Position numbers and translations under genes: made by a program. This document shows positions 1 to 60,015 of a DNA stretch of 60,015 bases, piece by piece. The notes under the pieces are model-generated. The model was given only the letters and a program-made list of their open reading frames with translations. It had not been told where the DNA came from and did not search any database. This stretch comes from a virus: positions 1 through 60,015 of the IMG/VR virus record IMGVR_UViG_3300044621_001273; one strand, written 5' to 3'. The first letter of the stretch is position 1. Every line of letters starts with the position of its first letter.

Positions 1-147
1 CAATGTGAACGTGCTCTGCAACGCCTTCTGGCAGCGTTGTAGGCTCTACAGACAACGGGAAGCTGTTGTTAGCCAGCAGCACCTCGGTGATTTGTCCGTA
101 TGCTGCCAGAGTCTTTACCTTCGTAATCTTCAGGAAGACACGGCTCT
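1..147. repeat. Terminal overlap, left copy
   Basis: These 147 bases recur at 59869-60015 with only two mismatches (C32 versus T59900, C131 versus G59999). Both lie inside the portal gene at third codon positions and leave the protein unchanged. The portal frame is continuous if the ends are joined with this overlap collapsed, so this is a closed circular assembly rather than a demonstrated physical end. Confidence 0.9.
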
Positions 148-376
148 TCTCTGCTTCAGTGAACTTGGTGTCAGGGCCATAGATGCCTCTGTAGTTGGTA
201 TAGGCACGCAACCAACGATCTTCATCAAAGCGACGAGCCGTCTTAGAACGCTGAAAGCGCTCTTCAATGTGACGGGCTAGCGTTGTAGGCTTGAATGTGT
301 CCTGAACAGCATCAGTGCTGTCAGGCAAGCCAATGGCTTTGTCGTCAGTGAAGGGTGTGTCGATGTTTTTTGCCAT
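1..376 (-). CDS. Portal protein, N-terminal part (gene continues at the other contig end)
   Basis: This is the first 125 codons of the portal, the ring at the capsid vertex through which DNA is packaged and ejected. The ATG at 376 gives a protein beginning MAKNIDTPF, followed by a basic segment with WLRAYTNYRG, typical of podoviral portals. Joined through the 147-bp overlap to 58130-60015 the frame is continuous and gives about 704 residues, near the size of P22-type portals. It lies 6 nt after terL in the same transcription unit. The break is an artefact of where the circle was opened, not a gene lesion. Confidence 0.85.
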   Translation of the reverse strand, partial: MAKNIDTPFTDDKAIGLPDSTDAVQDTFKPTTLARHIEERFQRSKTARRFDEDRWLRAYTNYRGIYGPDTKFTEAEKSRVFLKITKVKTLAAYGQITEVLLANNSFPLSVEPTTLPEGVAEHVHI

Positions 377-382
377 AGTGTC

Positions 383-2002
383 CTAGTATCCAAAAACTTT
401 CGATGCTGGAGCGAAGCCGCTCTGCCCCGATGTATTAGTGTCAAAGATGTTTTTACTCCTCGGTCTTGACATTACACCATATCTCAATGCGTCATATCCG
501 TGATCAAAGTTGATGTTGGTGTCAATGTCCTCTGGATTCTTCTTATCTAGAGGTATTGTTGGTAGTTCAGCAATAGTTTTAACACAGTTGCTGAAAAAGA
601 CAATACGCGGACGCTCTGTGAAGGAATCTATCTGAAGACGTCTATGTATTTCGTTCTTACCAGACACTCTACTACCAGCACTTCTGTCAGAAGGACGCCA
701 ACGACACCCCTTCATTATCATTCTTTCAGCAATGGAAGGGCCTGTGTCGCCTCTTTTATGCCATGTAGAGCTGTCTAGAACACCATAACGTATCTTTTCA
801 CCGTCTTCAGCGTTCAACACCATCTCTGCCAAGTCTTCTGCAAGCACTTTAGTGACATATAACTCTCTATATACCACTAATGACTCATCTGGAGCTACAG
901 CAAACCACAAAACAGCAGACCAGCTTCCATATCCGTAGTCACAGGCTCTAAATCTAGGCCAATCATGAGGAATGTCATAGGAATCAACAACATGAACGCT
1001 TCTCTTAAACTCAGGAAACGCGGCACCTTCAGCAACATCCCAATCACCATCAAGAAGTTGACGACGTTGTTGCTCCGGAAGCGACAACAACATGGTTTCG
1101 TAGTCGCCTGAGGCAGCAAGATAGGGGTTGTCAGAGAGCCTTGAAGGGATGAAACGCCGCTTAAACAACGGCAGACCTTCTTTGCTGTGTCCTTTGGGGT
1201 AACGCAACACTTCACCAGTGTCAATGTCTGTTGCCCAGAAGGCTTGACCAGGTGGTGCAGGGTCAATGAACATCTTCTTAACCCACCCATGACCAGCATT
1301 GCCTGGGTTAGTCGTTGCTCTCATGTAAACAGGCAGGTCAGACGCTGCTGTTCTGAGGCGAGAACGCATATAGTTCCACGCAAAAGGCGTAGACCATTGG
1401 CTGAGTTCGTCAAAACCAACCCAAACGAAGCTCAAACCCTGATATCTAAGAACGTCTTCGTCTCTGTCGAGGTATGACATCCAAAGACGCCCGCCGCTAG
1501 GCGACACCCATTGCATCTTTCTCTCACTCCAAACAATACCTGGAATGATTTTTGGGTAGAGTTCTTGACTTTTCCAGATGAGTTCTCTCAACTCTTCCGT
1601 TGTATGACGCAACAGAAGCCCTGAAAACTGTGGATGAGAGATGTAACGAAGAGGATCTGCCAAGATGGCATAGCTCTTCCCACCACCTGCGGCTCCCCCA
1701 AACAACACTTCCCTCTCAGCAGCAGCTAGGAAGGCTGTCTGAGGGCCTGGATTGGGTGTGAAGACAACATTTTGTTCCTTTACTTCCTCAGGAACATCAA
1801 GTGTGTAAGAGCTTAGCTCCTTTGTCTTTGATGGAGACGTAATAATCTGAGGCGAAGAAATTGGTTTTTTCTTCTTTGCCGAGCCTGTCTTCGTACCTCT
1901 CGATGGCTTCGAGCGCTTCTTTGTATCTGCGGGCAAGGGATCGATAGTAGTTATGACGTTTTCCCCGTTCCTGTTCTCTACGTATGCGTTGTCGTAAACC
2001 AT
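383..2002 (-). CDS. terL: Terminase large subunit (packaging ATPase and nuclease)
   Basis: This motor protein cuts concatemeric DNA and pumps it into the procapsid through the portal. The 539 residues carry a Walker A loop (FGGAAGGGKS, about residues 101-110), a Walker B segment (FVWVGFDE) and a C-terminal RuvC-like nuclease fold with acidic residues in RACDYGYG, YGVLDSS and the final NFDHGYDALRYG. The order terS, HTH gene, terL, portal on the minus strand is the usual packaging order. The only ATG is at 2002, giving a lysine-rich leader of about 90 residues before the ATPase domain. The first 68 codons overlap the upstream HTH gene in another frame. No in-frame GTG or TTG was seen closer to the conserved domain, so the long overlap may be real. 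Confidence 0.93.
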   Translation of the reverse strand: MVYDNAYVENRNGENVITTIDPLPADTKKRSKPSRGTKTGSAKKKKPISSPQIITSPSKTKELSSYTLDVPEEVKEQNVVFTPNPGPQTAFLAAAEREVLFGGAAGGGKSYAILADPLRYISHPQFSGLLLRHTTEELRELIWKSQELYPKIIPGIVWSERKMQWVSPSGGRLWMSYLDRDEDVLRYQGLSFVWVGFDELSQWSTPFAWNYMRSRLRTAASDLPVYMRATTNPGNAGHGWVKKMFIDPAPPGQAFWATDIDTGEVLRYPKGHSKEGLPLFKRRFIPSRLSDNPYLAASGDYETMLLSLPEQQRRQLLDGDWDVAEGAAFPEFKRSVHVVDSYDIPHDWPRFRACDYGYGSWSAVLWFAVAPDESLVVYRELYVTKVLAEDLAEMVLNAEDGEKIRYGVLDSSTWHKRGDTGPSIAERMIMKGCRWRPSDRSAGSRVSGKNEIHRRLQIDSFTERPRIVFFSNCVKTIAELPTIPLDKKNPEDIDTNINFDHGYDALRYGVMSRPRSKNIFDTNTSGQSGFAPASKVFGY

Positions 2003-2264
2003 CTTCGCTAATGCTTCTTCCTGTTTCTTTTGACAGCCATGCTGCTACTTGTTTGTACGAATATTGTTTTACGTATTTCTTTGCAAGCTCAAGAGCATCA
2101 AGTTCTTTAGGGATAGGTTGGAGTAGATTGTCATCAACATCATCCACTCTATAACCAAAAGGTATAACGCGAACATTAGCCAACTTTGGTATTGCAACAT
2201 ACCTACTCTTTTCTATCGGTTGAGGAAGAATCCAAGCGCCTAAGTCACGCTCATTTGATGTCAC
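1797..2264 (-). CDS. Helix-turn-helix protein between terS and terL
   Basis: This 155-aa product has no family I can name. The middle (about residues 64-95: VKQYSYKQVAAWLSKETG, then ISEDGLRQRIRRE) looks like a resolvase-type helix-turn-helix, followed by a long charged helix. It starts at GTG 2264, 9 nt after terS, and its last 206 nt overlap terL. Position and fold suggest a role in recognising the packaging site or regulating terminase. It could be a second small-terminase-like component, but the clear small terminase is the gene upstream. Confidence 0.7.
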   Translation of the reverse strand: MTSNERDLGAWILPQPIEKSRYVAIPKLANVRVIPFGYRVDDVDDNLLQPIPKELDALELAKKYVKQYSYKQVAAWLSKETGRSISEDGLRQRIRREQERGKRHNYYRSLARRYKEALEAIERYEDRLGKEEKTNFFASDYYVSIKDKGAKLLHT

Positions 2265-2273
2265 AGCAAATGC

Positions 2274-2639
2274 TTATCCATTATCCTTCGGAGGCAACAC
2301 CATCACACCAGAGGGCGCTGTCACCTCAACCTTCTCTGTCTTCACAACACCAGCCCTATCAAGCATGTCTTGAGCAGCTTTGAGCTTCTCTCTCATGCCT
2401 AGCTGTGTAGGATCATCAATGCCGCCAATGACAGCCATGGCCGCCTTCGGTGCGTGCATAGCGATGTACATTTGCGTTGCTTCAATGACTTCCTCTTTCA
2501 ATCCAGACATCAATGTCTTCGTAGGATAGTTCTCGCTGTAACCAGCCAAGATTTTAGCCTTTGCAGGGTTGCCGCCAGCTTCGGTGAACAACACCTCAAT
2601 AAACTTGCGTTGCTGTTCTGTTAGCTCTCTTTTGCTCAT
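2274..2639 (-). CDS. terS: Terminase small subunit
   Basis: This 121-aa protein is predicted to bind phage DNA at the packaging start and present it to the large terminase. The N-terminus (LTEQQRKFIEVLFTEAGG, then AKAKILAGYS) is the helix-turn-helix seen in many terminase small subunits, followed by a helical oligomerisation region. The C-terminus ends in a flexible PPKDNG tail. Its ATG overlaps the stop of the upstream small gene by 4 nt, so the two are probably translationally coupled. Confidence 0.85.
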   Translation of the reverse strand: MSKRELTEQQRKFIEVLFTEAGGNPAKAKILAGYSENYPTKTLMSGLKEEVIEATQMYIAMHAPKAAMAVIGGIDDPTQLGMREKLKAAQDMLDRAGVVKTEKVEVTAPSGVMVLPPKDNG

Positions 2640-2842
2640 ATGCTGTTTTTGTCCTCTTCACATTTGAAACCAACTTGAGTGTATACGCCTTTAGCAGCTA
2701 AATACTCATACAATTGTTTAGCATCAACAGCCGTTGCTTCCAAACATTGCTCCATTGTTGGATAGGTTTTGTTATCGGTTAGTTTCATCAACTCACACTT
2801 ATCTGTACCTAAAACACAAACAAGAAACAATGATGTAAACAT
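2636..2842 (-). CDS. Small cysteine-containing protein with an N-terminal hydrophobic segment
   Basis: This is a 68-aa protein starting MFTSLFLVCVLGTDKC. The hydrophobic start resembles a short signal or membrane anchor, and the mature part has spaced cysteines (DKCEL, EQCLEA, FKCEEDK) that could form disulfides in the periplasm. The ATG at 2842 is preferred over an upstream start at 2881 because it follows the previous stop (TAG 2844-2846) and an AAAGG ribosome site. Function unknown. It sits between minor virion genes and terS. Confidence 0.65.
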   Translation of the reverse strand: MFTSLFLVCVLGTDKCELMKLTDNKTYPTMEQCLEATAVDAKQLYEYLAAKGVYTQVGFKCEEDKNSI

Positions 2843-2843
2843 T

Positions 2844-3182
2844 CTACAACCTTTCTGCGAAGTATTCGCGTACTCTAACACTCACTGTTACTATGTCAGT
2901 GATGGAGGCAGACCCAGTGATCTTGTCGTTCTTGTCCAAGTACAACGAATTGGTTAGCTGCAAAAGGCTGTTTGGCTTCAACTCAACATCGTTAGCAATG
3001 GCATATGATGTTGTCGTTGTTGCCTGATACCAATTCAAATCAAATTTGACAACACTGTTGCTGGTGTTGACAATGACAATGCTTTCAACATCAGCTTTGA
3101 AGGCAGCAGGGACGGTGTAGACATCAGCACTGCTGCCTGTCAACACCTTGCCTACACTTCTATTCTTGTTTCCATTGGTCAT
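2844..3182 (-). CDS. Small beta-rich virion-like protein
   Basis: This 112-aa protein has alternating hydrophobic and polar residues (SIVIVNTSNSVVKFDLNW, then IVTVSVRVREYF) suggesting a beta-sandwich. It is probably a minor structural or head-tail component: its ATG overlaps the end of the 411-aa structural-type gene and the late packaging genes follow. I do not recognise a named family. Confidence 0.65.
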   Translation of the reverse strand: MTNGNKNRSVGKVLTGSSADVYTVPAAFKADVESIVIVNTSNSVVKFDLNWYQATTTTSYAIANDVELKPNSLLQLTNSLYLDKNDKITGSASITDIVTVSVRVREYFAERL

Positions 3183-4414
3183 GTCAAGTCCCAGAATGAG
3201 AATGTTGCTATTGCTGATTGATTGCCGCTAAGGGTGCGTGCAGCAATGGTGTAGATGTCGCTGACACCCGCCAACGTCCTACCTAGTTGCATATCAAAAT
3301 TGTAGGCTTCGTTGTTGCTAACAGCAGCAGACACCTGGTTAGACTCTTGTGTGTAGAGGCTGTCAACAACAGTGCCACCACTGATGGCTGTAGCAGACAC
3401 ATCAAATTCAACGTTGTCAGACGTCGTCTGAGTCCAACTTGCTCCTGTCAGCGTAGCGTTCTTCACAAGCTGTATTTCAAACGTTGTAGACGATGACGCA
3501 ATAGGCAACACTCTGTAGCCGTCTGGAATGACAACAGCATCGAGCCTGTTAGGATCAAGACGCAACGACACCAAAGGCACCAATGTTGTCCCTACCGAGT
3601 GTGTTGTTGTCATCCTGGCTGTCTGTAAAATTGTCTTACGCTCATATCCACCTTCACTGATGACGGTGGAGCAAATCTGCTTCATTGTCTTGCTGCCAGC
3701 TAAAGCGCCTGTGTTAGTGATTTCATATCGAATAGGCAACACAGCCGTTGTCATGTAGACAAGTGCAAGATTGTTAGCGTTGTTGAACGTGTGGCAAACA
3801 ATGAATACACCGTTGATAACAAAGCCAGTGCGTACGCTACCAACACCGAGCCACTCAAAATCTTGCCAGAATATCTGCGACTTTGTAACGTCAATGGTGA
3901 GCCCTGAAGGGCCTGTGCCATCGAGCTTGTCGCCGTTCCAACTTGCCTGTGCTACAGCGTTATTGACAACACTACCACTGGTGTAGGTGCGTCTAACAAT
4001 GTTCAATGTGGTGCCGCTGCGTTCAAAATAGACACCGTTCTGTGTGCTGAAATAGCCAACACGACAACGCATGTTAGCTTCTGCTGTAGGCATGACAAAG
4101 GTGTTCATCACCAGCAAAGACTTACCAGGCTGATATGAAAACACCCTCTTTGTTTCTCTAACTACTTCATCTCCACTGGCACTGGTGACATTAAGGAGAA
4201 CAGTAGATTCATTAGCAGAATAAGTGACAGTAGCGCTACCAGATACAGACTCATCAAAGTCATCACTCTTTGCATATCTGTTTTGGCTGTCAAAAAGCGT
4301 GAACGGAGCACTAACCCGAGCGCGACCAAAAGCATCAGCGCTAGTACCGCCGATACGAACAATGTTTCCATAGTCGTCTAAGCGTACTAGCGCTGGGAAG
4401 CTGGTAATGCTCAT
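3179..4414 (-). CDS. Putative virion structural protein of 411 residues
   Basis: The N-terminus contains AFGRARVSAPFTLFDSQNRY, a sequence type I know from predicted structural proteins of many environmental tailed phages, followed by beta-rich sequence and no catalytic motif. It probably builds part of the capsid surface, neck or an appendage. The gene abuts its neighbours (stop overlaps the next start, start touches the DUF6496 gene), consistent with a coupled late operon. Biochemical role unknown. Confidence 0.7.
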   Translation of the reverse strand: MSITSFPALVRLDDYGNIVRIGGTSADAFGRARVSAPFTLFDSQNRYAKSDDFDESVSGSATVTYSANESTVLLNVTSASGDEVVRETKRVFSYQPGKSLLVMNTFVMPTAEANMRCRVGYFSTQNGVYFERSGTTLNIVRRTYTSGSVVNNAVAQASWNGDKLDGTGPSGLTIDVTKSQIFWQDFEWLGVGSVRTGFVINGVFIVCHTFNNANNLALVYMTTAVLPIRYEITNTGALAGSKTMKQICSTVISEGGYERKTILQTARMTTTHSVGTTLVPLVSLRLDPNRLDAVVIPDGYRVLPIASSSTTFEIQLVKNATLTGASWTQTTSDNVEFDVSATAISGGTVVDSLYTQESNQVSAAVSNNEAYNFDMQLGRTLAGVSDIYTIAARTLSGNQSAIATFSFWDLT

Positions 4415-4923
4415 TACTTCTTGATGCGACGAGCTTCAGACAACCCAATGGCAACGGCTTGCTTGGGATTCTTCACAGCCTTGCCTGTACCGCCGCTACG
4501 AAGCGTCCCTGCTTTGTATTCACCCATCACCTTAGACATCTTCTTCTGAACAGCACCACCCTTAGCCATCTCAGGGCTAGGCATGATTTCGTCATAGCGC
4601 TCACCCATCTTACGCAACATCTCTTCTTCCTTCATCTTACGGCGAAACTCAGCAGCCGCCTTAGGACTAACTTCGCCTTCAGGGTTTTTCTTTTTAGCAG
4701 GCGATTTTTTTTCCGCTGTCTTTTTTGGGCGGTCATATTCTTTAGCACCAATAGTGAATGTCTTGTCACCGCGTGTGCCCTGACCACCCTTAGTCACTGT
4801 GCTTTCAAAAGTAGGAGTGTCTTGGACATATCTGTTAGCACCTTCCATAGGCTTTTTACTAGCACCACTGGAATATTTACCAACAGGCTTACCTTCTTTA
4901 TCAAGACGTCTATAGTTAGCCAT
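4414..4923 (-). CDS. Basic DUF6496-type protein with an AKGG motif
   Basis: This is a 169-aa, lysine-rich, low-complexity protein. Its last ~40 residues (KVMGEYKAGTLRSGG, then KAVKNPKQAVAIGLSEA) match the DUF6496 type found in phages. MAKGG occurs just before that domain, a motif shared with several other late proteins here. Start ATG 4923 overlaps the upstream stop by one base (TGATG). The high charge suggests a DNA-associated or internal virion protein, but function is unknown. Confidence 0.75.
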   Translation of the reverse strand: MANYRRLDKEGKPVGKYSSGASKKPMEGANRYVQDTPTFESTVTKGGQGTRGDKTFTIGAKEYDRPKKTAEKKSPAKKKNPEGEVSPKAAAEFRRKMKEEEMLRKMGERYDEIMPSPEMAKGGAVQKKMSKVMGEYKAGTLRSGGTGKAVKNPKQAVAIGLSEARRIKK

Positions 4924-5093
4924 CACTTCTTTCCCTTCTTAGGCACACCAACAGCCACCATAATGGCTAAGGCTTGCTTACCGCCTCGTTGAGGCTTTTT
5001 AGCCTTGCTAGACGTCATCATGCACTTCCCTGCTTTCTTGCAAGCAGCAGGGCTGGGACAATCTTCACAAGGCATAAACTTCTTTGCAGGCAT
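4923..5093 (-). CDS. 56-aa protein with four cysteines, possible zinc knuckle
   Basis: The short protein starts MPAKKFMPCEDCPSPAACKK and has cysteines at residues 9, 12, 18 and 24 (CX2CX5CX5C), a spacing that could bind zinc, then a lysine-rich tail ending PKKGKK. It fits between two genes with one-base overlaps at each end, good evidence that it is translated. Function unknown. The basic, metal-site character suggests nucleic-acid binding. Confidence 0.6.
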   Translation of the reverse strand: MPAKKFMPCEDCPSPAACKKAGKCMMTSSKAKKPQRGGKQALAIMVAVGVPKKGKK

Positions 5094-5773
5094 TATTTCT
5101 TCCTTTTGGCAGCGTAGCCGCCCTTAGCAAATTCAATGTCTTCTTCGTCTCTGGTGCGAGAGCGAGGAGAAGGCTTCTTCTTAGAAGCCCTCATCATACT
5201 CTCTTTCTTGGCTTCTTCCATAGCACGGGAACGTCCTGCTCTGGTTTCTGCCATCTTCTTGCGAGCAGCAGCACCTCTGACAGCAGCTTCAGCAGCTTCA
5301 CGTTCTTGAGCAGCAGTGAATTTACGTCCTGTTTCCTTAGACACCTCAGCCGCTCTCGGCTTAGAGAAAGCAGCAGCAGCGTCGTCTAAGCGGGTAGTGA
5401 CGGGTCTACCTACTCTAGGCTCTGTACGCGCTGCTGTTGCAGCAGCTTTGCCGCCCCTAACAGCACTCATCACAGGACCAGCAGCTAACATAGAAGCAGC
5501 CCCTAAAGCGCCTAATGTACGCTCCTTAGCCTTTTCTCTTTCAGCTTCATTGCTAGGAACAGACATGCCACGCTCTGAACGAGACTTCATACGCTGAAGC
5601 ATTGCATCAGAATCTGTGTCTTCCTTTGCTGTACGACGAGGGCCAGCAGAGGCTTTAGGAGCCCTTGTAGCAGCCTCTTCCTTCAACTCAGTGGTGTATT
5701 TATTACCTTGCCATGTAAACGTCTTCTTGCCAGCGTTTCTGGCTTCTCTAAACGCTTCCTTGAACGTAGCCAT
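5093..5773 (-). CDS. Basic alanine- and lysine-rich protein ending in an AKGG motif
   Basis: The 226-aa protein begins MATFKEAFREARNAGKKTFTW, an N-terminal pattern common to small late proteins of environmental phages. The rest is low-complexity Ala/Lys/Arg/Glu sequence, probably helical or disordered, and it ends FAKGGYAAKRKK. A ribosome site (AAGGAAG) precedes the ATG. It may be an internal or DNA-associated virion protein; no enzymatic motif is visible. Confidence 0.7.
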   Translation of the reverse strand: MATFKEAFREARNAGKKTFTWQGNKYTTELKEEAATRAPKASAGPRRTAKEDTDSDAMLQRMKSRSERGMSVPSNEAEREKAKERTLGALGAASMLAAGPVMSAVRGGKAAATAARTEPRVGRPVTTRLDDAAAAFSKPRAAEVSKETGRKFTAAQEREAAEAAVRGAAARKKMAETRAGRSRAMEEAKKESMMRASKKKPSPRSRTRDEEDIEFAKGGYAAKRKK

Positions 5774-5798
5774 TTCACTTCTTCCTTTGTTGTTGAGG

Positions 5799-5838
5799 AC
5801 GCGGACCTTAGGTCCGCTGATGTAACACCTTTGGTGTT
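5799..5838 (-). terminator. Two adjacent small hairpins between genes
   Basis: The gap between the 53-aa and 226-aa genes holds two perfect inverted repeats: GCGGACC TTA GGTCCGC (about 5810-5826 on the plus strand as written) and AACACC TTT GGTGTT next to the upstream stop codon. Neither has a clear U-run, so they may act as processing or mRNA-stability structures rather than intrinsic terminators. Confidence 0.5.
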
Positions 5839-5999
5839 TATTTCTTAGCCTTTTGCTGAGGCTTCATTGAAGCACCGCAATTCGCCACCCGAGGGGCGGC
5901 GGGTGTAACACCACCCTTAGCCATCATAGCCATAGGCTTCTTAGGCTGCATAGGCGTTGCCATACCGCCGTATGCCATCTTCTTTGTACCACACTTCAT
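5838..5999 (-). CDS. 53-aa Met/Lys/Gly-rich small protein with repeated AxGG motifs
   Basis: The product starts MKCGTKKMAYGGMATPMQPK and contains MAYGG and MAKGG. A good AGGAG ribosome site lies 6 nt before the ATG at 5999, arguing for a real gene despite its size. A longer reading frame upstream in the same phase overlaps the DUF5872 gene and is not supported. Function unknown; shares the AxGG motif with other virion-region proteins. Confidence 0.6.
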   Translation of the reverse strand: MKCGTKKMAYGGMATPMQPKKPMAMMAKGGVTPAAPRVANCGASMKPQQKAKK

Positions 6000-6000
6000 A

Positions 6001-6384
6001 TCAACTCCTATATTTAGCCGTCTTCTCAGCCACCTTCTTAGGCTGAGCAACAAATTGTTTTCCCTGCTTAGCTCCCGCAGCTTTAGCCTTATTAGTTGCT
6101 GCCTTCTCTGAAGCAGACAACGAAGACCAGGCAGCCTTAGGCAGATAACGACGCTTCCCTTCAGAAGGCTTCCCAGAAGATGTTGTCCATTCTTCCTTCG
6201 TCCATTTCGACATAGCCTTTTGAGCCTCTGTCTTTGGTCCTGTGTAGCTGCCACCTTTGTCTTTGTAGAGCTTGCCTGCTAGCTGTGCCTTCCTGGCTGA
6301 CCACTCACCAGCATCTCCACCTTTGCTACTGGCTTTAACATCAGCAACAACCTGCTTCCAGAGCTTTTCGTTAGTGCGTGCCAT
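6001..6384 (-). CDS. DUF5872-type phage protein
   Basis: The 127-aa protein reads MARTNEKLWKQVVADVKAS, then WSARKAQLAGKLYKDKGG and TKWxxExW-type sequence, which I recognise as the DUF5872 type found in phages. The start at 6384 overlaps the previous stop by one base (TAATG), and is preferred over a GTG two codons upstream. It is basic and small, in a run of similar proteins at the start of the minus-strand unit. No function is known. Confidence 0.75.
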   Translation of the reverse strand: MARTNEKLWKQVVADVKASSKGGDAGEWSARKAQLAGKLYKDKGGSYTGPKTEAQKAMSKWTKEEWTTSSGKPSEGKRRYLPKAAWSSLSASEKAATNKAKAAGAKQGKQFVAQPKKVAEKTAKYRS

Positions 6385-6662
6385 TACCACTTCACCTTAT
6401 CAGCCCAATAAGCAGCAGACAGCTTTCCTTTGGCTATGTTGCTGGCGTGTCTGGCTTTGAAGCTATCTCGACGCTTTCTATAGGCATCAGACTCGCCCTG
6501 CTTAGCTGGGCTACCAGAAACACCCTGCTGTCCAAACCTAATGGTCTTCACTGTGTCACCCTCTTTAGCAACAACAACGTGACTCTTCTTAGGATGGTCT
6601 GGGGTACGCTTAGGCTTGTTATAGCCGCTAACACCAGCCCTGACAAGCCTGCTGTCTTTCAT
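6384..6662 (-). CDS. Conserved small phage protein (KDSRLVRAGVSGYNKPKRTP type)
   Basis: This is a 92-aa basic protein. The opening KDSRLVRAGVSGYNKPKRTP, the middle KTIRFGQQGVSGS and the ending SAAYWADKVKW form a very conserved pattern that I recognise from cyanophages and other environmental tailed phages, where it is usually left as hypothetical. It is 4 nt overlapped with the HNH-like gene upstream. Likely a virion- or DNA-associated protein; role unknown. Confidence 0.8.
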   Translation of the reverse strand: MKDSRLVRAGVSGYNKPKRTPDHPKKSHVVVAKEGDTVKTIRFGQQGVSGSPAKQGESDAYRKRRDSFKARHASNIAKGKLSAAYWADKVKW

Positions 6663-6919
6663 TTCATTCCACCATTCTTATCTCTCTTAAAACTCCTGTT
6701 CTTAGCCTTATCCTGAACAGACAAGTTCTTAATTTTATTACTACCGCCCTTAGACAACGCCACCTTGTGAGCAACATCCTTACCAGCAACATCAACACCA
6801 GCAGTCTTTAGCTTAGCTCTGGCAGCGTTACGTTGGGCTCTGTCAGCAACAACAGAAGGCTTGCCGTCATAACGCTGTTGCTTGGCATAGTCTCTCTTAC
6901 CATTCGTCATGTACGGCAT
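6659..6919 (-). CDS. Short HNH-like protein
   Basis: The 86-aa protein contains VAHKVALSKGGSNKIKNLSV and a downstream NRSF, which follows the H..PLSKGGSN..NL.....NRS pattern of very short HNH-type phage proteins. The first catalytic Asp-His appears here as Ala-His, so nuclease activity is uncertain. It begins one base after the previous stop (TGATATG). Such genes usually sit near terminase modules, as here. Confidence 0.65.
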   Translation of the reverse strand: MPYMTNGKRDYAKQQRYDGKPSVVADRAQRNAARAKLKTAGVDVAGKDVAHKVALSKGGSNKIKNLSVQDKAKNRSFKRDKNGGMK

Positions 6920-6920
6920 A

Positions 6921-7169
6921 TCAACACATCCCTTCTTGCTTCATTGCCTTCTGCACCACCCATAAAGGCAACACAACACCTTCTCTCTTCTCTATCAGAG
7001 CCCTGATGTAATAAACATCGGAATGAAAACCAACACTACCAACTCTTTCTTCCTTCTTAAACAACTCATCCATCACAACACTAAAAACAGAATAAGGTAA
7101 TTGATGAACTCTGTTTCCAAGCTCTGTTCTTGTTTTATATCTGCTCTTAAGAAATGTTGATGGTGTCAT
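6921..7169 (-). CDS. 82-aa protein, first gene of the minus-strand unit
   Basis: I do not recognise this protein. It is basic at the N-terminus (FLKSRYKTRTELGNRV) and mixed alpha/beta in pattern. It is the first gene leftward from the divergent control region; its start lies just beyond a 14-bp palindrome (7183-7196) that could be an operator for this operon. Confidence 0.55.
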   Translation of the reverse strand: MTPSTFLKSRYKTRTELGNRVHQLPYSVFSVVMDELFKKEERVGSVGFHSDVYYIRALIEKREGVVLPLWVVQKAMKQEGMC

Positions 7170-7182
7170 TGTTTTTGTTGAA

Positions 7183-7453
7183 GGCTCTTAAGAGCCCTGA
7201 AGGGACAACACAGCTTCGCTGTTCATTGGCTCTATATAGACTATATAGATGTTGTTATCTCTGTTAGCGCTAATGTTGTTCTTAAGAAATAACAATGAAT
7301 ATTTTGTTAGCGTTAATGTTGTTTCTTAAGAAAAACAACAAATATTTATTGTTTTTCTATTAGCGCTGATGTTGTTTCTATATAGTGCTGTAAGGAGAAG
7401 ACATCAATGAAATAAATATTAGGGATCTGATGTTATGCTTACTATCTATATAG
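7183..7453. repeat. Iteron-like palindromes (TTAGCGCTAA, CTTAAG, CTATATAG)
   Basis: Three copies of a composite unit start near 7263, 7306 and 7359: TTAGCGCTAA (itself a palindrome, with single changes in copies 2 and 3), then TGTTGTT, then in copies 1 and 2 CTTAAG flanked by A/T. A perfect 14-bp palindrome GGCTCTTAAGAGCC lies at 7183-7196. CTATATAG, also palindromic, occurs four times (7232, 7241, 7378, 7446). Spacings of the CTTAAG cores are close to multiples of 41-47 bp. These look like binding sites for a dimeric initiator or repressor. Confidence 0.55.
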
Positions 7454-8128
7454 ACGGTGTCTTAACAGTCGATTTTACATTATGAAATACTGTTTAGACA
7501 CAGCTTCGCCTACTATGCTCATTAGCATAGACCAGCTATTGTTGGTGTACGGTTCAGACTATTGAAGCTCACCACAGCCTCCCACGACACGTTCTAAACC
7601 TCAGCCCCTCGTTGATGCCTTTGTCGCTCACCCCTGGTAGGCATCTTTAATAACACAGCCACAGCCAGGTGTAGACGTCCCTGTGGCATAGGGTAGGTTG
7701 TAACATAGAAAAGATGGTGATGTCAAGCAGGGGTGATGTTTTTGTTGGTGATGGTGGTGAAGGCTGTGTAGCTACGTGTCGGTGTTGGTGTTGAAGGCTG
7801 TGTAGGTGGGACAGCTACGTGTCGGTGTTGGTGTGTAAGGGGTGGTGAAGGGAACGTTATTTTTCCTGATCTGTGGGCGATGGCATATACGTAATACGCC
7901 TGGCACCCCCCTGGCCCACGCCGCCCCCACCTTCGACGGCTGGCATCGATCGGTTTTGCCTACGGCAAGGCAACAAATACAGGATCAGAATCGGTGATCT
8001 TCAACAGCAAACACCAATGAAATCAACAACTTAGCCTGATCAACTAGAACATTTCGAGATAGGCGGTTAAATGGGGTCAGATTGTATACAATTATACAAA
8101 TTCATCAGCATACTGACGATTTCAAGGG

Positions 8129-8300
8129 GCTGTGTATGACATCGGATGACATCGGATGACATCGGATGACAATGCATTGCAACAAATACGCCAGCACGCC
8201 AGCACGCGCCAGCACGCGCCAGCACGCGCCAGCACGCCAGCACGCGCCAGCACGCGCCAGCACGCGCCAGCACGCGCCAGCATGCGCACATGCGCCAGCA
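8129..8300. repeat. 10-bp tandem repeat arrays
   Basis: ATCGGATGAC occurs three times head to tail (about 8140-8170). After a short gap, CCAGCA(C/T)G occurs about 11 times between 8191 and 8300, mostly at 10-bp spacing (unit CGCCAGCACG) with two 8-bp steps. The period of one helical turn would place all copies on one face of the DNA. It is outside any credible gene. Confidence 0.8.
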
Positions 8301-8516
8301 CGCGCACGAAGCAAACACCATGCCATGCTGCACTGCACAACAAAACCATTAGGGATTACCCGATGCCTCCAAAACGCGTCAAAAACGCCTGCAGGACGTT
8401 TTCACCCCCAAGCCATGCCTTACCCTTCGAAAATTTAGTTATCGCCACTGGCGCGTTTTCGCGGGTAAACCCTTAGAAGCTTGGCATGACGTTTGCTTAG
8501 GCGTGCTCATTACAAC

Positions 8517-8590
8517 AAGCATGCGCCAGCATGCGCATGTACGCGCACGCACACGCCAGCACGCGCCAGCACGCATACGCACACGCCCTG
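8517..8590. repeat. Second, degenerate copy of the CCAGCACG array
   Basis: Degenerate GCCAGCA(C/T)GCG units interspersed with ACGCGCACGCACACG resemble the array at 8191-8300, again outside a gene. A small hairpin, GATAG and CTATC around an A-run, follows at about 8598-8614. Confidence 0.6.
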
Positions 8591-8710
8591 GCCAGATAGA
8601 AAAAAACTATCAGCCCGATAGAAAATTTCAATTGATAAGATATCGGCATGCCCTGCGTTTTCATGCTGAAATCAATCCCGTCGAAACACAAACCCACCGG
8701 ACTACTCACC

Positions 8711-8923
8711 ATGTCAGCCGTCACCGTCACCCGCGTAAACCCGCCCGTAAAGGCAAAGGTGCGCCCATATGTGCGTGCCAGTGTCTTCATTGACTTCGTG
8801 GAATTTTCCCTGCGTATCAATGATGATAGAAAGCGCACATTCTTCAGGGACGCACAGTATGCATACGAAGGTAATTACAAGACCATCGTGAGCAAGCTGT
8901 TGCTTGCTATCGATCAAGCATAA
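8711..8923 (+). CDS. 70-aa protein, first gene of the plus-strand unit
   Basis: The product starts MSAVTVTRVNPPVKAKVRPY and ends KTIVSKLLLAIDQA, with no recognisable domain. It is the first plus-strand gene after the control region, so it is likely expressed early. Its stop codon runs straight into the first of three nested-hairpin elements. ATG 8711 is chosen over an upstream in-frame ATG at 8648 because relatives of that extension are not apparent and it reads into repeat-like sequence. Confidence 0.55.
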   Translation: MSAVTVTRVNPPVKAKVRPYVRASVFIDFVEFSLRINDDRKRTFFRDAQYAYEGNYKTIVSKLLLAIDQA

Positions 8924-8979
8924 GGGTTTATCCTATAGGGCAGAACAATCTGTCCCTTAGAATAAATCTTCATAAACCC
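8924..8979 (+). promoter_or_regulatory. Nested hairpin element 1
   Basis: Directly after the stop codon, GGGTTTAT (8924-8931) can pair with ATAAACCC (8972-8979). Inside lies a hairpin GGGCAGA-ACAA-TCTGTCCC (8938-8955). The next gene's ribosome site (ACAAAGGAA) follows. Elements 2 and 3 have the same layout with different inner stems. It could terminate, attenuate or process the early transcript. Confidence 0.6.
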
Positions 8980-9000
8980 GCAAACAAAGGAAGTCTCACC

Positions 9001-9828
9001 ATGAAAACCCATGCTCTCCGCGCCTTTGCTTCCATAGTGCAGAATGGCAGCATCGATGCCATCATTGCTACCCTTGAAACCCTGAGTGCCGATGAACGTT
9101 TCCAATCGATCGGATGGCAACGTTCGTTTGCCCGCCTTTCCCGTGTCTTCACCACCGGCAAGCCAGAACTTACCGTCATTAAATCCGATGGCAATAGTAA
9201 ACTGCCGTTCTATGCATTTTCTTCCCTTCCCGGTGTCACATGTCCGGGCGCTGGCGAGTGTCTCAAATTCTGCTATTCCTTTCGGGCATGGCGGTATCCC
9301 GATGCATTTGCCCGTCAAGTGCAAAACGCATTCTTGATGCGGTTCTATCCCAATACCATCAAGGCAGCATTCAATGCTATGCCTGATGGTGTAGATTTCC
9401 GTCTATACGTTGACGGGGATTTTTCCTCCGTGTCCGATGTATCCTTTTGGTTTTCTCTGTTACTCTCGCGTCCCGGCATCAAAGCATATGGATATAGCAA
9501 ATCGTTTGCAGAATTGCTCGCCTACACTGGCGACTATCCAATCAACTATGCCCTTAACGTGTCTTCAGGACACAATCATTCTGTCGACACTGTCAATATG
9601 ATAAAGACCCTGCCGGTTACCCGTGGTGAGTTTCGTGCAGTGTCTGTCGGGTTTAAGGTGAAGTCGAATATGCACGGCACTAAGGCCGTCAATGATGCCC
9701 TGCGCATCAAGTCAAATGAGCGTATCTTCCCTTGCCCGGGCAAGTGTGGATCTTGCACAGGGAAAGGGCATGCATGCGGTATGCTTGATTCTCTGAAGGG
9801 CAGGGTCATCGCTATCGCTATCCACTAA
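9001..9828 (+). CDS. GP88-like protein with cysteine clusters, possible Fe-S or radical-SAM-like fold
   Basis: The 275-aa protein matches in outline the phage 'gene product 88' type (I recall Pfam PF17338). Visible marks are NSKLPFYAFSSLPG, the cluster CPGAGECLKFCYSFRAWRYP (cysteines at about 81, 87 and 91), a following LYVDGDFSS strand and GYSKS, and a C-terminal cluster CPGKCGSCTGKGHAC. The strand-helix pattern with GDF and YSKS resembles a TIM-barrel radical-SAM-type enzyme, though the classical CX3CX2C is not exact. Function is unknown; early expression is likely. A ribosome site AAAGGAA precedes ATG 9001 and hairpin elements flank the gene. Confidence 0.7.
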   Translation: MKTHALRAFASIVQNGSIDAIIATLETLSADERFQSIGWQRSFARLSRVFTTGKPELTVIKSDGNSKLPFYAFSSLPGVTCPGAGECLKFCYSFRAWRYPDAFARQVQNAFLMRFYPNTIKAAFNAMPDGVDFRLYVDGDFSSVSDVSFWFSLLLSRPGIKAYGYSKSFAELLAYTGDYPINYALNVSSGHNHSVDTVNMIKTLPVTRGEFRAVSVGFKVKSNMHGTKAVNDALRIKSNERIFPCPGKCGSCTGKGHACGMLDSLKGRVIAIAIH

Positions 9829-9895
9829 GGGTAAACACCTATGGGGCAGCGTCAATGCTGCCCCTACACTAAACACCATTGTTTGTGACAGACCC
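9829..9895 (+). promoter_or_regulatory. Nested hairpin element 2
   Basis: Immediately after the GP88-like stop, GGGTAAAC (9829-9836) faces GTTT...ACCC downstream (about 9881-9895). The inner hairpin is a perfect GGGGCAGC-GTCAAT-GCTGCCCC (9843-9864), strong enough to stop transcription but without a U-run. The sequence CCCTAAGCAAAGGAAA-ACACC that follows is repeated before the 56-aa gene. Confidence 0.6.
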
Positions 9896-9915
9896 TAAGC
9901 AAAGGAAACACCATC

Positions 9916-10062
9916 ATGAAAAAATACACAGTCACAATCCAGCATGTAGCATATGCTTTCATCCGGGAAAGTTTCCCAGTGTATGCGCCGTCAATTGACG
10001 CAGCATACGGAATAGCGCAAAGGCAAAAAGGAGAATGGTTTACCATTGTTAGTGTCAGATGA
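9916..10062 (+). CDS. 48-aa small early protein
   Basis: The product begins MKKYTVTIQHVAYAFIRESF and ends TIVSVR. An AAAGGAAA ribosome site stands 8-9 nt upstream, the same leader used by the neighbouring small genes, and hairpin elements flank it. The pattern of strands and one helix suggests a small folded domain. Function unknown. Confidence 0.6.
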   Translation: MKKYTVTIQHVAYAFIRESFPVYAPSIDAAYGIAQRQKGEWFTIVSVR

Positions 10063-10112
10063 GGGTTTATACCAATGGCATCAAATGGTGCCATTTAATA
10101 AACTTTCGTCAC
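10063..10112 (+). promoter_or_regulatory. Nested hairpin element 3
   Basis: After the 48-aa gene, GGGTTTAT (10063-10070) pairs through GTTTAT with ATAAAC (10098-10103), and the GGG can pair with the downstream CCC. The inner hairpin is AATGGCA...TGCCATT (10074-10095). It is followed by CCCTAAGCAAAGGAAA and the next start. Layout equals elements 1 and 2 while the inner stem sequence differs. Confidence 0.6.
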
Positions 10113-10132
10113 CCTAAGCAAAGGAAAACACC

Positions 10133-10303
10133 ATGCAATACCTATCCATCCTCATCGAATCTGACGGCGACACCGTCGATACCATCGAACATTCTACAGA
10201 TGATGCGACAGCATCACTCACTGCCTATGTCGCTGCTACGGGTTTCTCCCTAGTGCAGAACTACTGGCAAGGGTCTACACTGACTGCCATTGTCACTATG
10301 TAA
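10133..10303 (+). CDS. 56-aa small early protein
   Basis: The product is MQYLSILIESDGDTVDTIEH followed by a helix and a strand ending TLTAIVTM. It shares the leader CCCTAAGCAAAGGAAA with the 48-aa gene, and the two may be distant paralogues (both begin with an amphipathic strand and carry a central Ala/Tyr helix). Function unknown. Confidence 0.6.
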   Translation: MQYLSILIESDGDTVDTIEHSTDDATASLTAYVAATGFSLVQNYWQGSTLTAIVTM

Positions 10304-10316
10304 TGGAGTGCTGAAA

Positions 10317-10712
10317 ATGATTGACAACGCATACTTAAAATTGAAGGTGTCACGTTACACCATCCCCATGTTGCATGGTGCCATTGCAGATTGTCACCAT
10401 ACGCTGAAGATTGGACAGTATCCTTATGAGCATCCCTATGCTCAGAAATTGTGGGCAGAAATTGATGCTTGCAGGGATAGGCTGATGGCGTTGACGAAGG
10501 GAAAGCAAAAATGGAAAGACATATTCACAATTCAGCGTGCCGCTAATGCTGCCCGTGCCCGCACAGGAAACGACACCATCGGCGTAGGTGTCCGTGCTGG
10601 TCAGTATCAAGTTCAACATATCACCTACACCAATGGTGTATCCACTGTTGTCCCTGTCACCGATTGGATGCCTTTGTCGTCTGTCCTGCCTTTTCTGGAG
10701 TCGATGCAATGA
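10317..10712 (+). CDS. 131-aa early protein of unknown function
   Basis: The protein starts MIDNAYLKLKVSRYTIPMLH and is helical in its first two thirds, with a Val/Thr-rich end. ATG 10317 follows GGAG by 8 nt; an upstream in-frame start at 10290 would overlap the preceding gene and is not favoured. Its stop overlaps the next ATG (ATGA), so it is coupled to the methyltransferase-like gene. Confidence 0.6.
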   Translation: MIDNAYLKLKVSRYTIPMLHGAIADCHHTLKIGQYPYEHPYAQKLWAEIDACRDRLMALTKGKQKWKDIFTIQRAANAARARTGNDTIGVGVRAGQYQVQHITYTNGVSTVVPVTDWMPLSSVLPFLESMQ

Positions 10713-11260
10713 AAGTACTAGTGGCCTGTGAATATAGTGGTGTTGTCCGTGACGCCTTCCGTGCCCGAGGGCACGATGCCATGTCCTGCGACCTATTGCC
10801 GTCAGAATCACCCGGTCCACATTATCAGGGTGACGTCACGGATATTCTGAACGATGGTTTCGATATGATGGTGGCACATCCTCCATGCACCCATCTTGCC
10901 GTCAGTGGTGCAAGATGGTTCAAGAATAAGGTGCAGCAGCAGCAGGAAGCACTTGATTTTGTCCGTCTTTTGATGAATGCACCGATACCCCGTATCTGCA
11001 TTGAAAACCCTGTTTCCATCATTTCATCCCGTATCCGCAAACCAGACCAAGTGATTCAACCGTGGCAATTCGGGCATGGTGAGACAAAGGCAACATGCCT
11101 GTGGCTCAAGGGTTTGCCTAAACTGGTCCCGACGAACATTGTCGAGGGCCGCGAACAGCGCATCCACAAAATGCCACCGTCCCCTGATCGCTGGAAACTC
11201 CGCAGCACAACATACAAAGGCATCGCTGCTGCTATGGCTCAACAGTGGGGACAACAATGA
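10709..11260 (+). CDS. Methyltransferase-like protein (C5-methylase superfamily type)
   Basis: This 183-aa protein begins MKVLVACEYSGVVRDAFRAR, a nucleotide-binding beta-alpha unit like motif I of DNA methyltransferases, then CDLLPSE, and a HPPCTHLAVSGARWF segment where PPC sits at the position of the catalytic PC loop. Later ENP echoes motif VI (ENV). Proteins like this are usually annotated as putative cytosine-methylase superfamily members, but they lack the target-recognition domain, so activity is uncertain. Start is set by the ATGA overlap with the upstream gene. Confidence 0.7.
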   Translation: MKVLVACEYSGVVRDAFRARGHDAMSCDLLPSESPGPHYQGDVTDILNDGFDMMVAHPPCTHLAVSGARWFKNKVQQQQEALDFVRLLMNAPIPRICIENPVSIISSRIRKPDQVIQPWQFGHGETKATCLWLKGLPKLVPTNIVEGREQRIHKMPPSPDRWKLRSTTYKGIAAAMAQQWGQQ

Positions 11261-11334
11261 TGCACCCCGATGATTTAGGCATCGCCATCTTCGCCGTCGC
11301 CATCATCATCCTCATGCTGATAGGCATCATCTGA
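11257..11334 (+). CDS. 25-aa single-pass membrane peptide
   Basis: ATG 11257 overlaps the previous stop (ATGA). The peptide MMHPDDLGIAIFAVAIIILM continues LIGII and is almost entirely one hydrophobic helix. Coupled position supports translation. It may be an inner-membrane micro-protein of the early takeover type. Confidence 0.45.
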   Translation: MMHPDDLGIAIFAVAIIILMLIGII

Positions 11335-11354
11335 TGCTGATAGGCATCATCTAA
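11314..11354 (+). repeat. 20-bp tandem duplication ending the membrane peptide
   Basis: ATGCTGATAGGCATCATCT occurs twice in a row, the first copy coding for the end of the 25-aa peptide and the second lying just after its stop. Each contains GATGC/GCATC and can form a small hairpin. Confidence 0.7.
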
Positions 11355-11389
11355 CGGTGGCCAGGACGCGATAATTTTGGAGATATTAA

Positions 11390-11713
11390 ATGATCAATCT
11401 TACCCCTCATGCCATCGTCATCCGTCTTATCGATGGCACCGACCGCACCATCCCGCCATCGGGTGTTGTTGCCCGTGTCATCCATGAAGAGAAGGTGACG
11501 GGCTATCTACATGGTGTTGTCCCCATCATCACCCGTGTCTACATGGGAGTGCAGGGCCTTCCTGAAGGTGATGAACCCGTGCTGGTATCGTCGATGGTGT
11601 TGTCTGCCCTACCGGCAGGGTCACCCGGTGTTTATGCGCCAGACACTGGCAGCACTGCTATCCGTGACGACAAGGGGCACGTTGTCGCAGTCACCCGTCT
11701 TGTGGGTTGTTAG
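11390..11713 (+). CDS. Conserved phage protein of 107 residues (INLTPHAI type)
   Basis: The protein starts MINLTPHAIVIRLIDGTDRT then PSGVVARV, a pattern I recognise from a widespread family of small phage and prophage proteins with no assigned function. It is beta-rich. A GGAG ribosome site lies before ATG 11390. It stands alone, with about 100 nt of spacer after it. Confidence 0.7.
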   Translation: MINLTPHAIVIRLIDGTDRTIPPSGVVARVIHEEKVTGYLHGVVPIITRVYMGVQGLPEGDEPVLVSSMVLSALPAGSPGVYAPDTGSTAIRDDKGHVVAVTRLVGC

Positions 11714-11817
11714 GACAACACTATCAACACAGGTTTAGTGATAGCAACAATCAACTAGACCAATAAAACACATCCACTAATAATCTCAACATCGACAACG
11801 CAACAGGAGCTACAGAG

Positions 11818-11985
11818 ATGATCAAGATCAACGTCAACGGCGGCATCACCTTCTGGTCCATCCCTAGCCTGGCCATCGGTGGAAGCTTCCATTCCCGTGC
11901 AGTGGTGCCAGCATCGACAGAACGTCGTCGCATGATGGCGTCCTTCATCGTCGGTGTTGTCATCGGCATCGTGTTGTTCTTCTGA
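11818..11985 (+). CDS. 55-aa protein with C-terminal membrane helix
   Basis: The product has a beta-like start (MIKINVNGGITFWSIPSLAI), a basic stretch STERRRMM and a C-terminal hydrophobic helix ASFIVGVVIGIVLFF. This suggests a tail-anchored inner-membrane protein. An AACAGGAG ribosome site precedes the ATG. Function unknown. Confidence 0.55.
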   Translation: MIKINVNGGITFWSIPSLAIGGSFHSRAVVPASTERRRMMASFIVGVVIGIVLFF

Positions 11986-11999
11986 TAGGAGACATTGTC

Positions 12000-12212
12000 A
12001 TGTTGGTTACCCGTCGCAGCTCCTATTCCAACATCACCCGGATGTGGGACATGGATGTTACACAGGAGCAACTCGATGCCTACTTTGATGGCAAAGGGTT
12101 AGTCCATGAAATCTTTCCTCAACTCACTGCTGATGAACGTGAATTCATCATGACCGGCATCACCCCAGAAGAATGGGATGAGTTGTTCTATGATGAAAAT
12201 AATGAAGAATAA
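12000..12212 (+). CDS. 70-aa acidic early protein
   Basis: The protein is acidic, especially at the C-terminus (WDELFYDENNEE), with a helical middle (VTQEQLDAYFDGKGLVHEIF, then LTADEREFIMTGI). TAGGAG stands before the ATG at 12000. The pattern is common in phage proteins that bind host factors, but no family is recognised. Confidence 0.65.
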   Translation: MLVTRRSSYSNITRMWDMDVTQEQLDAYFDGKGLVHEIFPQLTADEREFIMTGITPEEWDELFYDENNEE

Positions 12213-12250
12213 TTGTCGACAAATCGGAACACATTGAAAGGAACATTGAC

Positions 12251-12520
12251 ATGAACGCTACCATCTCCAACGCCATCGAGAACACCTGTGGTCGTTTCTT
12301 CACTGTCCTCGTCCTCAAGAAGGACGGCACTGTCCGCGCCATCAATGGCCGCGTAGGCGTGAAGAAACATCTGAAGGGTGGTGCTGTCCCTAACGGACAT
12401 GTTGCCACGCTGAAGGACATGCTGGTGGTGTACGACGTCAAGGAAAAGGGCTACCGTGCCATCAACAAGCACAATGTCCTTGCCGTTCGCGTCAACAAAG
12501 TGGAGATGGTTGTATGCTGA
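12251..12520 (+). CDS. SH3-like beta-barrel phage protein
   Basis: The 89-aa protein contains FFTVLVLKKDGTVRAINGRV followed by GVKKHLKGG and VVYDVKEKGYRAINKHNVL. I recognise this KKDGT.R...R.GV...LKGG pattern from a common family of small phage proteins that annotation pipelines describe as SH3 beta-barrel-fold proteins. Role unknown. ATG 12251 follows AAAGGAA. Confidence 0.7.
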   Translation: MNATISNAIENTCGRFFTVLVLKKDGTVRAINGRVGVKKHLKGGAVPNGHVATLKDMLVVYDVKEKGYRAINKHNVLAVRVNKVEMVVC

Positions 12521-12684
12521 AACTATTCTGGACCTACTTCGATGGTAGGCAAGAGATGAGGCTGTTCAGCGACGCAGAATCAGTAACATCCTTCATCATC
12601 TTGTCCAACATCATCAACGACAACAACGTCTCATCTGTCCGTCTCAACAGAGACAACATGGTCAACATCATTTACAAGGGCTGA
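12514..12684 (+). CDS. 56-aa early protein
   Basis: The ATG at 12514 overlaps the end of the SH3-like gene. The product starts MLKLFWTYFDGRQEMRLFSD and ends VNIIYKG: a beta-alpha-beta-like small domain. The overlap and the following gene's spacing (5 nt) support translation. Unknown function. Confidence 0.55.
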   Translation: MLKLFWTYFDGRQEMRLFSDAESVTSFIILSNIINDNNVSSVRLNRDNMVNIIYKG

Positions 12685-12689
12685 ACATA

Positions 12690-13058
12690 ATGAAAGTGTT
12701 CATCTATTTCAACCTGCATCGTCGCCTCTTCAGTGTCAAAGCGATGGAAGGTGAGTTCAAAGGACGTGTTGTTGCCCATGTTGACAGGGCTCTGTTGTCC
12801 AACGCTGTTTTCAAGGTGTCGCAGGCAGGACGTCAACGTGTTCTTCGTGAGAAGAAGAAGAATGTCCATGCTGGTGTTGTTGGAAACTGGGAAACGGTGC
12901 AGCACTACACAGGAAGTGGACTCACCGCCATCACCTACAACCCCTACAAATATTCTTCTTTTGTCACCCGCGACGAAGAAAAGCCGGTAACATCTTCACC
13001 ATTGGTTGCACTCAGCATCACCGACAAGACCACCATCAACGCTCTTCAACCTGTCTGA
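12690..13058 (+). CDS. Conserved phage protein of 122 residues
   Basis: The sequence KVFIYFNLHRRLFSVKAMEG, then VSQAGRQRVLREKKKNVHAG is a strongly conserved pattern that I have seen in many environmental and enteric phages, always without assigned function. It is basic in the centre, suggesting nucleic-acid contact. Located directly before the DUF932 gene. Confidence 0.7.
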   Translation: MKVFIYFNLHRRLFSVKAMEGEFKGRVVAHVDRALLSNAVFKVSQAGRQRVLREKKKNVHAGVVGNWETVQHYTGSGLTAITYNPYKYSSFVTRDEEKPVTSSPLVALSITDKTTINALQPV

Positions 13059-13069
13059 AAGACACTGCC

Positions 13070-13918
13070 ATGCGTCAATCTCTCATCTATTCCCGCGCTG
13101 CTACCAACACCGTACTGTCTGCGGAAGCCATCATGCAGCGTGCCCCTGCTGTCTTCGCTGAAGACAAAGCAGCCCGGCTCACCAACCGCTATCACGCGCT
13201 GAAGACTTCTGATCTTCTGCCGGTGTTGGCAGACTACGGATATTTGCCTGTGCAGGCTGCTCAGAAACGTGCCCGCAAAGGCAAGCCAGAGCACACGGCA
13301 CACTTGCTGGCGTTTGCCCGCTCTGCTGACGTCAACACCACTGGTGATGTTCGCAGTGAGCTACTCGTTTACAACTCGCATGACGGCACCAGTGGCGTCA
13401 AGCTGATGGCGGGTGCATACAGGTTCGTCTGCTCCAACGGCATCGTCAACGGCAACGGCAACACCGTCAGCGTTCGCCACACTCACAAGGCAATGGAGGA
13501 CTTCGAAGCCATGCTGCGTAGCATCATCGAGGGTGTTCCCAATATGATGAACACCATCGAAGCCATGCGTCAACGTAAAGTCGATGAAGAGCAGGCTAGG
13601 AAGTTTGCAAAGCGTGCTGTCATGCTGCGTTGGGACTATCTCAATGGTGCCTATGTCCCTGAGGAGACACCGACAGGCAGCTATGCTGACAGCACCACTG
13701 TGACGCAGGCGCTGACAGCACAACGCAGCAGTGACACACTCACGGATGCATGGACAGTGTTCAACAGAGTGCAGGAGAATGTCTTGCGTGGTAATGTCTT
13801 CATCAAGTCCATCACGGATAAAAATGGACTCAGGGAACGCAAAGCACGACCCATTGCTTCCATCAGCGAACATGTCGCTGTCAATCAATCAATTTTCGAT
13901 CTTGCAGGAGTGTTGTGA
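13070..13918 (+). CDS. DUF932 family protein
   Basis: This 282-aa protein carries the family signature: LVYNSHDGTSGVKLMAGAYR followed by FVCSNGIV (about residues 101-128). DUF932 proteins occur on phages and plasmids, often with replication or anti-restriction genes; their activity is unknown. An N-terminal helical region is followed by the beta-rich core and a helical C-terminus. Its stop overlaps the next ATG (TGATG). Confidence 0.85.
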   Translation: MRQSLIYSRAATNTVLSAEAIMQRAPAVFAEDKAARLTNRYHALKTSDLLPVLADYGYLPVQAAQKRARKGKPEHTAHLLAFARSADVNTTGDVRSELLVYNSHDGTSGVKLMAGAYRFVCSNGIVNGNGNTVSVRHTHKAMEDFEAMLRSIIEGVPNMMNTIEAMRQRKVDEEQARKFAKRAVMLRWDYLNGAYVPEETPTGSYADSTTVTQALTAQRSSDTLTDAWTVFNRVQENVLRGNVFIKSITDKNGLRERKARPIASISEHVAVNQSIFDLAGVL

Positions 13919-14103
13919 TGCATTTCAATAGCATGAATATTCACGGTGTTGCTCATGTCAGTGTTGAGAAGCGACGCCTTGAATCTGCTGATGTCAACAT
14001 CGTTGATGTCAAAGTGTTGGCAGATGACGGCAATGAGTTTGTGTTGACGCTGTTCTGCAGCACCAACAGAGATGACATTGACGTTGTTGTGAAGGGGTTG
14101 TGA
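13918..14103 (+). CDS. 61-aa early protein
   Basis: The product starts MHFNSMNIHGVAHVSVEKRR and appears to be a small beta-sheet domain (FVLTLFCSTNRDDIDVVVKG). Start and stop both overlap neighbouring genes by one base (TGATG), supporting translation. Not recognised. Confidence 0.6.
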   Translation: MHFNSMNIHGVAHVSVEKRRLESADVNIVDVKVLADDGNEFVLTLFCSTNRDDIDVVVKGL

Positions 14104-14441
14104 TGTCTGAAGAAGAACTTCTACACTACGCAGCTAAGGCTGTTGGCTATACTCTTGTTGGTCATTACGATGCCAGCAATAGATATTGGCCTTGGTGTGT
14201 TGAGCTTGGAAACTATTGGTTTCCATCGGAAATTAGTGGTGATGCACTACGTCTACTTGTGCATCTACGCCTAGAGCCTAGATTTCTAGACATGGATAAC
14301 CTATACGGCCCTCCTCGCATCACCTTCCACAACATAAGTGGATTTATTCAACTGGTTGATGATGATGGTGTAGAAGCAGCTATGCGTCTCGCCATCACCA
14401 GAGTAGCAGCAGAGATAGGTAAAGCAAAGGAGAATGAATAA
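14103..14441 (+). CDS. DUF2591-like protein, copy 1
   Basis: The 112-aa protein begins MSEEELLHYAAKAVGYTLVG, has GDALRLLVHLRL in the centre and ends ITRVAAEIGKAKENE. This is the same plan as the protein at 15810-16106 (LLELAAKAAG, GDALRLAVKLKM, VRAAAEIGRGKT), a small DUF2591-like family common in phages and prophages. It flanks, with its paralogue, the GC-rich cassette. Function unknown. Confidence 0.7.
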   Translation: MSEEELLHYAAKAVGYTLVGHYDASNRYWPWCVELGNYWFPSEISGDALRLLVHLRLEPRFLDMDNLYGPPRITFHNISGFIQLVDDDGVEAAMRLAITRVAAEIGKAKENE

Positions 14442-14803
14442 TGAGCACCAACTACTACACCGCAGAAAACTACTGTGACCATTGCAAACAATACAAAGTA
14501 GACCTCCACATTGGCAAGAGTAGCGGAGGATGGTGTTTCTCTTTCCAAGGATATCGATGGATGTCATTGACTTCCTGGTCGGCATGGAAGGACTACCTCA
14601 AGGACAAACTCATCATGGATGAGTATGGTGAGAAGGTAGACTATGCATCCTTTGTTGACCTCATTGAGAAACACAAATCACCATCATCACCCTATGTCAA
14701 ATTCCATCACAATGAGGAAGGAAGGAAAAAGGGATGGTTTAATTCTGAACATGATTGGGATGATGCTGAAGGGTTTCCGTTTTCAGCTAGGGAGTTTTCA
14801 TGA
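14441..14803 (+). CDS. Conserved protein with a CxxC zinc-like pair (LHIGKSSGGW type)
   Basis: The 120-aa protein starts MSTNYYTAENYCDHCKQYKV and continues DLHIGKSSGGWCFSF. This TNYY..C..C...LHIGKSSGGW pattern recurs in many phages. One CxxC pair and a further Cys suggest zinc binding. No known activity. The stop overlaps the next ATG. Confidence 0.7.
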   Translation: MSTNYYTAENYCDHCKQYKVDLHIGKSSGGWCFSFQGYRWMSLTSWSAWKDYLKDKLIMDEYGEKVDYASFVDLIEKHKSPSSPYVKFHHNEEGRKKGWFNSEHDWDDAEGFPFSAREFS

Positions 14804-14871
14804 CTATTCCGTTTCTTCGTTCAATGCAGGATTTCGACGAAAAAAAGGAACAGCCTCATGCAGCCGTGTAA
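14800..14871 (+). CDS. 23-aa candidate micro-protein
   Basis: ATG 14800 overlaps the preceding stop (ATGA). The product is MTIPFLRSMQDFDEKKEQPH followed by AAV. Only the coupled start supports it. Confidence 0.35.
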   Translation: MTIPFLRSMQDFDEKKEQPHAAV

Positions 14872-14884
14872 AGGAGAAGAACGC

Positions 14885-15733
14885 ATGAGCAAGCTACACA
14901 AAGCCGCCCAGCAGGCGCTGGAGGCGTTGGAGTTCATGGCAGACGAATGGGGCTTTACGCAAAAGGCGAACAGACCTGAACGATGGCAAGCAATCGAAGC
15001 CCTGCGAGCCGCGCTGGCGCAGCAGGATGAGCCAAAGGGAGGGGGCAACTTGCCACCCCCCTTGCAGGCAGAGCCGGTGGAGGAGCCGGTGGCGTGGCAG
15101 TGGTTGAACACTGCACACTTCCGCAAGAATCTGCCAGTCAATGCTGAATCGGGTGCATGGAATCCACTTTACACCCGCCCACCCCGCCGCGAGTGGCGGG
15201 GACTGACGGAGGAGGACGTCGCGCAAAACCTCCGGTCAAGGCATGACGCCGCCAAGCTCCTTGAGGAGCGCAGGCAGGAGATAACGCAGCCCCCCGAAGC
15301 CCTGCGCCATGCTCAGGAACTTGATCGGCGGGGGCTTCTGGAAGAAGCAGCCGAACTGCGCCATCTGCATTACGAGAACGAGCGGCTGCACCAGATCAAC
15401 CAGTCCCACGAGATGAAGCTGTCCGTGCGAGGGTATGAGATACAGATTGCGGATCTGAAACCACGCGAGAAACTCGCTCACTGGATGCGCAGCATGGGCT
15501 ACGCGACCGGCCACGGCGACACGATAGAGGATCTTCTGGACCACCTCGGCACGCAGATTGCCGAGGGACTGAAGGCCGAGGTGATGATGGAGCGCGAGGC
15601 GTGCGCCAAGGAGTGCGACGCCGTATCCGCAAGCGCAGACAAAGCTGCTGTGGATGGGCAGTACCTAGTCATCAGGAATGGGGCCGAAGCTCGGCGCTGC
15701 GCTGCTGCCATTCGAGCAAGGGGGAAGCCATGA
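14885..15733 (+). CDS. 282-aa helical protein of the foreign GC-rich cassette
   Basis: The protein begins MSKLHKAAQQALEALEFMAD, has a low-complexity Pro/Glu stretch, then a WRGLTEEDVAQ segment, a long coiled-coil-like region (about residues 130-200) and a C-terminal part EREACAKECDAV...AAAIRARG. These blocks are familiar from variable proteins in Burkholderiales genomes and prophages. The DNA is clearly more GC-rich than its neighbours, a sign of recent transfer. ATG 14885 follows AAGGAGAAGAACGC. Function unknown. Confidence 0.65.
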   Translation: MSKLHKAAQQALEALEFMADEWGFTQKANRPERWQAIEALRAALAQQDEPKGGGNLPPPLQAEPVEEPVAWQWLNTAHFRKNLPVNAESGAWNPLYTRPPRREWRGLTEEDVAQNLRSRHDAAKLLEERRQEITQPPEALRHAQELDRRGLLEEAAELRHLHYENERLHQINQSHEMKLSVRGYEIQIADLKPREKLAHWMRSMGYATGHGDTIEDLLDHLGTQIAEGLKAEVMMEREACAKECDAVSASADKAAVDGQYLVIRNGAEARRCAAAIRARGKP

Positions 15734-15813
15734 AACTTCGTGCTTTCCTGCGCGGCTTCGCCAACGGACTGGCACTGCTGCCGCTGTGGCGGTGGATAAG
15801 GGGCAAGACATGA
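15730..15813 (+). CDS. 27-aa basic hydrophobic micro-protein
   Basis: Both ends overlap neighbouring genes by 4 nt (ATGA). The peptide MKLRAFLRGFANGLALLPLW ends RWIRGKT: a positively charged amphipathic or membrane helix. It lies within the GC-rich cassette. Confidence 0.5.
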   Translation: MKLRAFLRGFANGLALLPLWRWIRGKT

Positions 15814-16106
15814 CTGACAGAGAACTACTGGAACTTGCTGCGAAGGCGGCGGGGTTGCTTGAGATGGCTGTCGGTGACAAAGACATTCAACGGTATTTAT
15901 TGAGATGGAACCCCCTCACCGACGACGGCGATGCGCTGCGGTTGGCGGTGAAGTTGAAGATGACCATGGATGTAACAGATAAGGCATCTGGGGCTGGTGC
16001 AATAGGTCTTAAGTGGTGCTCAGAGCCTTGCAAAGACGACCCCTACGCCGCCACCCGCCGCGCCATCGTGCGTGCTGCGGCTGAGATCGGGAGGGGCAAG
16101 ACATGA
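15810..16106 (+). CDS. DUF2591-like protein, copy 2
   Basis: The 98-aa protein starts MTDRELLELAAKAAG and contains WNPLTDDGDALRLAVKLKM and a C-terminal ATRRAIVRAAAEIGRGKT, typical of the DUF2591-like family frequent in Burkholderiales prophages. GC-rich and unlike flanking phage DNA. Paralogue of the gene at 14103. Role unknown. Confidence 0.75.
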   Translation: MTDRELLELAAKAAGLLEMAVGDKDIQRYLLRWNPLTDDGDALRLAVKLKMTMDVTDKASGAGAIGLKWCSEPCKDDPYAATRRAIVRAAAEIGRGKT

Positions 16107-16255
16107 AACAACGCACCAGAATCAGAAGACTCAAGGCTCGCCTCTACCCGTTGTGGATCTACGCATATTGGTGTAAGCCCACTGAAGTCACGCTAAGCGC
16201 TGCTCTGCGTGAGTTTTACGCCAAGGCGCGGGCAGAGATGGAGAACATGCCATGA
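16103..16255 (+). CDS. 50-aa basic small protein
   Basis: ATG 16103 overlaps the DUF2591-like stop. The product, MKQRTRIRRLKARLYPLWIY then an amphipathic helix, is basic at the N-terminus. Overlapping ends (4 nt) on both sides support translation. Not recognised. Confidence 0.5.
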   Translation: MKQRTRIRRLKARLYPLWIYAYWCKPTEVTLSAALREFYAKARAEMENMP

Positions 16256-16425
16256 ACACCACCACTCGACGCTATCCAAGAACAATGTTGGAAGCCTGGC
16301 CCACTCGACACCCCTATGCCATTGAACGCACGGTGAAGCCTGTGTCATTCAAAGGTGTTGTCTTATTCTGCATCCTTGGTGTAGCATTGGGCATTGTTGC
16401 AGCACTCATGTACGTAGGAATATGA
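16252..16425 (+). CDS. 57-aa protein with C-terminal membrane helix
   Basis: The product starts MNTTTRRYPRTMLEAWPTRH and ends in a hydrophobic helix GVVLFCILGVALGIVAALMY. The N-terminal (R)TMLEAWP...AIER pattern resembles small proteins found in Burkholderiales phages. A single-pass inner-membrane protein is likely. Coupled by ATGA overlap. Confidence 0.55.
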   Translation: MNTTTRRYPRTMLEAWPTRHPYAIERTVKPVSFKGVVLFCILGVALGIVAALMYVGI

Positions 16426-16499
16426 TGAAGAAAATCACCTTGTTCTGGCTAACCATCAAGAGGCGTGAGCCTTTGTTTCCAATGAAAGCGAAGCTATGA
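16425..16499 (+). CDS. 24-aa candidate micro-protein
   Basis: The peptide MKKITLFWLTIKRREPLFPM ends KAKL. It fills the gap between two genes and overlaps both, but has little other support. Confidence 0.35.
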   Translation: MKKITLFWLTIKRREPLFPMKAKL

Positions 16500-16699
16500 G
16501 TCAATCTATACTCGATTGGGTAACCCTACAGAATCGAATCAGCGACTACGCCGACATGCAAGACAAACTCATTGCTGTGTTAGATAACATCATCTTTGAA
16601 GCAGGCTATGCCGGCTCTGACGGGTATATGGATGGTGTCATTCACAGCGATAACATCTACACAGCAGTAGCACTCATCAGAGAAGCGAGGCGAATGTGA
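16496..16699 (+). CDS. 67-aa early protein
   Basis: The product is helical (MSQSILDWVTLQNRISDYAD, then DKLIAVLDNIIFEAGYAG) and not recognised. Start and stop overlap neighbours by 4 nt. AT content returns here to that of the rest of the genome. Confidence 0.6.
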   Translation: MSQSILDWVTLQNRISDYADMQDKLIAVLDNIIFEAGYAGSDGYMDGVIHSDNIYTAVALIREARRM

Positions 16700-16893
16700 T
16701 AGTGTGTACATGTGGTCACAACGTAGACAGCTATGCCGACACAGCCACCATTGTCCTAAAGCAATATTGCCCAAGGAATGGTCCCTACATCAGCTACGTC
16801 GTCTATTGCAAACCCTGTGCTGATGAAGCAACACAGCACGGCGAAGTGCTTTTCAACGACAAAGACATTGACAACTGGCTTCAAATATCATGA
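16696..16893 (+). CDS. 65-aa protein with cysteine pairs
   Basis: The product starts at GTG 16696 (MIVCTCGHNVDSYADTATIV) and has CXC near the N-terminus and YCKPC later, a possible zinc site. Its stop overlaps the recombinase start. Unknown function. Confidence 0.55.
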   Translation: MIVCTCGHNVDSYADTATIVLKQYCPRNGPYISYVVYCKPCADEATQHGEVLFNDKDIDNWLQIS

Positions 16894-18056
16894 CAGACCT
16901 TGTCCTTCCGCGTCACGTTAAGAAAGTTGGCAACGACTTTTATTATGACCCCCCGCACAAAGCCGTTGTTGCTGGTGCTGTAAAGCGCAAGAGGAGCAAA
17001 GACTATGATGCAATAGTCAAGCACGCTGCTTTCTACAACGACAAATATGTCGAGTGGATAAAGGTGAGAGAAGAAACTCGACGCACCTACAAAGAAGGCA
17101 GAGTGACACATCTCATCAACAGCTATCTCAACAGCACAGACTATTGTGCTTTGACGCCCGGTGTCAAGAAACAATACAACATTGTTCTTCACCTGTGGCA
17201 GCACAAGCGAATTGGCGGTGTTGAATTTTTTAATGCAAAGATAGACTTCATCACAGCACCATTGGTACAGCGTATGTACGAACAGGAGTTGAAGTCTGGA
17301 TCAAGGCCGCTACAGACCAACCAGATCATTTCTGTACATCGATCTGTATGGAACTGGGGCATTCGTCATGGCTTCACCACATTGAATCCCTTCAGCCACA
17401 TCAAGAAAATATCTGTTGCTGCCAGGAAGATGATGTGGCAGCGCTCACAGGTGTTGTCGGTGTTGAATGCTGCATTCAGCAAATGGGAATGGAGAAGTGC
17501 TGGCATCATCTTTTATTGTCTCTATGAATGGGGACAGCGTGTCAGCGACATCCTCAATCTCAAGTGGTCCTCTGTTGACCTGAAGAATAAAACAGTGACG
17601 ATACAGCAGAGCAAGAAAGGCGTCACTGTACGCTTGCCAATTTCTGATGGTCTTGCTAACATCCTTCAGCAGCAGTACAAAGAACATCCCTGCCGCACCT
17701 ATGTTGCTCCTCGACATCGTTCTGCGGACAAACGCGATTGGGTGCCTTACACTATCGTCACCATCATGTATCACTTCAGAGAAATATGCGAGGTTGCTGG
17801 CATCCCTCAGGAGCTACAGCTTCGTGATCTTCGACGCACAGCCATCACTGAAGTCATTGAGAATGGTGGTGACCTGTTGACAGTGATGATGATGTCAGGG
17901 CACCAGAACGCTGCTAGTGTGTCTCCGTACTTTGTCCATACGCTGAAGGGCTCAACCAAGGCCCAACAGATCCGAGAGTTTCCATCAACTCTTATCAATC
18001 CCAACCTGCTAAAGGAAACGATGAATGAAAAATTTTCTGCAATTGCAGCAGCTTGA
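16890..18056 (+). CDS. int: Tyrosine recombinase / integrase
   Basis: The 388-aa protein has an N-terminal SAM-like core-binding region (about residues 55-170) and a C-terminal catalytic domain: Arg in YEWGQRVSDIL, Lys in QQSKKG, RDLRRTAITE (the usual HxxR box with Arg in place of the first His, a variant I know in other phage integrases), MMSGHQN and the nucleophile Tyr in SVSPYFVHT. It should perform site-specific recombination, either integrating the phage or resolving genome multimers. No repressor, excisionase or attachment core was recognised nearby, so lysogeny is not shown. Confidence 0.9.
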   Translation: MTDLVLPRHVKKVGNDFYYDPPHKAVVAGAVKRKRSKDYDAIVKHAAFYNDKYVEWIKVREETRRTYKEGRVTHLINSYLNSTDYCALTPGVKKQYNIVLHLWQHKRIGGVEFFNAKIDFITAPLVQRMYEQELKSGSRPLQTNQIISVHRSVWNWGIRHGFTTLNPFSHIKKISVAARKMMWQRSQVLSVLNAAFSKWEWRSAGIIFYCLYEWGQRVSDILNLKWSSVDLKNKTVTIQQSKKGVTVRLPISDGLANILQQQYKEHPCRTYVAPRHRSADKRDWVPYTIVTIMYHFREICEVAGIPQELQLRDLRRTAITEVIENGGDLLTVMMMSGHQNAASVSPYFVHTLKGSTKAQQIREFPSTLINPNLLKETMNEKFSAIAAA

Positions 18057-18279
18057 AGACCCCATCATGCATATGTGGTCTTTGGACCAGGACGTTCAAC
18101 TTATTCGTAAGGCTCTTCTTGATCGAGAAGAAACACCGAGTGAGGATGACATTGACAACTATCTACTTGCCATCATCAGCCTTATCAACCTGCGTTGTGG
18201 CGAGTTGATGAATGTCTATGAAGGTCTGCTGAAGGAGATGCACAGCCATGGGCGTAAAGAGTGTGACGATATGCTGTGA
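18025..18279 (+). CDS. 84-aa acidic early protein
   Basis: ATG 18025 lies inside the recombinase end and 8 nt after AAAGGA, favouring this start over a later ATG at 18067. The protein is helical and acidic (REETPSEDDIDNYLLAIISL). Not recognised. It begins a run of small genes leading to the primase-helicase. Confidence 0.55.
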   Translation: MKNFLQLQQLEDPIMHMWSLDQDVQLIRKALLDREETPSEDDIDNYLLAIISLINLRCGELMNVYEGLLKEMHSHGRKECDDML

Positions 18280-18448
18280 GGATGCCTATGAGGCTTCTCA
18301 CATGCTAGACTGGTTCAAATACTATGCCACTTGTGAAGACATCCGTGAACACATCAAAGGAAGACTCAAGCATTGTGATCTCACCAAAGAAGCAGACGAC
18401 GAACTCGGCGCTGTTGCGGCTCTCCTCTACCCCCGTGAAGAGGAATGA
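18248..18448 (+). CDS. 66-aa early protein
   Basis: The product starts MGVKSVTICCEDAYEASHML and continues as a helical, Cys-containing sequence ending PREEE. Overlaps its neighbours. No family recognised. Confidence 0.5.
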   Translation: MGVKSVTICCEDAYEASHMLDWFKYYATCEDIREHIKGRLKHCDLTKEADDELGAVAALLYPREEE

Positions 18449-18563
18449 GCATTGGCCTTTCCTGTACTATCAAGACAGTGAAGGGAAGATGTGGCACAAC
18501 CCTGTGAAGCAGTGTAGTGAGTATGTTGCTTCACAGCGGTATGTCGGAGAAGCACTGCTATGA
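18435..18563 (+). CDS. Short protein of about 42 residues, GTG start
   Basis: The reading frame from GTG 18435 gives VKRNEHWPFLYYQDSEGKMW and ends RYVGEALL. Its stop overlaps the next ATG in the ATGA form used throughout this operon, the main support. The start is uncertain and no good ribosome site is visible. Confidence 0.4.
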   Translation: MKRNEHWPFLYYQDSEGKMWHNPVKQCSEYVASQRYVGEALL

Positions 18564-18670
18564 AGAACGATGACGATGACGAAGACTACACCTTCATCAT
18601 TCTTCTGGTGGCTTTGATGGCTGCGTGGTATTCAGCGATGTATATGGGTGGTTTCTATGGTGGAAGTTAA
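18560..18670 (+). CDS. 36-aa membrane micro-protein
   Basis: The product MKNDDDDEDYTFIILLVALM continues AAWYSAMYMGGFYGGS: an acidic head, one membrane helix and a Gly/Tyr tail. Coupled by ATGA to the gene before. Function unknown. Confidence 0.5.
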   Translation: MKNDDDDEDYTFIILLVALMAAWYSAMYMGGFYGGS

Positions 18671-18842
18671 GACAGCAGCAGAGATAGCTGCTGAGAGGGT
18701 TCAGCAGGTAACGTCACCATCTGGTGGTGTATCTGTTGATGACTATCGTCTGTTCAAGGAAGACACCATCAGACACATCAAAGAATTGAGGACAGCCATA
18801 AAGGCTTTACAAAGATCACTAGATAAGAAACAACAACAATGA
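18657..18842 (+). CDS. 61-aa coiled-coil-like protein before the primase
   Basis: The product starts MVEVKTAAEIAAERVQQVTS and ends in a heptad-like helix (IRHIKELRTAIKALQRSLDK). It overlaps the primase-helicase ATG. It may be a small partner of the replisome, by position only. Confidence 0.5.
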   Translation: MVEVKTAAEIAAERVQQVTSPSGGVSVDDYRLFKEDTIRHIKELRTAIKALQRSLDKKQQQ

Positions 18843-20449
18843 CATTCGTCAGGCTACACGTTAGCTGCTCAGATTGTGGCAGCAGCGATGCACGTAGCAT
18901 CAACGAAGACGGCAGCAGCTTTTGCTTTGCATGTAATACGTTTACAGAAAGTGATGGCTCTGCCGTCATTCCTTCCACGTCAAAGAAAAGGATGAATGTG
19001 AACCTTGCACCAATATTTGAGGACAACGAAGCCTGCTCTGTCACAGACAGGCGTCTTACTCGATCAACGTTGGAGCGCTATGGTGTTGTCAAAGACAAGA
19101 CCAATTTCTATTTTCCCTACCATGACAAGGACGGCACTCTCGTTGCTGCCAAGGTCAGGGCTGTTGCTGAGAAGAAGTTTCACAGCATTGGAGAGCCTGC
19201 ACAAGCTGCGTTGTTTGGACAACATCTCTACAGCAACGGTGGTAAGTACGTCACCATCACTGAAGGTGAGTTTGATGCTCTAGCGGCCTTCCAAGCCACA
19301 GGAAGCAAATGGGCTGTCGTCAGCATCCGCAGTGGTGCTGCGGGTGCCTTGAAAGATTGCAAAGCCTCGTATGAATGGCTCAACAGTTTCGAGTCCATCG
19401 TCATCTGCTTTGACAACGATGAGCCAGGCAAGAAAGCAGCGAAGGAAGTAGCAGAGCTTTTCGGCAACAAAGCAAAGGTGTTTAAGCACGACGTCGATAT
19501 GAAAGACGCCTGTGATTACACCGCTGCAAACAAAGAGGCTATATTCGTTCAACGCTGGTGGGCTGCTGAAGCCTACATCCCCGATGGCATTGTTGCTGGC
19601 AACACGTTGTGGGATTTGGTGTCTACACCACCAGCACCAGCACAATGTATGTATCCATGGGATGGGTTGAATAAACTCACCTATGGCATTCGACATGGTG
19701 AACTTGTTACCATCACTGCTGGCAGTGGGTTGGGGAAGAGTCAGCTACTGCGTGAAATCGTTTGGCATTTGTTGGGGAATACAGATGAGAATGTTGGGTT
19801 GATGTTCATGGAGGAAGGCATCAGGAAGACTGGTCTTTCGATGATGTCTCTTGCAGCGAACAAGCCTCTACATCTCCCAGACACCATCAGCGATGAAGAA
19901 GAAAGAAAGGACGCTTTTGAAAGAACGTTGGGCACAGGTCGTCTGTATCTGTTCAACCACTTCGGATCAAACAACATTGACACCATCGTCAACCGTGTGC
20001 GCTATCTAGCAAAAGCCCTCAACTGCAAATACATTGCCCTAGATCATATATCTCTGGTGGTGTCTTCGCAAGAGAACGGTGATGAGAGAAAAGCCATTGA
20101 TGAGTTGATGACGAAGCTACGAATGGTTGTCCAGGAAACCTTCATCACCTTGTTTGTGGTGTCACACCTGAAGCGCCCTGATGGTGGTAAAGGACACGAA
20201 GAAGGCGCGGTGACAAGCCTTGCTCAGCTTCGTGGCAGTGCCAGCATTGCACAGCTTAGTGACATGGTGATTGGTCTTGAGCGAAACGGACAAGCAGAAG
20301 ACTTGATGGAGAGGAACACCACAAGGCTTCGTGTGATGAAGAACAGGTACAACGGCGACTGTGGCCCTGCCTGTGCCTTGCTCTACAACCGACAAACAGG
20401 TAGGATGTTGGAAGTTGAGGATGTTGAGAGTGAGGAAAATGTCTTGTAA
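18839..20449 (+). CDS. T7-type primase-helicase
   Basis: The 536-aa protein combines lagging-strand priming with unwinding at the replication fork. It shows a zinc-ribbon primase end (Cys10, Cys13, Cys29, Cys32), a TOPRIM core (EGEFDALAA and CFDNDEPG) and a RecA-type helicase domain with Walker A (AGSGLGKSQ), Walker B (YIALDHISLV) and an SHLKRP motif as in T7 gp4 and Twinkle. It starts the core replication block and pairs naturally with the family A polymerase downstream. Confidence 0.93.
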   Translation: MTFVRLHVSCSDCGSSDARSINEDGSSFCFACNTFTESDGSAVIPSTSKKRMNVNLAPIFEDNEACSVTDRRLTRSTLERYGVVKDKTNFYFPYHDKDGTLVAAKVRAVAEKKFHSIGEPAQAALFGQHLYSNGGKYVTITEGEFDALAAFQATGSKWAVVSIRSGAAGALKDCKASYEWLNSFESIVICFDNDEPGKKAAKEVAELFGNKAKVFKHDVDMKDACDYTAANKEAIFVQRWWAAEAYIPDGIVAGNTLWDLVSTPPAPAQCMYPWDGLNKLTYGIRHGELVTITAGSGLGKSQLLREIVWHLLGNTDENVGLMFMEEGIRKTGLSMMSLAANKPLHLPDTISDEEERKDAFERTLGTGRLYLFNHFGSNNIDTIVNRVRYLAKALNCKYIALDHISLVVSSQENGDERKAIDELMTKLRMVVQETFITLFVVSHLKRPDGGKGHEEGAVTSLAQLRGSASIAQLSDMVIGLERNGQAEDLMERNTTRLRVMKNRYNGDCGPACALLYNRQTGRMLEVEDVESEENVL

Positions 20450-20472
20450 TAAGTATTAGATCATGCTATAAC
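20444..20472 (+). promoter_or_regulatory. Sigma70-like promoter before endonuclease VII
   Basis: TTGTAA (20444-20449) and TATAAC (20467-20472) are 17 bp apart, at the end of the primase-helicase gene and ahead of the only sizeable gap in this part of the operon. It would re-start transcription for endonuclease VII and the polymerase genes. Confidence 0.5.
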
Positions 20473-20516
20473 AGCATCTGGTCAACATATAAAGACCGAA
20501 CTAAAGGAGTGATCAG

Positions 20517-21011
20517 ATGCTTACTTGTAGAAAGTGCAAAAAAGAACTACCACCAGAAAAATTTGGTATTGTATACAAAACCCTAGCAACGGGGGAGAGA
20601 AAAGGATACAGACAAACTGCTTGTATGGTTTGTTGGAGAAACAGCTATTTAAGCAGAGAAGGAAAAAGAGACATACATCGAGAAGGTAGTAAAAACTGGT
20701 ACTACAACAACCCTGAAAAAGCTAAAGAACAAAGACTCAGAAAATATAAAATAAGCCTTGAAGAATACAATTTGATGAGGCTACAACAAGAATACAAATG
20801 CGCCATATGTGAAAGAAGTGAACAAGAAGTTGAACAAGGAAGAGCCAAGAGCACTGAAACAGCTTTACAAGTAGATCATTGCCACACTACAGGTGCTGTA
20901 AGGGGTTTACTCTGTACTAACTGCAACACAATGCTTGGTAAATCAAAAGACAATGTAGGTGTGCTTCAAAAAGCAATTGAATACCTACGCGACAAGGAAA
21001 CAGTGCTATGA
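20517..21011 (+). CDS. Recombination endonuclease VII
   Basis: The 164-aa protein resembles T4 gp49, which cuts branched DNA such as Holliday junctions before packaging. Two zinc CxxC pairs frame the core (CAIC and LLCTNCN), with the signature VDHCH...G.VRGLLC and the preceding YKISLEEYNLM. An extra CRKCKK...CMVC finger stands at the N-terminus. The gene is visibly more A/T-rich than its neighbours and has its own leader, suggesting independent acquisition. Confidence 0.9.
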   Translation: MLTCRKCKKELPPEKFGIVYKTLATGERKGYRQTACMVCWRNSYLSREGKRDIHREGSKNWYYNNPEKAKEQRLRKYKISLEEYNLMRLQQEYKCAICERSEQEVEQGRAKSTETALQVDHCHTTGAVRGLLCTNCNTMLGKSKDNVGVLQKAIEYLRDKETVL

Positions 21012-21232
21012 ATGACATCTTCTACGCCCTAGCCAAAGAAGCTGAGACACTGGCTTATGCTGAGCTTCTAGGTATGCCAAAGACCTCCCATCCTTGGGAG
21101 GACATCTTCAGACAGAAGTATGGGGAGCTTGTTGTGAACAAATGTGTTTTACTTGGCAATTTCGCATATGAAAGTGACACGTATCCGGGCGCTGTCATTA
21201 AAGAACATTTTGAAATGGAGGTAGTGAAATGA
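21008..21232 (+). CDS. 74-aa protein, paralogue pair member A
   Basis: The C-terminal half follows the pattern FRQKYGELVVNKCVLLG...AVIKEHFEME, familiar from small phage proteins ending IK.HFGVE. It shares this with the next gene, so the two are probably tandem duplicates. Four-base overlaps link them. Function unknown. Confidence 0.6.
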   Translation: MNDIFYALAKEAETLAYAELLGMPKTSHPWEDIFRQKYGELVVNKCVLLGNFAYESDTYPGAVIKEHFEMEVVK

Positions 21233-21447
21233 ACAACGACATCATTGAAACTCTAGTGAAAGAGACTGACAATGAGATGGGATATCATTTTCCTGTCTAT
21301 GCGGCAGACGATCTAGAGTGGGAAAAGAAGTTTGCTGAGGCCATTGTCAACCTGTGTGCTGCCATTGCGCACCACCACTGCCGATGGCATGGACACACAG
21401 CGGCTCAGGAAATGAAACAACATTTTGGAATGGAAGAAACAAAATGA
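21229..21447 (+). CDS. 72-aa protein, paralogue pair member B
   Basis: It contains KKFAEAIVNLCAAIA and ends AAQEMKQHFGMEETK, matching the FAE.IV..C...A..IK.HFG plan of the previous gene. Histidine-rich centre (AHHHCRWHGH). Likely product of a tandem duplication. Function unknown. Confidence 0.6.
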   Translation: MNNDIIETLVKETDNEMGYHFPVYAADDLEWEKKFAEAIVNLCAAIAHHHCRWHGHTAAQEMKQHFGMEETK

Positions 21448-21617
21448 CACCACAACAAACTTTAGAAGAAGTGTTAGCGTTCCTACGCATCATGCATGAA
21501 ACGTCAAAACACAATCACAACTATTACGCCCATGCAGCGCTGCGTTTGAACGAACACTTCCACGGACACGGTGGCATCTTCACCAACGACACAGAGAAGC
21601 GAAAGCCCTACACATGA
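21444..21617 (+). CDS. 57-aa protein before the DNA polymerase
   Basis: The product starts MTPQQTLEEVLAFLRIMHET and is helical and His-rich (HNHNYYAHAALRLNEHFHGH). ATGA overlaps at both ends. Its middle loosely repeats the ALRLNEHF plan of the two genes before it. Unknown function. Confidence 0.55.
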   Translation: MTPQQTLEEVLAFLRIMHETSKHNHNYYAHAALRLNEHFHGHGGIFTNDTEKRKPYT

Positions 21618-23431
21618 TCTTTCTCGACATCGAGACAAATCTGAAGCATGACACCATCTGGCTTTGTGTGACAAAGAAAGACGGAGTCACCAGAACTTGG
21701 AAGGAAAGGACAGGACTACAGAACTATCTCGATGGTGAAGAAGTGTGTGCCCATAACGGCATTGGGTTTGACTTCCCTGTGCTGGAGAGGGTGTGGAAGG
21801 TGTGGATACCTCAGCATCAGCAGGTTGATACGTTGGTGATGTCTAGGCTGTACAACCCAGAGCTACTACCGCCTGAGGAAGATCCAAAGGCTGGTAAGCA
21901 TTCGCTGAAGAGTTGGGGCATCCGCTTTGGAAACGCCAAAGGCGATTTCACTGACTTTGATGGTGGTTGGTCACAGGAGATGGAAGACTATTGCGTTCAA
22001 GACGTCAACGTCCTCGAGCAGCTATACAACCATCTTAAGGAAGAGATGAAGTCTATGGGCTTCAACGACAAGAGCATTGAACTAGAACACCAAGTTGCTC
22101 ACATCTGCAAAAGGATGGAAGACAATGGATATTCGCTGGATGTCCCGAAAGCTCAAACTCTTATGGCTTCATTGTCAGGTCGAATGGCTGACATTGAGAA
22201 TCGCCTACAAGACGTATGTCCACCGACGTATGAGGAAACTAAGACACCGGAATATTGGGAAGTAGTTGATGAGAAATGGCGTGAGCATAAGGCACCAACG
22301 AAGACAGCGCTGCTAGAGATGCTGAAGGAAGCCGGTGTTGACAAGCCTAACAAGCTCATCAAGGAAGCTCTGCCAGGCCCGTTGAAGGTAAAGGTACATC
22401 CATTCAATCCTGGCAGCAGGCAACAAATTGCAGAGCGTCTTCAATCCTTTGGTGTTGAGCTAACAGAGAAGACAGAGAAGGGCTCTTGGATAATTAATGA
22501 AGATGTCCTAGCAGGCATTGACAAGCCTGAGGCTAAGCTGCTCAATGAATATTTGATGGTTCAGAAGAGGGTGTCAATGATCAGTAGCTGGCTTGATGCT
22601 GTGCAGGACGACGGCAAGGTTCATGGCTCCATCATCACCTGTGGTGCTGTCACTGGTAGAGCTACACACAGCAGCCCCAACATGGCACAGATTCCTAACG
22701 TGTCTTCACCGTATGGACCAGAGTGCAGAGAAGTGTGGTATGCAGGTAAAGGACGCAGCCAAGTCGGTGTTGACTTGAGTGGCATTGAGCTACGCTGTCT
22801 TGCTCACTATCTGAACGATGATGGTTGGACAAATGAGTTGTTGAAGGGTGATGTGCATTGGATGAATGCACAGAGCTTTGGGCTGGTGCCTAAGGGGACG
22901 GTGAAGGAAGACAACGCAGAGCACAAGCGCATCCGCAATCTAACAAAGACGTTGACTTATGGGGTGTTGTATGGTGCTGGTGCTGAGAAGGCAGGCTCTA
23001 TTGTTGGTGTGAGCAGCACCAAAGGAAAGAAGCTCATCGACAACTTCATCAACAACACACCCGGCCTTGCTCCTCTGAAGCAGAAGCTGTCTAAGTTTGT
23101 GAAGAAGGGTCATGTGCCAGGCTTGGATGGCCGTCGCATTCGCATCAGAAGCGACCATGCTGCGTTGAATACGTTGCTCCAAGGGGCAGGTGCCATCATC
23201 GCCAAGCAATGGCTTGTAGAGGCTGATAGGCTGCTCCGTGAGCACAACGTAGACGCTAAGCTGATGGCGTGGGTGCATGACGAAGTTCAATATTCTGTGT
23301 TGCCCGCACAGGCAGAGCAGGCGGCTAGGCTCATTGAAAAAGCTGCCAACATTGCTGGTGAGGTGCTACAATTTCGCTGCCCTGTTGACGCCGAAGGTAA
23401 ATGTGGGGCAAACTGGCGAGAATGTCATTGA
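21614..23431 (+). CDS. polA: Family A DNA polymerase (T7 type, with proofreading exonuclease)
   Basis: The 605-aa protein copies the phage genome. The 3'-5' exonuclease domain has ExoI FLDIET (Asp5, Glu7), ExoII in CAHNGIGFDFP and ExoIII in YCVQDVNVLEQL. The polymerase domain shows motif A (VGVDLSGIELR), motif B (RIRNLTKTLTYGVLYG) and motif C (WVHDEVQY, near residue 555). There is no 5'-nuclease domain; that activity is supplied by the separate gene at 24122. Length fits T7-like polymerases lacking the larger thioredoxin loop. Confidence 0.95.
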   Translation: MIFLDIETNLKHDTIWLCVTKKDGVTRTWKERTGLQNYLDGEEVCAHNGIGFDFPVLERVWKVWIPQHQQVDTLVMSRLYNPELLPPEEDPKAGKHSLKSWGIRFGNAKGDFTDFDGGWSQEMEDYCVQDVNVLEQLYNHLKEEMKSMGFNDKSIELEHQVAHICKRMEDNGYSLDVPKAQTLMASLSGRMADIENRLQDVCPPTYEETKTPEYWEVVDEKWREHKAPTKTALLEMLKEAGVDKPNKLIKEALPGPLKVKVHPFNPGSRQQIAERLQSFGVELTEKTEKGSWIINEDVLAGIDKPEAKLLNEYLMVQKRVSMISSWLDAVQDDGKVHGSIITCGAVTGRATHSSPNMAQIPNVSSPYGPECREVWYAGKGRSQVGVDLSGIELRCLAHYLNDDGWTNELLKGDVHWMNAQSFGLVPKGTVKEDNAEHKRIRNLTKTLTYGVLYGAGAEKAGSIVGVSSTKGKKLIDNFINNTPGLAPLKQKLSKFVKKGHVPGLDGRRIRIRSDHAALNTLLQGAGAIIAKQWLVEADRLLREHNVDAKLMAWVHDEVQYSVLPAQAEQAARLIEKAANIAGEVLQFRCPVDAEGKCGANWRECH

Positions 23432-23446
23432 TGCTTGATCGGTTGC

Positions 23447-23549
23447 CTGTGTTGTAGATACAGCACAGAAGGCTCGGACATCCGGGCGGCAGCAACGCTG
23501 GACTATCGTAACCAGCAACACGAAGCCACAGCGTGTTCAATTCTGTGGC
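23447..23549 (+). promoter_or_regulatory. Three-hairpin leader before the SSB gene
   Basis: The 137-nt gap folds by eye into three successive stems: CTGTGTTGTA/TACAGCACAG (23447-23468, one G-U), GCTGG/CCAGC (23497-23516) and GCCACAG/CTGTGGC (23525-23549). None has a following U-run. The SSB ribosome site comes about 7 nt after stem 3. It may be an mRNA-processing site or a translational control leader for SSB. Confidence 0.5.
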
Positions 23550-23568
23550 ACAACTTGAGGAAGTGAAA

Positions 23569-23961
23569 ATGGATTCAGTAAAGCTCAAAGCTGTTGTGAT
23601 GTGGTGTCAGAACAAGGAACCGAATGAGATGTCTGGTAAGTATCAGATCAACCTCACTCAACTCTCTGACGCTGCTGTTGAGGCTCTGGAGAAGCTCAAC
23701 ATTGAGGTGAAGGAAAAGGACGACAGCGGTAAGTACATCACTTGCAAGTCTTCTACTCCCATCAAAGTCTTGGACGAAGACGGTGATGAGATCAACGAGA
23801 AGATCGGCAATGGCAGCAAGGCCAAATGCATTGTCACTAGCTATGAATGGAAGTACAAGAATAAGAAAGGCGTGTCCCCTTCGCTGAAGAAGATTGTCAT
23901 CACTGAACTCATTGAGTTCGGCGGTGCTGGTGGAACCATTGACGACGACGAAGCTCTCTGA
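23569..23961 (+). CDS. ssb: Single-stranded DNA-binding protein (T7 gp2.5-like role)
   Basis: The 130-aa protein contains GKYQINLTQLSDAAVEALEK, then KYITCKSSTPIKV and IGNGSKAKCIV...YEWKYKNKKGVSPSLKK. This is the phage SSB-type pattern: OB-fold core plus an acidic tail (GGTIDDDEAL) that would contact polymerase and helicase. ATG 23569 follows GAGGAAG; an in-frame start at 23533 lies within the leader hairpin and is rejected. It stands between polymerase and exonuclease, as in related phages. Confidence 0.82.
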   Translation: MDSVKLKAVVMWCQNKEPNEMSGKYQINLTQLSDAAVEALEKLNIEVKEKDDSGKYITCKSSTPIKVLDEDGDEINEKIGNGSKAKCIVTSYEWKYKNKKGVSPSLKKIVITELIEFGGAGGTIDDDEAL

Positions 23962-24125
23962 TGTTTCGCATCAAACTGCCGTCTGAAGAGGATGTGTCTG
24001 TCCTTATTCAAGCTCTGAGAATGATTGGCAAGCATCATCTTGCTGGCTACATCGTTCAACAGATGCAAGAGCAACAAGGACACATCATTGATGACGCTAA
24101 GTTGGTGCGAGAGGTGAAAGAGTGA
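23961..24125 (+). CDS. 54-aa small protein between SSB and exonuclease
   Basis: The product starts MFRIKLPSEEDVSVLIQALR and is helical with an acidic-basic end. Overlaps SSB by one base and the exonuclease start by 4 nt. Unknown role; its position suggests a replication accessory. Confidence 0.5.
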   Translation: MFRIKLPSEEDVSVLIQALRMIGKHHLAGYIVQQMQEQQGHIIDDAKLVREVKE

Positions 24126-24820
24126 TAGCGCTCCTGGACGCTGACACTATGGCGTATAGGGCAGCAGCGGCGTGTGAAGAAGAAGACGTCAAAGTTGCCT
24201 ATCACACTGTAGACAGCATCGTAACAGGAGCGTTGTTATCGTGCGACTACGTTGATAGATGGTATGACCAATGGAAGCTGTATCTATCTGGAGACACCAA
24301 CTTCAGAAAAGCCATAGCCACCACTGCACCATACAAAGGCAACAGAACACAGCCTAAGCCAAAGCATCTGAAGAAGGTGAAGGCTTATTTGAAGAAGCAA
24401 TGGAAGGCTGTTGTTGCTGTCAACGAGGAAGCAGATGACCTCATCGCCATCGAATCAACCAAGCTACAACATCAATGCTGCATCATCAGCGTTGATAAAG
24501 ACTTCAAGCAAATACCTACTCACTTCTACAACTACGTCAAACGAGAACATCTCTTCATCACTCCCGATGAAGCCATCAAATTCTTCTATCAACAAATCTT
24601 GATGGGAGATTCTGCTGACAACATCATCGGCATCAGAGGCGTTGGTCCTGTGAAGGCTGCTAGGATGTTGGAGGAAATCAGCACAGAAGTAGATATGTTC
24701 AATGTCTGTGTTGAAGCCTATGAAGGAAACGTAGACAGAGTTGTTGAGAATGGTAGGCTGCTCTGGCTTAGGCGCTACAAAGGACAAATGTGGACACCAC
24801 CGACAAAGGAACAACAGTGA
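24122..24820 (+). CDS. 5'-3' exonuclease / flap endonuclease (T7 gp6-like)
   Basis: The 232-aa protein removes RNA primers and processes ends. It has the FEN-type fold: MIALLDADTMAYRAA near the N-terminus, acidic clusters in NEEADDLIA and IISVDKDFKQIP, then GDSADNIIGIRGVGPVKAAR, the metal-binding Asp pair and helix-hairpin-helix. It starts at GTG 24122 in a GTGA overlap. It complements the polymerase, which lacks this domain. Confidence 0.88.
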   Translation: MIALLDADTMAYRAAAACEEEDVKVAYHTVDSIVTGALLSCDYVDRWYDQWKLYLSGDTNFRKAIATTAPYKGNRTQPKPKHLKKVKAYLKKQWKAVVAVNEEADDLIAIESTKLQHQCCIISVDKDFKQIPTHFYNYVKREHLFITPDEAIKFFYQQILMGDSADNIIGIRGVGPVKAARMLEEISTEVDMFNVCVEAYEGNVDRVVENGRLLWLRRYKGQMWTPPTKEQQ

Positions 24821-25077
24821 AGGACAATGTCAATCATCCTCCACACTACACCGCCCATCCCAGCGGAATTGAGTGCATAGAAGTGACAGAGCACATGAGC
24901 TTCTGTGTAGGTAACGCTGTCAAATATCTATGGCGTGCTGATCACAAAGGCAACGACATTGAAGACCTACGTAAAGCCGCCTGGTACATCAACAGGGAGA
25001 TTGAGCGTAGGGAGGAGGAAGGGCTTGTCACTATTCCTGACCTTCCTATCCGCAGCACAGAACCCTTTGGATGGTGA
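24817..25077 (+). CDS. DUF3310 family protein
   Basis: The protein contains VNHPPHYTAHPSGIECIEV then NAVKYLWRADHKGND and KAAWYINREIE, the DUF3310 signature often labelled nucleotide kinase-like in phages. Function is not established. GTG 24817 in a GTGA overlap fits the operon habit; ATG 24790 is the alternative and gives 9 more residues. Confidence 0.82.
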   Translation: MKDNVNHPPHYTAHPSGIECIEVTEHMSFCVGNAVKYLWRADHKGNDIEDLRKAAWYINREIERREEEGLVTIPDLPIRSTEPFGW

Positions 25078-25445
25078 AGCTACGCAACAGCGGACAATGG
25101 ACAGAGGCTAGGTTCCGTAGCTTTGTTGTCAGTGCTTTACGTTCAGCATCTCATCGGTGGCCTGTCAAATGGCGTGTGCTGAAGGATGCTGAAGTAGGTA
25201 GACAGATTAACAAAGACACTGGTAAACTAGCCCTGCACTATCGATGTGCTCAATGCAGCGGTGTCTTTACATCAAAGAACATTGCTGTAGACCACATCGA
25301 TCCTGTTGTTGACCCTAAGCAGGGCTTTGTCAGTTGGGACGTATTCATCGAAAGGTTGTACGTCGAAATGGACAAATTGCAGGTGCTTTGTAAAGAATGC
25401 CACACAAAGAAGACACTTCTTGAACGAAAGGAAAGAAAGAAATGA
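25071..25445 (+). CDS. HNH endonuclease
   Basis: The 124-aa protein shows YRCAQCSGVF, AVDHIDPVVDP, and LQVLCKECHTKKT: a CxxC, the DHI.P metal site and a C..CH...KT end typical of small HNH nucleases encoded next to podoviral replication genes. It may nick host or competing phage DNA, or act in recombination. ATG 25071 overlaps the DUF3310 end. Confidence 0.82.
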   Translation: MVKLRNSGQWTEARFRSFVVSALRSASHRWPVKWRVLKDAEVGRQINKDTGKLALHYRCAQCSGVFTSKNIAVDHIDPVVDPKQGFVSWDVFIERLYVEMDKLQVLCKECHTKKTLLERKERKK

Positions 25446-25696
25446 ACGACATCACACTAAAGCTGGACTACGACATAGCCTATGGACTCTTCAAAACGCT
25501 ACTCAAGCGAGACTACTTTGAATTGAAGGAAGAAGCTGAAGGCGATGATTTTGAGAACAAGCACCCCGAAGATCAGCTTGTGACGTTGAGGACGATGAAG
25601 GGAATGGAAGTATTGTTTGACTACTACTTCACCAGCGATGAAGCACAAGACATCAAGAACGGCATCGATCCTGAAGACCGCTACATCCGCACCTAA
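25442..25696 (+). CDS. 84-aa early protein
   Basis: The protein starts MNDITLKLDYDIAYGLFKTL and is acidic and helical, ending SDEAQDIKNGIDPEDRYIRT. Comparable small proteins appear next to replication genes in other podoviruses, but I cannot name a family. ATGA overlap with the HNH gene. Confidence 0.6.
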   Translation: MNDITLKLDYDIAYGLFKTLLKRDYFELKEEAEGDDFENKHPEDQLVTLRTMKGMEVLFDYYFTSDEAQDIKNGIDPEDRYIRT

Positions 25697-25707
25697 GGAG
25701 AACAGAG

Positions 25708-25911
25708 ATGAAGATTCATGAAGTTGTTGAACAGGAAGACGGCAGTGCTTTGCTGATCTATGAATTGACTTCTGAAGAAGTACAGCTCATTCTTAGTACC
25801 ACCATCACAAAAGCCCTGACAGAGTTTGTTGAAAAGATGGACAAGGCTACAGTTTCTATTAAGGAAGTAGACGATGACGGCAAGAGCGAAGCTGATCTGG
25901 GCAACGCCTAA
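25708..25911 (+). CDS. 67-aa early protein
   Basis: The product starts MKIHEVVEQEDGSALLIYEL and is a strand-helix small domain with an acidic end. AAGGAG precedes ATG 25708. Its last 38 nt overlap thyX in another frame. Unknown function. Confidence 0.6.
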   Translation: MKIHEVVEQEDGSALLIYELTSEEVQLILSTTITKALTEFVEKMDKATVSIKEVDDDGKSEADLGNA

Positions 25912-26500
25912 CCTAGAGAGCGTCGTTGCCTATTGTGCTCGGGTAAGCAATCCCAGCAATCAAAGCAACGACGCAACAGCAGGTAAGTTGTTGCGCTATT
26001 GCATGAAGCATGGACATTGGTCTGTGTTTGAAATGGGCAACATCTGTATAGAACTGGAAACAACAAGAGACATTGCTAGGCAGATTCTTCGACATCGCAG
26101 CTTCAGCTTTCAAGAGTTTAGCCAGCGCTATGCTGAAGTCACTGACTACAGCGTCGGTGAAGCCAGGCTACAAGACAACAAGAACAGACAAAATTCCATC
26201 CCCACTGAAGACCGAGAGCTAACACGCTGGTGGACAGAGCAGCAAGTGTCGGTGTGGATCAAGGCTAGACAGGCTTATGAGCAAGCGCTGGCAAATGGTG
26301 TAGCAAAGGAAGTGGCTCGGAAGGTGTTGCCTGAAGGGCTGACGATGTCGAGGATGTATGTCAATGGTACAGTACGAAGCTGGTTGCATTACATTGATGT
26401 TCGATGTGATGTTGCTACACAAAAGGAGCACAGAGATGTAGCAGAGCAGTGTAAAGAAATTGTCTACAATCTTTTACCTTCATTAAAGGAGAAGGTGTGA
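25874..26500 (+). CDS. thyX: FAD-dependent thymidylate synthase
   Basis: The 208-aa enzyme converts dUMP to dTMP with methylenetetrahydrofolate, FAD and NADPH. The ThyX signature RHRSFSFQEFSQRY stands at residues 73-86, and the C-terminal region has RSWLHYIDVR and AQ-type residues of the substrate site. It supports thymidine supply for phage DNA together with the reductase at 27900. The start overlaps the previous gene by 38 nt; the stop overlaps the methyltransferase GTG. Confidence 0.93.
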   Translation: MTARAKLIWATPNLESVVAYCARVSNPSNQSNDATAGKLLRYCMKHGHWSVFEMGNICIELETTRDIARQILRHRSFSFQEFSQRYAEVTDYSVGEARLQDNKNRQNSIPTEDRELTRWWTEQQVSVWIKARQAYEQALANGVAKEVARKVLPEGLTMSRMYVNGTVRSWLHYIDVRCDVATQKEHRDVAEQCKEIVYNLLPSLKEKV

Positions 26501-27306
26501 ATGAGTTGGCTCTTTTCGCAGGCGCTGGTGGAGGAATTCTTGGGGGACATTTGCTCGGATGGAGAACCGTCTGCGCCGTTGAATGGGAACCCTATCCAGC
26601 AAGCGTACTTGCCGCCAGACAGAATGACGGCGTTCTCCCGACTTTCCCAATTTGGGATGATGTTCAAACCTTTGACGGAAAACCGTGGAGAGGAATTGTT
26701 GACGTCGTATCTGGAGGCTTTCCGTGCCAGGACATATCAACAGCAGGAAAAGGTGCTGGAATCAACGGAGCAAGAAGTGGAATGTGGTATCACATGGCAC
26801 GAATCATCGGAGAAGTACAACCAAAATATGTCTTCGTTGAAAACAGCCCAGTCCTACGTACTAGAGGACTTGTCAGAGTTCTCAAAGACCTTGCCTCGCT
26901 CGGGTATGATGCAAGATGGACAGTATTGGGAGCAGCCGACGTCGGTGCTCCGCACAAAAGAGATAGGATGTGGGTTGTGGCCCACTCCAACAGTCTGCGG
27001 CAAATACAATCGCAAGGGAGCCAGCGCGACCAGCGGGGATGGTTTAGCGACGGCAGTGAAGATGTGGCCAACACCTCAAGCACAAGATGCAAAACACAGC
27101 GGCAAGAACACAGAGAACAGGATAAATCAAGGAAGACAGTTGCAGCTTGCCCACACAGCAGGTATTGGTGGCAAACTGAACCCAACGTGGGTAGAGTGGC
27201 TAATGGGATGGCCGCTCGGGTGGACCGACTTAAAGCCATTGGTAACGGACAAGTCCCCCTATGTGCCGCAGAAGCCTTCAAGCACTTGTCACAACAGTTT
27301 ACCTGA
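26497..27306 (+). CDS. dcm: C5 cytosine DNA methyltransferase
   Basis: The 269-aa enzyme should methylate cytosines in phage DNA, protecting it from restriction. Motif I is LALFAGAGGG, motif IV GGFPCQDIS with catalytic Cys77, motif VI VENSP, motif VIII PHKRDRMW, and motifs IX-X VDRLKAIGNGQVP. The target-recognition region is short. It starts at GTG 26497, 5 nt after AAGGAG and overlapping the thyX stop. Nearly its whole length is overlapped by another open frame (26501-27337). Confidence 0.9.
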   Translation: MNELALFAGAGGGILGGHLLGWRTVCAVEWEPYPASVLAARQNDGVLPTFPIWDDVQTFDGKPWRGIVDVVSGGFPCQDISTAGKGAGINGARSGMWYHMARIIGEVQPKYVFVENSPVLRTRGLVRVLKDLASLGYDARWTVLGAADVGAPHKRDRMWVVAHSNSLRQIQSQGSQRDQRGWFSDGSEDVANTSSTRCKTQRQEHREQDKSRKTVAACPHSRYWWQTEPNVGRVANGMAARVDRLKAIGNGQVPLCAAEAFKHLSQQFT

Positions 27307-27337
27307 CGGCAGCTACTACGGAACCAACACAGCATGA
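26501..27337 (+). CDS. Second protein encoded in an alternative frame across the methyltransferase gene
   Basis: A 278-residue frame with no stop runs through the methyltransferase gene. Its product carries blocks that I recognise from 'hypothetical' phage proteins: LTENRGEELLTSYLEAF, EKVLESTEQEVECGITWH, LPRSGMMQDGQYWEQPT, GLWPTP and LNPTWVEWLMGWPLGWTDL. ATG 26501 uses the same AAGGAG as the methyltransferase (9 nt). Its stop, not that of the methyltransferase, forms the ATGA overlap with the next gene at 27334, as expected for a translated cistron. It could still be a frame shadow kept open by the conserved methylase sequence. Function unknown. Confidence 0.6.
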   Translation: MSWLFSQALVEEFLGDICSDGEPSAPLNGNPIQQAYLPPDRMTAFSRLSQFGMMFKPLTENRGEELLTSYLEAFRARTYQQQEKVLESTEQEVECGITWHESSEKYNQNMSSLKTAQSYVLEDLSEFSKTLPRSGMMQDGQYWEQPTSVLRTKEIGCGLWPTPTVCGKYNRKGASATSGDGLATAVKMWPTPQAQDAKHSGKNTENRINQGRQLQLAHTAGIGGKLNPTWVEWLMGWPLGWTDLKPLVTDKSPYVPQKPSSTCHNSLPDGSYYGTNTA

Positions 27338-27516
27338 AACAGCTTATGATTGATCCACCATCGGGGTGGAGATATGGGTTTCCTAGAGTCATCCCTGACG
27401 GTGTGACAGACCATCAAGCATGGTTGATTGAGAATGGTTATCCATCTTCACTCATCGATGAATTTGGTGAGCACTTCTATTGCAAGTATTGGTATGTGGG
27501 CACAGATGATGAATGA
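27334..27516 (+). CDS. Conserved small phage protein (MIDPPSGWRYGFP type)
   Basis: The 60-aa protein contains MIDPPSGWRYGFPRVIPDG, a conserved opening familiar from many phages, then WLIENGYPSSLIDEFG. Function unknown. The start is in an ATGA overlap with the alternative-frame gene, and the stop overlaps the MazG start. Confidence 0.75.
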   Translation: MKQLMIDPPSGWRYGFPRVIPDGVTDHQAWLIENGYPSSLIDEFGEHFYCKYWYVGTDDE

Positions 27517-27826
27517 CTTTGACACCTACCAACAGCAGTCTTGGAAGTTTGCGCTTGACTCAGCTAAGAACAATGAATATCTATTCAATGGCTTAGCTGG
27601 TGAAGTTGGAGAAGTTTGTAGCCTTCGTGCTAAAGCCATTAGAGACGGTTATTCAGACAACTACACAGAGATGCTGAAGAAAGAGCTTGGTGATGTCTTG
27701 TGGTTTGTCTCAAGCATTGCTAAGATGTATGACATCCCGTTGTCTGACGTGGCTATGTACAACATCAACAAGCTATACTCTCGTCAACAACGTAACGTCA
27801 TAGGAGGTAGTGGAGACGAACGATAA
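27509..27826 (+). CDS. MazG-like nucleotide pyrophosphohydrolase
   Basis: The 105-aa protein has FNGLAGEVGEVCSLRAKAI followed by LKKELGDVLWFVSSIAKM: the EExxE-type (here GEVGEV) and ExxD metal-binding helices of the MazG fold. It may clean the nucleotide pool or lower (p)ppGpp signalling. Start ATG 27509 (or 27506) overlaps the preceding gene. Last gene before a terminator. Confidence 0.85.
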   Translation: MNDFDTYQQQSWKFALDSAKNNEYLFNGLAGEVGEVCSLRAKAIRDGYSDNYTEMLKKELGDVLWFVSSIAKMYDIPLSDVAMYNINKLYSRQQRNVIGGSGDER

Positions 27827-27855
27827 TGTGATATAACCACCGACCCCGTTTTGTT

Positions 27856-27881
27856 AAGGCAGCAGAGATGCTGCCTTTTGT
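27856..27881 (+). terminator. Rho-independent terminator
   Basis: AAGGCAGC-AGAGAT-GCTGCCTT followed by TTG forms a perfect 8-bp stem between mazG and the ribonucleotide reductase gene. Confidence 0.8.
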
Positions 27882-27899
27882 ATCTGTGAGGAAGAATAA

Positions 27900-29795
27900 A
27901 TGACACCATATCAAACCTACATTGCAAAGAGCCGCTATGCACGTTTCCTTGATGACAAAGGACGCCGTGAGCATTGGCATGAAAGCGTCAAGCGCTATTT
28001 CGATTTCATGCAGACTCATTTGAAGAAGAACCACAACTACGACATCCCTGCTGATCTGCGGCAGAAGCTGGAAACAGAGATGGTAAACCGTGAGGTGTTG
28101 CCGTCTATGCGTGCCATCATGACCGCTGGTGAGGCTCTGGAGCGTCAGAACGTTGCTGGTTACAACTGCTCCTATATGCCCATTGACGACGCTAAGGCGT
28201 TTGATGAAGCCATGTACATCCTGCTGTGTGGCACTGGTGTAGGCTTTAGCGTGGAACAAAAGTATGTCAACAAGCTCCCTGAAGTACCTGATCGTCTCTT
28301 TGACTCTAACACTGTGGTTGTTGTCAAGGACTCCAAGGAAGGTTGGGCAAAGTCTTTGCGTCAAATCATCGCCCTTCTTTATGCAGGCGAAATCCCAAAA
28401 TGGGACGTCTCTGCTGTGCGTCCCTCAGGCACACGATTGAAGACCTTTGGTGGGCGTGCCAGTGGGCCTGGTCCGCTGGAAGACCTGTTCAAGTATGTTG
28501 TTGCCAAGTTCAAAGGCGCTGTCGGCCGTAAGCTGACCAGTCTTGAGGCACATGACATCTTGTGCAAGATTGGTGAAGTTGTTGTGGTTGGTGGTGTTCG
28601 TCGTAGTGCAATGATTTCATTGTCTGATCTCAGCGATGATCGCATGGCGCACGCTAAGGCAGGAAGTTGGTGGGACGGCAACGGTCAGCGTGCTCTTGCA
28701 AACAACAGCGCTGTGTATGACAGCAAGCCTGATGTCGGTAAGTTCATGCGTGAGTGGTGCTCCATCTATGACAGCCACAGTGGTGAGCGAGGCATCTTCA
28801 GCCGCTATGCAAGTGATCTCCAAGCAGCTAAGAATGGAAGGAGAGAACTAGGACATGAGTGGGGTACGAACCCTTGCAGCGAGATTATTCTTCGTCCTTA
28901 TCAATTCTGCAATCTATCTACCATTGCTGTTCGTAGCGGTGATACTGTGGAGCGATTGGCTGATAAGGTTGCTATGGCAACGATCTTGGGCACCTTTCAA
29001 TCGACGATGACCAACTTCCCATATCTGCGAAAGATTTGGCAGACCAACACAGAACAAGAGCGTCTGTTGGGTGTGTCTATGACGGGCATTCTTGACAATG
29101 CTCTTCTGAACAACCCGGACAATCCTGAGTTGCCTGCTATTCTTGAACGTCTGAGGGCCATCTCCGTTGAAACCAACGCCAAGTTTGCTGCTGACATTGG
29201 CATCAACGTCTCGGCTGCTATCACCTGTGTCAAGCCTGAAGGAACAGCATCACAACTGACAGGCACTGCCAGTGGTATTCATCCACAACACTCTGCCTAT
29301 TACATCCGTCGTGTCCGCAGTGACAACAAAGATCCTCTGACGGATTTCATGAAGCAAGCAGGCTTCCCCGCTGAGCCTTGTGTGATGAAGCCAGAAAGCA
29401 CCACTGTCTTCTCCTTCCCGATGAAGTCAGATGGTGATGCTGTTCTGCGCGATCACATCGATGCTTTGAAGCATCTGAAGCTGTGGTTGATGTTCCAACG
29501 TCACTGGTGTGAGCACAAGCCTTCTGTGACCATCTCTGTGAAGGAAGAGGAATGGCCTGCTGTTGGTGCTTGGGTGTGGCAACACTTCGATGAAATCACT
29601 GGCGTTAGCTTCCTTCCATATGACGGAGGCACTTATCGCCAGGCTCCATATGAGGAAATCAATGGAGATCAATACGAAGAGATGCTGAAGCTAATGCCAA
29701 CCGACATCAATTGGGACGGTTTCCTAGAGATGACGGACAACGTTGAGGGAATTCAGATGTTGTCCTGTACCGCAGGTAGCTGTGAAATTCGCTAA
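27900..29795 (+). CDS. nrdJ: Class II (adenosylcobalamin-dependent) ribonucleotide reductase
   Basis: The 631-aa enzyme reduces ribonucleotides to deoxyribonucleotides using coenzyme B12 from the host. The order of blocks fits the monomeric RTPR type: NVAGYNCSYMP (redox Cys), CGTGVGFSVE, TNPCSEIIL with the radical-relay Cys and Glu, then VTCVKPEGTASQL-type substrate loop, and a C-terminal redox pair in SCTAGSC. It is somewhat shorter than the Lactobacillus enzyme. Intrinsic terminators flank it on both sides, so its expression is set apart from the replication genes. Confidence 0.93.
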   Translation: MTPYQTYIAKSRYARFLDDKGRREHWHESVKRYFDFMQTHLKKNHNYDIPADLRQKLETEMVNREVLPSMRAIMTAGEALERQNVAGYNCSYMPIDDAKAFDEAMYILLCGTGVGFSVEQKYVNKLPEVPDRLFDSNTVVVVKDSKEGWAKSLRQIIALLYAGEIPKWDVSAVRPSGTRLKTFGGRASGPGPLEDLFKYVVAKFKGAVGRKLTSLEAHDILCKIGEVVVVGGVRRSAMISLSDLSDDRMAHAKAGSWWDGNGQRALANNSAVYDSKPDVGKFMREWCSIYDSHSGERGIFSRYASDLQAAKNGRRELGHEWGTNPCSEIILRPYQFCNLSTIAVRSGDTVERLADKVAMATILGTFQSTMTNFPYLRKIWQTNTEQERLLGVSMTGILDNALLNNPDNPELPAILERLRAISVETNAKFAADIGINVSAAITCVKPEGTASQLTGTASGIHPQHSAYYIRRVRSDNKDPLTDFMKQAGFPAEPCVMKPESTTVFSFPMKSDGDAVLRDHIDALKHLKLWLMFQRHWCEHKPSVTISVKEEEWPAVGAWVWQHFDEITGVSFLPYDGGTYRQAPYEEINGDQYEEMLKLMPTDINWDGFLEMTDNVEGIQMLSCTAGSCEIR

Positions 29796-29807
29796 TCAGT
29801 AACAAAC

Positions 29808-29832
29808 AGAGGGCTATAATGGCCCTCTTTTC
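29808..29832 (+). terminator. Rho-independent terminator
   Basis: AGAGGGC-TATAATG-GCCCTCT followed by TTTTC lies 12 nt after the reductase stop. The loop happens to contain TATAAT. Confidence 0.85.
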
Positions 29833-29851
29833 ATTTGTAGGAAGGAGATTT

Positions 29852-30604
29852 ATGGTAACGAAGAAGAGGGCAGCTTTGTTTGAAGGCAACGGTGAAGCGC
29901 CTCCAGCGCAGCGAACAAACTCTCTTAAGGTGAAGCTAGACGACATGTCAACGATTCAGCCTAAGAGTGATACACAACGTGATTTCTTTGAAGCCTATGC
30001 CAGAGGCCACTACTTCATGTGTCTTCACGGTGTCGCAGGTACAGGCAAGTCCTACATCGCCCTGTACAAAGCCTTAGAAGACGTCCTAGATAGGTCTACA
30101 CCGTTTGGTAAGGTGGTCATCATCAGGTCTGCTGTACAAAGCAGAGAGATGGGATATTTGCCTGGTGGTGTTGATGAGAAGATGGAGGTGTACATCCAGC
30201 CCTATCGTCAAATCACAACAGACTTGTTTGCACGCAAGGACGCTTGGGACAGGCTCTGTGAGCAAGGACACGTAGAGTTTTTGTCTACGTCGTTCATCAG
30301 AGGCACCACCTTCAGCAACAGCATCATCCTCGTTGATGAGTTCCAAAACTGCAACTTTGAAGAACTCGACACCGTCATCACCCGCGTTGGACACACCAGT
30401 AAAATCATCTTCTGTGGTGATGTACGTCAGACTGATTTGAAGAAGAAAGACGATAAGTCTGGCTTGAACAAGTTCTTGAACATTGCTGGTGCTATGAAGC
30501 AATTCAGTAAATTTGAGTTCACTGTAGATGACATCTGCCGCAGCAGCTTGGTGAAGGACTACATTGTGGCTAAGATGCAATATGAAGATGGAGAACAACA
30601 ATGA
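29852..30604 (+). CDS. phoH: PhoH-like P-loop ATPase
   Basis: The 250-aa protein has Walker A GVAGTGKS (about residues 60-67), a sensor-type segment RSAVQSREMGYLPGG, Walker B SIILVDEFQN and FCGDVRQTD, the PhoH core. Phage PhoH proteins are ATPases of unclear role, perhaps in RNA metabolism or phosphate stress. Start ATG 29852 follows AAGGAG; the earlier in-frame ATG at 29819 lies in the terminator hairpin and is rejected. Confidence 0.88.
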   Translation: MVTKKRAALFEGNGEAPPAQRTNSLKVKLDDMSTIQPKSDTQRDFFEAYARGHYFMCLHGVAGTGKSYIALYKALEDVLDRSTPFGKVVIIRSAVQSREMGYLPGGVDEKMEVYIQPYRQITTDLFARKDAWDRLCEQGHVEFLSTSFIRGTTFSNSIILVDEFQNCNFEELDTVITRVGHTSKIIFCGDVRQTDLKKKDDKSGLNKFLNIAGAMKQFSKFEFTVDDICRSSLVKDYIVAKMQYEDGEQQ

Positions 30605-30825
30605 GCATCATGATTAATTTGCGTCAAGGAATTGGCTTTGACATTGAATACAACAACGAAATTTGCTACCGTACTGACTACTACGATGATGATGGCAACG
30701 TCACCAAGCAAGATCAAATACTGTGCTACACAGGCATCATCCTCAAGATTCCTTTCTTCACCATCTTCATTGGTGACCTGTTCCCTATTGAGGAAGACAG
30801 CACCTACATCAAGAACAATAGTTGA
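30601..30825 (+). CDS. 74-aa early protein
   Basis: The product starts MSIMINLRQGIGFDIEYNNE and is beta-rich with a hydrophobic centre (GIILKIPFFTIFIGDLFPIE). ATGA overlap with phoH. Unknown; the hydrophobic segment may contact the membrane but is not a clear helix. Confidence 0.6.
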   Translation: MSIMINLRQGIGFDIEYNNEICYRTDYYDDDGNVTKQDQILCYTGIILKIPFFTIFIGDLFPIEEDSTYIKNNS

Positions 30826-30885
30826 CAGCAGGGCTTCGGTGTGGCAACATCGAGGCTCTTTAACAACACCAGAGCGAGGACAGCA

Positions 30886-31077
30886 ATGGAGATGAGAAAA
30901 ATAGAGCCATCCTATGCATTCAAGGAGGGCTATTACGCCTTCAGCAGAGGATGGCTTGAGTGTAAATATTCTTTGACGTCAACACGCGGAAAAGAATGGC
31001 AACGTGGTTTTGACAGGGCCTATTTCGACAACCTTCAGAGGATCAAAAATGTTTCTAACTCCCGTAACGTCCATTGA
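30886..31077 (+). CDS. 63-aa protein (EGYYAFSRG type)
   Basis: From ATG 30886 (after GAGGA) the product reads MEMRKIEPSYAFKEGYYAFS followed by RGWLECKYSL..GKEWQRGFDRAYF. The tandem GY..F..G..EC......EW..GF..A pattern is like small 'ribosome modulation factor-like' or CrpP-type proteins that phages carry, which bind ribosomes or nucleic acid. This is a weak assignment. Confidence 0.5.
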   Translation: MEMRKIEPSYAFKEGYYAFSRGWLECKYSLTSTRGKEWQRGFDRAYFDNLQRIKNVSNSRNVH

Positions 31078-31378
31078 GCATTGCAAGTCTGTCTGTGTCC
31101 AAGATTGGTCAATCTATGAGATTGAATATCGAGGAGAACTAGAACGACATATTGTTGGCTTTGACTTCACAGACATGTGGGCAACCAGGGTGTCTACAGC
31201 AATCAAGAAATTTGACATGGAGAAGATGGAGGCTGTGACACGAAGTGGACGTCATTACACTCTCTGTGGAGAGCCTAGAGAGACGATAATGGCACCCTAT
31301 CCTGTGTGGCTTGATTGGTGTCACTATTGCGGTGTTGAAGACTCTGTCAATGTGACGGACGAGTATAAGAGGCATTGA
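31049..31378 (+). CDS. 109-aa protein, last gene of the plus-strand unit
   Basis: The product starts MFLTPVTSIEHCKSVCVQDW and contains scattered cysteines plus WLDWCHYCG. Start ATG 31049 follows AGAGGA and overlaps the previous gene. No family recognised. It is directly followed by the tRNA cluster. Confidence 0.6.
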   Translation: MFLTPVTSIEHCKSVCVQDWSIYEIEYRGELERHIVGFDFTDMWATRVSTAIKKFDMEKMEAVTRSGRHYTLCGEPRETIMAPYPVWLDWCHYCGVEDSVNVTDEYKRH

Positions 31379-31385
31379 CAAAGAA

Positions 31386-31459
31386 GCGTCCATAGCTCAA
31401 CTGGATAGAGCAACGCCCTTCTAAGGCGTAGGTTGTAGGTTCGATTCCTACTGGATGCG
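31386..31459 (+). tRNA. tRNA-Arg (TCT)
   Basis: Acceptor GCGTCCA/TGGATGC, D-arm GCTC...GAGC, anticodon stem ACGCC/GGCGT with loop CTTCTAA (anticodon TCT), T-arm GTAGG TTCGATT CCTAC, discriminator G. CCA is encoded at 31460-31462. It reads AGA, a codon rare in GC-rich hosts. Confidence 0.93.
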
Positions 31460-31464
31460 CCAAA

Positions 31465-31544
31465 GCTGGAGTCGCATAGCGGCAATTGCAACGGTTTTGT
31501 AAGCCGTCGGGAAACCTTCATGAGTTCGAGTCTCATCTCCAGCA
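31465..31544 (+). tRNA. tRNA-Thr (TGT) with a long variable arm
   Basis: Acceptor GCTGGAG/CTCCAGC is perfect, the anticodon stem ACGGT/GCCGT encloses TTTGTAA (anticodon TGT), and the T-arm is ATGAG TTCGAGT CTCAT; CCA is encoded at 31545-31547. The D-stem has only three firm pairs and the variable region is 12 nt (CGGGAAACCTTC) and can form a GGG/CCT mini-stem, a class II feature foreign to normal tRNA-Thr. G1-C72 and C2-G71 agree with threonine identity. Confidence 0.85.
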
Positions 31545-31553
31545 CCAACAACA

Positions 31554-31636
31554 GCGGCTGTGGTGGAATTGGTAGACACAGCAGACTTAAAATCTGCCAG
31601 CATTAAGCTGTACCGGTTCGACTCCGGTTAGCCGCA
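31554..31636 (+). tRNA. tRNA-Leu (TAA)
   Basis: Acceptor GCGGCTG/TAGCCGC, D-loop with TTGGTAGACAC, anticodon stem GCAGA/TCTGC with loop CTTAAAA (anticodon TAA), a long variable arm CAGCATTAAGCTGT, T-arm ACCGG TTCGACT CCGGT; CCA encoded at 31637-31639. A normal class II leucine tRNA reading TTA. Confidence 0.95.
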
Positions 31637-31644
31637 CCAAAAAC

Positions 31645-31670
31645 AAAGGCCCTTAATTGGGCCTTTTTGC
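31645..31670. terminator. Bidirectional rho-independent terminator between convergent units
   Basis: AAAGGCCC-TTAATT-GGGCCTTT with A-rich 5' and T-rich 3' flanks ends the plus-strand early unit after the tRNAs and the minus-strand late unit. Confidence 0.9.
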
Positions 31671-31688
31671 TGTACAGCGAATATTGCT

Positions 31689-34600
31689 CTATCTTCTTAG
31701 AACAAATCCACCTTTGTTGAAGTCTTTACCAATAGCTTCAGCAATGTCAAATTCACCGTGAATGATGCGAAGTTTGTCACGCAGTGACTCTGGTCTTCTC
31801 TTCTCTGTCTTGATAAATCTATCAACAGCAGCGTCTCTCTTCTCTTTGCCAAGACCCTCAAACATCCTGTTGACACTCTTCTCAGGATTTGTTTCGAGAT
31901 AGGTATCTTGTACGTTAGTCTTAGCCATGCTGATGGCTTGACTAATTCTTGACTTCATAGTCCTACGTTGTTCATTGATAGACAAAAAAGGATAAGCCTT
32001 GTCTTTGTTGACAAGATCATCCACAGCAGCCTCAACAAGAGGTGCAGCTTCTCTGATGGTGAGATTGTCTAAGGTGCGGTCGCCAGTGGACTTGTACAAG
32101 CTAAAGGAAGGAATACGCAGACGAGCTAGTTCGTTCTCTGCCACACTTGTTGGAGGAGTAGGACGAACACCTTGAAGCTGTCTCAACACCGTAGGAACCT
32201 GTTGTGGTGTTGTCTGGAACAGCGAAGGACGCTCTTCTAAGAACCCTCTAGCGCCTGGTATAGGCCCTAAGACAGGGGCTGCAACAGCGCCAGCAAAGGT
32301 GCCTAAGCCTTCTACAGGCGCTCTGGTGTCAACGACACTGTAGTCTTCCAACAAGAAGTTAACAGCGTCATAGGCGGGATTGAAGAAGTTGTCAAAACGT
32401 CCTAAGAAGTCTCCAACTTCTGTGCCTGCTTTTCTTTCAACATCTGTAGTGATACCTTCTTCAAACAGACGGGATACCCTCTCAAACACAGTATTCTGTG
32501 AGAGCGAAGACCTGCCCATGCCTGTCATAATCTCCATAAATTTCTGCCCGTCGAACTTCCTGACTCTGTTGAGTTCAAGCTGCTCAGCCTTTAGTAAAAG
32601 TTCTTGACGTCCTTTTTCGTTTAAGGCAAGACTTTCAGCTTGTTGTTTAAACTTGGTAGCCTCTTGTTGTCTTTCTTCTTTAGACATCTTCAGCGTGTAC
32701 CAAAGAGTCTGAGACATGTCTCTCATTAATAAAGCAGCCTCTGCCATGTAAGAGATGTTGACAAACGGGAATAACCCACTGCCGTCTTTAATATTGCCAT
32801 CATCATCTCTATACTGATGTGCTTCAAGATCAGAGTTTTCTTCTCGAAACGCCATTGCTCCGTAGATAACAGAAGTTCCAACAGTAGCGTCTAATATTTT
32901 CTTCTTTGCGTCATAAGCCAAACCAGCAGCTTTTGCTCCAAACTCATCGGCTTCTTTGTCGTTACCGGCTGCTCTAAGTTTCTCACTTTCATTCAGAAAC
33001 TTCCTAGATTGTCTGAGTTCTTGAACACCGCCTAAAGCAGAGGCTGGTGTCATGCGATAGGTATATCGAATAGAGTTCAAGCTGAAGCGCATGAATGGAT
33101 GAATTAGCTTACCAGGGATACCAGCTAAACCATTCCTGTTGAAAAGCTGAAGCGTAAATGCTGCTAAGTTCTCAGCAGCCCCTTCAAAGCTCTTCTCCCC
33201 CGTCTTCTTAAACTCATATGAGAAGGTTAGCTTCAGAGCATCATCGGCAGCTTCTTTAAGCAGGGCAACAGGAATAGCCTTATTATTTGCAATGAAGTCT
33301 TCGTAGTCCAAGCCAACAGCATCCATTCTGTCTTTGACAGCTTGTAAGAAGATAGGACGACGAACAACACTGTCAACGGCTCTGTTGGCAATGTTGATGG
33401 TGTTCATTACCTTTGCAACGGATGCTGGCAACCCTCTGCTATCTGTTTCAGCACCGACAGAGCTAAGCAAATTATTAAGACGAGGCTGATTCTTCAACAT
33501 CAAGTCTGTAACTTCGGATGTGTAGCCAGCATCAGCCATTGTTTTAAGAACAAAGAAGCTGTCAGCAAAGGCTTCAGAGACGTCTTCTTTGGCTCTGTCT
33601 TTAGTTAGAACACCACCTCTTAGGTCATATAACATTCTTCCTGCTGTTGAATACACAGCATCAACAGTGTCGGCAGCTACCTTCAAAGGAACAGAACCAG
33701 CAAGACCAATGGCGTTTAGCACGGCAGTGGACAAGCTGGCAGTTGAAGCAGCAACGGATGTCCCAACAACCCCAGTACCAAAGTCTATTGCTTTACCTGA
33801 CCAATACTCAGTGCCATAGGAAGCCCTTGACATATTCTTCAGAGCTTCTTCCAGCTTAGGATCACCCTTAGTTGCTTTGTTCAGAAACTGTGCCAACGAA
33901 GATGCTTCCTTCAACGTTGCACCGGCCTGAGACAGCGTCACTCTAAACGTCTCTAAGAACTCTTTGTTGTTGACACCAGCGCGTGCTGCTGCCTGTTGAA
34001 TGGTGTCAACATCGGCTTCTTTAAGCGTGTTAGCAACAGCCTGTGTAATTCTCACTTCATTCAAATCAGGGCGAAGCAATGGGTTATCGATGTAAATCTG
34101 CTTAGCCACTTTGAAGATGTCAGCAACAGTGTTTTCATTCAACACAGCTTCAGTGACAGCACCAGGAGCATCCATCTTGTCCAGTGTTTCTTTTCTGGCT
34201 TCACGCCTAGCAAAACTATCGGCAAACAACGCTTTTCTGTTCTCACCAACAGACTTCTCCTTTGCAGCAAATTGCTTCAAGAAGTCTGCTGTTTGCTTAT
34301 CAGTGAGGGCAGGCGCTCCCTTCTTACGTTGAGCCAAGGAAGCAATGCGGGCAGGAGCTTGTTCAGCCTTGATGTCTGCAACACCTTTACCACCGACAGC
34401 GCCTAAAGCAGTAGCAACACCGACAGACAAAGCTGTCTGTGCATAACTCATTTCTTCTCTAAGACCAAGTTCTTTTTCTGTACGTTGTCTTATGACATCT
34501 TGAGTACCGGCAGCACCACCTTCAACAGCGGCTGTGACACCAGTAACAGCCAAGGCTTTCTTGGTAGCGCTAACAACAGCAGGTTTCAACAGAGCTTGTT

Positions 34601-35243
34601 TAGTCAACCAGCCAGCAACACCACCAACATATGTCGAAGGACTAGTTAAAACCGCCCTCAACTCTTGAGTAAAGGTAGTGCCTAGTTCTTTAGCAACACC
34701 ATAAGCCTGCCTCGCCACTTCCTTCTGCTCAGGCTTCGCATTCAACGCCCATGTCAGTTCATAGCCTAGCTCCATGTCATTCTTAGCCTGAGAACGCTGA
34801 AACTCCTCCACCAGCTTCACAGGCTCTTTAGGCATGGGCTTGTTGGGGAAGCGCTCCTTCATATAGCGCTGAATGATGTTGAGCTTGTCCTTCTGTGAAG
34901 CAATGTCAGAAACAGTGACAGGTGTTCCCATCTCTAGCATGGGACCAAAGCCTTCCATCTCCATCGTGGAACCAAAGCGGCCTGTGGTGTCAACATCACC
35001 TACCTCAGTGAAGGCGGCTGTAGGCATCCGTCCAGAAGGCGTAGGAGGCGCTACAGGGGCTGTAACAGGCGTTGGTGTAGGACGGGTAGGCTGAGCCTGT
35101 GCAGCGCGAACAGGGGCTGTTCTGGCGGGTTGTGGAGGCTCTTCTGTAGAGACAGAGCCTCCAAACTTCTTAGCAAGCCCTTCGTAGTCAGTCTGTACCT
35201 GACCGCCAAACTTCTTAGCAAGTTCTTCGTAGTCTGTTGCCAT
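31689..35243 (-). CDS. Very large internal virion / ejection-type protein (1184 aa)
   Basis: The N-terminus is a tandem repeat DYEELAKKFGGQV / DYEGLAKKFGGSV, then a Pro-rich linker (about residues 35-75) and a long, mostly helical body with Ala/Gly-rich hydrophobic stretches (about residues 190-290 and 480-540). It ends FNKGGFVLRR. Size, helical character and place as the last late gene after the lysis cassette suggest an internal protein ejected with DNA, as T7 gp15/gp16. No transglycosylase motif was found. Confidence 0.7.
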   Translation of the reverse strand: MATDYEELAKKFGGQVQTDYEGLAKKFGGSVSTEEPPQPARTAPVRAAQAQPTRPTPTPVTAPVAPPTPSGRMPTAAFTEVGDVDTTGRFGSTMEMEGFGPMLEMGTPVTVSDIASQKDKLNIIQRYMKERFPNKPMPKEPVKLVEEFQRSQAKNDMELGYELTWALNAKPEQKEVARQAYGVAKELGTTFTQELRAVLTSPSTYVGGVAGWLTKQALLKPAVVSATKKALAVTGVTAAVEGGAAGTQDVIRQRTEKELGLREEMSYAQTALSVGVATALGAVGGKGVADIKAEQAPARIASLAQRKKGAPALTDKQTADFLKQFAAKEKSVGENRKALFADSFARREARKETLDKMDAPGAVTEAVLNENTVADIFKVAKQIYIDNPLLRPDLNEVRITQAVANTLKEADVDTIQQAAARAGVNNKEFLETFRVTLSQAGATLKEASSLAQFLNKATKGDPKLEEALKNMSRASYGTEYWSGKAIDFGTGVVGTSVAASTASLSTAVLNAIGLAGSVPLKVAADTVDAVYSTAGRMLYDLRGGVLTKDRAKEDVSEAFADSFFVLKTMADAGYTSEVTDLMLKNQPRLNNLLSSVGAETDSRGLPASVAKVMNTINIANRAVDSVVRRPIFLQAVKDRMDAVGLDYEDFIANNKAIPVALLKEAADDALKLTFSYEFKKTGEKSFEGAAENLAAFTLQLFNRNGLAGIPGKLIHPFMRFSLNSIRYTYRMTPASALGGVQELRQSRKFLNESEKLRAAGNDKEADEFGAKAAGLAYDAKKKILDATVGTSVIYGAMAFREENSDLEAHQYRDDDGNIKDGSGLFPFVNISYMAEAALLMRDMSQTLWYTLKMSKEERQQEATKFKQQAESLALNEKGRQELLLKAEQLELNRVRKFDGQKFMEIMTGMGRSSLSQNTVFERVSRLFEEGITTDVERKAGTEVGDFLGRFDNFFNPAYDAVNFLLEDYSVVDTRAPVEGLGTFAGAVAAPVLGPIPGARGFLEERPSLFQTTPQQVPTVLRQLQGVRPTPPTSVAENELARLRIPSFSLYKSTGDRTLDNLTIREAAPLVEAAVDDLVNKDKAYPFLSINEQRRTMKSRISQAISMAKTNVQDTYLETNPEKSVNRMFEGLGKEKRDAAVDRFIKTEKRRPESLRDKLRIIHGEFDIAEAIGKDFNKGGFVLRR

Positions 35244-36664
35244 TAGCGGATACCTGCTGCTTTCTTAAAATCGTCTGCTGCCTTCTGATTAGGGAAGGTT
35301 GCCTTGCTTCCATTAGGTAACTCTACAGTGACTGGACCACTTGTTGTGGGAGAGGGCTGTGTTGAAGCTGGTCTAACAGGAGCAGTAGTAGCAGCGGGTG
35401 GTGTTGTTGTCTGAGACGCTGCGCCACCAACTTGTTGTCTTTGAGGTAATGAACCACGCAAACCATAGTTGTACATCACATCGCGCACAGAATCGTAAAG
35501 AGGTTGTCCCTTATCATTGAGGAGACCATAAGCTCTTAGTGCTGCTTGTGCGAAGCTGCGTTTGTCTCTCAAGATTTGTTGTTCAACCTCAGGAGTGACG
35601 CTGCTCTTCAGTCCTCTAGCCACGTAGAACTCACCGTCTCCTAAAGAAATTGTCTTAGGCTCAGAGAACAACTCAACACCATATTTTTCCTCTAGGCGTG
35701 TTTGAATAGCCTTCTCAACACTGGAGGTGATGGTGGCAACGCTCTTAGGTTTATTTCCTTCCATCGCTGTCTTGTGATTTTTGATAGCGGTATAAAGTAC
35801 ATCGAGTTGGGATTTGATAGCAGCGGCAGAATCAGCATCTCCTTCACTCTCAGCCATCTGAAGTTGAGATGCCAGTTTATTGGCTCTTTCATCCAGAGAC
35901 TTAACAGGAGCTTCAATCTGATCTTTTAGAGCGGCTGTTTCTTCTCTAAGTTTTATCAGACGAGGGTCGTCTTTCTTAAATCTTTGTTCTGCATTGAAAA
36001 GATTCATCTGCGCTTTCTCAAACGCCTTTTCAACAGAATCAACCATAGGACCATATTGCTCTGTATTGATGGTAGCAATACCAGAGAAAGGGTCTCTCTG
36101 CAACGGCTGCATATTCTCATAAGCAAGCAGTTCTCTGGCAGAACCGGCGCCTAAGCCGCTAGCAATCTTTTCCACTCTACCGGGCTTAGCTCCAACATTG
36201 AAGCCCATGAAGCCTTCCTTCTGACCAAATGCCTGTTGCATCTGCTCTTCTGTCATTTGTGTTGGAGGAGCACCAACAGTATCAATGAGCCTCCTCACCG
36301 ACTCAAACCCATTAGGAAGCCTCTTTTTAATTTCGTCTTTATTTAATTTGACGAACGTAGCAGCATCAATAGGATCACCGGCTTCTCTGCGTTCTGCAAA
36401 TTGTTTTGCAATGCTGTCGTTGGAGATAAGAGCCAGTGTGATTTCTTCAGGAGTTGATTTGTCAAGCCAAGGCGTTACCTTAGACAAGCGACCAGACAGT
36501 TCTTCCTGTATTGCCTTTCTTTCTTCTTCTCTCTTCTTCTTGTTAATGGCAGCAAATTGAAGACGAGTCTTGACAAGCTCTGCATTTTCTTCTCTTTCTT
36601 TTTCAACACGTGATCCCACGCCTTGAGCAAACCCCGCCAGTGCTCCTAATAAAGCTAGTCCCAT
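35243..36664 (-). CDS. Coiled-coil internal virion protein (473 aa)
   Basis: The protein begins with a hydrophobic glycine-rich segment MGLALLGALAGFAQGVGS, then a long charged coiled coil (EKEREENAELVKTRLQF onward), a Thr/Pro-rich linker and a C-terminal VELPNGSKATFPNQKAADDF type tail. It shares the late-end position with the 1184-aa gene, whose start it overlaps by one base. Probably an internal or ejected virion protein. No catalytic motif. Confidence 0.65.
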   Translation of the reverse strand: MGLALLGALAGFAQGVGSRVEKEREENAELVKTRLQFAAINKKKREEERKAIQEELSGRLSKVTPWLDKSTPEEITLALISNDSIAKQFAERREAGDPIDAATFVKLNKDEIKKRLPNGFESVRRLIDTVGAPPTQMTEEQMQQAFGQKEGFMGFNVGAKPGRVEKIASGLGAGSARELLAYENMQPLQRDPFSGIATINTEQYGPMVDSVEKAFEKAQMNLFNAEQRFKKDDPRLIKLREETAALKDQIEAPVKSLDERANKLASQLQMAESEGDADSAAAIKSQLDVLYTAIKNHKTAMEGNKPKSVATITSSVEKAIQTRLEEKYGVELFSEPKTISLGDGEFYVARGLKSSVTPEVEQQILRDKRSFAQAALRAYGLLNDKGQPLYDSVRDVMYNYGLRGSLPQRQQVGGAASQTTTPPAATTAPVRPASTQPSPTTSGPVTVELPNGSKATFPNQKAADDFKKAAGIR

Positions 36665-36666
36665 GT

Positions 36667-37119
36667 TTACTCCTTAGACATTAAACCACCCTGCTTTACA
36701 GCAGGAGCTTCTTTCACTGTAGCAACAGCACCGCGTAGCACTTCTCTTGCTGTCTTCTCATCAATGTCTGTTGCTTTTTCAAAGTCTTCATCTTCAACAA
36801 CATACCCAACATCATTCATGTCGCCAATGGTTTTCATCAGCTCAATGATGATAGGAATAACAACAAAGCCTAAGTCTACAGTGTGAGTCCCTTTCATGAT
36901 GCCTAGCTTGATGATGCCTTGCGACAGCCTCATCAAAGAGATGTTGTTCTCCATAGCCAGCAACATGCTGTCAACAGCTTCTTCTGTTGTCAATCTCTCA
37001 ACGTAGTACGACACCACTTGATCCAATGTGGTGTACTGCGGCGGCTGTTCCCAAGGTCTATTACCAGGCTCTGTTGTCAAAGACATACCTGGGATGGTGG
37101 GTGATAGTGCTCCAATCAT
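36667..37119 (-). CDS. 150-aa late protein
   Basis: The protein starts MIGALSPTIPGMSLTTEPGN and is helical, with an Asp/Glu-rich stretch (VVEDEDFEKATDIDEKTARE) and the ending KQGGLMSKE, close to the xxGG tails of other late proteins here. Likely a minor virion protein. Overlaps the next gene upstream by 4 nt. Confidence 0.6.
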   Translation of the reverse strand: MIGALSPTIPGMSLTTEPGNRPWEQPPQYTTLDQVVSYYVERLTTEEAVDSMLLAMENNISLMRLSQGIIKLGIMKGTHTVDLGFVVIPIIIELMKTIGDMNDVGYVVEDEDFEKATDIDEKTAREVLRGAVATVKEAPAVKQGGLMSKE

Positions 37120-37331
37120 TTCTTCTTTTCCTTACGTTGACCAACGAGTTCTTGACGTTGCTTCCGAATCATTTCAATATAGTCTGCAAGCTGATCATCC
37201 AAAGCACCAGAAGACTTTGTAGGCTGCTTCATCTTAGGAGCAAGCAGTCCAGACGTAGATACAGGAAGTGTCTTGTTTCTTTTGCTGATGATGGAGTCAA
37301 TGCGACCAATGAGGGATTTGTAGTTTTTCAT
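37116..37331 (-). CDS. 71-aa basic late protein
   Basis: The product starts MKNYKSLIGRIDSIISKRNK and ends KQRQELVGQRKEKKK, basic and helical. It stands between the 778-aa virion protein and the 150-aa gene. Unknown role. Confidence 0.6.
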   Translation of the reverse strand: MKNYKSLIGRIDSIISKRNKTLPVSTSGLLAPKMKQPTKSSGALDDQLADYIEMIRKQRQELVGQRKEKKK

Positions 37332-37350
37332 TGATGTTGTCCTTTGTTAG

Positions 37351-39687
37351 TTATGGAAGAGCCTTGACAAACCCTTCAACAATACTTCCCCACAAACCAG
37401 CTTCAGCAGCTTCTTCAGCAGCAGCGCCTCTAATTTCTGAGATTAACAGCTCTGCTCTTCTATCTTCATTCTTCTCAAAGCTCTGCCACATCTTCTCAAT
37501 CTGATCTCTGAAAAGCTGTGTCTCATTATTGTACTCAGCCAACGTCATCTGCTGCAAATTCTGAGCACCTAAATACAGAGCAGCATTAAGAGCAGCGGTG
37601 TCAGCAGTGCTTACTTCTCTACGCCATTGAGCATTGCTCTGATCGATGACGAGACGCTGCGTAGAGTTAAACTGATCCCTCAGGTTTTCTTGTTCAGTGT
37701 TGAACTTTGTGACTGAGTTCACTTGATCTGTACTAAACTGAGCTAGAGCATTACGCTGAGCTACATTAAACTGAGATATTGTAGAAGCAAGAGTCGCCAT
37801 GAACTGATCTACCTGAGTCTTATTTGCTGCGTTAAACTGTTTAGCAGCATTCTCAGCCGCTGTGTCAGACAACAATGACTGTACAAGTTGCTCTGTCTTA
37901 AACAGTGTTGTCTTCTGCTCTCTGTCGTAGTTTGCCATATCCATTGCCAAGAAAGACTGAGCATTTGTAACAGCAGCTTGCTGTAGGTTGGTTAGGTTGG
38001 TGGTTTCTAACGTAGCCATCTGAGCCGCTTTAGCGATGACAACAGCTTGTCTATTCTCTAAGTTTGCCAAATCCACAGACTGAGCCAGCCTAGCGTTCTC
38101 TAACGCAATTTGTTGTTTAGCTGTGAAGTTGATATTGGCAACGTCAGCAATGCGAGCAGCATTCTTCACCTTCACTTCAAACTCTTGGTTGAACTCTTGT
38201 TCTAAGAAAGCGGCTCTTTGTTGTGCCGCCAGCACAGCCATTGCTTGTCTGTTGCTTAAATTTTGCTCAGCCATTGCTTGATAGGCTTTAGCATCGGTAG
38301 TTGCAATAGGTAAGGCCGACTCAATAGCTGCTTGGACAATAGCAGCGCCTGCCATAGAAGAAGCGCTTAAGCCTCTCTGTGCCATTGTGGCTGTAGCTAC
38401 ACGCAGAGCGCCAGCGGCCCAGCCAGGAGGATTCTTAGCATCAAAATTTGCTGTGAGCTTCGTAAGCTGGCCCTGTACGGTCATGTCTTCAGAGACAACC
38501 CCTTGTGCAGCTTCTTCCTTTGTCTTGGCAATGGCTTCATCAACCTTAGCCATATTGACAGCAGATTTGTCCAAAAGCTCACCAGCACCTACAGTGAGTT
38601 CAGGAGGTGCTTGAACCTCTCTAGCTTTATCAAGCTGTTCTGCTTCTAGGTCGGACAGAACAGTCTCTGTAGGTTCTTTTTGTGCTGCATCAACTTGAGC
38701 TTCTTTGCTGACAGTGCCTTTTACAGCTTGAACACCGCCTTCAGGTTTGAAGGTTCTGACATATTCTTCATATCCTTCTCGTGCGGCATCAATAGGTTCT
38801 CCATCGGGCCCTATTCTTATAACAGCAGGAAAAACCTTATCTTTACTCCACTCTTCAAAGCTAAGTGGCTTGGTTCCCTCTAATACACCTTTAACACCTT
38901 CAGCAGACTTAGACGCCTCCATTGTCGTTGCTGTGATAGCAGCAGGCATCTTTGCTTCTTCAGCCGTTGCTGTCTTAATATCTGTCACCGTCTTAGCAGT
39001 GCCAGCACCCCCTACACCCGAGATGTCTTGCCCCGGTGTAATTGATGTCGTTGCAGGGGTGAAGCCAGCAGCAGCACCTGGTGAAGGTGTACCAGTGCGT
39101 CCTTGTTCTTCGCTGAGGGTGACACCGCCCCCACCTTGTACAGAGCCTGTTTGGTTTGGTTGAACGGTGGAAGGGAATGGACCCGTCTCAGAAATTTGCT
39201 GGGACACCTCAGGAGAAACAGTGACAGGTGTAGTTCCAGTGCTAACGCCTGGAAGGGTGATGTTAGTCGTAGAGGTAGGTGCTGGCGCAGGTGCTGGCGC
39301 AGGTGCTGGCGCAGGTGCTGGCGCAGGTGCTGGCGCAGGTGCTGGCGCAGGTGCAACTGGCTGCGCCCCAGGTCTCAACAAAGCCTGAGGAGGATTAGGA
39401 TCTTCAGGACTAGGGTTCGAAAAGTAAATGGCATTAGCGGCGTACTTCTGCCCCGTGGCTTGATCTGTGTATGTGCCGTCAGCGTTTTGGACAAGGCCGC
39501 CTTCAGCATAACTTGTGACAGACCCTCCCTTAGCCATCCTCTGAGCATACTTATCCGTCACAGAGTTGTACTTCATCATCAACGCTGGTGAGCTATTAAG
39601 AAAGTCATCAAAGCCCTGCATAGGGCCGTCGTAGCCCATCTTACGAGCCAGTATTTCACGCTGCTTAGAGGTAAAGGATGTTTTCAT
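37351..39687 (-). CDS. Large virion protein with Ala-Pro repeat and coiled coil (778 aa)
   Basis: The N-terminus has [18 protein letters not shown] (about residues 53-70), then a perfect Ala-Pro repeat (about residues 112-137), a low-complexity Thr/Gly/Pro region and, from about residue 350, a very long helical Ala/Gln/Asn-rich segment (repeated [20 protein letters not shown]-like heptads). This is typical of internal or tail-associated podoviral proteins that span the capsid core. No lysozyme motif. It follows the lysis genes in the late unit. Confidence 0.7.
39285..39353 (-). repeat. 12-bp tandem repeat coding Ala-Pro
   Basis: The unit GGTGCTGGCGCA (as on the plus strand) is repeated about five to six times without change, encoding the (Ala-Pro)n stretch of the 778-aa protein. 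Identical codons show recent slippage expansion. It shares the 10-mer GTGCTGGCGC with the complement of the array at 8191-8300. Confidence 0.9.
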
Positions 39688-39697
39688 ATTCTTCCTA

Positions 39698-40207
39698 TTA
39701 AATGTCGCTCAAGAACAAAGCCTTCTCAGCTTCTCTGCGCCTGACTAGGCCAGGCAACACTTTGCCGCCACCTTTAGTCCAAGCCATAAAGCTGTCTGCT
39801 GCTTTCTCCCAATCCTGTCTGTTGATAGCCATACGAATGCTAGAGCGTTGAAAATTACCTAGCCCAGCATTAAAGGCAAAAGAGACACAAGCGTCGAATG
39901 CTCCTTGACGACCAGCAAGGATAGGAGCAAGACGAAGTACACCTCGCTCAAATAATTCAATGTCTTTCTCAAAAAGCTCGTTAATTTCATCTTTGCTCCA
40001 CACTCTGTTATCCTTTTTCTTAAGAGGATATTCCTTGCGAATTATGCCAGAGTAGTTGTCATTTCTGATAACAGGGAGCTTAATCTGTTCTTGATAGAGA
40101 ACATGACCATACCCAATAGTCCAGATGTGAGCAGGACAAAGATAGGGCTTTGACATGCACCCTTCAAAGCGATGCATCAAATCAAGACCTTTCTTGCTTG
40201 TCTTCAT
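39698..40207 (-). CDS. Endolysin, GH24 lysozyme (phage 21 / T4 type)
   Basis: The 169-aa enzyme cleaves peptidoglycan at lysis. The triad spacing of the lambdoid phage 21 type is present: Glu15 (RFEG), Cys24 (YLCPA) and Thr30 (WTIGYGH), with FAFNAGLGNFQRSS and GLVRRREAE further on. There is no obvious signal-arrest-release sequence, so release to the periplasm would depend on the nearby holins. Confidence 0.92.
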   Translation of the reverse strand: MKTSKKGLDLMHRFEGCMSKPYLCPAHIWTIGYGHVLYQEQIKLPVIRNDNYSGIIRKEYPLKKKDNRVWSKDEINELFEKDIELFERGVLRLAPILAGRQGAFDACVSFAFNAGLGNFQRSSIRMAINRQDWEKAADSFMAWTKGGGKVLPGLVRRREAEKALFLSDI

Positions 40208-40710
40208 TTCTTAGAGAAGGCTTGTGTACCAAACCAGAAGGCAATGATGGAAGACAGAATGATCATCTCATCTTCAGTGAATGCTTGGCTAGCGACAGTG
40301 ATGAAATCTAAGCCCTCAGACCAGCCCCACCAAATAATGGCAAAGTTGATGATGACAAGCTCAAGAACAAAGATGAGGGTGACAACAGGTCTGATGCTGG
40401 CTCTTAAGTTTGTTACCCACAAACTAGCTCCTTTGCCAACAGCGATGTCGTGGGCCAGCAAAGCCTTTTGATGATCTACCGTAGCTTCTTGCTGTCGAAT
40501 GCTGGCATCAACCTGCATTTGATCTGTTCTGATTTCTTCGACGCGGGCTTGAGCAGCAAAGCCTTTCTCCATCAATTGAAGCTCTTTGTCGTTCTGCATA
40601 CGAGCTAAAGCAAGCTCATGCTTCTTATCCTCTCTGTCTTGAAAGAAGTCAAGCAGCTTAGGTAAGCCTCCCATTAAGAAAGACAACACAGTTGATAACA
40701 GGCTCATCAT
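40204..40710 (-). CDS. Membrane protein with C-terminal membrane helices, holin-like
   Basis: The 168-aa protein starts MMSLLSTVLSFLMGGLPKLL, continues as a charged coiled coil (DREDKKHELALARMQNDKEL) and has two C-terminal hydrophobic helices (PVVTLIFVLELVIINFAIIW and IIAFWFGTQAF). This plan matches the three-helix holin of gene-transfer agents and similar phage proteins. Start ATG 40710 lies in an ATGA overlap. It sits directly before the endolysin. Confidence 0.7.
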   Translation of the reverse strand: MMSLLSTVLSFLMGGLPKLLDFFQDREDKKHELALARMQNDKELQLMEKGFAAQARVEEIRTDQMQVDASIRQQEATVDHQKALLAHDIAVGKGASLWVTNLRASIRPVVTLIFVLELVIINFAIIWWGWSEGLDFITVASQAFTEDEMIILSSIIAFWFGTQAFSKK

Positions 40711-41195
40711 AATTCGTTTCCTTTCAAATGAGTGAGAATGAAGTCTGAGATGACGTAGATGAGGTAGGAACAAAAGATGATGACAGACATCATAAACGTA
40801 TTTAAAGCCGTCTGTTTGCGTTTTTCTGCTTGAAGATGTTCTTGACGTTTACGTCTTGTTTCAATCTTCCTACGTTCCTCTATCATCTCTCTGTAGGCAC
40901 CTTGTCCGTACCTATAAAGTATCATTGTCCTAAGATCATTCTCTTGCTCTTCAATCTTCTTACGTCTCATCAACGCTTCTAAGGCTTCCTGTTCAACAGA
41001 GCCTTTATGAAGCAGCTTCTTGAATAACGAAGGATTGCTGGCTTCTTCTTCAGCCTTCTTTACTTCTGCACAAGCACCAAACCACTTACCCAACTGGGAT
41101 GCCATGCCTTCGATTTCTTGTCCTAGTTCAATGCCTTTCTTGATGGCGTTGTAGGCAGCAGTGGCTGTTGCGAAGGCGCTGACAGGATCAATCAC
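40707..41195 (-). CDS. Conserved lysis-region protein with C-terminal membrane helix
   Basis: The 162-aa protein begins MIDPVSAFATATAAYNAIKK then a conserved GSVEQEALEALMRRKKIEEQE coiled region and one C-terminal helix FMMSVIIFCSYLIYVISDFI. I recognise the sequence type in many environmental phages near lysis genes; it has no proven function. Membrane anchoring and place suggest an accessory lysis protein, possibly spanin-like in role though lacking a lipoprotein motif. Confidence 0.65.
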   Translation of the reverse strand: MIDPVSAFATATAAYNAIKKGIELGQEIEGMASQLGKWFGACAEVKKAEEEASNPSLFKKLLHKGSVEQEALEALMRRKKIEEQENDLRTMILYRYGQGAYREMIEERRKIETRRKRQEHLQAEKRKQTALNTFMMSVIIFCSYLIYVISDFILTHLKGNEL

Positions 41196-41389
41196 GATGT
41201 TAGGTCTTTATAGATGGTGTAGAGTTTGTGTCCAATCATCAACACTGTGTAGATAAGGGTTGCCCATAGCAACAATTCTGACACTTGGTAACCAGCCAAT
41301 GTAGCTAAGGACACCGTTGCCGGTGGTGCAGCCTTAGCAATAAGGACAGCACCAGACTCTGCTGCTTGTTCTGTGGACGACATAAACAC
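41192..41389 (-). CDS. Small holin
   Basis: The 65-aa protein has KAAPPATVSLATLAGYQVSE followed by one membrane helix LLLWATLIYTVLMIGHKLY and a short charged tail, the pattern of small podoviral class II/III holins. It would make lesions in the inner membrane at lysis time. It overlaps its neighbours by 4 nt or less. Confidence 0.75.
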   Translation of the reverse strand: MFMSSTEQAAESGAVLIAKAAPPATVSLATLAGYQVSELLLWATLIYTVLMIGHKLYTIYKDLTS

Positions 41390-43419
41390 TACCTTCTATC
41401 ATTGGTGCTATATTCAATTGTCATGTCTTTGAAGCTAAAGTCGGTGTTAGCTGCACTACTAACAAATTGAATTGACGCGTTTTTACCGTTGCCAATGAGC
41501 AACGTCTCAAACTTAGATCCGATGTTGTCTCCAAAGATTCCTGATGTGTTACCCATAGAAATGGAAGCAGGTTGAATAACATCAGACTCATTGAAGTCAA
41601 GAAGGACATTAGCTGTAAAGGCAATGTCTACATCTCTTTCTGTTGACACCGACAAGGAATGCAGAGTCTTCCTAGTCTTGGGATCATTGAAATAGAAGAA
41701 CGGTGTTGTGTATGTGGCTGTGATGGCAGTGCCATCAAAGGTGTTTCCGTTATCCATTTGATACAGATATGGATCGTAGCCATTACAAAACACAGTGAGC
41801 TCATTCACTCTGCCTTCATTGGTGAAGTTGAGGCCAACAAAACCGTAGTTGTAATCAGCAAACCAAACACTAAATGCTTTTGTTTCTGCCCATTCAAATT
41901 TGCCTTGGTCTTTCAACGTACCAATAAGACCTATGGAGTCTGCTTCTGCGCCTGCATAGTCATATCTAAAAATACGATATTGACTCTTTGCGTTGATGAC
42001 AACACTTGTTTGAAACACAGAATTAGAAGTGCTGGCAGAAGGGGCAATGACAGCTTCAATCTTGTCTTGAATACTGGCAGTGATAGAGCCTATGTTCAAA
42101 TCTCCTAGGCGTTCTGTAGCACCTAACAAACGTATTCCGTCGTTGGTCTGAAAAGCAAGGTCACCACCAACTTCATGAATTGATTCAGGATTGGTACAAC
42201 CTATGCTTTCTGTGACAGGGCTTCTAGCAAAATCTTCAACAGTGCTGCCTGTAAATCTATAAATCTTTGTTGTAGTGAAGACGATGAGCTGATCTCTAAA
42301 AGAACGAAGACCCGTGATGATCCCATCAAAAAGATAGACAGCACTACCTAATGCTGGATCATAGGAATAGACGTCAAAAGGAGCTGTGTGAATAAGTTTG
42401 TTACCTACACCGAAGAATAAATGGTCTTTGTGATAAGCAACACAAGAAGCACCATCAACCTCGCTGTTTTCACTAAGGAGTCGATAACCTTTCAAAGGCT
42501 CAATGAGAACAGGATAGTCACCTGTAACAAAGACAATGTTTTCAATGCCGTCTTTGATGAATCTAGCGTGCTGTCTCCTCAACGCAGAAGCAGAAATGTT
42601 TTTTACAAAACCAGAGTGATACCAAGTGATAGCTGCATTATTTGCAGGAGAGGATGTAAGACTCTGCGCTAAAGTAAGTGTTGATTGTGTTCCTACCAAG
42701 TCGGTAGCAGAAAACACCGAATAAACATCTGTAACGCCACTGATGTAAAAGGTGTCTCCAACGTCTGGCTTAAAAACAAGACCATCAACAACTAATGTTG
42801 TACCTGTCTGTCCTGCTCCATCAACCAATGTTGTTCCGTTGTGGTAGGGAACAGCACTAAAAGAAGTAGCACTAACAGGATCTAATGCATTAGACAAAAA
42901 GGAATGATACCCAGACGTGCTAATGTATGCTCTTGGGGGCTGCACACACAACATAGGATAGAACGCTGATGCTTGAGCATATGAAACACCAATGCCTGTA
43001 TAGCCTGTGATGGTAACAACAGCCTTGTCAGCAACGTTGGCAGATAGAGCAGGACTAAAATTGACAGTGGCTGATCTACCTTCGTCGTAATAACTACGAG
43101 AAGACACCGTATACACCGTAGCCTGTCCAGCAATGGTAAAGGTGATGTTTTGATCTAGCTGAAAGAAAGGATCAGAGATAACAATGGAGGTAGCACCAGC
43201 GCTGTGTGCTTGCTTTACCAACATCGTTGCAAAGACAGGAACAGGGGAAGTGTTGAGCTTTCTATAGCCTTTGATGCGCCTGTATCCACCCTTCAAAGAA
43301 CATTCAAAATTGACAAGCTCTCTAGCACTACCAGGAAACTGATTTGCTTGCTCAATAGGGGATAGGTTGGTGATGAGGCCACCAGAGCACGCCACAGGAA
43401 AACTCTCAATTCTGTCCAT
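41389..43419 (-). CDS. Tail nozzle-like protein (T7 gp12 position)
   Basis: The 676-aa protein starts MDRIESFPVACSGGLITNLS, then PGSARELVNFECSLKGGYRR, an opening that I recognise from tail proteins of environmental podoviruses. It is beta-rich throughout, without membrane or catalytic motifs. Gene order (fibre adaptor, gp11-like adaptor, this gene, holin) supports a nozzle or stopper at the tail tip. ATG 43419 follows the upstream stop in TGATATG. Confidence 0.75.
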   Translation of the reverse strand: MDRIESFPVACSGGLITNLSPIEQANQFPGSARELVNFECSLKGGYRRIKGYRKLNTSPVPVFATMLVKQAHSAGATSIVISDPFFQLDQNITFTIAGQATVYTVSSRSYYDEGRSATVNFSPALSANVADKAVVTITGYTGIGVSYAQASAFYPMLCVQPPRAYISTSGYHSFLSNALDPVSATSFSAVPYHNGTTLVDGAGQTGTTLVVDGLVFKPDVGDTFYISGVTDVYSVFSATDLVGTQSTLTLAQSLTSSPANNAAITWYHSGFVKNISASALRRQHARFIKDGIENIVFVTGDYPVLIEPLKGYRLLSENSEVDGASCVAYHKDHLFFGVGNKLIHTAPFDVYSYDPALGSAVYLFDGIITGLRSFRDQLIVFTTTKIYRFTGSTVEDFARSPVTESIGCTNPESIHEVGGDLAFQTNDGIRLLGATERLGDLNIGSITASIQDKIEAVIAPSASTSNSVFQTSVVINAKSQYRIFRYDYAGAEADSIGLIGTLKDQGKFEWAETKAFSVWFADYNYGFVGLNFTNEGRVNELTVFCNGYDPYLYQMDNGNTFDGTAITATYTTPFFYFNDPKTRKTLHSLSVSTERDVDIAFTANVLLDFNESDVIQPASISMGNTSGIFGDNIGSKFETLLIGNGKNASIQFVSSAANTDFSFKDMTIEYSTNDRR

Positions 43420-43420
43420 A

Positions 43421-44143
43421 TCAGCCGAGCCTCGGACCAGCAATGAAGAACGGGCCTGTAGCTACATAGGTCGATGTCAGATACTCATACTTGTTAATGA
43501 GAACTGTTCTCATTCTCTTGATGCCTTCATCAAACTTAGTCTTTGACAACGTAGCAGCTTGTTCATTCCCTCTGAACATATACGAGTGATACATAGCGCC
43601 GTCTAAGACGACATGCTTATATCTCTCAGGAACAAAGGGAACATCGTCATACTTCTCCAGATCAACAGGAATACGATAGTATTCGTAGACGAGTTTGTAC
43701 GCTTCCTTTGGTGGAGGTACGACGATGTATTCTTGTGAAGGAGCGTTGCAGACTCTGCTGGGAACATTTCTGATGCTGGTGTCAGAAGAATATTCTTGGT
43801 CTACATAGTGCTTCAGATAGTCATCATATGTCAGCACTTCCAGCTTCGTTGTCTTGTTGCCAAAGGTGCTGTCTTCTTTGACTCTGAAGCTATCAAAGTC
43901 AAGAGAGCCAGCATCGATAGGAAAAGCATATCTGCTTGTACCAGCCGTCAACGTCTCTTCTGTGCTGACATGATTGAAAGGCCATTCAAAATGGCTTTGG
44001 TTGATGTCACGCAGAGAAGCATTGATGGCATCTTTGCATTGAGCATACCAACCCTTAGCCGTAGCAAAGGTCGCTGAAGTGAGTTCAACCTCATTCAGCT
44101 TTCTGTTGACAGCATTGACAAGTTCAAGGTAGTTGTATGCCAT
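43421..44143 (-). CDS. Tail tubular protein A-like head-tail adaptor (T7 gp11-like)
   Basis: The 240-aa protein begins MAYNYLELVNAVNRKLNEVE and contains INASLRDINQSHFEWPF and EYIVVPPP...YEYYRIP, blocks typical of gp11-like adaptors that join portal and nozzle in podoviruses. Length and place next to the nozzle-like gene agree. Strong evidence that the tail is short and non-contractile. Confidence 0.8.
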   Translation of the reverse strand: MAYNYLELVNAVNRKLNEVELTSATFATAKGWYAQCKDAINASLRDINQSHFEWPFNHVSTEETLTAGTSRYAFPIDAGSLDFDSFRVKEDSTFGNKTTKLEVLTYDDYLKHYVDQEYSSDTSIRNVPSRVCNAPSQEYIVVPPPKEAYKLVYEYYRIPVDLEKYDDVPFVPERYKHVVLDGAMYHSYMFRGNEQAATLSKTKFDEGIKRMRTVLINKYEYLTSTYVATGPFFIAGPRLG

Positions 44144-44463
44144 TAATTTTCCTTGATGTTGAGCTTGATGACACGCTCAGCAATAGATCCACTACTGTCG
44201 GTGATACGACAATAGATTTTGTATTCTTTGTTCACTGTGCCTAAGCCAAGGTTGATAGTGGCAACAGTGGTTGTAGCTGTCTGTGACACGTTCTGAAGAC
44301 CGTTGACAACATTGGTAGCATTGAAGGCTGTCTTGACACCAGAGGCGTTGTCAACGAACCAGGCTACAGTAGAAATAGTGACACCCGTGCCAAGCCATCT
44401 AGACCAGTCTACGCTGTAGTCCAAGATTTCATCAGGGTCTTTGTTGGGCCATTTATACGACAT
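44143..44463 (-). CDS. Fibre-tail adaptor-like protein
   Basis: The 106-aa protein starts MSYKWPNKDPDEILDYSVDW, then SRWLGTGVTISTVAWFV, a pattern I know from small beta-sandwich phage proteins often named fibre-tail adaptors. It is the first gene after the promoter at 44483-44511 and lies between fibre and tail-tube genes. Confidence 0.7.
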   Translation of the reverse strand: MSYKWPNKDPDEILDYSVDWSRWLGTGVTISTVAWFVDNASGVKTAFNATNVVNGLQNVSQTATTTVATINLGLGTVNKEYKIYCRITDSSGSIAERVIKLNIKEN

Positions 44464-44482
44464 AGGTTTTCCTTAGCCTGGT

Positions 44483-44511
44483 GTTATAAAAGTAAACACT
44501 ACTTTTGTCAA
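44483..44511 (-). promoter_or_regulatory. Strong sigma70-like promoter for tail and lysis genes
   Basis: On the minus strand TTGACA (44511-44506), a 17-bp spacer and TATAAC (44488-44483) give a near-consensus host promoter. It overlaps the stop of the 432-aa repeat protein and would drive the adaptor, tail, lysis and internal virion genes. Confidence 0.75.
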
Positions 44512-45806
44512 CTCAAGCCTACATAGGCTCTTCGTTCACTAGAAGATGTTGTTCTATCGGAAGTGACATAGACAATGCGTTGTTGAGCATCAACAGACAC
44601 TCTTCTTGTGTCTCTACCGTCAACATACACTTTTCTTGTTTGACCATCAATGTAGGTCTTTCTTTCATCTTTAGAGCCTACATAGACAGTGCGTAGTCTT
44701 TCATACAGCTCTTTAACAGCTTCATAGTCAAAGGAGGTGTTGACTACTGCTTCATTACCTAGCGCTGTAGTGCCTACAACACCAGCAGCAAATACCTGAG
44801 CCTTGGCAATGACAATGACGGTTTGAACGAATGCTGTAGCGCTCACGCCTACAACATCGAAGCTGGCGTTGGTGATGAAGTCTACATCGCCTACAACGCC
44901 TGTAGCGCTTACACCAACAGCACTAACATTGGCTGTGGTGTTTACTGTCTCATCACCTAAGGACGTTGTAGCGCTAACACCTGTTGTCGTTGCTGTGATG
45001 GGAATGGACGCAACAGCAGTGCCTAAGGAGATGGTAGCGCTAACACCAGTGACGCTGATGTTGGCATTGGTGCTGTGGTCTACGTCTCCAATGCTTCCAT
45101 TGAGGATGTTGCCATTGGGATAGGCATTAGCATCAGCAGTGACAACTTCGTTGCCTAATGTTGTTGTAGCGCTAACGCCTGTGACATCAACAACAGCATC
45201 TGCTGTGACAACAACAGAGCCTACAGCGCTTGTGGTACTAACGCCTGTGGCGCTTACGTTAGCAACACCAGCAACAACAACAGAGCCTACAGAGGCTATG
45301 GTGCTGACGCCAGTGACGTCTACAACAGCCTTAGCAACAACAACTTCATCACCTAATGCTGCTGTAGCGCTAACACCTGTAACGTCTACAACAGCAGTGC
45401 CAGTGACAGCAACAGAGCCTGTAGCGCCTGTAGCGCTGACGCCTGTGACAGGAACGCTGACAAAGACAGCAGCAACAACAGAGCCTACAGAGGCTGTAGC
45501 GCTGACGCCTGTGACGTCTACGTTAGCGTCTGTGTTGACATCAACAGTGCCGACAGAAGCTGTAGCGCTGACGCCTGTGACAGGTACTGACGTTACAAAG
45601 ACAACAGTGACGCTACCAACAGCACCTGTGGCACTGACGCCTGTGACGTCTACAGAAATGCCTACATTGACGTTGACGTTACCAACAGAACCTGTAGCGC
45701 TGACACCAGTGGCATTGACGGTGACGGGGCTACCGCCACTGGCTTCAAAGAGCCAACCAAAGGAGCCGTTGTTGGTGCTATTATTACCAGCGTACCAGTT
45801 GCTCAT
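44508..45806 (-). CDS. Repetitive fibre or adhesin protein with about 15 GVSAT repeats (432 aa)
   Basis: After a Gly/Ser start, a unit of about 18-20 residues (V.VTGVSAT..VGSV.V) repeats about 15 times to residue 350, predicted to form a beta-solenoid. The C-terminus is helical, then has a second repeat RK(T/V)Y(I/V)DG..., like beta-prism tips. Such proteins build host-recognition fibres; copy number can vary by recombination. It overlaps the giant fibre gene by one base. Confidence 0.7.
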   Translation of the reverse strand: MSNWYAGNNSTNNGSFGWLFEASGGSPVTVNATGVSATGSVGNVNVNVGISVDVTGVSATGAVGSVTVVFVTSVPVTGVSATASVGTVDVNTDANVDVTGVSATASVGSVVAAVFVSVPVTGVSATGATGSVAVTGTAVVDVTGVSATAALGDEVVVAKAVVDVTGVSTIASVGSVVVAGVANVSATGVSTTSAVGSVVVTADAVVDVTGVSATTTLGNEVVTADANAYPNGNILNGSIGDVDHSTNANISVTGVSATISLGTAVASIPITATTTGVSATTSLGDETVNTTANVSAVGVSATGVVGDVDFITNASFDVVGVSATAFVQTVIVIAKAQVFAAGVVGTTALGNEAVVNTSFDYEAVKELYERLRTVYVGSKDERKTYIDGQTRKVYVDGRDTRRVSVDAQQRIVYVTSDRTTSSSERRAYVGLS

Positions 45807-48800
45807 TAGTATGCCCTAACGCCTGTGATGGTGAGATAGTCAACATCGGCTGCTGTACCAGAGCCTGTGTGGACTAATGTGCATGGAGATGATGCAGAAG
45901 TCCCCGTCAGTGTCAACACTCTTCCAGCTTCACCAGTGGCAGTGAAGCTACCAACACGCTGTGTTGTTGTGCCGAAGGCGATGGTGGTGGCACCAGTGGC
46001 TTTGTAGGTGTTGGTGATGTTGGCGAAGGTGTTGTTGCCGCTGATGGTGAGAGTGCCTGCGCCGCCTTGGTTGAGGGTGATGTTGGTGTAGGCGATGCCG
46101 CCGCCAGCGAAGGTTTTGGCTGATGCAGAGGTGAGGCTGATGGTGCCTGTGCCTGTGACGGTGAGGTTGGTGGAGGTGGTGGCATCCCATGAAGTCCCGG
46201 CGTCAGTAACGGCACACAGACTAGAACCAATATTTAATGTTCTAACATCAGTGCCTGAAAGCCTCCAAACTGCTGATGTTATTGAATAATCATTTGTATT
46301 AAATGTTCCAGATGTAAGTGTTACGCCATTAAGTCCTTGCGTTGTAGTCAAAGAGTCAAGACAAGATACGCTACCAGATCGCGCATTTATAATGACACCT
46401 TGTGTGAATGTTTTTCCTGCGCTTGTAATAGTTTGACTTCCTCGCCCGGCAAACGTAAATGACCCGGAGTTGCTCAAGGTAGTACCTGTACCGTTAATCC
46501 AGTTCCCGTGAATAAACGGAGCTTGAGTACAAGCCAACGTCATCGTATTCGTCGTCCTAGCCGACATATCAATCGTGCCGATGTTGTAGGCTTGGTTGAT
46601 GGTAATGGTAGCGCCGCTGTTCAACCCCGTAGCTTCAAAGAAGCAGGTGTCTTGGGCAAGCGGGAAGTCGTTGATGTTTGGCGTGCCGCCGCTGCCTGTA
46701 GCCCAGCCCGTTGCAGACCAGTTGCCGCCAGCAGCAAGGTTCCAATACTTGTTCGCCGCAGCCGTGAACGTGATGCCGCTGTTGCCTTTGCAATCGCCAA
46801 TGCGCGTGCCCGTCGCTGGCGCTGCTACACCGGCTATGGTGATGTCTCTGAAGTCAACGTCGGTCAAGGACACAGCCGCGCAGGTGAGCGTGCGTGTGGT
46901 GCCGAGGGTGTCAGAGCAAACGAAGTGACGCATCGTGGCGTTGGTGCCTGCTGAGCAGGTGAGGGTGCCTGTGATGGTCTGGTCTGCTGTGACGCTGATG
47001 ACCTTCAAGCCAGCAGAGGTGATGCCGGTGAAGGACAGGTCGTTGAAGCTATTGGCTCCGTTGATGGTGACGGTGCCTGCGGATGTGTCAGTAAATGCGA
47101 CGTTATAGAAGGTTTTGCCATTTCCTGAAAAGGTTGGGTTGCTTCCAGTGCAGTTAATTTGCGCAGTTCCGGCAACAATCGTAAGATCAGCAGATGTAGT
47201 TTCCGTAGTTCCAAACGCAAATGCGCCACTACTACCAGAAGTCGTTATAGTCCCGGACCCAAAGTCAAAGGTTCTTATATTAGAAGAACTGCAGGTAATT
47301 CCCCCACATGTCAAATTGTACGTTACACAATCAAAAACTCCATTAACTAACGTAAAGCCCCCTACTGTGCTCAAATCTAAAGCACTACCCAACACCCATT
47401 CACACCCCACCCCATTCACCGTAATGGACGATGCCAACGTCACACCGTTTGTCGTCAACGTCAACCCAGACGTAGACCCAGACAGCGTGATAGCGCCTGT
47501 GTACGTCCTCGTCAGCCCTGTCGCAGGCAGCGTCACGTTGCCGTGAATACCAACAATAGCTGTGCTGCCTGCCAGCGTCACGTTGCCCACCAACGGGCCT
47601 GCAATGGTGAGGGCTTTGCAGCGAATGCCGCCAGTGACAGCATTCACCGTGGCTGTGTAGGCTGTGGCGTTGGACAGGCTGTCGAAGACAACATCATCAT
47701 GGCTTCTCGGCACAGACGCGCCTGAGCCTCCACCAGACCCTGTAGACCAACGAGCGGTGTCGCTCCAGTTGCCTGTGCCACCAACCCAGTAGCGCGTGCT
47801 GTCGGCTGGCTTGGCTGTGCGGTAGACAGGCGCTGCCGCTGTGCCTGTGCTGTTGGCACCGGCGTAGAACTCACCAGGGCTTGTGGCAGCAAAGCCAATG
47901 CTGCCCATGGCAAGGTAGTCAATGCTGTCTGTGCAAGCTCCAGCGAGGATGTGAGAATTGCCTGAACCAGTCAGCGTGACCACGTTACCCACCGTACCTG
48001 TAACCGTCCAAGCGCCAAAGGTCTGTGTGAATGCGCCAAGGGCGATGGTGTGGGCTACGGTCTTTGTTGAGGCAAGTTCGGTGAATTGGTTACTGTCGTT
48101 AATGGTAGTAGTAGATGTGCCCGTTGCGCCTCCAATGGTGAGTTTGTTGTAAGACAAAGCGCCGCCAGAAAATGTACGAGCAGTTGTGCTGGTATCAGAT
48201 AGAACGATGTTGGCTGTGCCTTTATAGAAAACGGGGGTTGCCGATATTTGCCATACGTTTCCAACACCTGACAAAGTCCAAGTACCAGAACCCATTTTTA
48301 GTGTAGATAGCACAGAAGTGTTTGAAAATAAACCTATCGTTACATTGTATGTAACCGCATCGAATACCCCTTGAAATAAACTTAATGTTCTAGTGGAGCC
48401 TATAATTAACGCATCACCAAGTTGCGTTGTGCTAAAAGGTTGGATAGAAATATTACAACCAAACGTAACTCCATTGCTGGTAATGGTCTGAGTGCCACGT
48501 TTGGCAAAAGTAATCGTGCCTACTGTGCTGGATGACGTAACCCCAGTGCCAAACTTCCAATCGCCGTAAACAAACGGAGTGTTGGTGCTGGTGGTGAGCG
48601 TCATCGCACTAGTCCGCAACGACGCATCAAACGTGCCGATGTTCCAAGCAGCATTGATTGTGATGGTGCCTGTGACGCTGCCAGCAGCTTCATCAAACAC
48701 CGCTGTGTCCTGCGCCAATGGGAAGTTGTTGATGTCAGGACTGCCACCAGAGGAAGGTGCCCAAGCTGTAGCAGACCAGTTCTGTGCTCCAGCAAGGTTC

Positions 48801-50845
48801 CAATAGACGGTCTTCGCCGCAGGGAAGGTGATGCCGCTGTTGCCGCCACAGTCGCCTGCACGGGTCGGAGAAGAGCCTGCTGCGGTGCCAGCAATGGTGA
48901 TGTCGCGGAAGTCGCAATCGTCGGCACTGAGCGTGCCGACTGTGAGGGTGCGGGTGGTGCCGAGGGTGTCAGAGCGGACGAAGATGCGACGGACGGCTGT
49001 GGCACCGGCGACGGTGAGGGTGCCGGTGATGGTTTGGTTTGCCGCAAAAGTGTATTGCATCAACCCCACCGAGGCAGGCGCGCTAATGGTTAGATTGTTA
49101 AAACTACCTGCAATACTTGAATTATTGCTGTGCTGAGCGCTACTAGTTCCTGTATAGGTTAAATTATACAGTGCTGCTCCTCCGGGGTTTATAGAAGTAC
49201 TCCCTGTTGCTGAAAAATTTATTTGTGAAGTACCTGCGTTAAAAGTAAGATTTGTTGGTGTTGTTAACGTTAATGGAGACGTACTATTCAACGTCACCGT
49301 ACTCGACCCCAGCAATATCGCCCTGACGTTGCTGTTAGATGAGGATACCTGCCCCCCGGTTACGTTGTAGTTTTTGGTGTCGAAGGTGCCGTTGGTTACT
49401 GTAAACGGATTATTAGAGCCGATATCAAGCGCGTCACCAAGCTCTACTGATCCGCCATAAGAATCGACCGTAAACGCTTGTGAAAATGTTTTACCAGCGC
49501 TTGTAATGACCTGCGTATTTCTCCCAGAGAATGTCAAAGCGCCTGAGTAGGACCGTGTCACCCCACTGCCAAACTCCCAATCACCATACACCGTATAAGC
49601 CGTCGATCCAGCCAACGTCATCGCATTTGTGCGCGTTGACATGTCAATAGTGCCAAAGTAAGGCACAGGCGCATCAAGCGTCACCGTAGCCGACGTATTC
49701 AACCCTGTGTTCTCGATGACAGCCGTGTCCTGCGCCAACGGGAAGTTGTCTGTGCTGACACCAGCACCAGAGCTTGCAGCCCAAGCGTTGGCAGACCAGT
49801 TGCCGCCAGCAGCCAAGTTCCAATACACCGTCTTGGGCGTGTCGAAGGTTATGCCTCTGCACCCGCGCAGGTCTCCAACACGAGTGCCGCTGATGGGCGC
49901 GGCTGTGCCGATGACGTAGATGTCTCGGAAGTCTGCGTCGGTCAGGCTCGGGGCTGAGTTGATGGTGAGGGTTTGGGCGATGCCGTAGGTGGCACTTCTG
50001 AACCAAACTCTGCGGTTGCCTGCGGTGCCCGTGGTGGAGAGGGTGCCGTTGATGGTTTGACGGGAGTCGAAGGTAAATGAACGGACGCCAGCCGCCGACG
50101 GCCCTGCAACCGATATATTATTAAACGTATTAACGCCAACAATATTGTGCGTAGAAGAAACAGTTGATGTGAAAGAAACATTATAAAATGTTACACCTAC
50201 ACTGCCGCCAGCCGCGCCCCCGCGCACTGAAGCTGCACTTCCCGTACAGATGATAGTGGATGTTCCAGCGTTAAATGTTAAATTTGTATTGTTTGTAAAT
50301 AGAACAGCCGTTATAATAGAACTTACACTTACTGTAGAAGACCCTAAATTTATAGTCCTAATATTGCTGTTATTGGACGCAAATTGAGTAGCTGTAACAT
50401 TGTAATCTGCTGTGCTAAATGTACCTGCAGTTACGATAATATCGTTTGAAGACGTCAGCGCATCCCCAAGCGTCACCGTAATACCTGCCCCGTTTATCGT
50501 CACCGACCCCAAGGTCTTACCCGCTGTCGTCAACGTCCCAGTTCCATTCAGCGTCAGCGTACCGCTGTACGTCACCGTCATCCCCGCCACAAGCGTAACG
50601 CTGCCAGATACGGTGATGGCTGCTGTTCCCGCCAACGTCCCCGTAAACCCTGTGCAATTGATGGACTTGGCACCGGTGTTTCCGCTGGAGATGGTGCAGG
50701 TGCCGGAGGAGGTGGCGTCAAAGAAAACGTCGTCAGCGCTTGTGGGAACGGCTGCGCCACCAGCGCCACCAACGGTATCAGCCCACTTCGTTCCAGCGGT
50801 GCCATCCCACGCGGCAGTTCCACCGCGCCAAAAACGATCTGCGAT
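45806..50845 (-). CDS. Giant modular tail fibre, ATC in place of the start codon (1679 aa)
   Basis: The protein is built of five homologous modules of roughly 300-340 residues, each opening with a W..GGT..W or YWNLA..NWSA block and DDVFFD or AQDTAVF, then beta-helix-like strands (GKTF, V.LGDAL, NYNVT). It is a likely receptor-binding fibre. The frame stays open and homologous to an internal module back to 50845, where the expected ATG reads ATC, 8 nt after AAGGAG and straight after the HNH stop. The first usual in-frame start is TTG 50635, inside module 1. Either a non-AUG start, a damaged start or an assembly error. Confidence 0.8.
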   Translation of the reverse strand: MADRFWRGGTAAWDGTAGTKWADTVGGAGGAAVPTSADDVFFDATSSGTCTISSGNTGAKSINCTGFTGTLAGTAAITVSGSVTLVAGMTVTYSGTLTLNGTGTLTTAGKTLGSVTINGAGITVTLGDALTSSNDIIVTAGTFSTADYNVTATQFASNNSNIRTINLGSSTVSVSSIITAVLFTNNTNLTFNAGTSTIICTGSAASVRGGAAGGSVGVTFYNVSFTSTVSSTHNIVGVNTFNNISVAGPSAAGVRSFTFDSRQTINGTLSTTGTAGNRRVWFRSATYGIAQTLTINSAPSLTDADFRDIYVIGTAAPISGTRVGDLRGCRGITFDTPKTVYWNLAAGGNWSANAWAASSGAGVSTDNFPLAQDTAVIENTGLNTSATVTLDAPVPYFGTIDMSTRTNAMTLAGSTAYTVYGDWEFGSGVTRSYSGALTFSGRNTQVITSAGKTFSQAFTVDSYGGSVELGDALDIGSNNPFTVTNGTFDTKNYNVTGGQVSSSNSNVRAILLGSSTVTLNSTSPLTLTTPTNLTFNAGTSQINFSATGSTSINPGGAALYNLTYTGTSSAQHSNNSSIAGSFNNLTISAPASVGLMQYTFAANQTITGTLTVAGATAVRRIFVRSDTLGTTRTLTVGTLSADDCDFRDITIAGTAAGSSPTRAGDCGGNSGITFPAAKTVYWNLAGAQNWSATAWAPSSGGSPDINNFPLAQDTAVFDEAAGSVTGTITINAAWNIGTFDASLRTSAMTLTTSTNTPFVYGDWKFGTGVTSSSTVGTITFAKRGTQTITSNGVTFGCNISIQPFSTTQLGDALIIGSTRTLSLFQGVFDAVTYNVTIGLFSNTSVLSTLKMGSGTWTLSGVGNVWQISATPVFYKGTANIVLSDTSTTARTFSGGALSYNKLTIGGATGTSTTTINDSNQFTELASTKTVAHTIALGAFTQTFGAWTVTGTVGNVVTLTGSGNSHILAGACTDSIDYLAMGSIGFAATSPGEFYAGANSTGTAAAPVYRTAKPADSTRYWVGGTGNWSDTARWSTGSGGGSGASVPRSHDDVVFDSLSNATAYTATVNAVTGGIRCKALTIAGPLVGNVTLAGSTAIVGIHGNVTLPATGLTRTYTGAITLSGSTSGLTLTTNGVTLASSITVNGVGCEWVLGSALDLSTVGGFTLVNGVFDCVTYNLTCGGITCSSSNIRTFDFGSGTITTSGSSGAFAFGTTETTSADLTIVAGTAQINCTGSNPTFSGNGKTFYNVAFTDTSAGTVTINGANSFNDLSFTGITSAGLKVISVTADQTITGTLTCSAGTNATMRHFVCSDTLGTTRTLTCAAVSLTDVDFRDITIAGVAAPATGTRIGDCKGNSGITFTAAANKYWNLAAGGNWSATGWATGSGGTPNINDFPLAQDTCFFEATGLNSGATITINQAYNIGTIDMSARTTNTMTLACTQAPFIHGNWINGTGTTLSNSGSFTFAGRGSQTITSAGKTFTQGVIINARSGSVSCLDSLTTTQGLNGVTLTSGTFNTNDYSITSAVWRLSGTDVRTLNIGSSLCAVTDAGTSWDATTSTNLTVTGTGTISLTSASAKTFAGGGIAYTNITLNQGGAGTLTISGNNTFANITNTYKATGATTIAFGTTTQRVGSFTATGEAGRVLTLTGTSASSPCTLVHTGSGTAADVDYLTITGVRAY

Positions 50846-50846
50846 T

Positions 50847-51557
50847 TTAGCTCTCCTTAAATCTCAATGCCTTGTGTCCATGCGTATCCAACTTTACATG
50901 GCAAGGCCGACAAACAGTTCTTCCGTTACTCACGTCATACCGAAGATCTGGAAAGGCACACCACGGTTTAATGTGATCTGCCTCTAAATACCCGCCCCGG
51001 GTGTTACAAATTTTACAACTCCAGTTATCTCTTACAAAGACCGCGTTTCGCCAGTCTCTATATGGGTACTGCGCCATCGCTGTTTTACGCTCTGATCTTA
51101 AGCCACCACGCCAATTCGGATGATCTGAACCGTGACGATAGTTTTGTCTTTGAAACTCAGAGATCTTTTTGCGAGTCTCGTCTGAATGCCCCCGTTTTTC
51201 TGGCGGTACTAGGTCAGGATGTCCTTTCGTAAACAAGCCTTTTAACTCTCGGCCGGCGTAGTAGCAAACCTTACTGCAAAACTTCTTGCGTCCAACTTGA
51301 TTGGGCTCAATTCTCATGTCAACGCCACAAGTCTTGCAGTTAATGTGAACTCCTTCTGTTTTGTTCCATGCGGGCCTGCCGTTCTTTATGCCTTTAAATG
51401 GTGACGGTTTACCTCGTAGTGCCTCGGCTGCTTTGGTAGCTCGAAGAGCGTAAGAACACTCCTTAGAACAAGTTGTCTGCCGCCCGTGCTTTAAGCGTCC
51501 CAAATCTGCAAAATAACTCTTATTGCAGATAGGACAAAGCCTTTCGACAGACTCCAT
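50847..51557 (-). CDS. Free-standing HNH homing-type endonuclease
   Basis: The 236-aa protein has three zinc-type cysteine modules (CPICNKSYF, CKTCGVDMRI with CSKVC, and CKIC...CRPCH), NUMOD3-like segments (GKPSPFKGIKNGRPAWNK and GHSDETRKKISEFQ) and an HNH core LEADHIKPWCAFPDLRYDVS. This plan is typical of mobile homing endonucleases. It is wedged between a small late gene and the fibre gene, leaving 3 nt and 1 nt of spacer. It may home on its own or help the capsid intron 2 kb upstream in the transcript. Confidence 0.88.
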   Translation of the reverse strand: MESVERLCPICNKSYFADLGRLKHGRQTTCSKECSYALRATKAAEALRGKPSPFKGIKNGRPAWNKTEGVHINCKTCGVDMRIEPNQVGRKKFCSKVCYYAGRELKGLFTKGHPDLVPPEKRGHSDETRKKISEFQRQNYRHGSDHPNWRGGLRSERKTAMAQYPYRDWRNAVFVRDNWSCKICNTRGGYLEADHIKPWCAFPDLRYDVSNGRTVCRPCHVKLDTHGHKALRFKES

Positions 51558-51560
51558 CTC

Positions 51561-51779
51561 TTACGCCTTCACGTAACGAACACCGTCAATCTCGATGTAC
51601 TCAGGCTCAGGCTCAGGCTCAGCCTCAACAGGCGGCGCAGTCACCACAGCAATCCAGTTGTCTCGGCGCTGCTCCTTCATCGCCTGGATTTCAGCCTCTG
51701 TGAAGCTGTGATCATCAGGCAGATGAAGAGCATCGGCAAACTTGCCGTGAGGAGTGTCGAAGGAGAAATCAATCTTCAT
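51561..51779 (-). CDS. 72-aa late protein (MKIDFSFDTPHG type)
   Basis: The protein has MKIDFSFDTPHGKFADALHL, AIQAMKEQR and an ending IEIDGVRYVKA. I recognise this type from structural regions of environmental podoviruses. It probably helps fibre or tail assembly; role unproven. The EPEPEPE stretch is low complexity. Confidence 0.65.
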   Translation of the reverse strand: MKIDFSFDTPHGKFADALHLPDDHSFTEAEIQAMKEQRRDNWIAVVTAPPVEAEPEPEPEYIEIDGVRYVKA

Positions 51780-51784
51780 AGCTA

Positions 51785-52204
51785 TTAAGCAATGCGGATG
51801 ATGGCGTTAGAAGCGTCAGCAGCAGGGAACACAACAGTGAAGTCACCATTGGTGCTGGACTTGTCGCTGCTAAAGTCAAGAACAGCAATGGCTCTGTCGG
51901 CCTTGCTGCTGTTGTAAATGAGAGCGCCTCTGGCAGTGATAGTGGCACTGGACCAGGTTGTGTCAGTAAAATCAACAATGGCAGTGGAGCCACTCAACGA
52001 AATGGCTGCACCAGCCAGCGTATTGCCACCAGCGGTGTAGCCTGTACCAGACACTTCGTTAGAAGTGGAATAGGCTGTTGTAGAAGCACCAAGAGTAGCA
52101 GAGCTTGTAAACAAAGCAATCTTGATGGTGTCGGTGTCAAGATCGTGAGTGCCGCCAAGCAACTCAGTCTTGAACGAATTGCACATAGCTTGTGTGATAG
52201 CCAT
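51785..52204 (-). CDS. Small structural protein (MAITQAMCNSFKTEL type)
   Basis: The 139-aa protein starts MAITQAMCNSFKTELLGGTH, then KIALFTSSATLGASTTAYST and ITARGALIYNSSKADRAIAV. This is a conserved beta-rich structural protein of environmental phages, possibly a head or tail decoration. It lies downstream of a terminator that follows the 166-aa gene. Confidence 0.75.
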   Translation of the reverse strand: MAITQAMCNSFKTELLGGTHDLDTDTIKIALFTSSATLGASTTAYSTSNEVSGTGYTAGGNTLAGAAISLSGSTAIVDFTDTTWSSATITARGALIYNSSKADRAIAVLDFSSDKSSTNGDFTVVFPAADASNAIIRIA

Positions 52205-52221
52205 ATTAGTTCCTTAGTAAA

Positions 52222-52260
52222 CAAAAAGGGGAGACAGGACAGACCTGTCCCGACCCCCCC
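52222..52260 (-). terminator. Terminator-like hairpin after the capsid-decoration gene
   Basis: On the minus strand GGGGGGGTC-GGGACAG-GT-CTGTCCT-GTCTCCCC then TTTTT makes a long GC-rich stem with a U-run. It would reduce transcription from the capsid genes into the fibre genes. Confidence 0.75.
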
Positions 52261-52271
52261 GTTATACCAGC

Positions 52272-52772
52272 TTAAGCCAGTGTGTCGCGGTCAACGCCGC
52301 CAGGAGCGGGCTTAGCATCGATGTTGCACAACAGCGCCCACACACGAATCTTGCCGCCAGTGGGGGCAGTGGTCGCAGTGGCAATGAGAACGTCGATGGT
52401 GTCAGCAGTAGCGCCAACAATCAGCGGCTGATAAGCAGCAGCGTTCTGTGCATAAGCACCAGCAGCAGCAGCGTCAAGGTCAAAGCCGTCAACGAAGCAG
52501 TCAGCGTCAACACCAGTGATGCCAAGATCAAGGGTGTTGTCGTTGGACTCGCCAGTAGCAACAGCAGTGACTTCAATGCCAGCATTGAGCACCATCGTGT
52601 TCGCGGGAACATCGATAGCTTCAATGACGTCAGCAGCAGCCAGAGCAGATGCCTTAGCCGTGGCTGCAACAGCCCAGTCAATTTCTTGCTCAACGAAATA
52701 CGGAATGTTCGTAAGCGAACGCACCGGACGAGGAGCGCCGCCTAAGCCGTTAGAGAGATCAATAGTAGCCAT
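52272..52772 (-). CDS. Capsid-associated protein, probably decoration (166 aa)
   Basis: The protein starts MATIDLSNGLGGAPRPVRSL and is Ala/Thr-rich and beta-like (VLNAGIEVTAVATGESNDNT, GGKIRVWALL). Proteins of this type follow the major capsid gene in many environmental podoviruses, so a decoration or head-completion role is likely. AAAGGAAA precedes the ATG. Confidence 0.7.
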   Translation of the reverse strand: MATIDLSNGLGGAPRPVRSLTNIPYFVEQEIDWAVAATAKASALAAADVIEAIDVPANTMVLNAGIEVTAVATGESNDNTLDLGITGVDADCFVDGFDLDAAAAGAYAQNAAAYQPLIVGATADTIDVLIATATTAPTGGKIRVWALLCNIDAKPAPGGVDRDTLA

Positions 52773-52826
52773 TATGGTTTCCTTTCAAATTGTTTGAGAT
52801 GGTTATTAGTCTTCTTAGTCTAGAAA

Positions 52827-52861
52827 GCCGACACGTACACAAAAGTGCAGAGGTGTCGGGC
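52827..52861 (-). terminator. Hairpin after the major capsid gene
   Basis: GCCCGACAC/GTGTCGGC around an inner CAC-TTTT-GTG forms a long stem with a short TTTCT behind it, in the 110-nt gap after the capsid stop. It may be an attenuator or a 3'-end stabiliser for capsid mRNA. Confidence 0.55.
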
Positions 52862-52882
52862 GTCTTAGACATTAAACCAAGA

Positions 52883-54247
52883 TTAGGCCACGTTGTACTT
52901 GGCCGTGGTCAGAGCCTCAGGACGCAAAATCTTGCGACCATAGAGGTGCATACCACGAACAATGTCAGCAAACGAGTCCGGATCGCGATAGGTCTCAGTC
53001 TTGTTGATCTGCTCAGCAGAGGCAACAGCGCTGTCGTGACCGGCAACGATGACACCGAAGTTGCTGTTCTGGTTAGCCGTGCCTGTCGTGCCTGGGCCAG
53101 TGCCAACCTTCGGCAGGTTGTTGCTGACATAGATCTTGAAGCCGTGCAGGTTGTTCAACAGAAGACCGTTTTGCAGACCAGAGCCACCGAAGTCTGCATT
53201 CAGAAGACGGCTGTCCTCGTCCTTCAGCACTTCAACGAACACCGGATCAACCACAAGCCAACGACCATTGGTGTCAACGTTTTGTTGATCCAACAGACGC
53301 GACATACGAGCAATGATCATCAACGGCGACACCAGATCAGTCGGCATCGTCGTGACCCCAGGCAGACGCGCTGCAATGGGAATCGAATGATCACCGGCGC
53401 TGGCTGTGGTGATGTTGCCAAACGAGCTCTTGATGAGCTTCATCGTCGTCAACAGTTCGTCGTTACCAGCAGTCGAAACAGCCTTCGTACCAGGGAAGGT
53501 AGTGCGGGCGGTGTCGGCGCTGCCATGCAACACAGACTGTTGATAACCAGCGAGGTAGCCGAGAACGTCTTGGTCGAACTGGTCCTTCAAGCGATAGGCA
53601 GCACGATCAGATGCCAAAGACATCCAATTGATGTGCGACTGAGTTGCTTCGATGTCGTCAACTTTACCTTTATATTCAGCAAGGGTCGTTAATCCTTACC
53701 CGCTTTATTCAAGCTGCTGCATTTTTCAATGCAGAGTAGACTATATCATCACCCTGACTTATCAGGGGCTGGGCGCTTCCGCTCACTTGAGCGTATGGAT
53801 TTCATCTCCCCGTAGGGCGGTATATCCTAGTCGTTGAACCTTCAAAGACCTTTCGGTCTATGCTTGGCTGCTGATTGCCTTAGCTATTATGCCTTAGGTT
53901 TTCCAGCAATTAACCCAGTTATTTAGATGAGATTACTCTCAAATGCGTCTGTTAGTGTTAAACGCGAAGTAGTTGGCCTTATCGACAACCAGCGTGAAAT
54001 CGCTGTCATCAAGGTCTTGAGCCGTCACTTGAGTGCCGCGTGCATAAGCCTGAACGCTGACCTCGGGCTCCTTAACGATCTTAACTGAGTCCCCCATGCT
54101 GGAGATTTCTCCGAAATATTCGGAGTTGGTGATCGCTTGAGCGACCGAAGATTTCCTAAACGCGAGTTGTACTTTTTTACTGTAGATAATTGGCGACCAA
54201 TTACCATTTTGGAGGCTTGTATAGCCCGAAGCTGATGCAAACGCCAT
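52883..54247 (-). CDS. Major capsid protein, split by a group I intron
   Basis: Exon 1 is 54247-53961 and exon 2 is 53666-52883; joined they give 1071 nt and 356 residues. Exon 1 encodes MAFASASGYTSLQNGNWSPI to VVDKANYFAF, exon 2 KVDDIEATQSHINWM to the end EALTTAKYNVA. The sequence (DFTLVVDKANYFAF, LASDRAAYRLKDQFDQDVLG, WLVVDPVFVEVL) is that of an HK97-fold capsid protein of podovirus type. Without splicing translation stops after NTNRRI. AAGGAG precedes the ATG; scaffold upstream, decoration downstream. Confidence 0.92.
53667..53960 (-). ncRNA. Group I self-splicing intron (294 nt)
   Basis: Minus-strand elements: P1 pairs exon GCGTT-T with AGACGC (53950-53945) and places the U-G pair at the 5' site; P2 TGAGA-GTAA-TCTCA (53941-53928); P4 TGCTG with CAGCA; P6a AGACC-GAAA-GGTCT; R segment GTTCAACGACTAG (53839-53827) and S segment GATATAGTC (53747-53739) forming P7 (GACTA/TAGTC); P9 CTGCATT-GAAA-AATGCAG (53734-53717). 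The intron ends in G (53667). It has no open reading frame of note. All these are standard group I features. Confidence 0.9.
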
Positions 54248-54446
54248 TTGATTTCTCCTTAATAATGGCTAACGTATCTCCTTATTCTTTCGGGTCTATT
54301 TGCATTAGGTGGTCACAAACATGTCTCTATAGCAACATGCTCAGTAACGGCTAAGCTCCTAGAGTGTACGACGAACATCGTTCAATACGACACAAGATGT
54401 AGAGCATCTTCGTTGGTGTTGTTACACGGGAAGATGCTGCTACTAC

Positions 54447-54475
54447 GTTAAATCACAATTTCACTCCAATGTCAA
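54447..54475 (-). promoter_or_regulatory. Sigma70-like promoter for the capsid operon
   Basis: TTGACA (54475-54470), a 17-bp spacer and TTTAAC (54452-54447) on the minus strand stand just past the scaffold stop. The 200-nt leader that follows has an 8-bp inverted repeat GCATCTTC/GAAGATGC (54437-54404). Confidence 0.65.
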
Positions 54476-54477
54476 CA

Positions 54478-55353
54478 TCACCGAGCGCCGCCACTCATGT
54501 CATAGACAATCTTGCCTGCTCTGCGTGCCATTTCAATCTTTTCCATGTTGGCTTCAAATTCTTTGTCATTCATCTTCTGGATTTGACTTTCGTAAATCAC
54601 TCCATCAGACGCTTCCGTAGTTGGTGCAGTCTTACCAGCGCGTGTGTTGACAGCCATAGCTGCGCCTCTACTATCAGCCTTCTTAGCCTTGGCAATGCCC
54701 TTATCAGCCTTGTACAGATCGATAGCGCGTGCCGCAGCCTTGGCATCGTTGTCGTTCTCATACAGAGCCTGCTGCACCCATTTTGGTTGTTCTTCTACCC
54801 AATTATGGAATTCATCGTCTTCGCGGATGGTGTCGAAGTCTGGATGTAGACGCATCAGTTCTGCTTCAGCCTTTTGTCGCTGAGCTTGATGTTCCATCTC
54901 ATCAACTTTACGCATCCGTTCTTCTAACGAGCTTGATGTTTCCTTAGCCTTCTTGATGGCAATGGTTTCTACAATTTTGTAGACATCAGGATATTGCTCT
55001 GCCCAAGCACTGAGTTCTGTTTCACTCTTAGGCAGCTTGATTTCCTTCTTTGTTGTTGCTTCCAGTTGCTTTCTAAGCTCATCAATCTGAGTCTGAAGCT
55101 CTGTCTGTTGTTTCTGTGAATGACGCCTCAGATCGCCATAGCGCTTCTTGAATGTCTTTTCTTCAGCCGATGTAGGCTCTTCTCCGTCTTCATCTGTAGC
55201 AGCAACAACCTTGGTTGTTTCTTCTGTTGCAAATTGCTTCTGAAGCGCTTCAAGCTCTTCTTCATCTTTCTTGATGCGGTCTTCGTGTGTATTACGCCGC
55301 ATAGAAAATGAGGCCACTTTAACCGTCTGAGGGATAACAACTTCTGTAGACAT
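54478..55353 (-). CDS. Capsid scaffold / assembly protein
   Basis: The 291-aa acidic, coiled-coil protein contains EEKTFKKRYGDLRRHSQKQQ, a signature of podoviral scaffold proteins, then long charged helices and a C-terminal part NDKEFEANMEKIEMARRAGK ending in SGGAR. It would guide capsid assembly and leave before DNA entry. Order portal, (816-aa), scaffold, capsid is usual. Confidence 0.82.
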   Translation of the reverse strand: MSTEVVIPQTVKVASFSMRRNTHEDRIKKDEEELEALQKQFATEETTKVVAATDEDGEEPTSAEEKTFKKRYGDLRRHSQKQQTELQTQIDELRKQLEATTKKEIKLPKSETELSAWAEQYPDVYKIVETIAIKKAKETSSSLEERMRKVDEMEHQAQRQKAEAELMRLHPDFDTIREDDEFHNWVEEQPKWVQQALYENDNDAKAAARAIDLYKADKGIAKAKKADSRGAAMAVNTRAGKTAPTTEASDGVIYESQIQKMNDKEFEANMEKIEMARRAGKIVYDMSGGAR

Positions 55354-55474
55354 ATACTTTCCTTAACTTGGGGCTATCTGTAGCCAGCATAGGCTGGGGA
55401 AATAGGTAGCCAACAATGCGTCTTTTTGTTAATGGCTAGTTAGGACGCTCCAGAGCTAGCCTTGCTATTGTAGG
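55354..55474 (-). other. Gap between scaffold and the 816-aa gene
   Basis: The 121-nt gap holds small inverted repeats on the minus strand (GGCTAG/CTAGCC around GCTCTGGAGCGTCC, and CCAGC-CTAT-GCTGG) but no convincing promoter by eye (best TATGCT with a poor -35). Confidence 0.4.
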
Positions 55475-57925
55475 TTATTTAGAGGCGGCGATGCCTTTAC
55501 CTTTCTTTTTCTTGGCTGGGTATTGGCGCTTTGCTACTAAGCCGCCTTTGGCTGCTCCAAAAGGACCAGCAGGACCATCAAAAGAAGCAGAGAAAGGATC
55601 TGGTGTTGACTCCGGAGTACCAACACTGCTTTCAGTACCCCCGCCTCCTCTATCAATCATGTCTTGTCTTGCCTGTGCTTCAACGACAGCTTTATTTGTT
55701 GCTGTGTTAATATCAACACCAGAATTAACGTCTGAAAGAACCCTAGAAGCTGCTTTTCTTGCAATCTCATCGTTAACAACACCTGCATTTTGTACAGCAC
55801 TATATACAGTGCTAACAATAGATTGTTGTTCGTTGAAAGGAAGCCCTGGTGTTCTTGTTTCAACAGGAGCAGGAGGCTGTTCCTTACCCTTTAAAAACGC
55901 CGCTGCTTTTTGAGCAAGAGCAACCCCAGGGATAACAAAAGGAGCAGCTTTAGTTAGAAATGTATTGACTTTTCCTAACTGTTCATCTCTTTTTGCCGCT
56001 TCCTCAGGCGTCAAATCTCTACCAAGTTGCGGAGTATCGCTATACCCATAATCATCTTGTGTAGGCTTCTTCTTCTTAGCTTCTTCCTCATCAGCAGCTT
56101 GTCCAACCTTCTGCGCCTCTTCAGCACTCACTTGTGTGAAGCCTTCAGGAATAGGCGTCATAGGCTTACCATTGATGTGCGTAATGAACATCGTGGCACC
56201 TTCTTTGTTCTTGTAATAGCGAACATCAAAGGCAGGATTCTTAGGAGCCTTTGTCAAGTCTGTGCCGCTGCCGACATAGCCGCCAAAGGCCATCTTCATC
56301 TGATCATCGACATCACCGCCGTTGTTCTCGTTTTCCACTTCACCGAGGATGTCATCAATCTCACTCTCAAAGCCATCGTCTTCATAGGTGCTGTTGGACT
56401 CTTCACCAACTTCATCAGCATTGCCCATCTGACCAATGTCAGACATGCGTTGAATGCCTTTCTTGGCTTCATCACGCATTTTCATCAGGCGTTCTAGACC
56501 GATGAAGCGAACGACATCAGCGGGAATAACAAACTCACCTGGCGACAACTTAGCGTCTACGTCATCCCTGACTTCCTCAGGAAGAGAGCCGACAGGCACT
56601 TCGTTGCCGCTGACAGGATCGACGTTCATGCCTCCTTCTTGGAAGCCTGGGATAGTTGGTTTCATCATTCCACCTTTTGCAAATGTAGGACTAGTTTCGT
56701 CTTCAGGTTTTACTTTAAAAATAGGATCGTCTGGAACTGTTGTTTTAGCTTTTTTGGCAAGAACTAGAGGCCCTACTTGTATTACTTCTTCAGCAGATAT
56801 CACAGGAAAACCTGAAGACTTATCATAAAAATAACTGGCTCTATACGGATTCATCCCTACTTGTGACCACTCTTTATTATTCATGACTGTTTCTGCGTAT
56901 TCTTTGGCTTTTGCAGGATCATGTGGAACCCACTCTCCAAAAATACGAGCAATAGTGGCTTTCCCCATTCTTCCACCGCTAGCTAAAGGTTTTCTTCTAG
57001 CAATATCTAAAGCTGTCTTAGGATCGCTCTTAAATTCAACATCTTTCAATACGGCTGTTTTTGCATATCCAATAGCATTTCCAGACTTTTTAGTGCCGTC
57101 ATGAAGACTAACAATCCACGTATCGTAGTCATTATATGCTGGTATGTCTAATCTAGATGCAACCTTTGTCCCAGCCTCCAGTTTTAAATTAACTCCAACA
57201 ATACCTGTTTTTACTTGAGAGTCTTTAAGAGCACTGGCAATATCTTCAAACGAGGGCATGTCTGGAACTTTGTCAAAAGGTTTAATTGGTTGTTTTTCTA
57301 CAGACAAAGCCCTAAACTCAGTAGGAGAAATTTGTTTGTTATATAGTTTTTCAGCCGCATCTTCTATTTCTGGTAAAAGACTAGAACGCTGCTCAACTTT
57401 GCGAGAACTCCTCCACTGTTCTTTTTTTTCTGGTGTTATATTAAGAGCTTCAAAAACATCTTGCCCTTCTTTAGCAAGTTTTTTTGGTTCTGTTCCAAAT
57501 TTAGAAACGACATCATTAGCTTCTCTAACCAACAAACCTGATTTCTCTAGCCCAGAACCAACATCACCAACACCAGCCAAACCAACACCGGCCTTGCCCA
57601 CTTTAGGCACACCAGCCAACATAGCCAAATCAGCAACTTGTTGTTTTCTTCCTGCTTTCATTTCAGGCACATACGACGCTGTTCTACCAGCAAGCGGGTT
57701 AATACGCATAGGCATATTGCCATAGCTCATTTCATTTAGTTCTTCAGGGGCTTTTCCAAGAACTAAAGAACCTAGTCCTTGTCCTCCAATTAGAGGAACA
57801 GACTCAGGAACTTGTGCTTTATCTGCAAAATTTCTAGCAGCCATTAAAGCATCAGCAATGATTCCCATTCGCTCACTACGTGGCGTTGGTTTCATCTCTG
57901 CTTCTTTACGATCACCTAGTGGCAT
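55475..57925 (-). CDS. Large virion-associated protein with AKGG motifs (816 aa)
   Basis: The protein starts MPLGDRKEAEMKPTPRSERM. A middle domain (about residues 150-400) with DYDTWIVSLHDG, GEWVPHDPAKAKEYAE and VGMNPYRASYFYDK resembles the large-polyvalent-protein associated domains carried on phage internal proteins. Then come FAKGGMMKP, KLSPGEFVIPADVVRFIGLE (a frequent phage structural block), MAFGGYV, and a basic tail AAKGGLVAKRQYPAKKKKGK. Probably an internal protein delivered with DNA. It overlaps the next upstream gene by 14 nt. Confidence 0.65.
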   Translation of the reverse strand: MPLGDRKEAEMKPTPRSERMGIIADALMAARNFADKAQVPESVPLIGGQGLGSLVLGKAPEELNEMSYGNMPMRINPLAGRTASYVPEMKAGRKQQVADLAMLAGVPKVGKAGVGLAGVGDVGSGLEKSGLLVREANDVVSKFGTEPKKLAKEGQDVFEALNITPEKKEQWRSSRKVEQRSSLLPEIEDAAEKLYNKQISPTEFRALSVEKQPIKPFDKVPDMPSFEDIASALKDSQVKTGIVGVNLKLEAGTKVASRLDIPAYNDYDTWIVSLHDGTKKSGNAIGYAKTAVLKDVEFKSDPKTALDIARRKPLASGGRMGKATIARIFGEWVPHDPAKAKEYAETVMNNKEWSQVGMNPYRASYFYDKSSGFPVISAEEVIQVGPLVLAKKAKTTVPDDPIFKVKPEDETSPTFAKGGMMKPTIPGFQEGGMNVDPVSGNEVPVGSLPEEVRDDVDAKLSPGEFVIPADVVRFIGLERLMKMRDEAKKGIQRMSDIGQMGNADEVGEESNSTYEDDGFESEIDDILGEVENENNGGDVDDQMKMAFGGYVGSGTDLTKAPKNPAFDVRYYKNKEGATMFITHINGKPMTPIPEGFTQVSAEEAQKVGQAADEEEAKKKKPTQDDYGYSDTPQLGRDLTPEEAAKRDEQLGKVNTFLTKAAPFVIPGVALAQKAAAFLKGKEQPPAPVETRTPGLPFNEQQSIVSTVYSAVQNAGVVNDEIARKAASRVLSDVNSGVDINTATNKAVVEAQARQDMIDRGGGGTESSVGTPESTPDPFSASFDGPAGPFGAAKGGLVAKRQYPAKKKKGKGIAASK

Positions 57926-58133
57926 GTTGTATCTCTTCCTTCAAATACTTAAGCTGCTTGAGAGCTTGAATAAAGCCTTGTGCTCTGTAGATGTCAAGAG
58001 GCTCATGACTTTGTTCCATCTTCTTATGTTGCAGACTAATGGAATAGTTCAACATGTCGTCAAACGCTTCCCACATCTGCGTATCAGTCATACGTGTTAG
58101 CTTCTTAAGCCACGGCTTTTCTTGTGTTGTCAC
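57912..58133 (-). CDS. 73-aa late protein after the portal
   Basis: The product starts at GTG 58133 in a GTGA overlap with the portal stop (MTTQEKPWLKKLTRMTDTQM) and is helical (GFIQALKQLKYLKEEIQHAT). Small helical genes often follow portals; role unknown. Confidence 0.65.
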   Translation of the reverse strand: MTTQEKPWLKKLTRMTDTQMWEAFDDMLNYSISLQHKKMEQSHEPLDIYRAQGFIQALKQLKYLKEEIQHATR

Positions 58134-60015
58134 TGAGGTGCTCCCATTGTGGGAGGCGCAGCGCTAAAGCCTTGTTCACCCGGTGTAGCAGCAGCACCAA
58201 CACCAATGTTGCCACCACCCCCGCCTGTCATGTCAGACGGCGGAGGAGCGCCACCACCCGCTGCTGGAGCCTGCTGAGCCGGCGGTGCAGGCGGGTTCAT
58301 CTTCTGAAGAATAAAGGCTTGCTTAGCCGCCTCGTCCATGTTGTTAGACACCAAGTCAGGGTCCAAATCCATAGCTTTAGCAATTTCTCTGACGATGTAG
58401 GGGAACTTGGCAAAGGGAGCAAGAATGGGGTTCTGCACCACTTGCAAGAACTGAAGCAGACGTTGACTTCTGACCTCATTAGCTAGAAGCGATTCCGTTC
58501 CCCGTGCCTTCACCTCAAGATCACCAACAATATCCGGCGTAGGGTCAAACTGCATGTTGAAGGCGAAGAAGGACTCACCCAACGGACGCAGCAGATAGTC
58601 ATCAACGTTCTTAATCACTGTCTTGATGCTGCCGCTTGCAGCAGACATCAACATAGAGATGCCAGAGGCTGTTCTACCAACACCAGAGACACCAGTTTGT
58701 CCGTGTGCAAACGAAGGCAATCCTGTTGACTCATCAGCTAAAACACGAGCCTTATCAAACAGTTGCAAATTTTGAGCAGCTACGTTAGGAAACTGTGTTC
58801 CGAAGATGGCTTGACCTGGAGCACCGCCTTGACGACGGAACACCTTACCTGGATATACAGTGAGGTCTTGGCCGGGCACAAGGTTGGTCTCGTCCACCTC
58901 CAGCACCAGATTGCCAGACAGCACAGCATTGTCCACAGCCAGCCTCATGAAGCCATTCATCAGCGTTTGGCTATCATCCATGTTCTCAGCAACACCAACG
59001 CCAAAGAACGAGTATGGATTGAGTTCATATGGCACAGCATAGTAGGGAATGCGGGCAGGCTTGAACGGATTGATAACAAGCCTGATCACCTTGCCTTGGC
59101 TATACCAGATGTTGGCTTGAACTTCGACAGCGTCCTTCAATTCCTTGGGAACATCAATGTCGTTCTCTTCCAACATCTCAACATCAACAGAGCCCCAAAA
59201 CTCCAATACTTCCCAACGCTCCACTTCAGCGACAGGTGAATAGTCATTGAGATCGTCTTCCCACCATTCCTTGATGTAATTAGGCCCTTCGTTAATAAGG
59301 TTGTCAATGACTTTGTTACGGAACATTGGACGCTTCTTTAGAGCTAACAACTGAGACTTGCTCAGCTTGTGACGCTCGATAAAGTAGCCGCATTCGTCCA
59401 TGTTGGTAGCATCTGGATCAGGATAGCTATTGAATATGCTGACATGAGACGTCTGCGGCATAGTTTTGATGATGGGCTCATAGCCACCATCAGTGTTCCA
59501 CTTGGGATATTCTTTGTCTACAGCAAAGGGGCCTTTCATAACACCTGTGCCAAACAACGCCATTTCAAACGCTGTAGCACGCAGATGCTTGCTAGCACCA
59601 CTCTCCTCAAGTTGGTCCTTAATCTTCTTCTCCATCTTCTTAGCCGCTACCATTGCAGGGCTGAAGGTGATGGAGGTTGGTGTCTGTCCTGCCCCTTCCT
59701 TGACATCCAAGCCCTCAAGCGATTGCTTCAGAGGACCAAGACGCTCCATAAGGCTCTGTGGTGTTGCACCAGGAGGAAGCTCTTTGCCGTCTCCTTTATA
59801 GCCAAACAGAGCCCCTAAATCGGGCTCAGGAGCGCTTTGTTGGCCTTGTGCAGCCTGGGGGTTGGTGTCAATGTGAACGTGCTCTGCAACGCCTTCTGGT
59901 AGCGTTGTAGGCTCTACAGACAACGGGAAGCTGTTGTTAGCCAGCAGCACCTCGGTGATTTGTCCGTATGCTGCCAGAGTCTTTACCTTCGTAATCTTGA
60001 GGAAGACACGGCTCT
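58130..60015 (-). CDS. Portal protein, main part (N-terminus at the other contig end)
   Basis: This is the larger part of the ring-shaped portal. It has the helical clip and wing segments (VARGTE-like region, FNMQFDPTPDIVGDLEVKAR) and PYYAVPYELNPYSFFGVGVA, a conserved portal block. The C-terminus is Gly/Pro/Ala-rich (AAGGGAPPPSDMTGGGGG), probably flexible. Read through the overlap, codons continue at 147 down the left end to ATG 376 for about 704 residues. Confidence 0.9.
   Translation of the reverse strand, partial: SRVFLKITKVKTLAAYGQITEVLLANNSFPLSVEPTTLPEGVAEHVHIDTNPQAAQGQQSAPEPDLGALFGYKGDGKELPPGATPQSLMERLGPLKQSLEGLDVKEGAGQTPTSITFSPAMVAAKKMEKKIKDQLEESGASKHLRATAFEMALFGTGVMKGPFAVDKEYPKWNTDGGYEPIIKTMPQTSHVSIFNSYPDPDATNMDECGYFIERHKLSKSQLLALKKRPMFRNKVIDNLINEGPNYIKEWWEDDLNDYSPVAEVERWEVLEFWGSVDVEMLEENDIDVPKELKDAVEVQANIWYSQGKVIRLVINPFKPARIPYYAVPYELNPYSFFGVGVAENMDDSQTLMNGFMRLAVDNAVLSGNLVLEVDETNLVPGQDLTVYPGKVFRRQGGAPGQAIFGTQFPNVAAQNLQLFDKARVLADESTGLPSFAHGQTGVSGVGRTASGISMLMSAASGSIKTVIKNVDDYLLRPLGESFFAFNMQFDPTPDIVGDLEVKARGTESLLANEVRSQRLLQFLQVVQNPILAPFAKFPYIVREIAKAMDLDPDLVSNNMDEAAKQAFILQKMNPPAPPAQQAPAAGGGAPPPSDMTGGGGGNIGVGAAATPGEQGFSAAPPTMGAPQ
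59869..60015. repeat. Terminal overlap, right copy
   Basis: Matches 1-147 with two differences (T59900, G59999), both silent in the portal frame. See the left copy for interpretation. Confidence 0.9.

Follow-up and report, generated by a model that had tools for sequence, protein, structure and literature searches.

A single segment of phage DNA, positions 26497 to 27337 of the window (the whole analysed stretch of 60,015 nucleotides), codes for two proteins in two overlapping reading frames, and this dual coding is real and well supported. We consider it quite probable that the locus represents a two-subunit (heterodimeric) C5 cytosine methyltransferase resembling M.EcoHK31I, both chains of which are read from one DNA. 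The first frame (alpha) is, judged by its sequence, a C5 cytosine methyltransferase, and the second frame (beta) most likely supplies the DNA-recognition part that alpha is missing. Most likely the system, carried here by a phage, belongs to a known kind of enzyme that has received little notice, and in some phages both frames are already annotated. The locus consists of the following features:

26486 to 26491, plus strand: AAGGAG, a Shine-Dalgarno-like sequence, 5 nt before the GTG of alpha and 9 nt before the ATG of beta
26497 to 27306, plus strand: alpha, C5 cytosine methyltransferase subunit of 269 aa with a GTG start
26501 to 27337, plus strand: beta, ORF of 278 aa in the +1 frame with an ATG start, 4 nt after the start of alpha
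26501 to 26509, plus strand: start of beta, ATG AGT TGG (Met-Ser-Trp), which in the other frame comprises the alpha codons N2-E3-L4
26722 to 26733, plus strand: motif IV of alpha, the catalytic PCQD with Cys77; P76-C77-Q78 are invariant in the alpha alignments
26953 to 26976, plus strand: region of motif VIII of alpha (HKRDRMWV); H153, R155, R157 and W159 are invariant
26972 to 27172, plus strand: beta's variable region, the proposed TRD, in which W-P-T-P blocks recur; the other frame encodes the linker of alpha here
27176 to 27223, plus strand: motif-IX-like block of beta, LNPTWVEWLMGWPLGW, with a spacing that matches the canonical LTPRECARLMGFP
27226 to 27258, plus strand: motif X of alpha (RLKAIGNGQVP), directly 3' of the beta block; N250, Q252 and V253 are invariant

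The gene upstream is thyX (PF02511), which ends at 26500, so that the starts of alpha and beta both lie on the thyX stop. As the preliminary description had stated, both frames are open over their full lengths and a single AAGGAG serves both starts; direct reading bears out the two spacings. It had also pointed to an ATGA junction that uses the stop of beta. This junction is present here, the beta stop TGA (27335-27337) sharing bases with the ATG that starts the following ORF at 27334, but it is not conserved, since the betas of homologues mostly end 5-20 nt before the alpha stop. The 60-aa ORF coupled to beta in this way (27334-27516) has no match in Pfam. The methylase is surrounded by a nucleotide-metabolism cluster (25874-30604) comprising ThyX, a MazG-like protein, a class II (B12-dependent) ribonucleotide reductase and PhoH. 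On the minus strand, three large ORFs of 1184, 473 and 778 aa (31689-39687) are without a PHROGs match at E 0.001.

Alpha matches PF00145 with an E-value of 7.8e-36, the match being confined to residues 4-210, and phrog_363 with an E-value of 1.9e-74. Its sequence resembles M.HhaI and M.HaeIII, and the fold of its model matches both over about 170 columns. Motifs I-VIII and X are present, including the characteristics of the PF00145 catalytic domain, namely motif I, the PCQ of motif IV, the ENV/ENS of motif VI and motif VIII in one Rossmann-type domain. The preliminary description had credited this frame with all C5-methylase motifs; this is refuted, as motif IX is absent from alpha at this locus and at all 80 bacterial loci tested. 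Alpha is not a complete single-chain C5 enzyme, which would carry a TRD and motif IX on one chain in front of motif X. The predicted model of alpha shows a good catalytic fold, an unstructured stretch at residues 172-250 and then the helix of motif X. In the linker (residues 161-220) pairwise identity amounts to only 11-18%.

Motif IX is proposed to be located in beta. The block LNPTWVEWLMGWP of this frame is spaced identically to the canonical motif IX LTPRECARLMGFP of single-chain enzymes from the same genomes. Related loci contain 291 occurrences of such an LMGWP-type block, and motif X follows just downstream in the alpha frame in 288 of them and in the beta frame in none; the alpha frame is also open back to PCQ in 270. 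At the bacterial loci, beta is in the +1 frame in 80 out of 80 cases. The proposal rests on this position, on the spacing and on the complementarity with alpha; none of the tests by profile, motif score or fold reached significance. The best match of beta to single-chain methyltransferases in hhalign falls on LMGWP (P=0.45). With a motif-IX PSSM the block is the best site of beta in most sequences, and for the beta described here it reaches P=0.07 against shuffles (13-residue score). Beta has no family match in Pfam and NCBIfam, and its sequence and profiles gave no relevant match in the PDB. Its AlphaFold model, computed with three rows from annotated records left out, is of low confidence (pLDDT 57, pTM 0.24), and comparing its fold gave nothing useful. 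The variable region also appears to lie in beta, and T-P forms the fixed core of its W-P-T-P blocks.

In a sample of 24 genomes, full-length C5 methyltransferases carry 7-32 stops in the +1 frame, about as many as expected. C5 enzymes that end early and are without motif IX possess +1 ORFs over most of the gene, and an open +1 frame was found in this sample only together with alphas that lack motif IX.

The proposed division of labour is as follows. Alpha would contribute motifs I-VIII, which make up the domain for AdoMet binding and catalysis, as well as motif X, the closing helix; beta would provide the target-recognition region together with motif IX. Both chains would have to associate into one active enzyme, in which beta is the required subunit that sets the specificity. 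The shared ribosome-binding site, located where thyX ends, would couple the yields of alpha and beta. The likely role of such an enzyme is that the phage modifies its own DNA and so protects it from host restriction.

The preliminary description had regarded beta as a translated partner of the methylase, possibly a modifier or inhibitor. Translation and partnership are supported by the present results, the role of a modifier or inhibitor is not. A beta that acts as a separate regulator (modifier, inhibitor or specificity switch) of an alpha active on its own would be in line with a real, conserved protein outside the Pfam and NCBIfam families, and also with its N-terminal about 100 residues, which overlap the catalytic region of alpha and are without counterpart in the canonical small domain. 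Nevertheless, we regard this as improbable. Because alpha has neither motif IX nor a folded recognition region, because the motif-IX-like block is found only in beta, at the place expected for motif IX just 5' of motif X, and because the +1 frame is open where alpha has no motif IX, beta would rather be an obligate second subunit.

Even less probable is a ribosomal frameshift that fuses the catalytic part of alpha to the recognition part of beta. The order on the DNA, with motifs I-VIII in alpha, the variable region and motif IX in beta and motif X again in alpha, is that of a canonical enzyme, but two shifts would be needed for a full enzyme, and this reading does not explain why the overlap is conserved upstream of any shift site. 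Moreover, joining both frames as one chain extended neither the score nor the match to PF00145, and a shuffled control scored equally. Beta also has a conserved ATG and Shine-Dalgarno sequence of its own. This was seen in 118 homologues of alpha (44-70% identical), about two thirds of which were found by an alpha search that does not require an open beta; they share ancestry, and counts over them are therefore not independent. The ATG of beta is present in nearly all homologues and is held by codon choices that are otherwise avoided in alpha: N2 is AAT in 114 of 117 homologues (39% of Asn elsewhere in alpha), E3 is GAG in 110 of 117 (31% elsewhere) and L4 is TTG or CTG in 108 of 117 (27% elsewhere). 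A 4-nt Shine-Dalgarno core is located 4-12 nt 5' of the beta ATG in 89 of 118 homologues, compared with 26% of internal ATGs. In 21 homologues the start of alpha lies 9-27 nt further upstream; the ATG of beta is kept in these as well, and a Shine-Dalgarno-like sequence precedes beta in 14 of them.

That the open +1 frame is just a by-product of the codon usage of alpha or of RNA structure, with no protein made, is hardly credible in view of the number of stops avoided. When the synonymous codons of alpha were permuted, the +1 frame was open in none of 20,000 trials (mean 6.2 stops). Synonymous shuffling over 116 homologues predicts 5.9 stops per gene and a probability of an open frame of about 0.0009; the observed value is 0.06 stops per gene, with 113 of 119 genes free of stops (last 30 nt left out). 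The other frames carry 17.3 stops per gene (+2) or 4-9 (antisense). Frequent second-frame stops in close homologues, which the preliminary description had named as evidence against its claim of dual coding, are thus not found, the +1 frame staying open in all but a few, and this openness lies far beyond chance. An antisense ORF of 200 aa (26790-27392) was dismissed as a gene on account of the stops in the antisense frames of homologues. The homologue in IMGVR_UViG_3300036944_000085 (L107) has one beta stop at codon 144 with the frame intact afterwards and a whole alpha; it may lack beta naturally or contain a sequencing error. At seven bacterial loci (L269, L276, L280, L295, L320, L322 and L328) beta is open although alpha is interrupted or shortened, which may reflect decaying prophages or sequence errors.

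The third codon position of alpha is the second position of beta, and therefore nearly all changes that are silent in alpha alter beta. The silent sites of alpha are unusually conserved, with a fourfold-site identity of 0.60 compared with 0.41 in the ribonucleotide reductase of the same window (both at 75-80% amino-acid identity). In segments of 20 codons the excess over the control is about 1-3 s.d. in codons 1-140 and 5 s.d. at the motif-IX block; it is absent at codons 141-180 and 201-220. The block has the strongest fourfold-site conservation of the gene (0.98), and its third alpha position is conserved more than the first. Such a pattern is that of a gene whose reading frame is the one of beta, and it argues for constraint on that frame. 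Some control segments attain comparable silent-site values, and the conservation could partly reflect RNA or codon effects. The beta exchanges at silent sites of alpha have a BLOSUM score of −1.20 against −1.47 expected, which is only slightly better. Because the frame is open, its ATG is kept and the silent sites of alpha are conserved, it is almost certain that beta is translated and that selection acts on it.

The split arrangement is present in hundreds of phages and bacteria and is usually annotated as one gene. Relatives in IMG/VR number more than 580 among the matches listed. The split was found in phages of Mycobacterium, Vibrio, Klebsiella, Pseudomonas, Microcystis and Paenibacillus as well as on IMG/VR contigs, on plasmids of Leptospira and Paenibacillus, in bacterial genomes of several phyla and in rare prophages of E. 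coli (4 of 5,426 genomes). Annotation varies: only alpha is annotated in E. coli PT62, only beta in Pseudomonas phPA-G and both frames in Paenibacillus phage Jacopo. In the PT62 prophage (L367), two genes for C5 methyltransferases are annotated in a stretch of about 3 kb, and one of them is dual-coding with its beta unannotated.

In a tree the dual-coding alphas form one group (support 100/99) against 12 other C5 enzymes, a small outgroup sample with some long branches. Among the mycobacterial and Paenibacillus lines, the frame of beta becomes open or has its start only within alpha, and this suggests that the start of beta at +4 may be a later extension. It may be, with about even chances in our judgement, that this large phage and prophage C5 clade goes back to one ancient event, which moved the recognition part and motif IX of an enzyme with a single chain into the +1 frame. 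Beta would later have been extended upstream to the start of alpha, until the subunits were wholly interleaved and co-translated from one ribosome-binding site. If this is true, specificity is free to evolve in one frame and catalysis is held fixed in the other.

Hundreds of C5 methyltransferases of phages and prophages are apparently annotated as one gene, and probably a second, overlapping gene is needed. If so, alpha cloned alone would give an inactive enzyme, and predictions of specificity made without beta would miss the recognition part. Furthermore, the group is a well-populated case of a long and old overlap on the same strand and lends itself to studies of protein evolution where a single sequence encodes two products.

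In M.EcoHK31I, too, the gene of the large subunit contains a second frame that codes for the small one, just as beta lies in the +1 frame of alpha at this locus and at all of the bacterial loci. M.EcoHK31I (YGGCCR) has been put to use as a naturally split enzyme (PMC3439449). Its larger chain is described as containing motifs I-VIII and X and its smaller chain motif IX (Lee et al. 1995 as cited in PMC3404938); measured by this description, alpha holds the same set of motifs. However, its predicted TRD was assigned to the larger chain (PMC3404938), whereas the variable region of the phage system apparently resides in beta. Further differences concern beta, which begins 4 nt downstream of the alpha start and runs through the entire alpha gene, and the surroundings of the locus, a phage gene set with thyX, a MazG-like gene and a class II ribonucleotide reductase. 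M.AquI (CYCGRG) is likewise a C5 methyltransferase split into two chains near the variable region, but both motifs IX and X are on its small subunit (PMC3404938), whereas motif X remains on alpha here; the account in PMC3404938 describes no such overlap of genes for M.AquI. Single-chain C5 enzymes of the M.HhaI, M.HaeIII and Dcm type (PF00145) have the catalytic fold and motifs I-VIII and X in common with alpha; they carry motif IX and the TRD on the same chain, and those sampled are without an open +1 frame. Phages of Paenibacillus larvae possess overlapping pairs of genes annotated as 'DNA methyltransferase'; in Jacopo (NC_048718), for example, the annotated coding sequences gp56 and gp57 stand in +1 relation like alpha and beta, with an LMGFP-type block in gp57 and motif X in gp56. 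There, gp57 starts about 200 nt inside gp56, whereas beta starts at the start of alpha.

What the first reader, a model, noticed from the sequence alone, without database searches (positions are those of the whole stretch)
52883..54247. Group I intron interrupts the major capsid gene
The capsid frame stops after NTNRRI and resumes 294 nt later. The interrupting segment has P1, P2, P4, P6a, P7 (R and S segments) and P9 of a group I ribozyme, several closed by GNRA loops. Cutting after GCGTT with a U-G pair and ending at G53667 joins ...YFAF to KVDDIE in frame and gives 356 residues. Placing a self-splicing intron in the most highly expressed virion gene makes capsid supply dependent on splicing.
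Basis: partly seen in the sequence, partly recalled or inferred. Interest (0 to 1): 0.85.

Follow-up and report, generated by a model that had tools for sequence, protein, structure and literature searches.

The report
Group I intron splits phage capsid gene
The gene for the main shell protein of this uncultured phage is interrupted by a 294-base ribozyme that is predicted to cut itself out of the messenger RNA, and related phages carry similar mobile introns at eight different places in the same gene, which makes their capsid gene a repeated target of intron invasion.

Summary
Confirmed. On the minus strand the HMO-2011-type major capsid gene is split into exon 1 (54247-53961) and exon 2 (53666-52883) by a 294-nt group I intron (53960-53667). 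Rfam RF00028 scores it 92.7 bits, against a cutoff of 50. Removing it gives a 356-aa capsid protein that aligns without gaps to 75 intronless relatives across the junction.

I extended this in IMG/VR: 72 introns catalogued at eight sites of the same gene in 57 contigs, up to three per gene; fourteen other contigs carry it at the window's site. Guide sequences match each site, with compensatory exon-guide changes at two. At the window's site some copies carry an EndoVII/HNH-like endonuclease gene in loop L5; the ORF-less window intron is nearly identical to the rest of those copies although their exons have diverged, so it spread recently. Introns at codon 340 re-encode the capsid C-terminus, so unspliced mRNA would still give full-length capsid.

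Capsid-gene group I introns are known (mycobacteriophage LittleE), so the window intron is a new member of a known kind; the multi-site invasion and C-terminal copy are less familiar. Splicing was not tested.

The parts
53961..54247 (-). Exon 1 of the major capsid gene (residues 1-95 and two bases of codon 96)
   Evidence: ORF; homology to intronless capsid genes
53667..53960 (-). Group I intron, 294 nt, no ORF, inserted in codon 96 phase 2 (TT|T)
   Evidence: RF00028 92.7 bits, E 1.5e-22; absent from 75 relatives; identical in L091 and L095
52883..53666 (-). Exon 2 of the major capsid gene (codon 96 to stop)
   Evidence: 78 phage records match the part from Met53623 on; spliced protein is phrog_267 major head protein, E 3.3e-64
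53961..53965 (-). 5' exon side of P1, GCGUU, last U at the splice site
53945..53949 (-). Internal guide sequence GACGC, pairs with GCGUU including the U.G wobble
   Evidence: compensated in L089 (GCCUU/GAGGC)
53928..53941 (-). P2, 5 bp, GUAA loop
   Evidence: 100% standard pairs and 5 of 5 pairs with two-sided changes in 37 introns
53914..53918 (-). P3 5' strand CUGGG (3' strand CCCAG at 53773-53769)
   Evidence: 100% standard pairs, 4 of 5 with two-sided changes
53828..53832 (-). P7 5' strand GACUA (R segment), guanosine-binding helix
   Evidence: 100% standard pairs, 2 of 5 with two-sided changes
53739..53743 (-). P7 3' strand UAGUC (S segment)
53752..53767 (-). P8, CCCUGA-UAAG-UCAGGG
   Evidence: 85.5% standard pairs in the 37-intron alignment
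53717..53734 (-). P9, 7 bp, GAAA loop
   Evidence: 100% standard pairs, 5 of 7 with two-sided changes

Best explanation
A group I ribozyme interrupts the major capsid gene of an HMO-2011-type podovirus. In the pre-mRNA the guide sequence GACGC holds the 5' exon end GCGUU with a U.G wobble; a guanosine bound in P7 attacks after that U; the freed exon then attacks after the terminal G (53667), joining the exons into a 356-codon capsid message. The intron is the ORF-less form of a mobile element: sister copies at the same site hold an EndoVII/HNH-like endonuclease gene in loop L5 that would cut intronless alleles and drive homing, and related introns occupy seven other sites of the same gene in other phages. 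Shown: the ribozyme fold, borders, exon-guide compensation, patchy distribution, near-identity of the intron between diverged capsid alleles. Inferred: self-splicing, endonuclease activity, homing.
For: RF00028 92.7 bits. 75 intronless relatives read uninterrupted across FAF|KVDDIE. 14 further contigs have the insertion at the same base, six of them above the Rfam cutoff at that site. 72 introns at 8 sites in 57 contigs, one gene with three, with Rfam hits at most sites. Guide pairing with final U.G at sites 21-106, and compensatory swaps GCGUU/GACGC to GCCUU/GAGGC and CUCU/GGAG to CGCU/GGCG. P2, P3, P4, P6, P7, P7.2 and P9 100% standard in 37 distinct introns; 33 of 66 pairs with two-sided changes. 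Intron has 0-1 mismatches in its 210-nt 3' part against HEG-bearing copies, while L094 exon 1 differs in 41 of 95 codons; exon differences mostly fall towards the insertion site. At least 8 presence/absence changes among 13 carriers on the capsid tree.
Against: No RNA data. P9.1 and P9.2 pair poorly in the multi-site alignment (36 and 40%), probably because of small indels that slip the alignment, so they rest on the single-sequence fold. The rise of identity near the site may partly reflect a conserved coding region. The endonuclease of the sister copies has no Pfam or NCBIfam hit, only PHROG matches. Terminal U and G at the eight sites were required by my patterns and site definitions and are not independent evidence.
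Confidence: 0.95

Rival explanations
1. The capsid gene is a decaying pseudogene or an assembly error; the insertion is not removed and no capsid protein is made from it.
For: Unspliced, the frame stops at residue 102; the host phage is uncultured.
Against: The same insertion at the same base occurs in 14 other contigs. L091 has identical exons and intron. Window against L095, L094 and L084 shows more synonymous than non-synonymous codon changes in both exons.
Confidence: 0.02
2. The segment has a group I fold but needs a protein or is largely inactive in vivo, so capsid output is limited or regulated by slow splicing.
For: Some phage introns respond to growth state or GTP (literature discussed in PMC11878797); the gene is expected to be highly expressed.
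Against: The core is intact and conserved, and recent spread implies little cost. The LittleE capsid intron is spliced in infected cells (PMC3706429).
Confidence: 0.1
3. The intron is immobile and inherited vertically with the capsid gene.
For: The window copy has no endonuclease gene; intron cores group mostly by site.
Against: The intron is almost identical between capsid alleles whose exons differ widely. Presence is patchy, with at least 8 changes. HEG-bearing copies occupy the same site.
Confidence: 0.05

Closest known systems
Group I intron in the major capsid gene of mycobacteriophage LittleE (Cluster J; PMC3706429)
   Same: Same kind of target gene; 5' exon ends in U, intron ends in G; excision restores a capsid protein matching intronless relatives; splicing shown there by RT-PCR and N-terminal sequencing.
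   Different: HK97-type capsid of a siphovirus, 819 bp with a LAGLIDADG-related ORF on the opposite strand; intron type stated as most likely group I. Here: HMO-2011-type podovirus, 294 nt without ORF, core matched by the Rfam model, sister introns with an EndoVII/HNH-like ORF in L5, and eight sites in one gene.
Capsid intron of lactococcal phage Tuc2009 (cited in PMC3706429)
   Same: Intron in a capsid subunit gene.
   Different: Different phage group; original paper not read here.
Multi-intron phage genes: Bastillevirinae DNA polymerase and terminase genes (PMC11878797), Jug phage terL and nrdD (PMC12363816)
   Same: Several group I introns per gene, patchy, with homing endonucleases.
   Different: Enzyme and packaging genes; in the passages read, the major capsid gene is not named as a target.
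Rfam RF00028 Intron_gpI
   Same: Full-length match, 92.7 bits.
   Different: Generic model; subgroup not tested. P7.1/P7.2 between P7 and the 3' strand of P3 suggest subgroup IA, as expected for phages (own knowledge).

Membership tests
Group I catalytic intron | Conserved P3-P9 core matching the covariance model above the curated cutoff | tested here: met
   RF00028 92.7 bits, cutoff 50, model 1-253 complete
Group I catalytic intron | 5' exon ends in U paired to G of an internal guide sequence (P1) | tested here: met
   GCGUU/GACGC; compensatory exon-guide changes in L089 and L254
Group I catalytic intron | Intron ends in G; exon ligation restores the reading frame of intronless relatives | tested here: met
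   G53667; 75 relatives align across the junction
Group I catalytic intron | P7 guanosine-binding helix supported by covariation | tested here: met
   185 of 185 standard cells, 2 of 5 pairs with two-sided changes
Group I catalytic intron | GTP-dependent self-splicing | not testable with these tools
   No RNA experiment available
Mobile (homing) group I intron | Intron encodes a homing endonuclease | tested here: not met
   Window intron has no ORF; eight same-site introns (L082, L084, L086, L088, L089, L090, L093, L094) have one, phrog_1035 E 7.1e-37 for that of L084
Mobile (homing) group I intron | Patchy distribution and intron more similar than its exons | tested here: met
HMO-2011-type phage | Major capsid protein homologous to the isolates of that group | tested here: met
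   73% identity to HMO-2011 and CRP-1, 80% to MW202701

The most novel reading that the evidence does not exclude
The HMO-2011-type capsid gene is an intron island: at least eight separate insertion sites, up to three introns per gene with a 31-nt exon between two of them, and at the last site (codon 340) an intron that carries its own in-frame copy of the capsid C-terminus (KILRSEAxxTAKYNLA plus stop). The gene then yields full-length capsid protein whether or not that intron is removed, which would be a splicing-independent way for a group I intron to live in an essential gene.
Probability: 0.6. Interest if true: 0.65.

Novelty: new member of a known kind. Interest (0 to 1): 0.55.

Why it matters
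Gene finders split this capsid gene in two, so in interrupted phages the most used structural marker of an abundant aquatic phage group is misread as truncated. A gene that must be made in hundreds of copies per virion tolerating up to three ribozymes tests how cheap self-splicing is. The set of intronless, ORF-less, endonuclease-bearing and multi-intron alleles of one gene is a natural series for studying the homing cycle, movement between sites, and, at codon 340, an intron that appears harmless even without splicing.

Tried and rejected
Intein: rejected, the segment has stops in all three frames and matches an RNA model. Pseudogene or assembly error: rejected on recurrence in 14 contigs and coding constraint. 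Shared target as the route between sites: sites 21 and 96 share GCGUU, sites 51 and 106 share CUCU|CA, which would fit reverse splicing, but the 150-nt core tree is too poorly resolved to show it. L257, an apparent site-57/site-96 hybrid intron lacking codons 57-96, was set aside as a probable assembly chimera. First intron-extraction scripts failed or gave false junctions because the P7 pattern or filters were wrong; corrected. The true frequency of intron carriers was not measured: 3 of the 80 nearest relatives fetched by exon 2 were interrupted, while the site-specific scans are biased towards carriers by design. Rfam cutoff was not reached for the HEG-bearing site-44 and site-62 introns or for the HEG-bearing site-96 introns other than that of L089; they are assigned by alignment, exon borders and core motifs only.

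Full report
Observation. The window is an IMG/VR virus record. Its capsid gene runs on the minus strand. Exon 1 is 54247-53961, the insert is 53960-53667, exon 2 is 53666-52883. Unspliced, the frame ends at residue 102 (NTNRRI*). With the 294 nt removed the frame is continuous for 356 residues and belongs to phrog_267, major head protein, E 3.3e-64. The closest annotated records are an uncultured podovirus from Manatee Spring (80% over exon 2), Roseobacter phages CRP-1 and CRP-9, and HMO-2011 itself, all with uninterrupted genes.

Is it a group I intron? The Rfam group I model matches 53970-53717 (-) from its first to its last position with 92.7 bits, E 1.5e-22. The single-strand fold is 3.1 standard deviations better than shuffles and contains P1, P2, P3, P4, P6, P6a, P7.1, P7.2, P8, P9, P9.1 and P9.2; P7 is the expected pseudoknot. 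In 37 distinct ORF-less introns from the same gene family, P2, P3, P4, P6, P7, P7.2 and P9 form standard pairs in every cell, 33 of 66 pairs show two-sided changes, and the whole structure reaches 86.5% standard cells against 72.7% (maximum 74.2%) in shuffles and 35-47% in slid versions. P9.1 and P9.2 score low there, probably because indels shift the alignment. P7.1 and P7.2 between P7 and the 3' strand of P3 point to subgroup IA (own knowledge, not tested against subgroup models).

Splice sites. Seventy-five intronless capsid genes read straight through the junction, TT|Y AAR in codon 96. The guide sequence GACGC pairs with the exon end GCGUU, U.G at the cut. In L089 the exon reads GCCUU and the guide GAGGC; at site 106 the usual CUCU/GGAG becomes CGCU/GGCG in L254. 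Such paired changes between exon and guide are hard to explain unless P1 forms with these borders.

Same site elsewhere. A pattern demanding a terminal intron G before the 3' exon found 14 contigs with an insertion at this base. They come in two sizes: 270-294 nt without ORF (L083, L087, L091, L092, L095) and 806-837 nt with an ORF of roughly 160-200 codons (L082, L084, L086, L088, L089, L090, L093, L094); L085 is cut by its contig end. The extra DNA lies in loop L5, and in most copies the ORF's last residues (KAISSQA*) are read from the intron core itself. The L084 protein matches phrog_1035, endonuclease VII, E 7.1e-37, and HNH endonuclease families, but no Pfam or NCBIfam model. Against the endonuclease-bearing copies the window intron has 0 or 1 mismatch in its 210-nt 3' part and 3 in the first 69 nt, while exon 1 of L094 differs in 41 of 95 codons. 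Differences in the exons mostly fall towards the insertion site, as co-conversion during homing would give, although coding constraint may contribute. On a tree of 208 distinct capsid sequences the site-96 intron changes state at least 8 times among 13 carriers.

Other sites. L077 has two group I introns at other positions of the same gene. Scans built on the same idea and a splice-border extraction gave 72 introns at eight codons: 21, 44, 51, 57, 62, 96, 106 and 340 (5, 2, 3, 19, 1, 16, 19 and 7 introns) in 57 contigs; 13 contigs hold two and L255 holds three, with an exon of only 31 nt between the second and third. Many are above the Rfam cutoff. Contigs from one sample series can be near-duplicates, so these are counts of records, not of invasions. 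Terminal U and G were part of the search definition.

Codon 340. In L073, L089, L218, L221, L222, L226 and L227 the intron begins after GGNCGT and its first 51 nt encode K-I-L-R-S-E-A-x-x-T-A-K-Y-N-L-A-stop, a second version of the capsid C-terminus that is also encoded by the real 3' exon behind the intron's EndoVII-like ORF. The two copies differ by 7-12 synonymous and 1-3 non-synonymous codon changes of 17. Translation of unspliced RNA would therefore still end in a complete capsid protein. The long P1 this requires is fully paired only in L089 (GGGCGU/GCGCUU); in the others only about 3 bp are secure, so the 5' splice site there is less certain than at codon 96.

How it most likely works. 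Shown: fold, borders, compensation, distribution, near-identity between diverged alleles. Inferred: guanosine-initiated self-splicing in infected cells, cutting of intronless capsid alleles by the L5-encoded endonuclease, homing with co-conversion, and later loss of the endonuclease gene in the lineage of the window. Movement between sites is likely because all introns share one core family, but the route is open.

Compared with what is known. A capsid-gene intron was shown to be spliced in mycobacteriophage LittleE, and one in Tuc2009 is cited in the same paper (PMC3706429). Genes with several group I introns are known from Bastillevirinae and Jug phages, in polymerase, terminase and reductase genes (PMC11878797; PMC12363816). 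I found no paper on capsid introns in HMO-2011-type phages; the library is open-access only. The window intron is therefore a new member of a known kind. The number of sites in one structural gene and the C-terminal copy at codon 340 are the parts a specialist may not expect.

Noticed in passing
L073:3052-3784, L089:3224-3950 (also L218, L221, L222, L226, L227): Group I introns near the capsid stop codon whose first 51 nt re-encode the capsid C-terminus with a stop, so that spliced and unspliced mRNA both give full-length capsid protein.
   Followed up: partly
L255, L259: Capsid gene with three (L255) or two (L259) group I introns; the exon between the introns at codons 96 and 106 is only 31 nt.
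   Followed up: partly
window 26497-27337 (+): Two almost completely overlapping ORFs in different frames, both matching DNA methyltransferase families (phrog_363 and phrog_1008).
   Followed up: partly
window 20517-21011 (+) and 50847-51557 (-): Free-standing EndoVII-type and HNH endonuclease genes outside any detected intron, one next to the primase/helicase gene and one downstream of the capsid gene.
   Followed up: partly
L269:4985-5554 (MW202701.1): In the closest annotated intronless relative a gene annotated as PacI-like HNH restriction endonuclease lies directly upstream of the intact capsid gene.
   Followed up: no
L257: Apparent hybrid of the codon-57 and codon-96 introns that lacks codons 57-96; probably an assembly chimera through the shared intron core, possibly a real recombinant.
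   Followed up: no
window 45806-50635 (-): 1609-residue repetitive ORF rich in Thr, Ser and Gly in the structural region.
   Followed up: no
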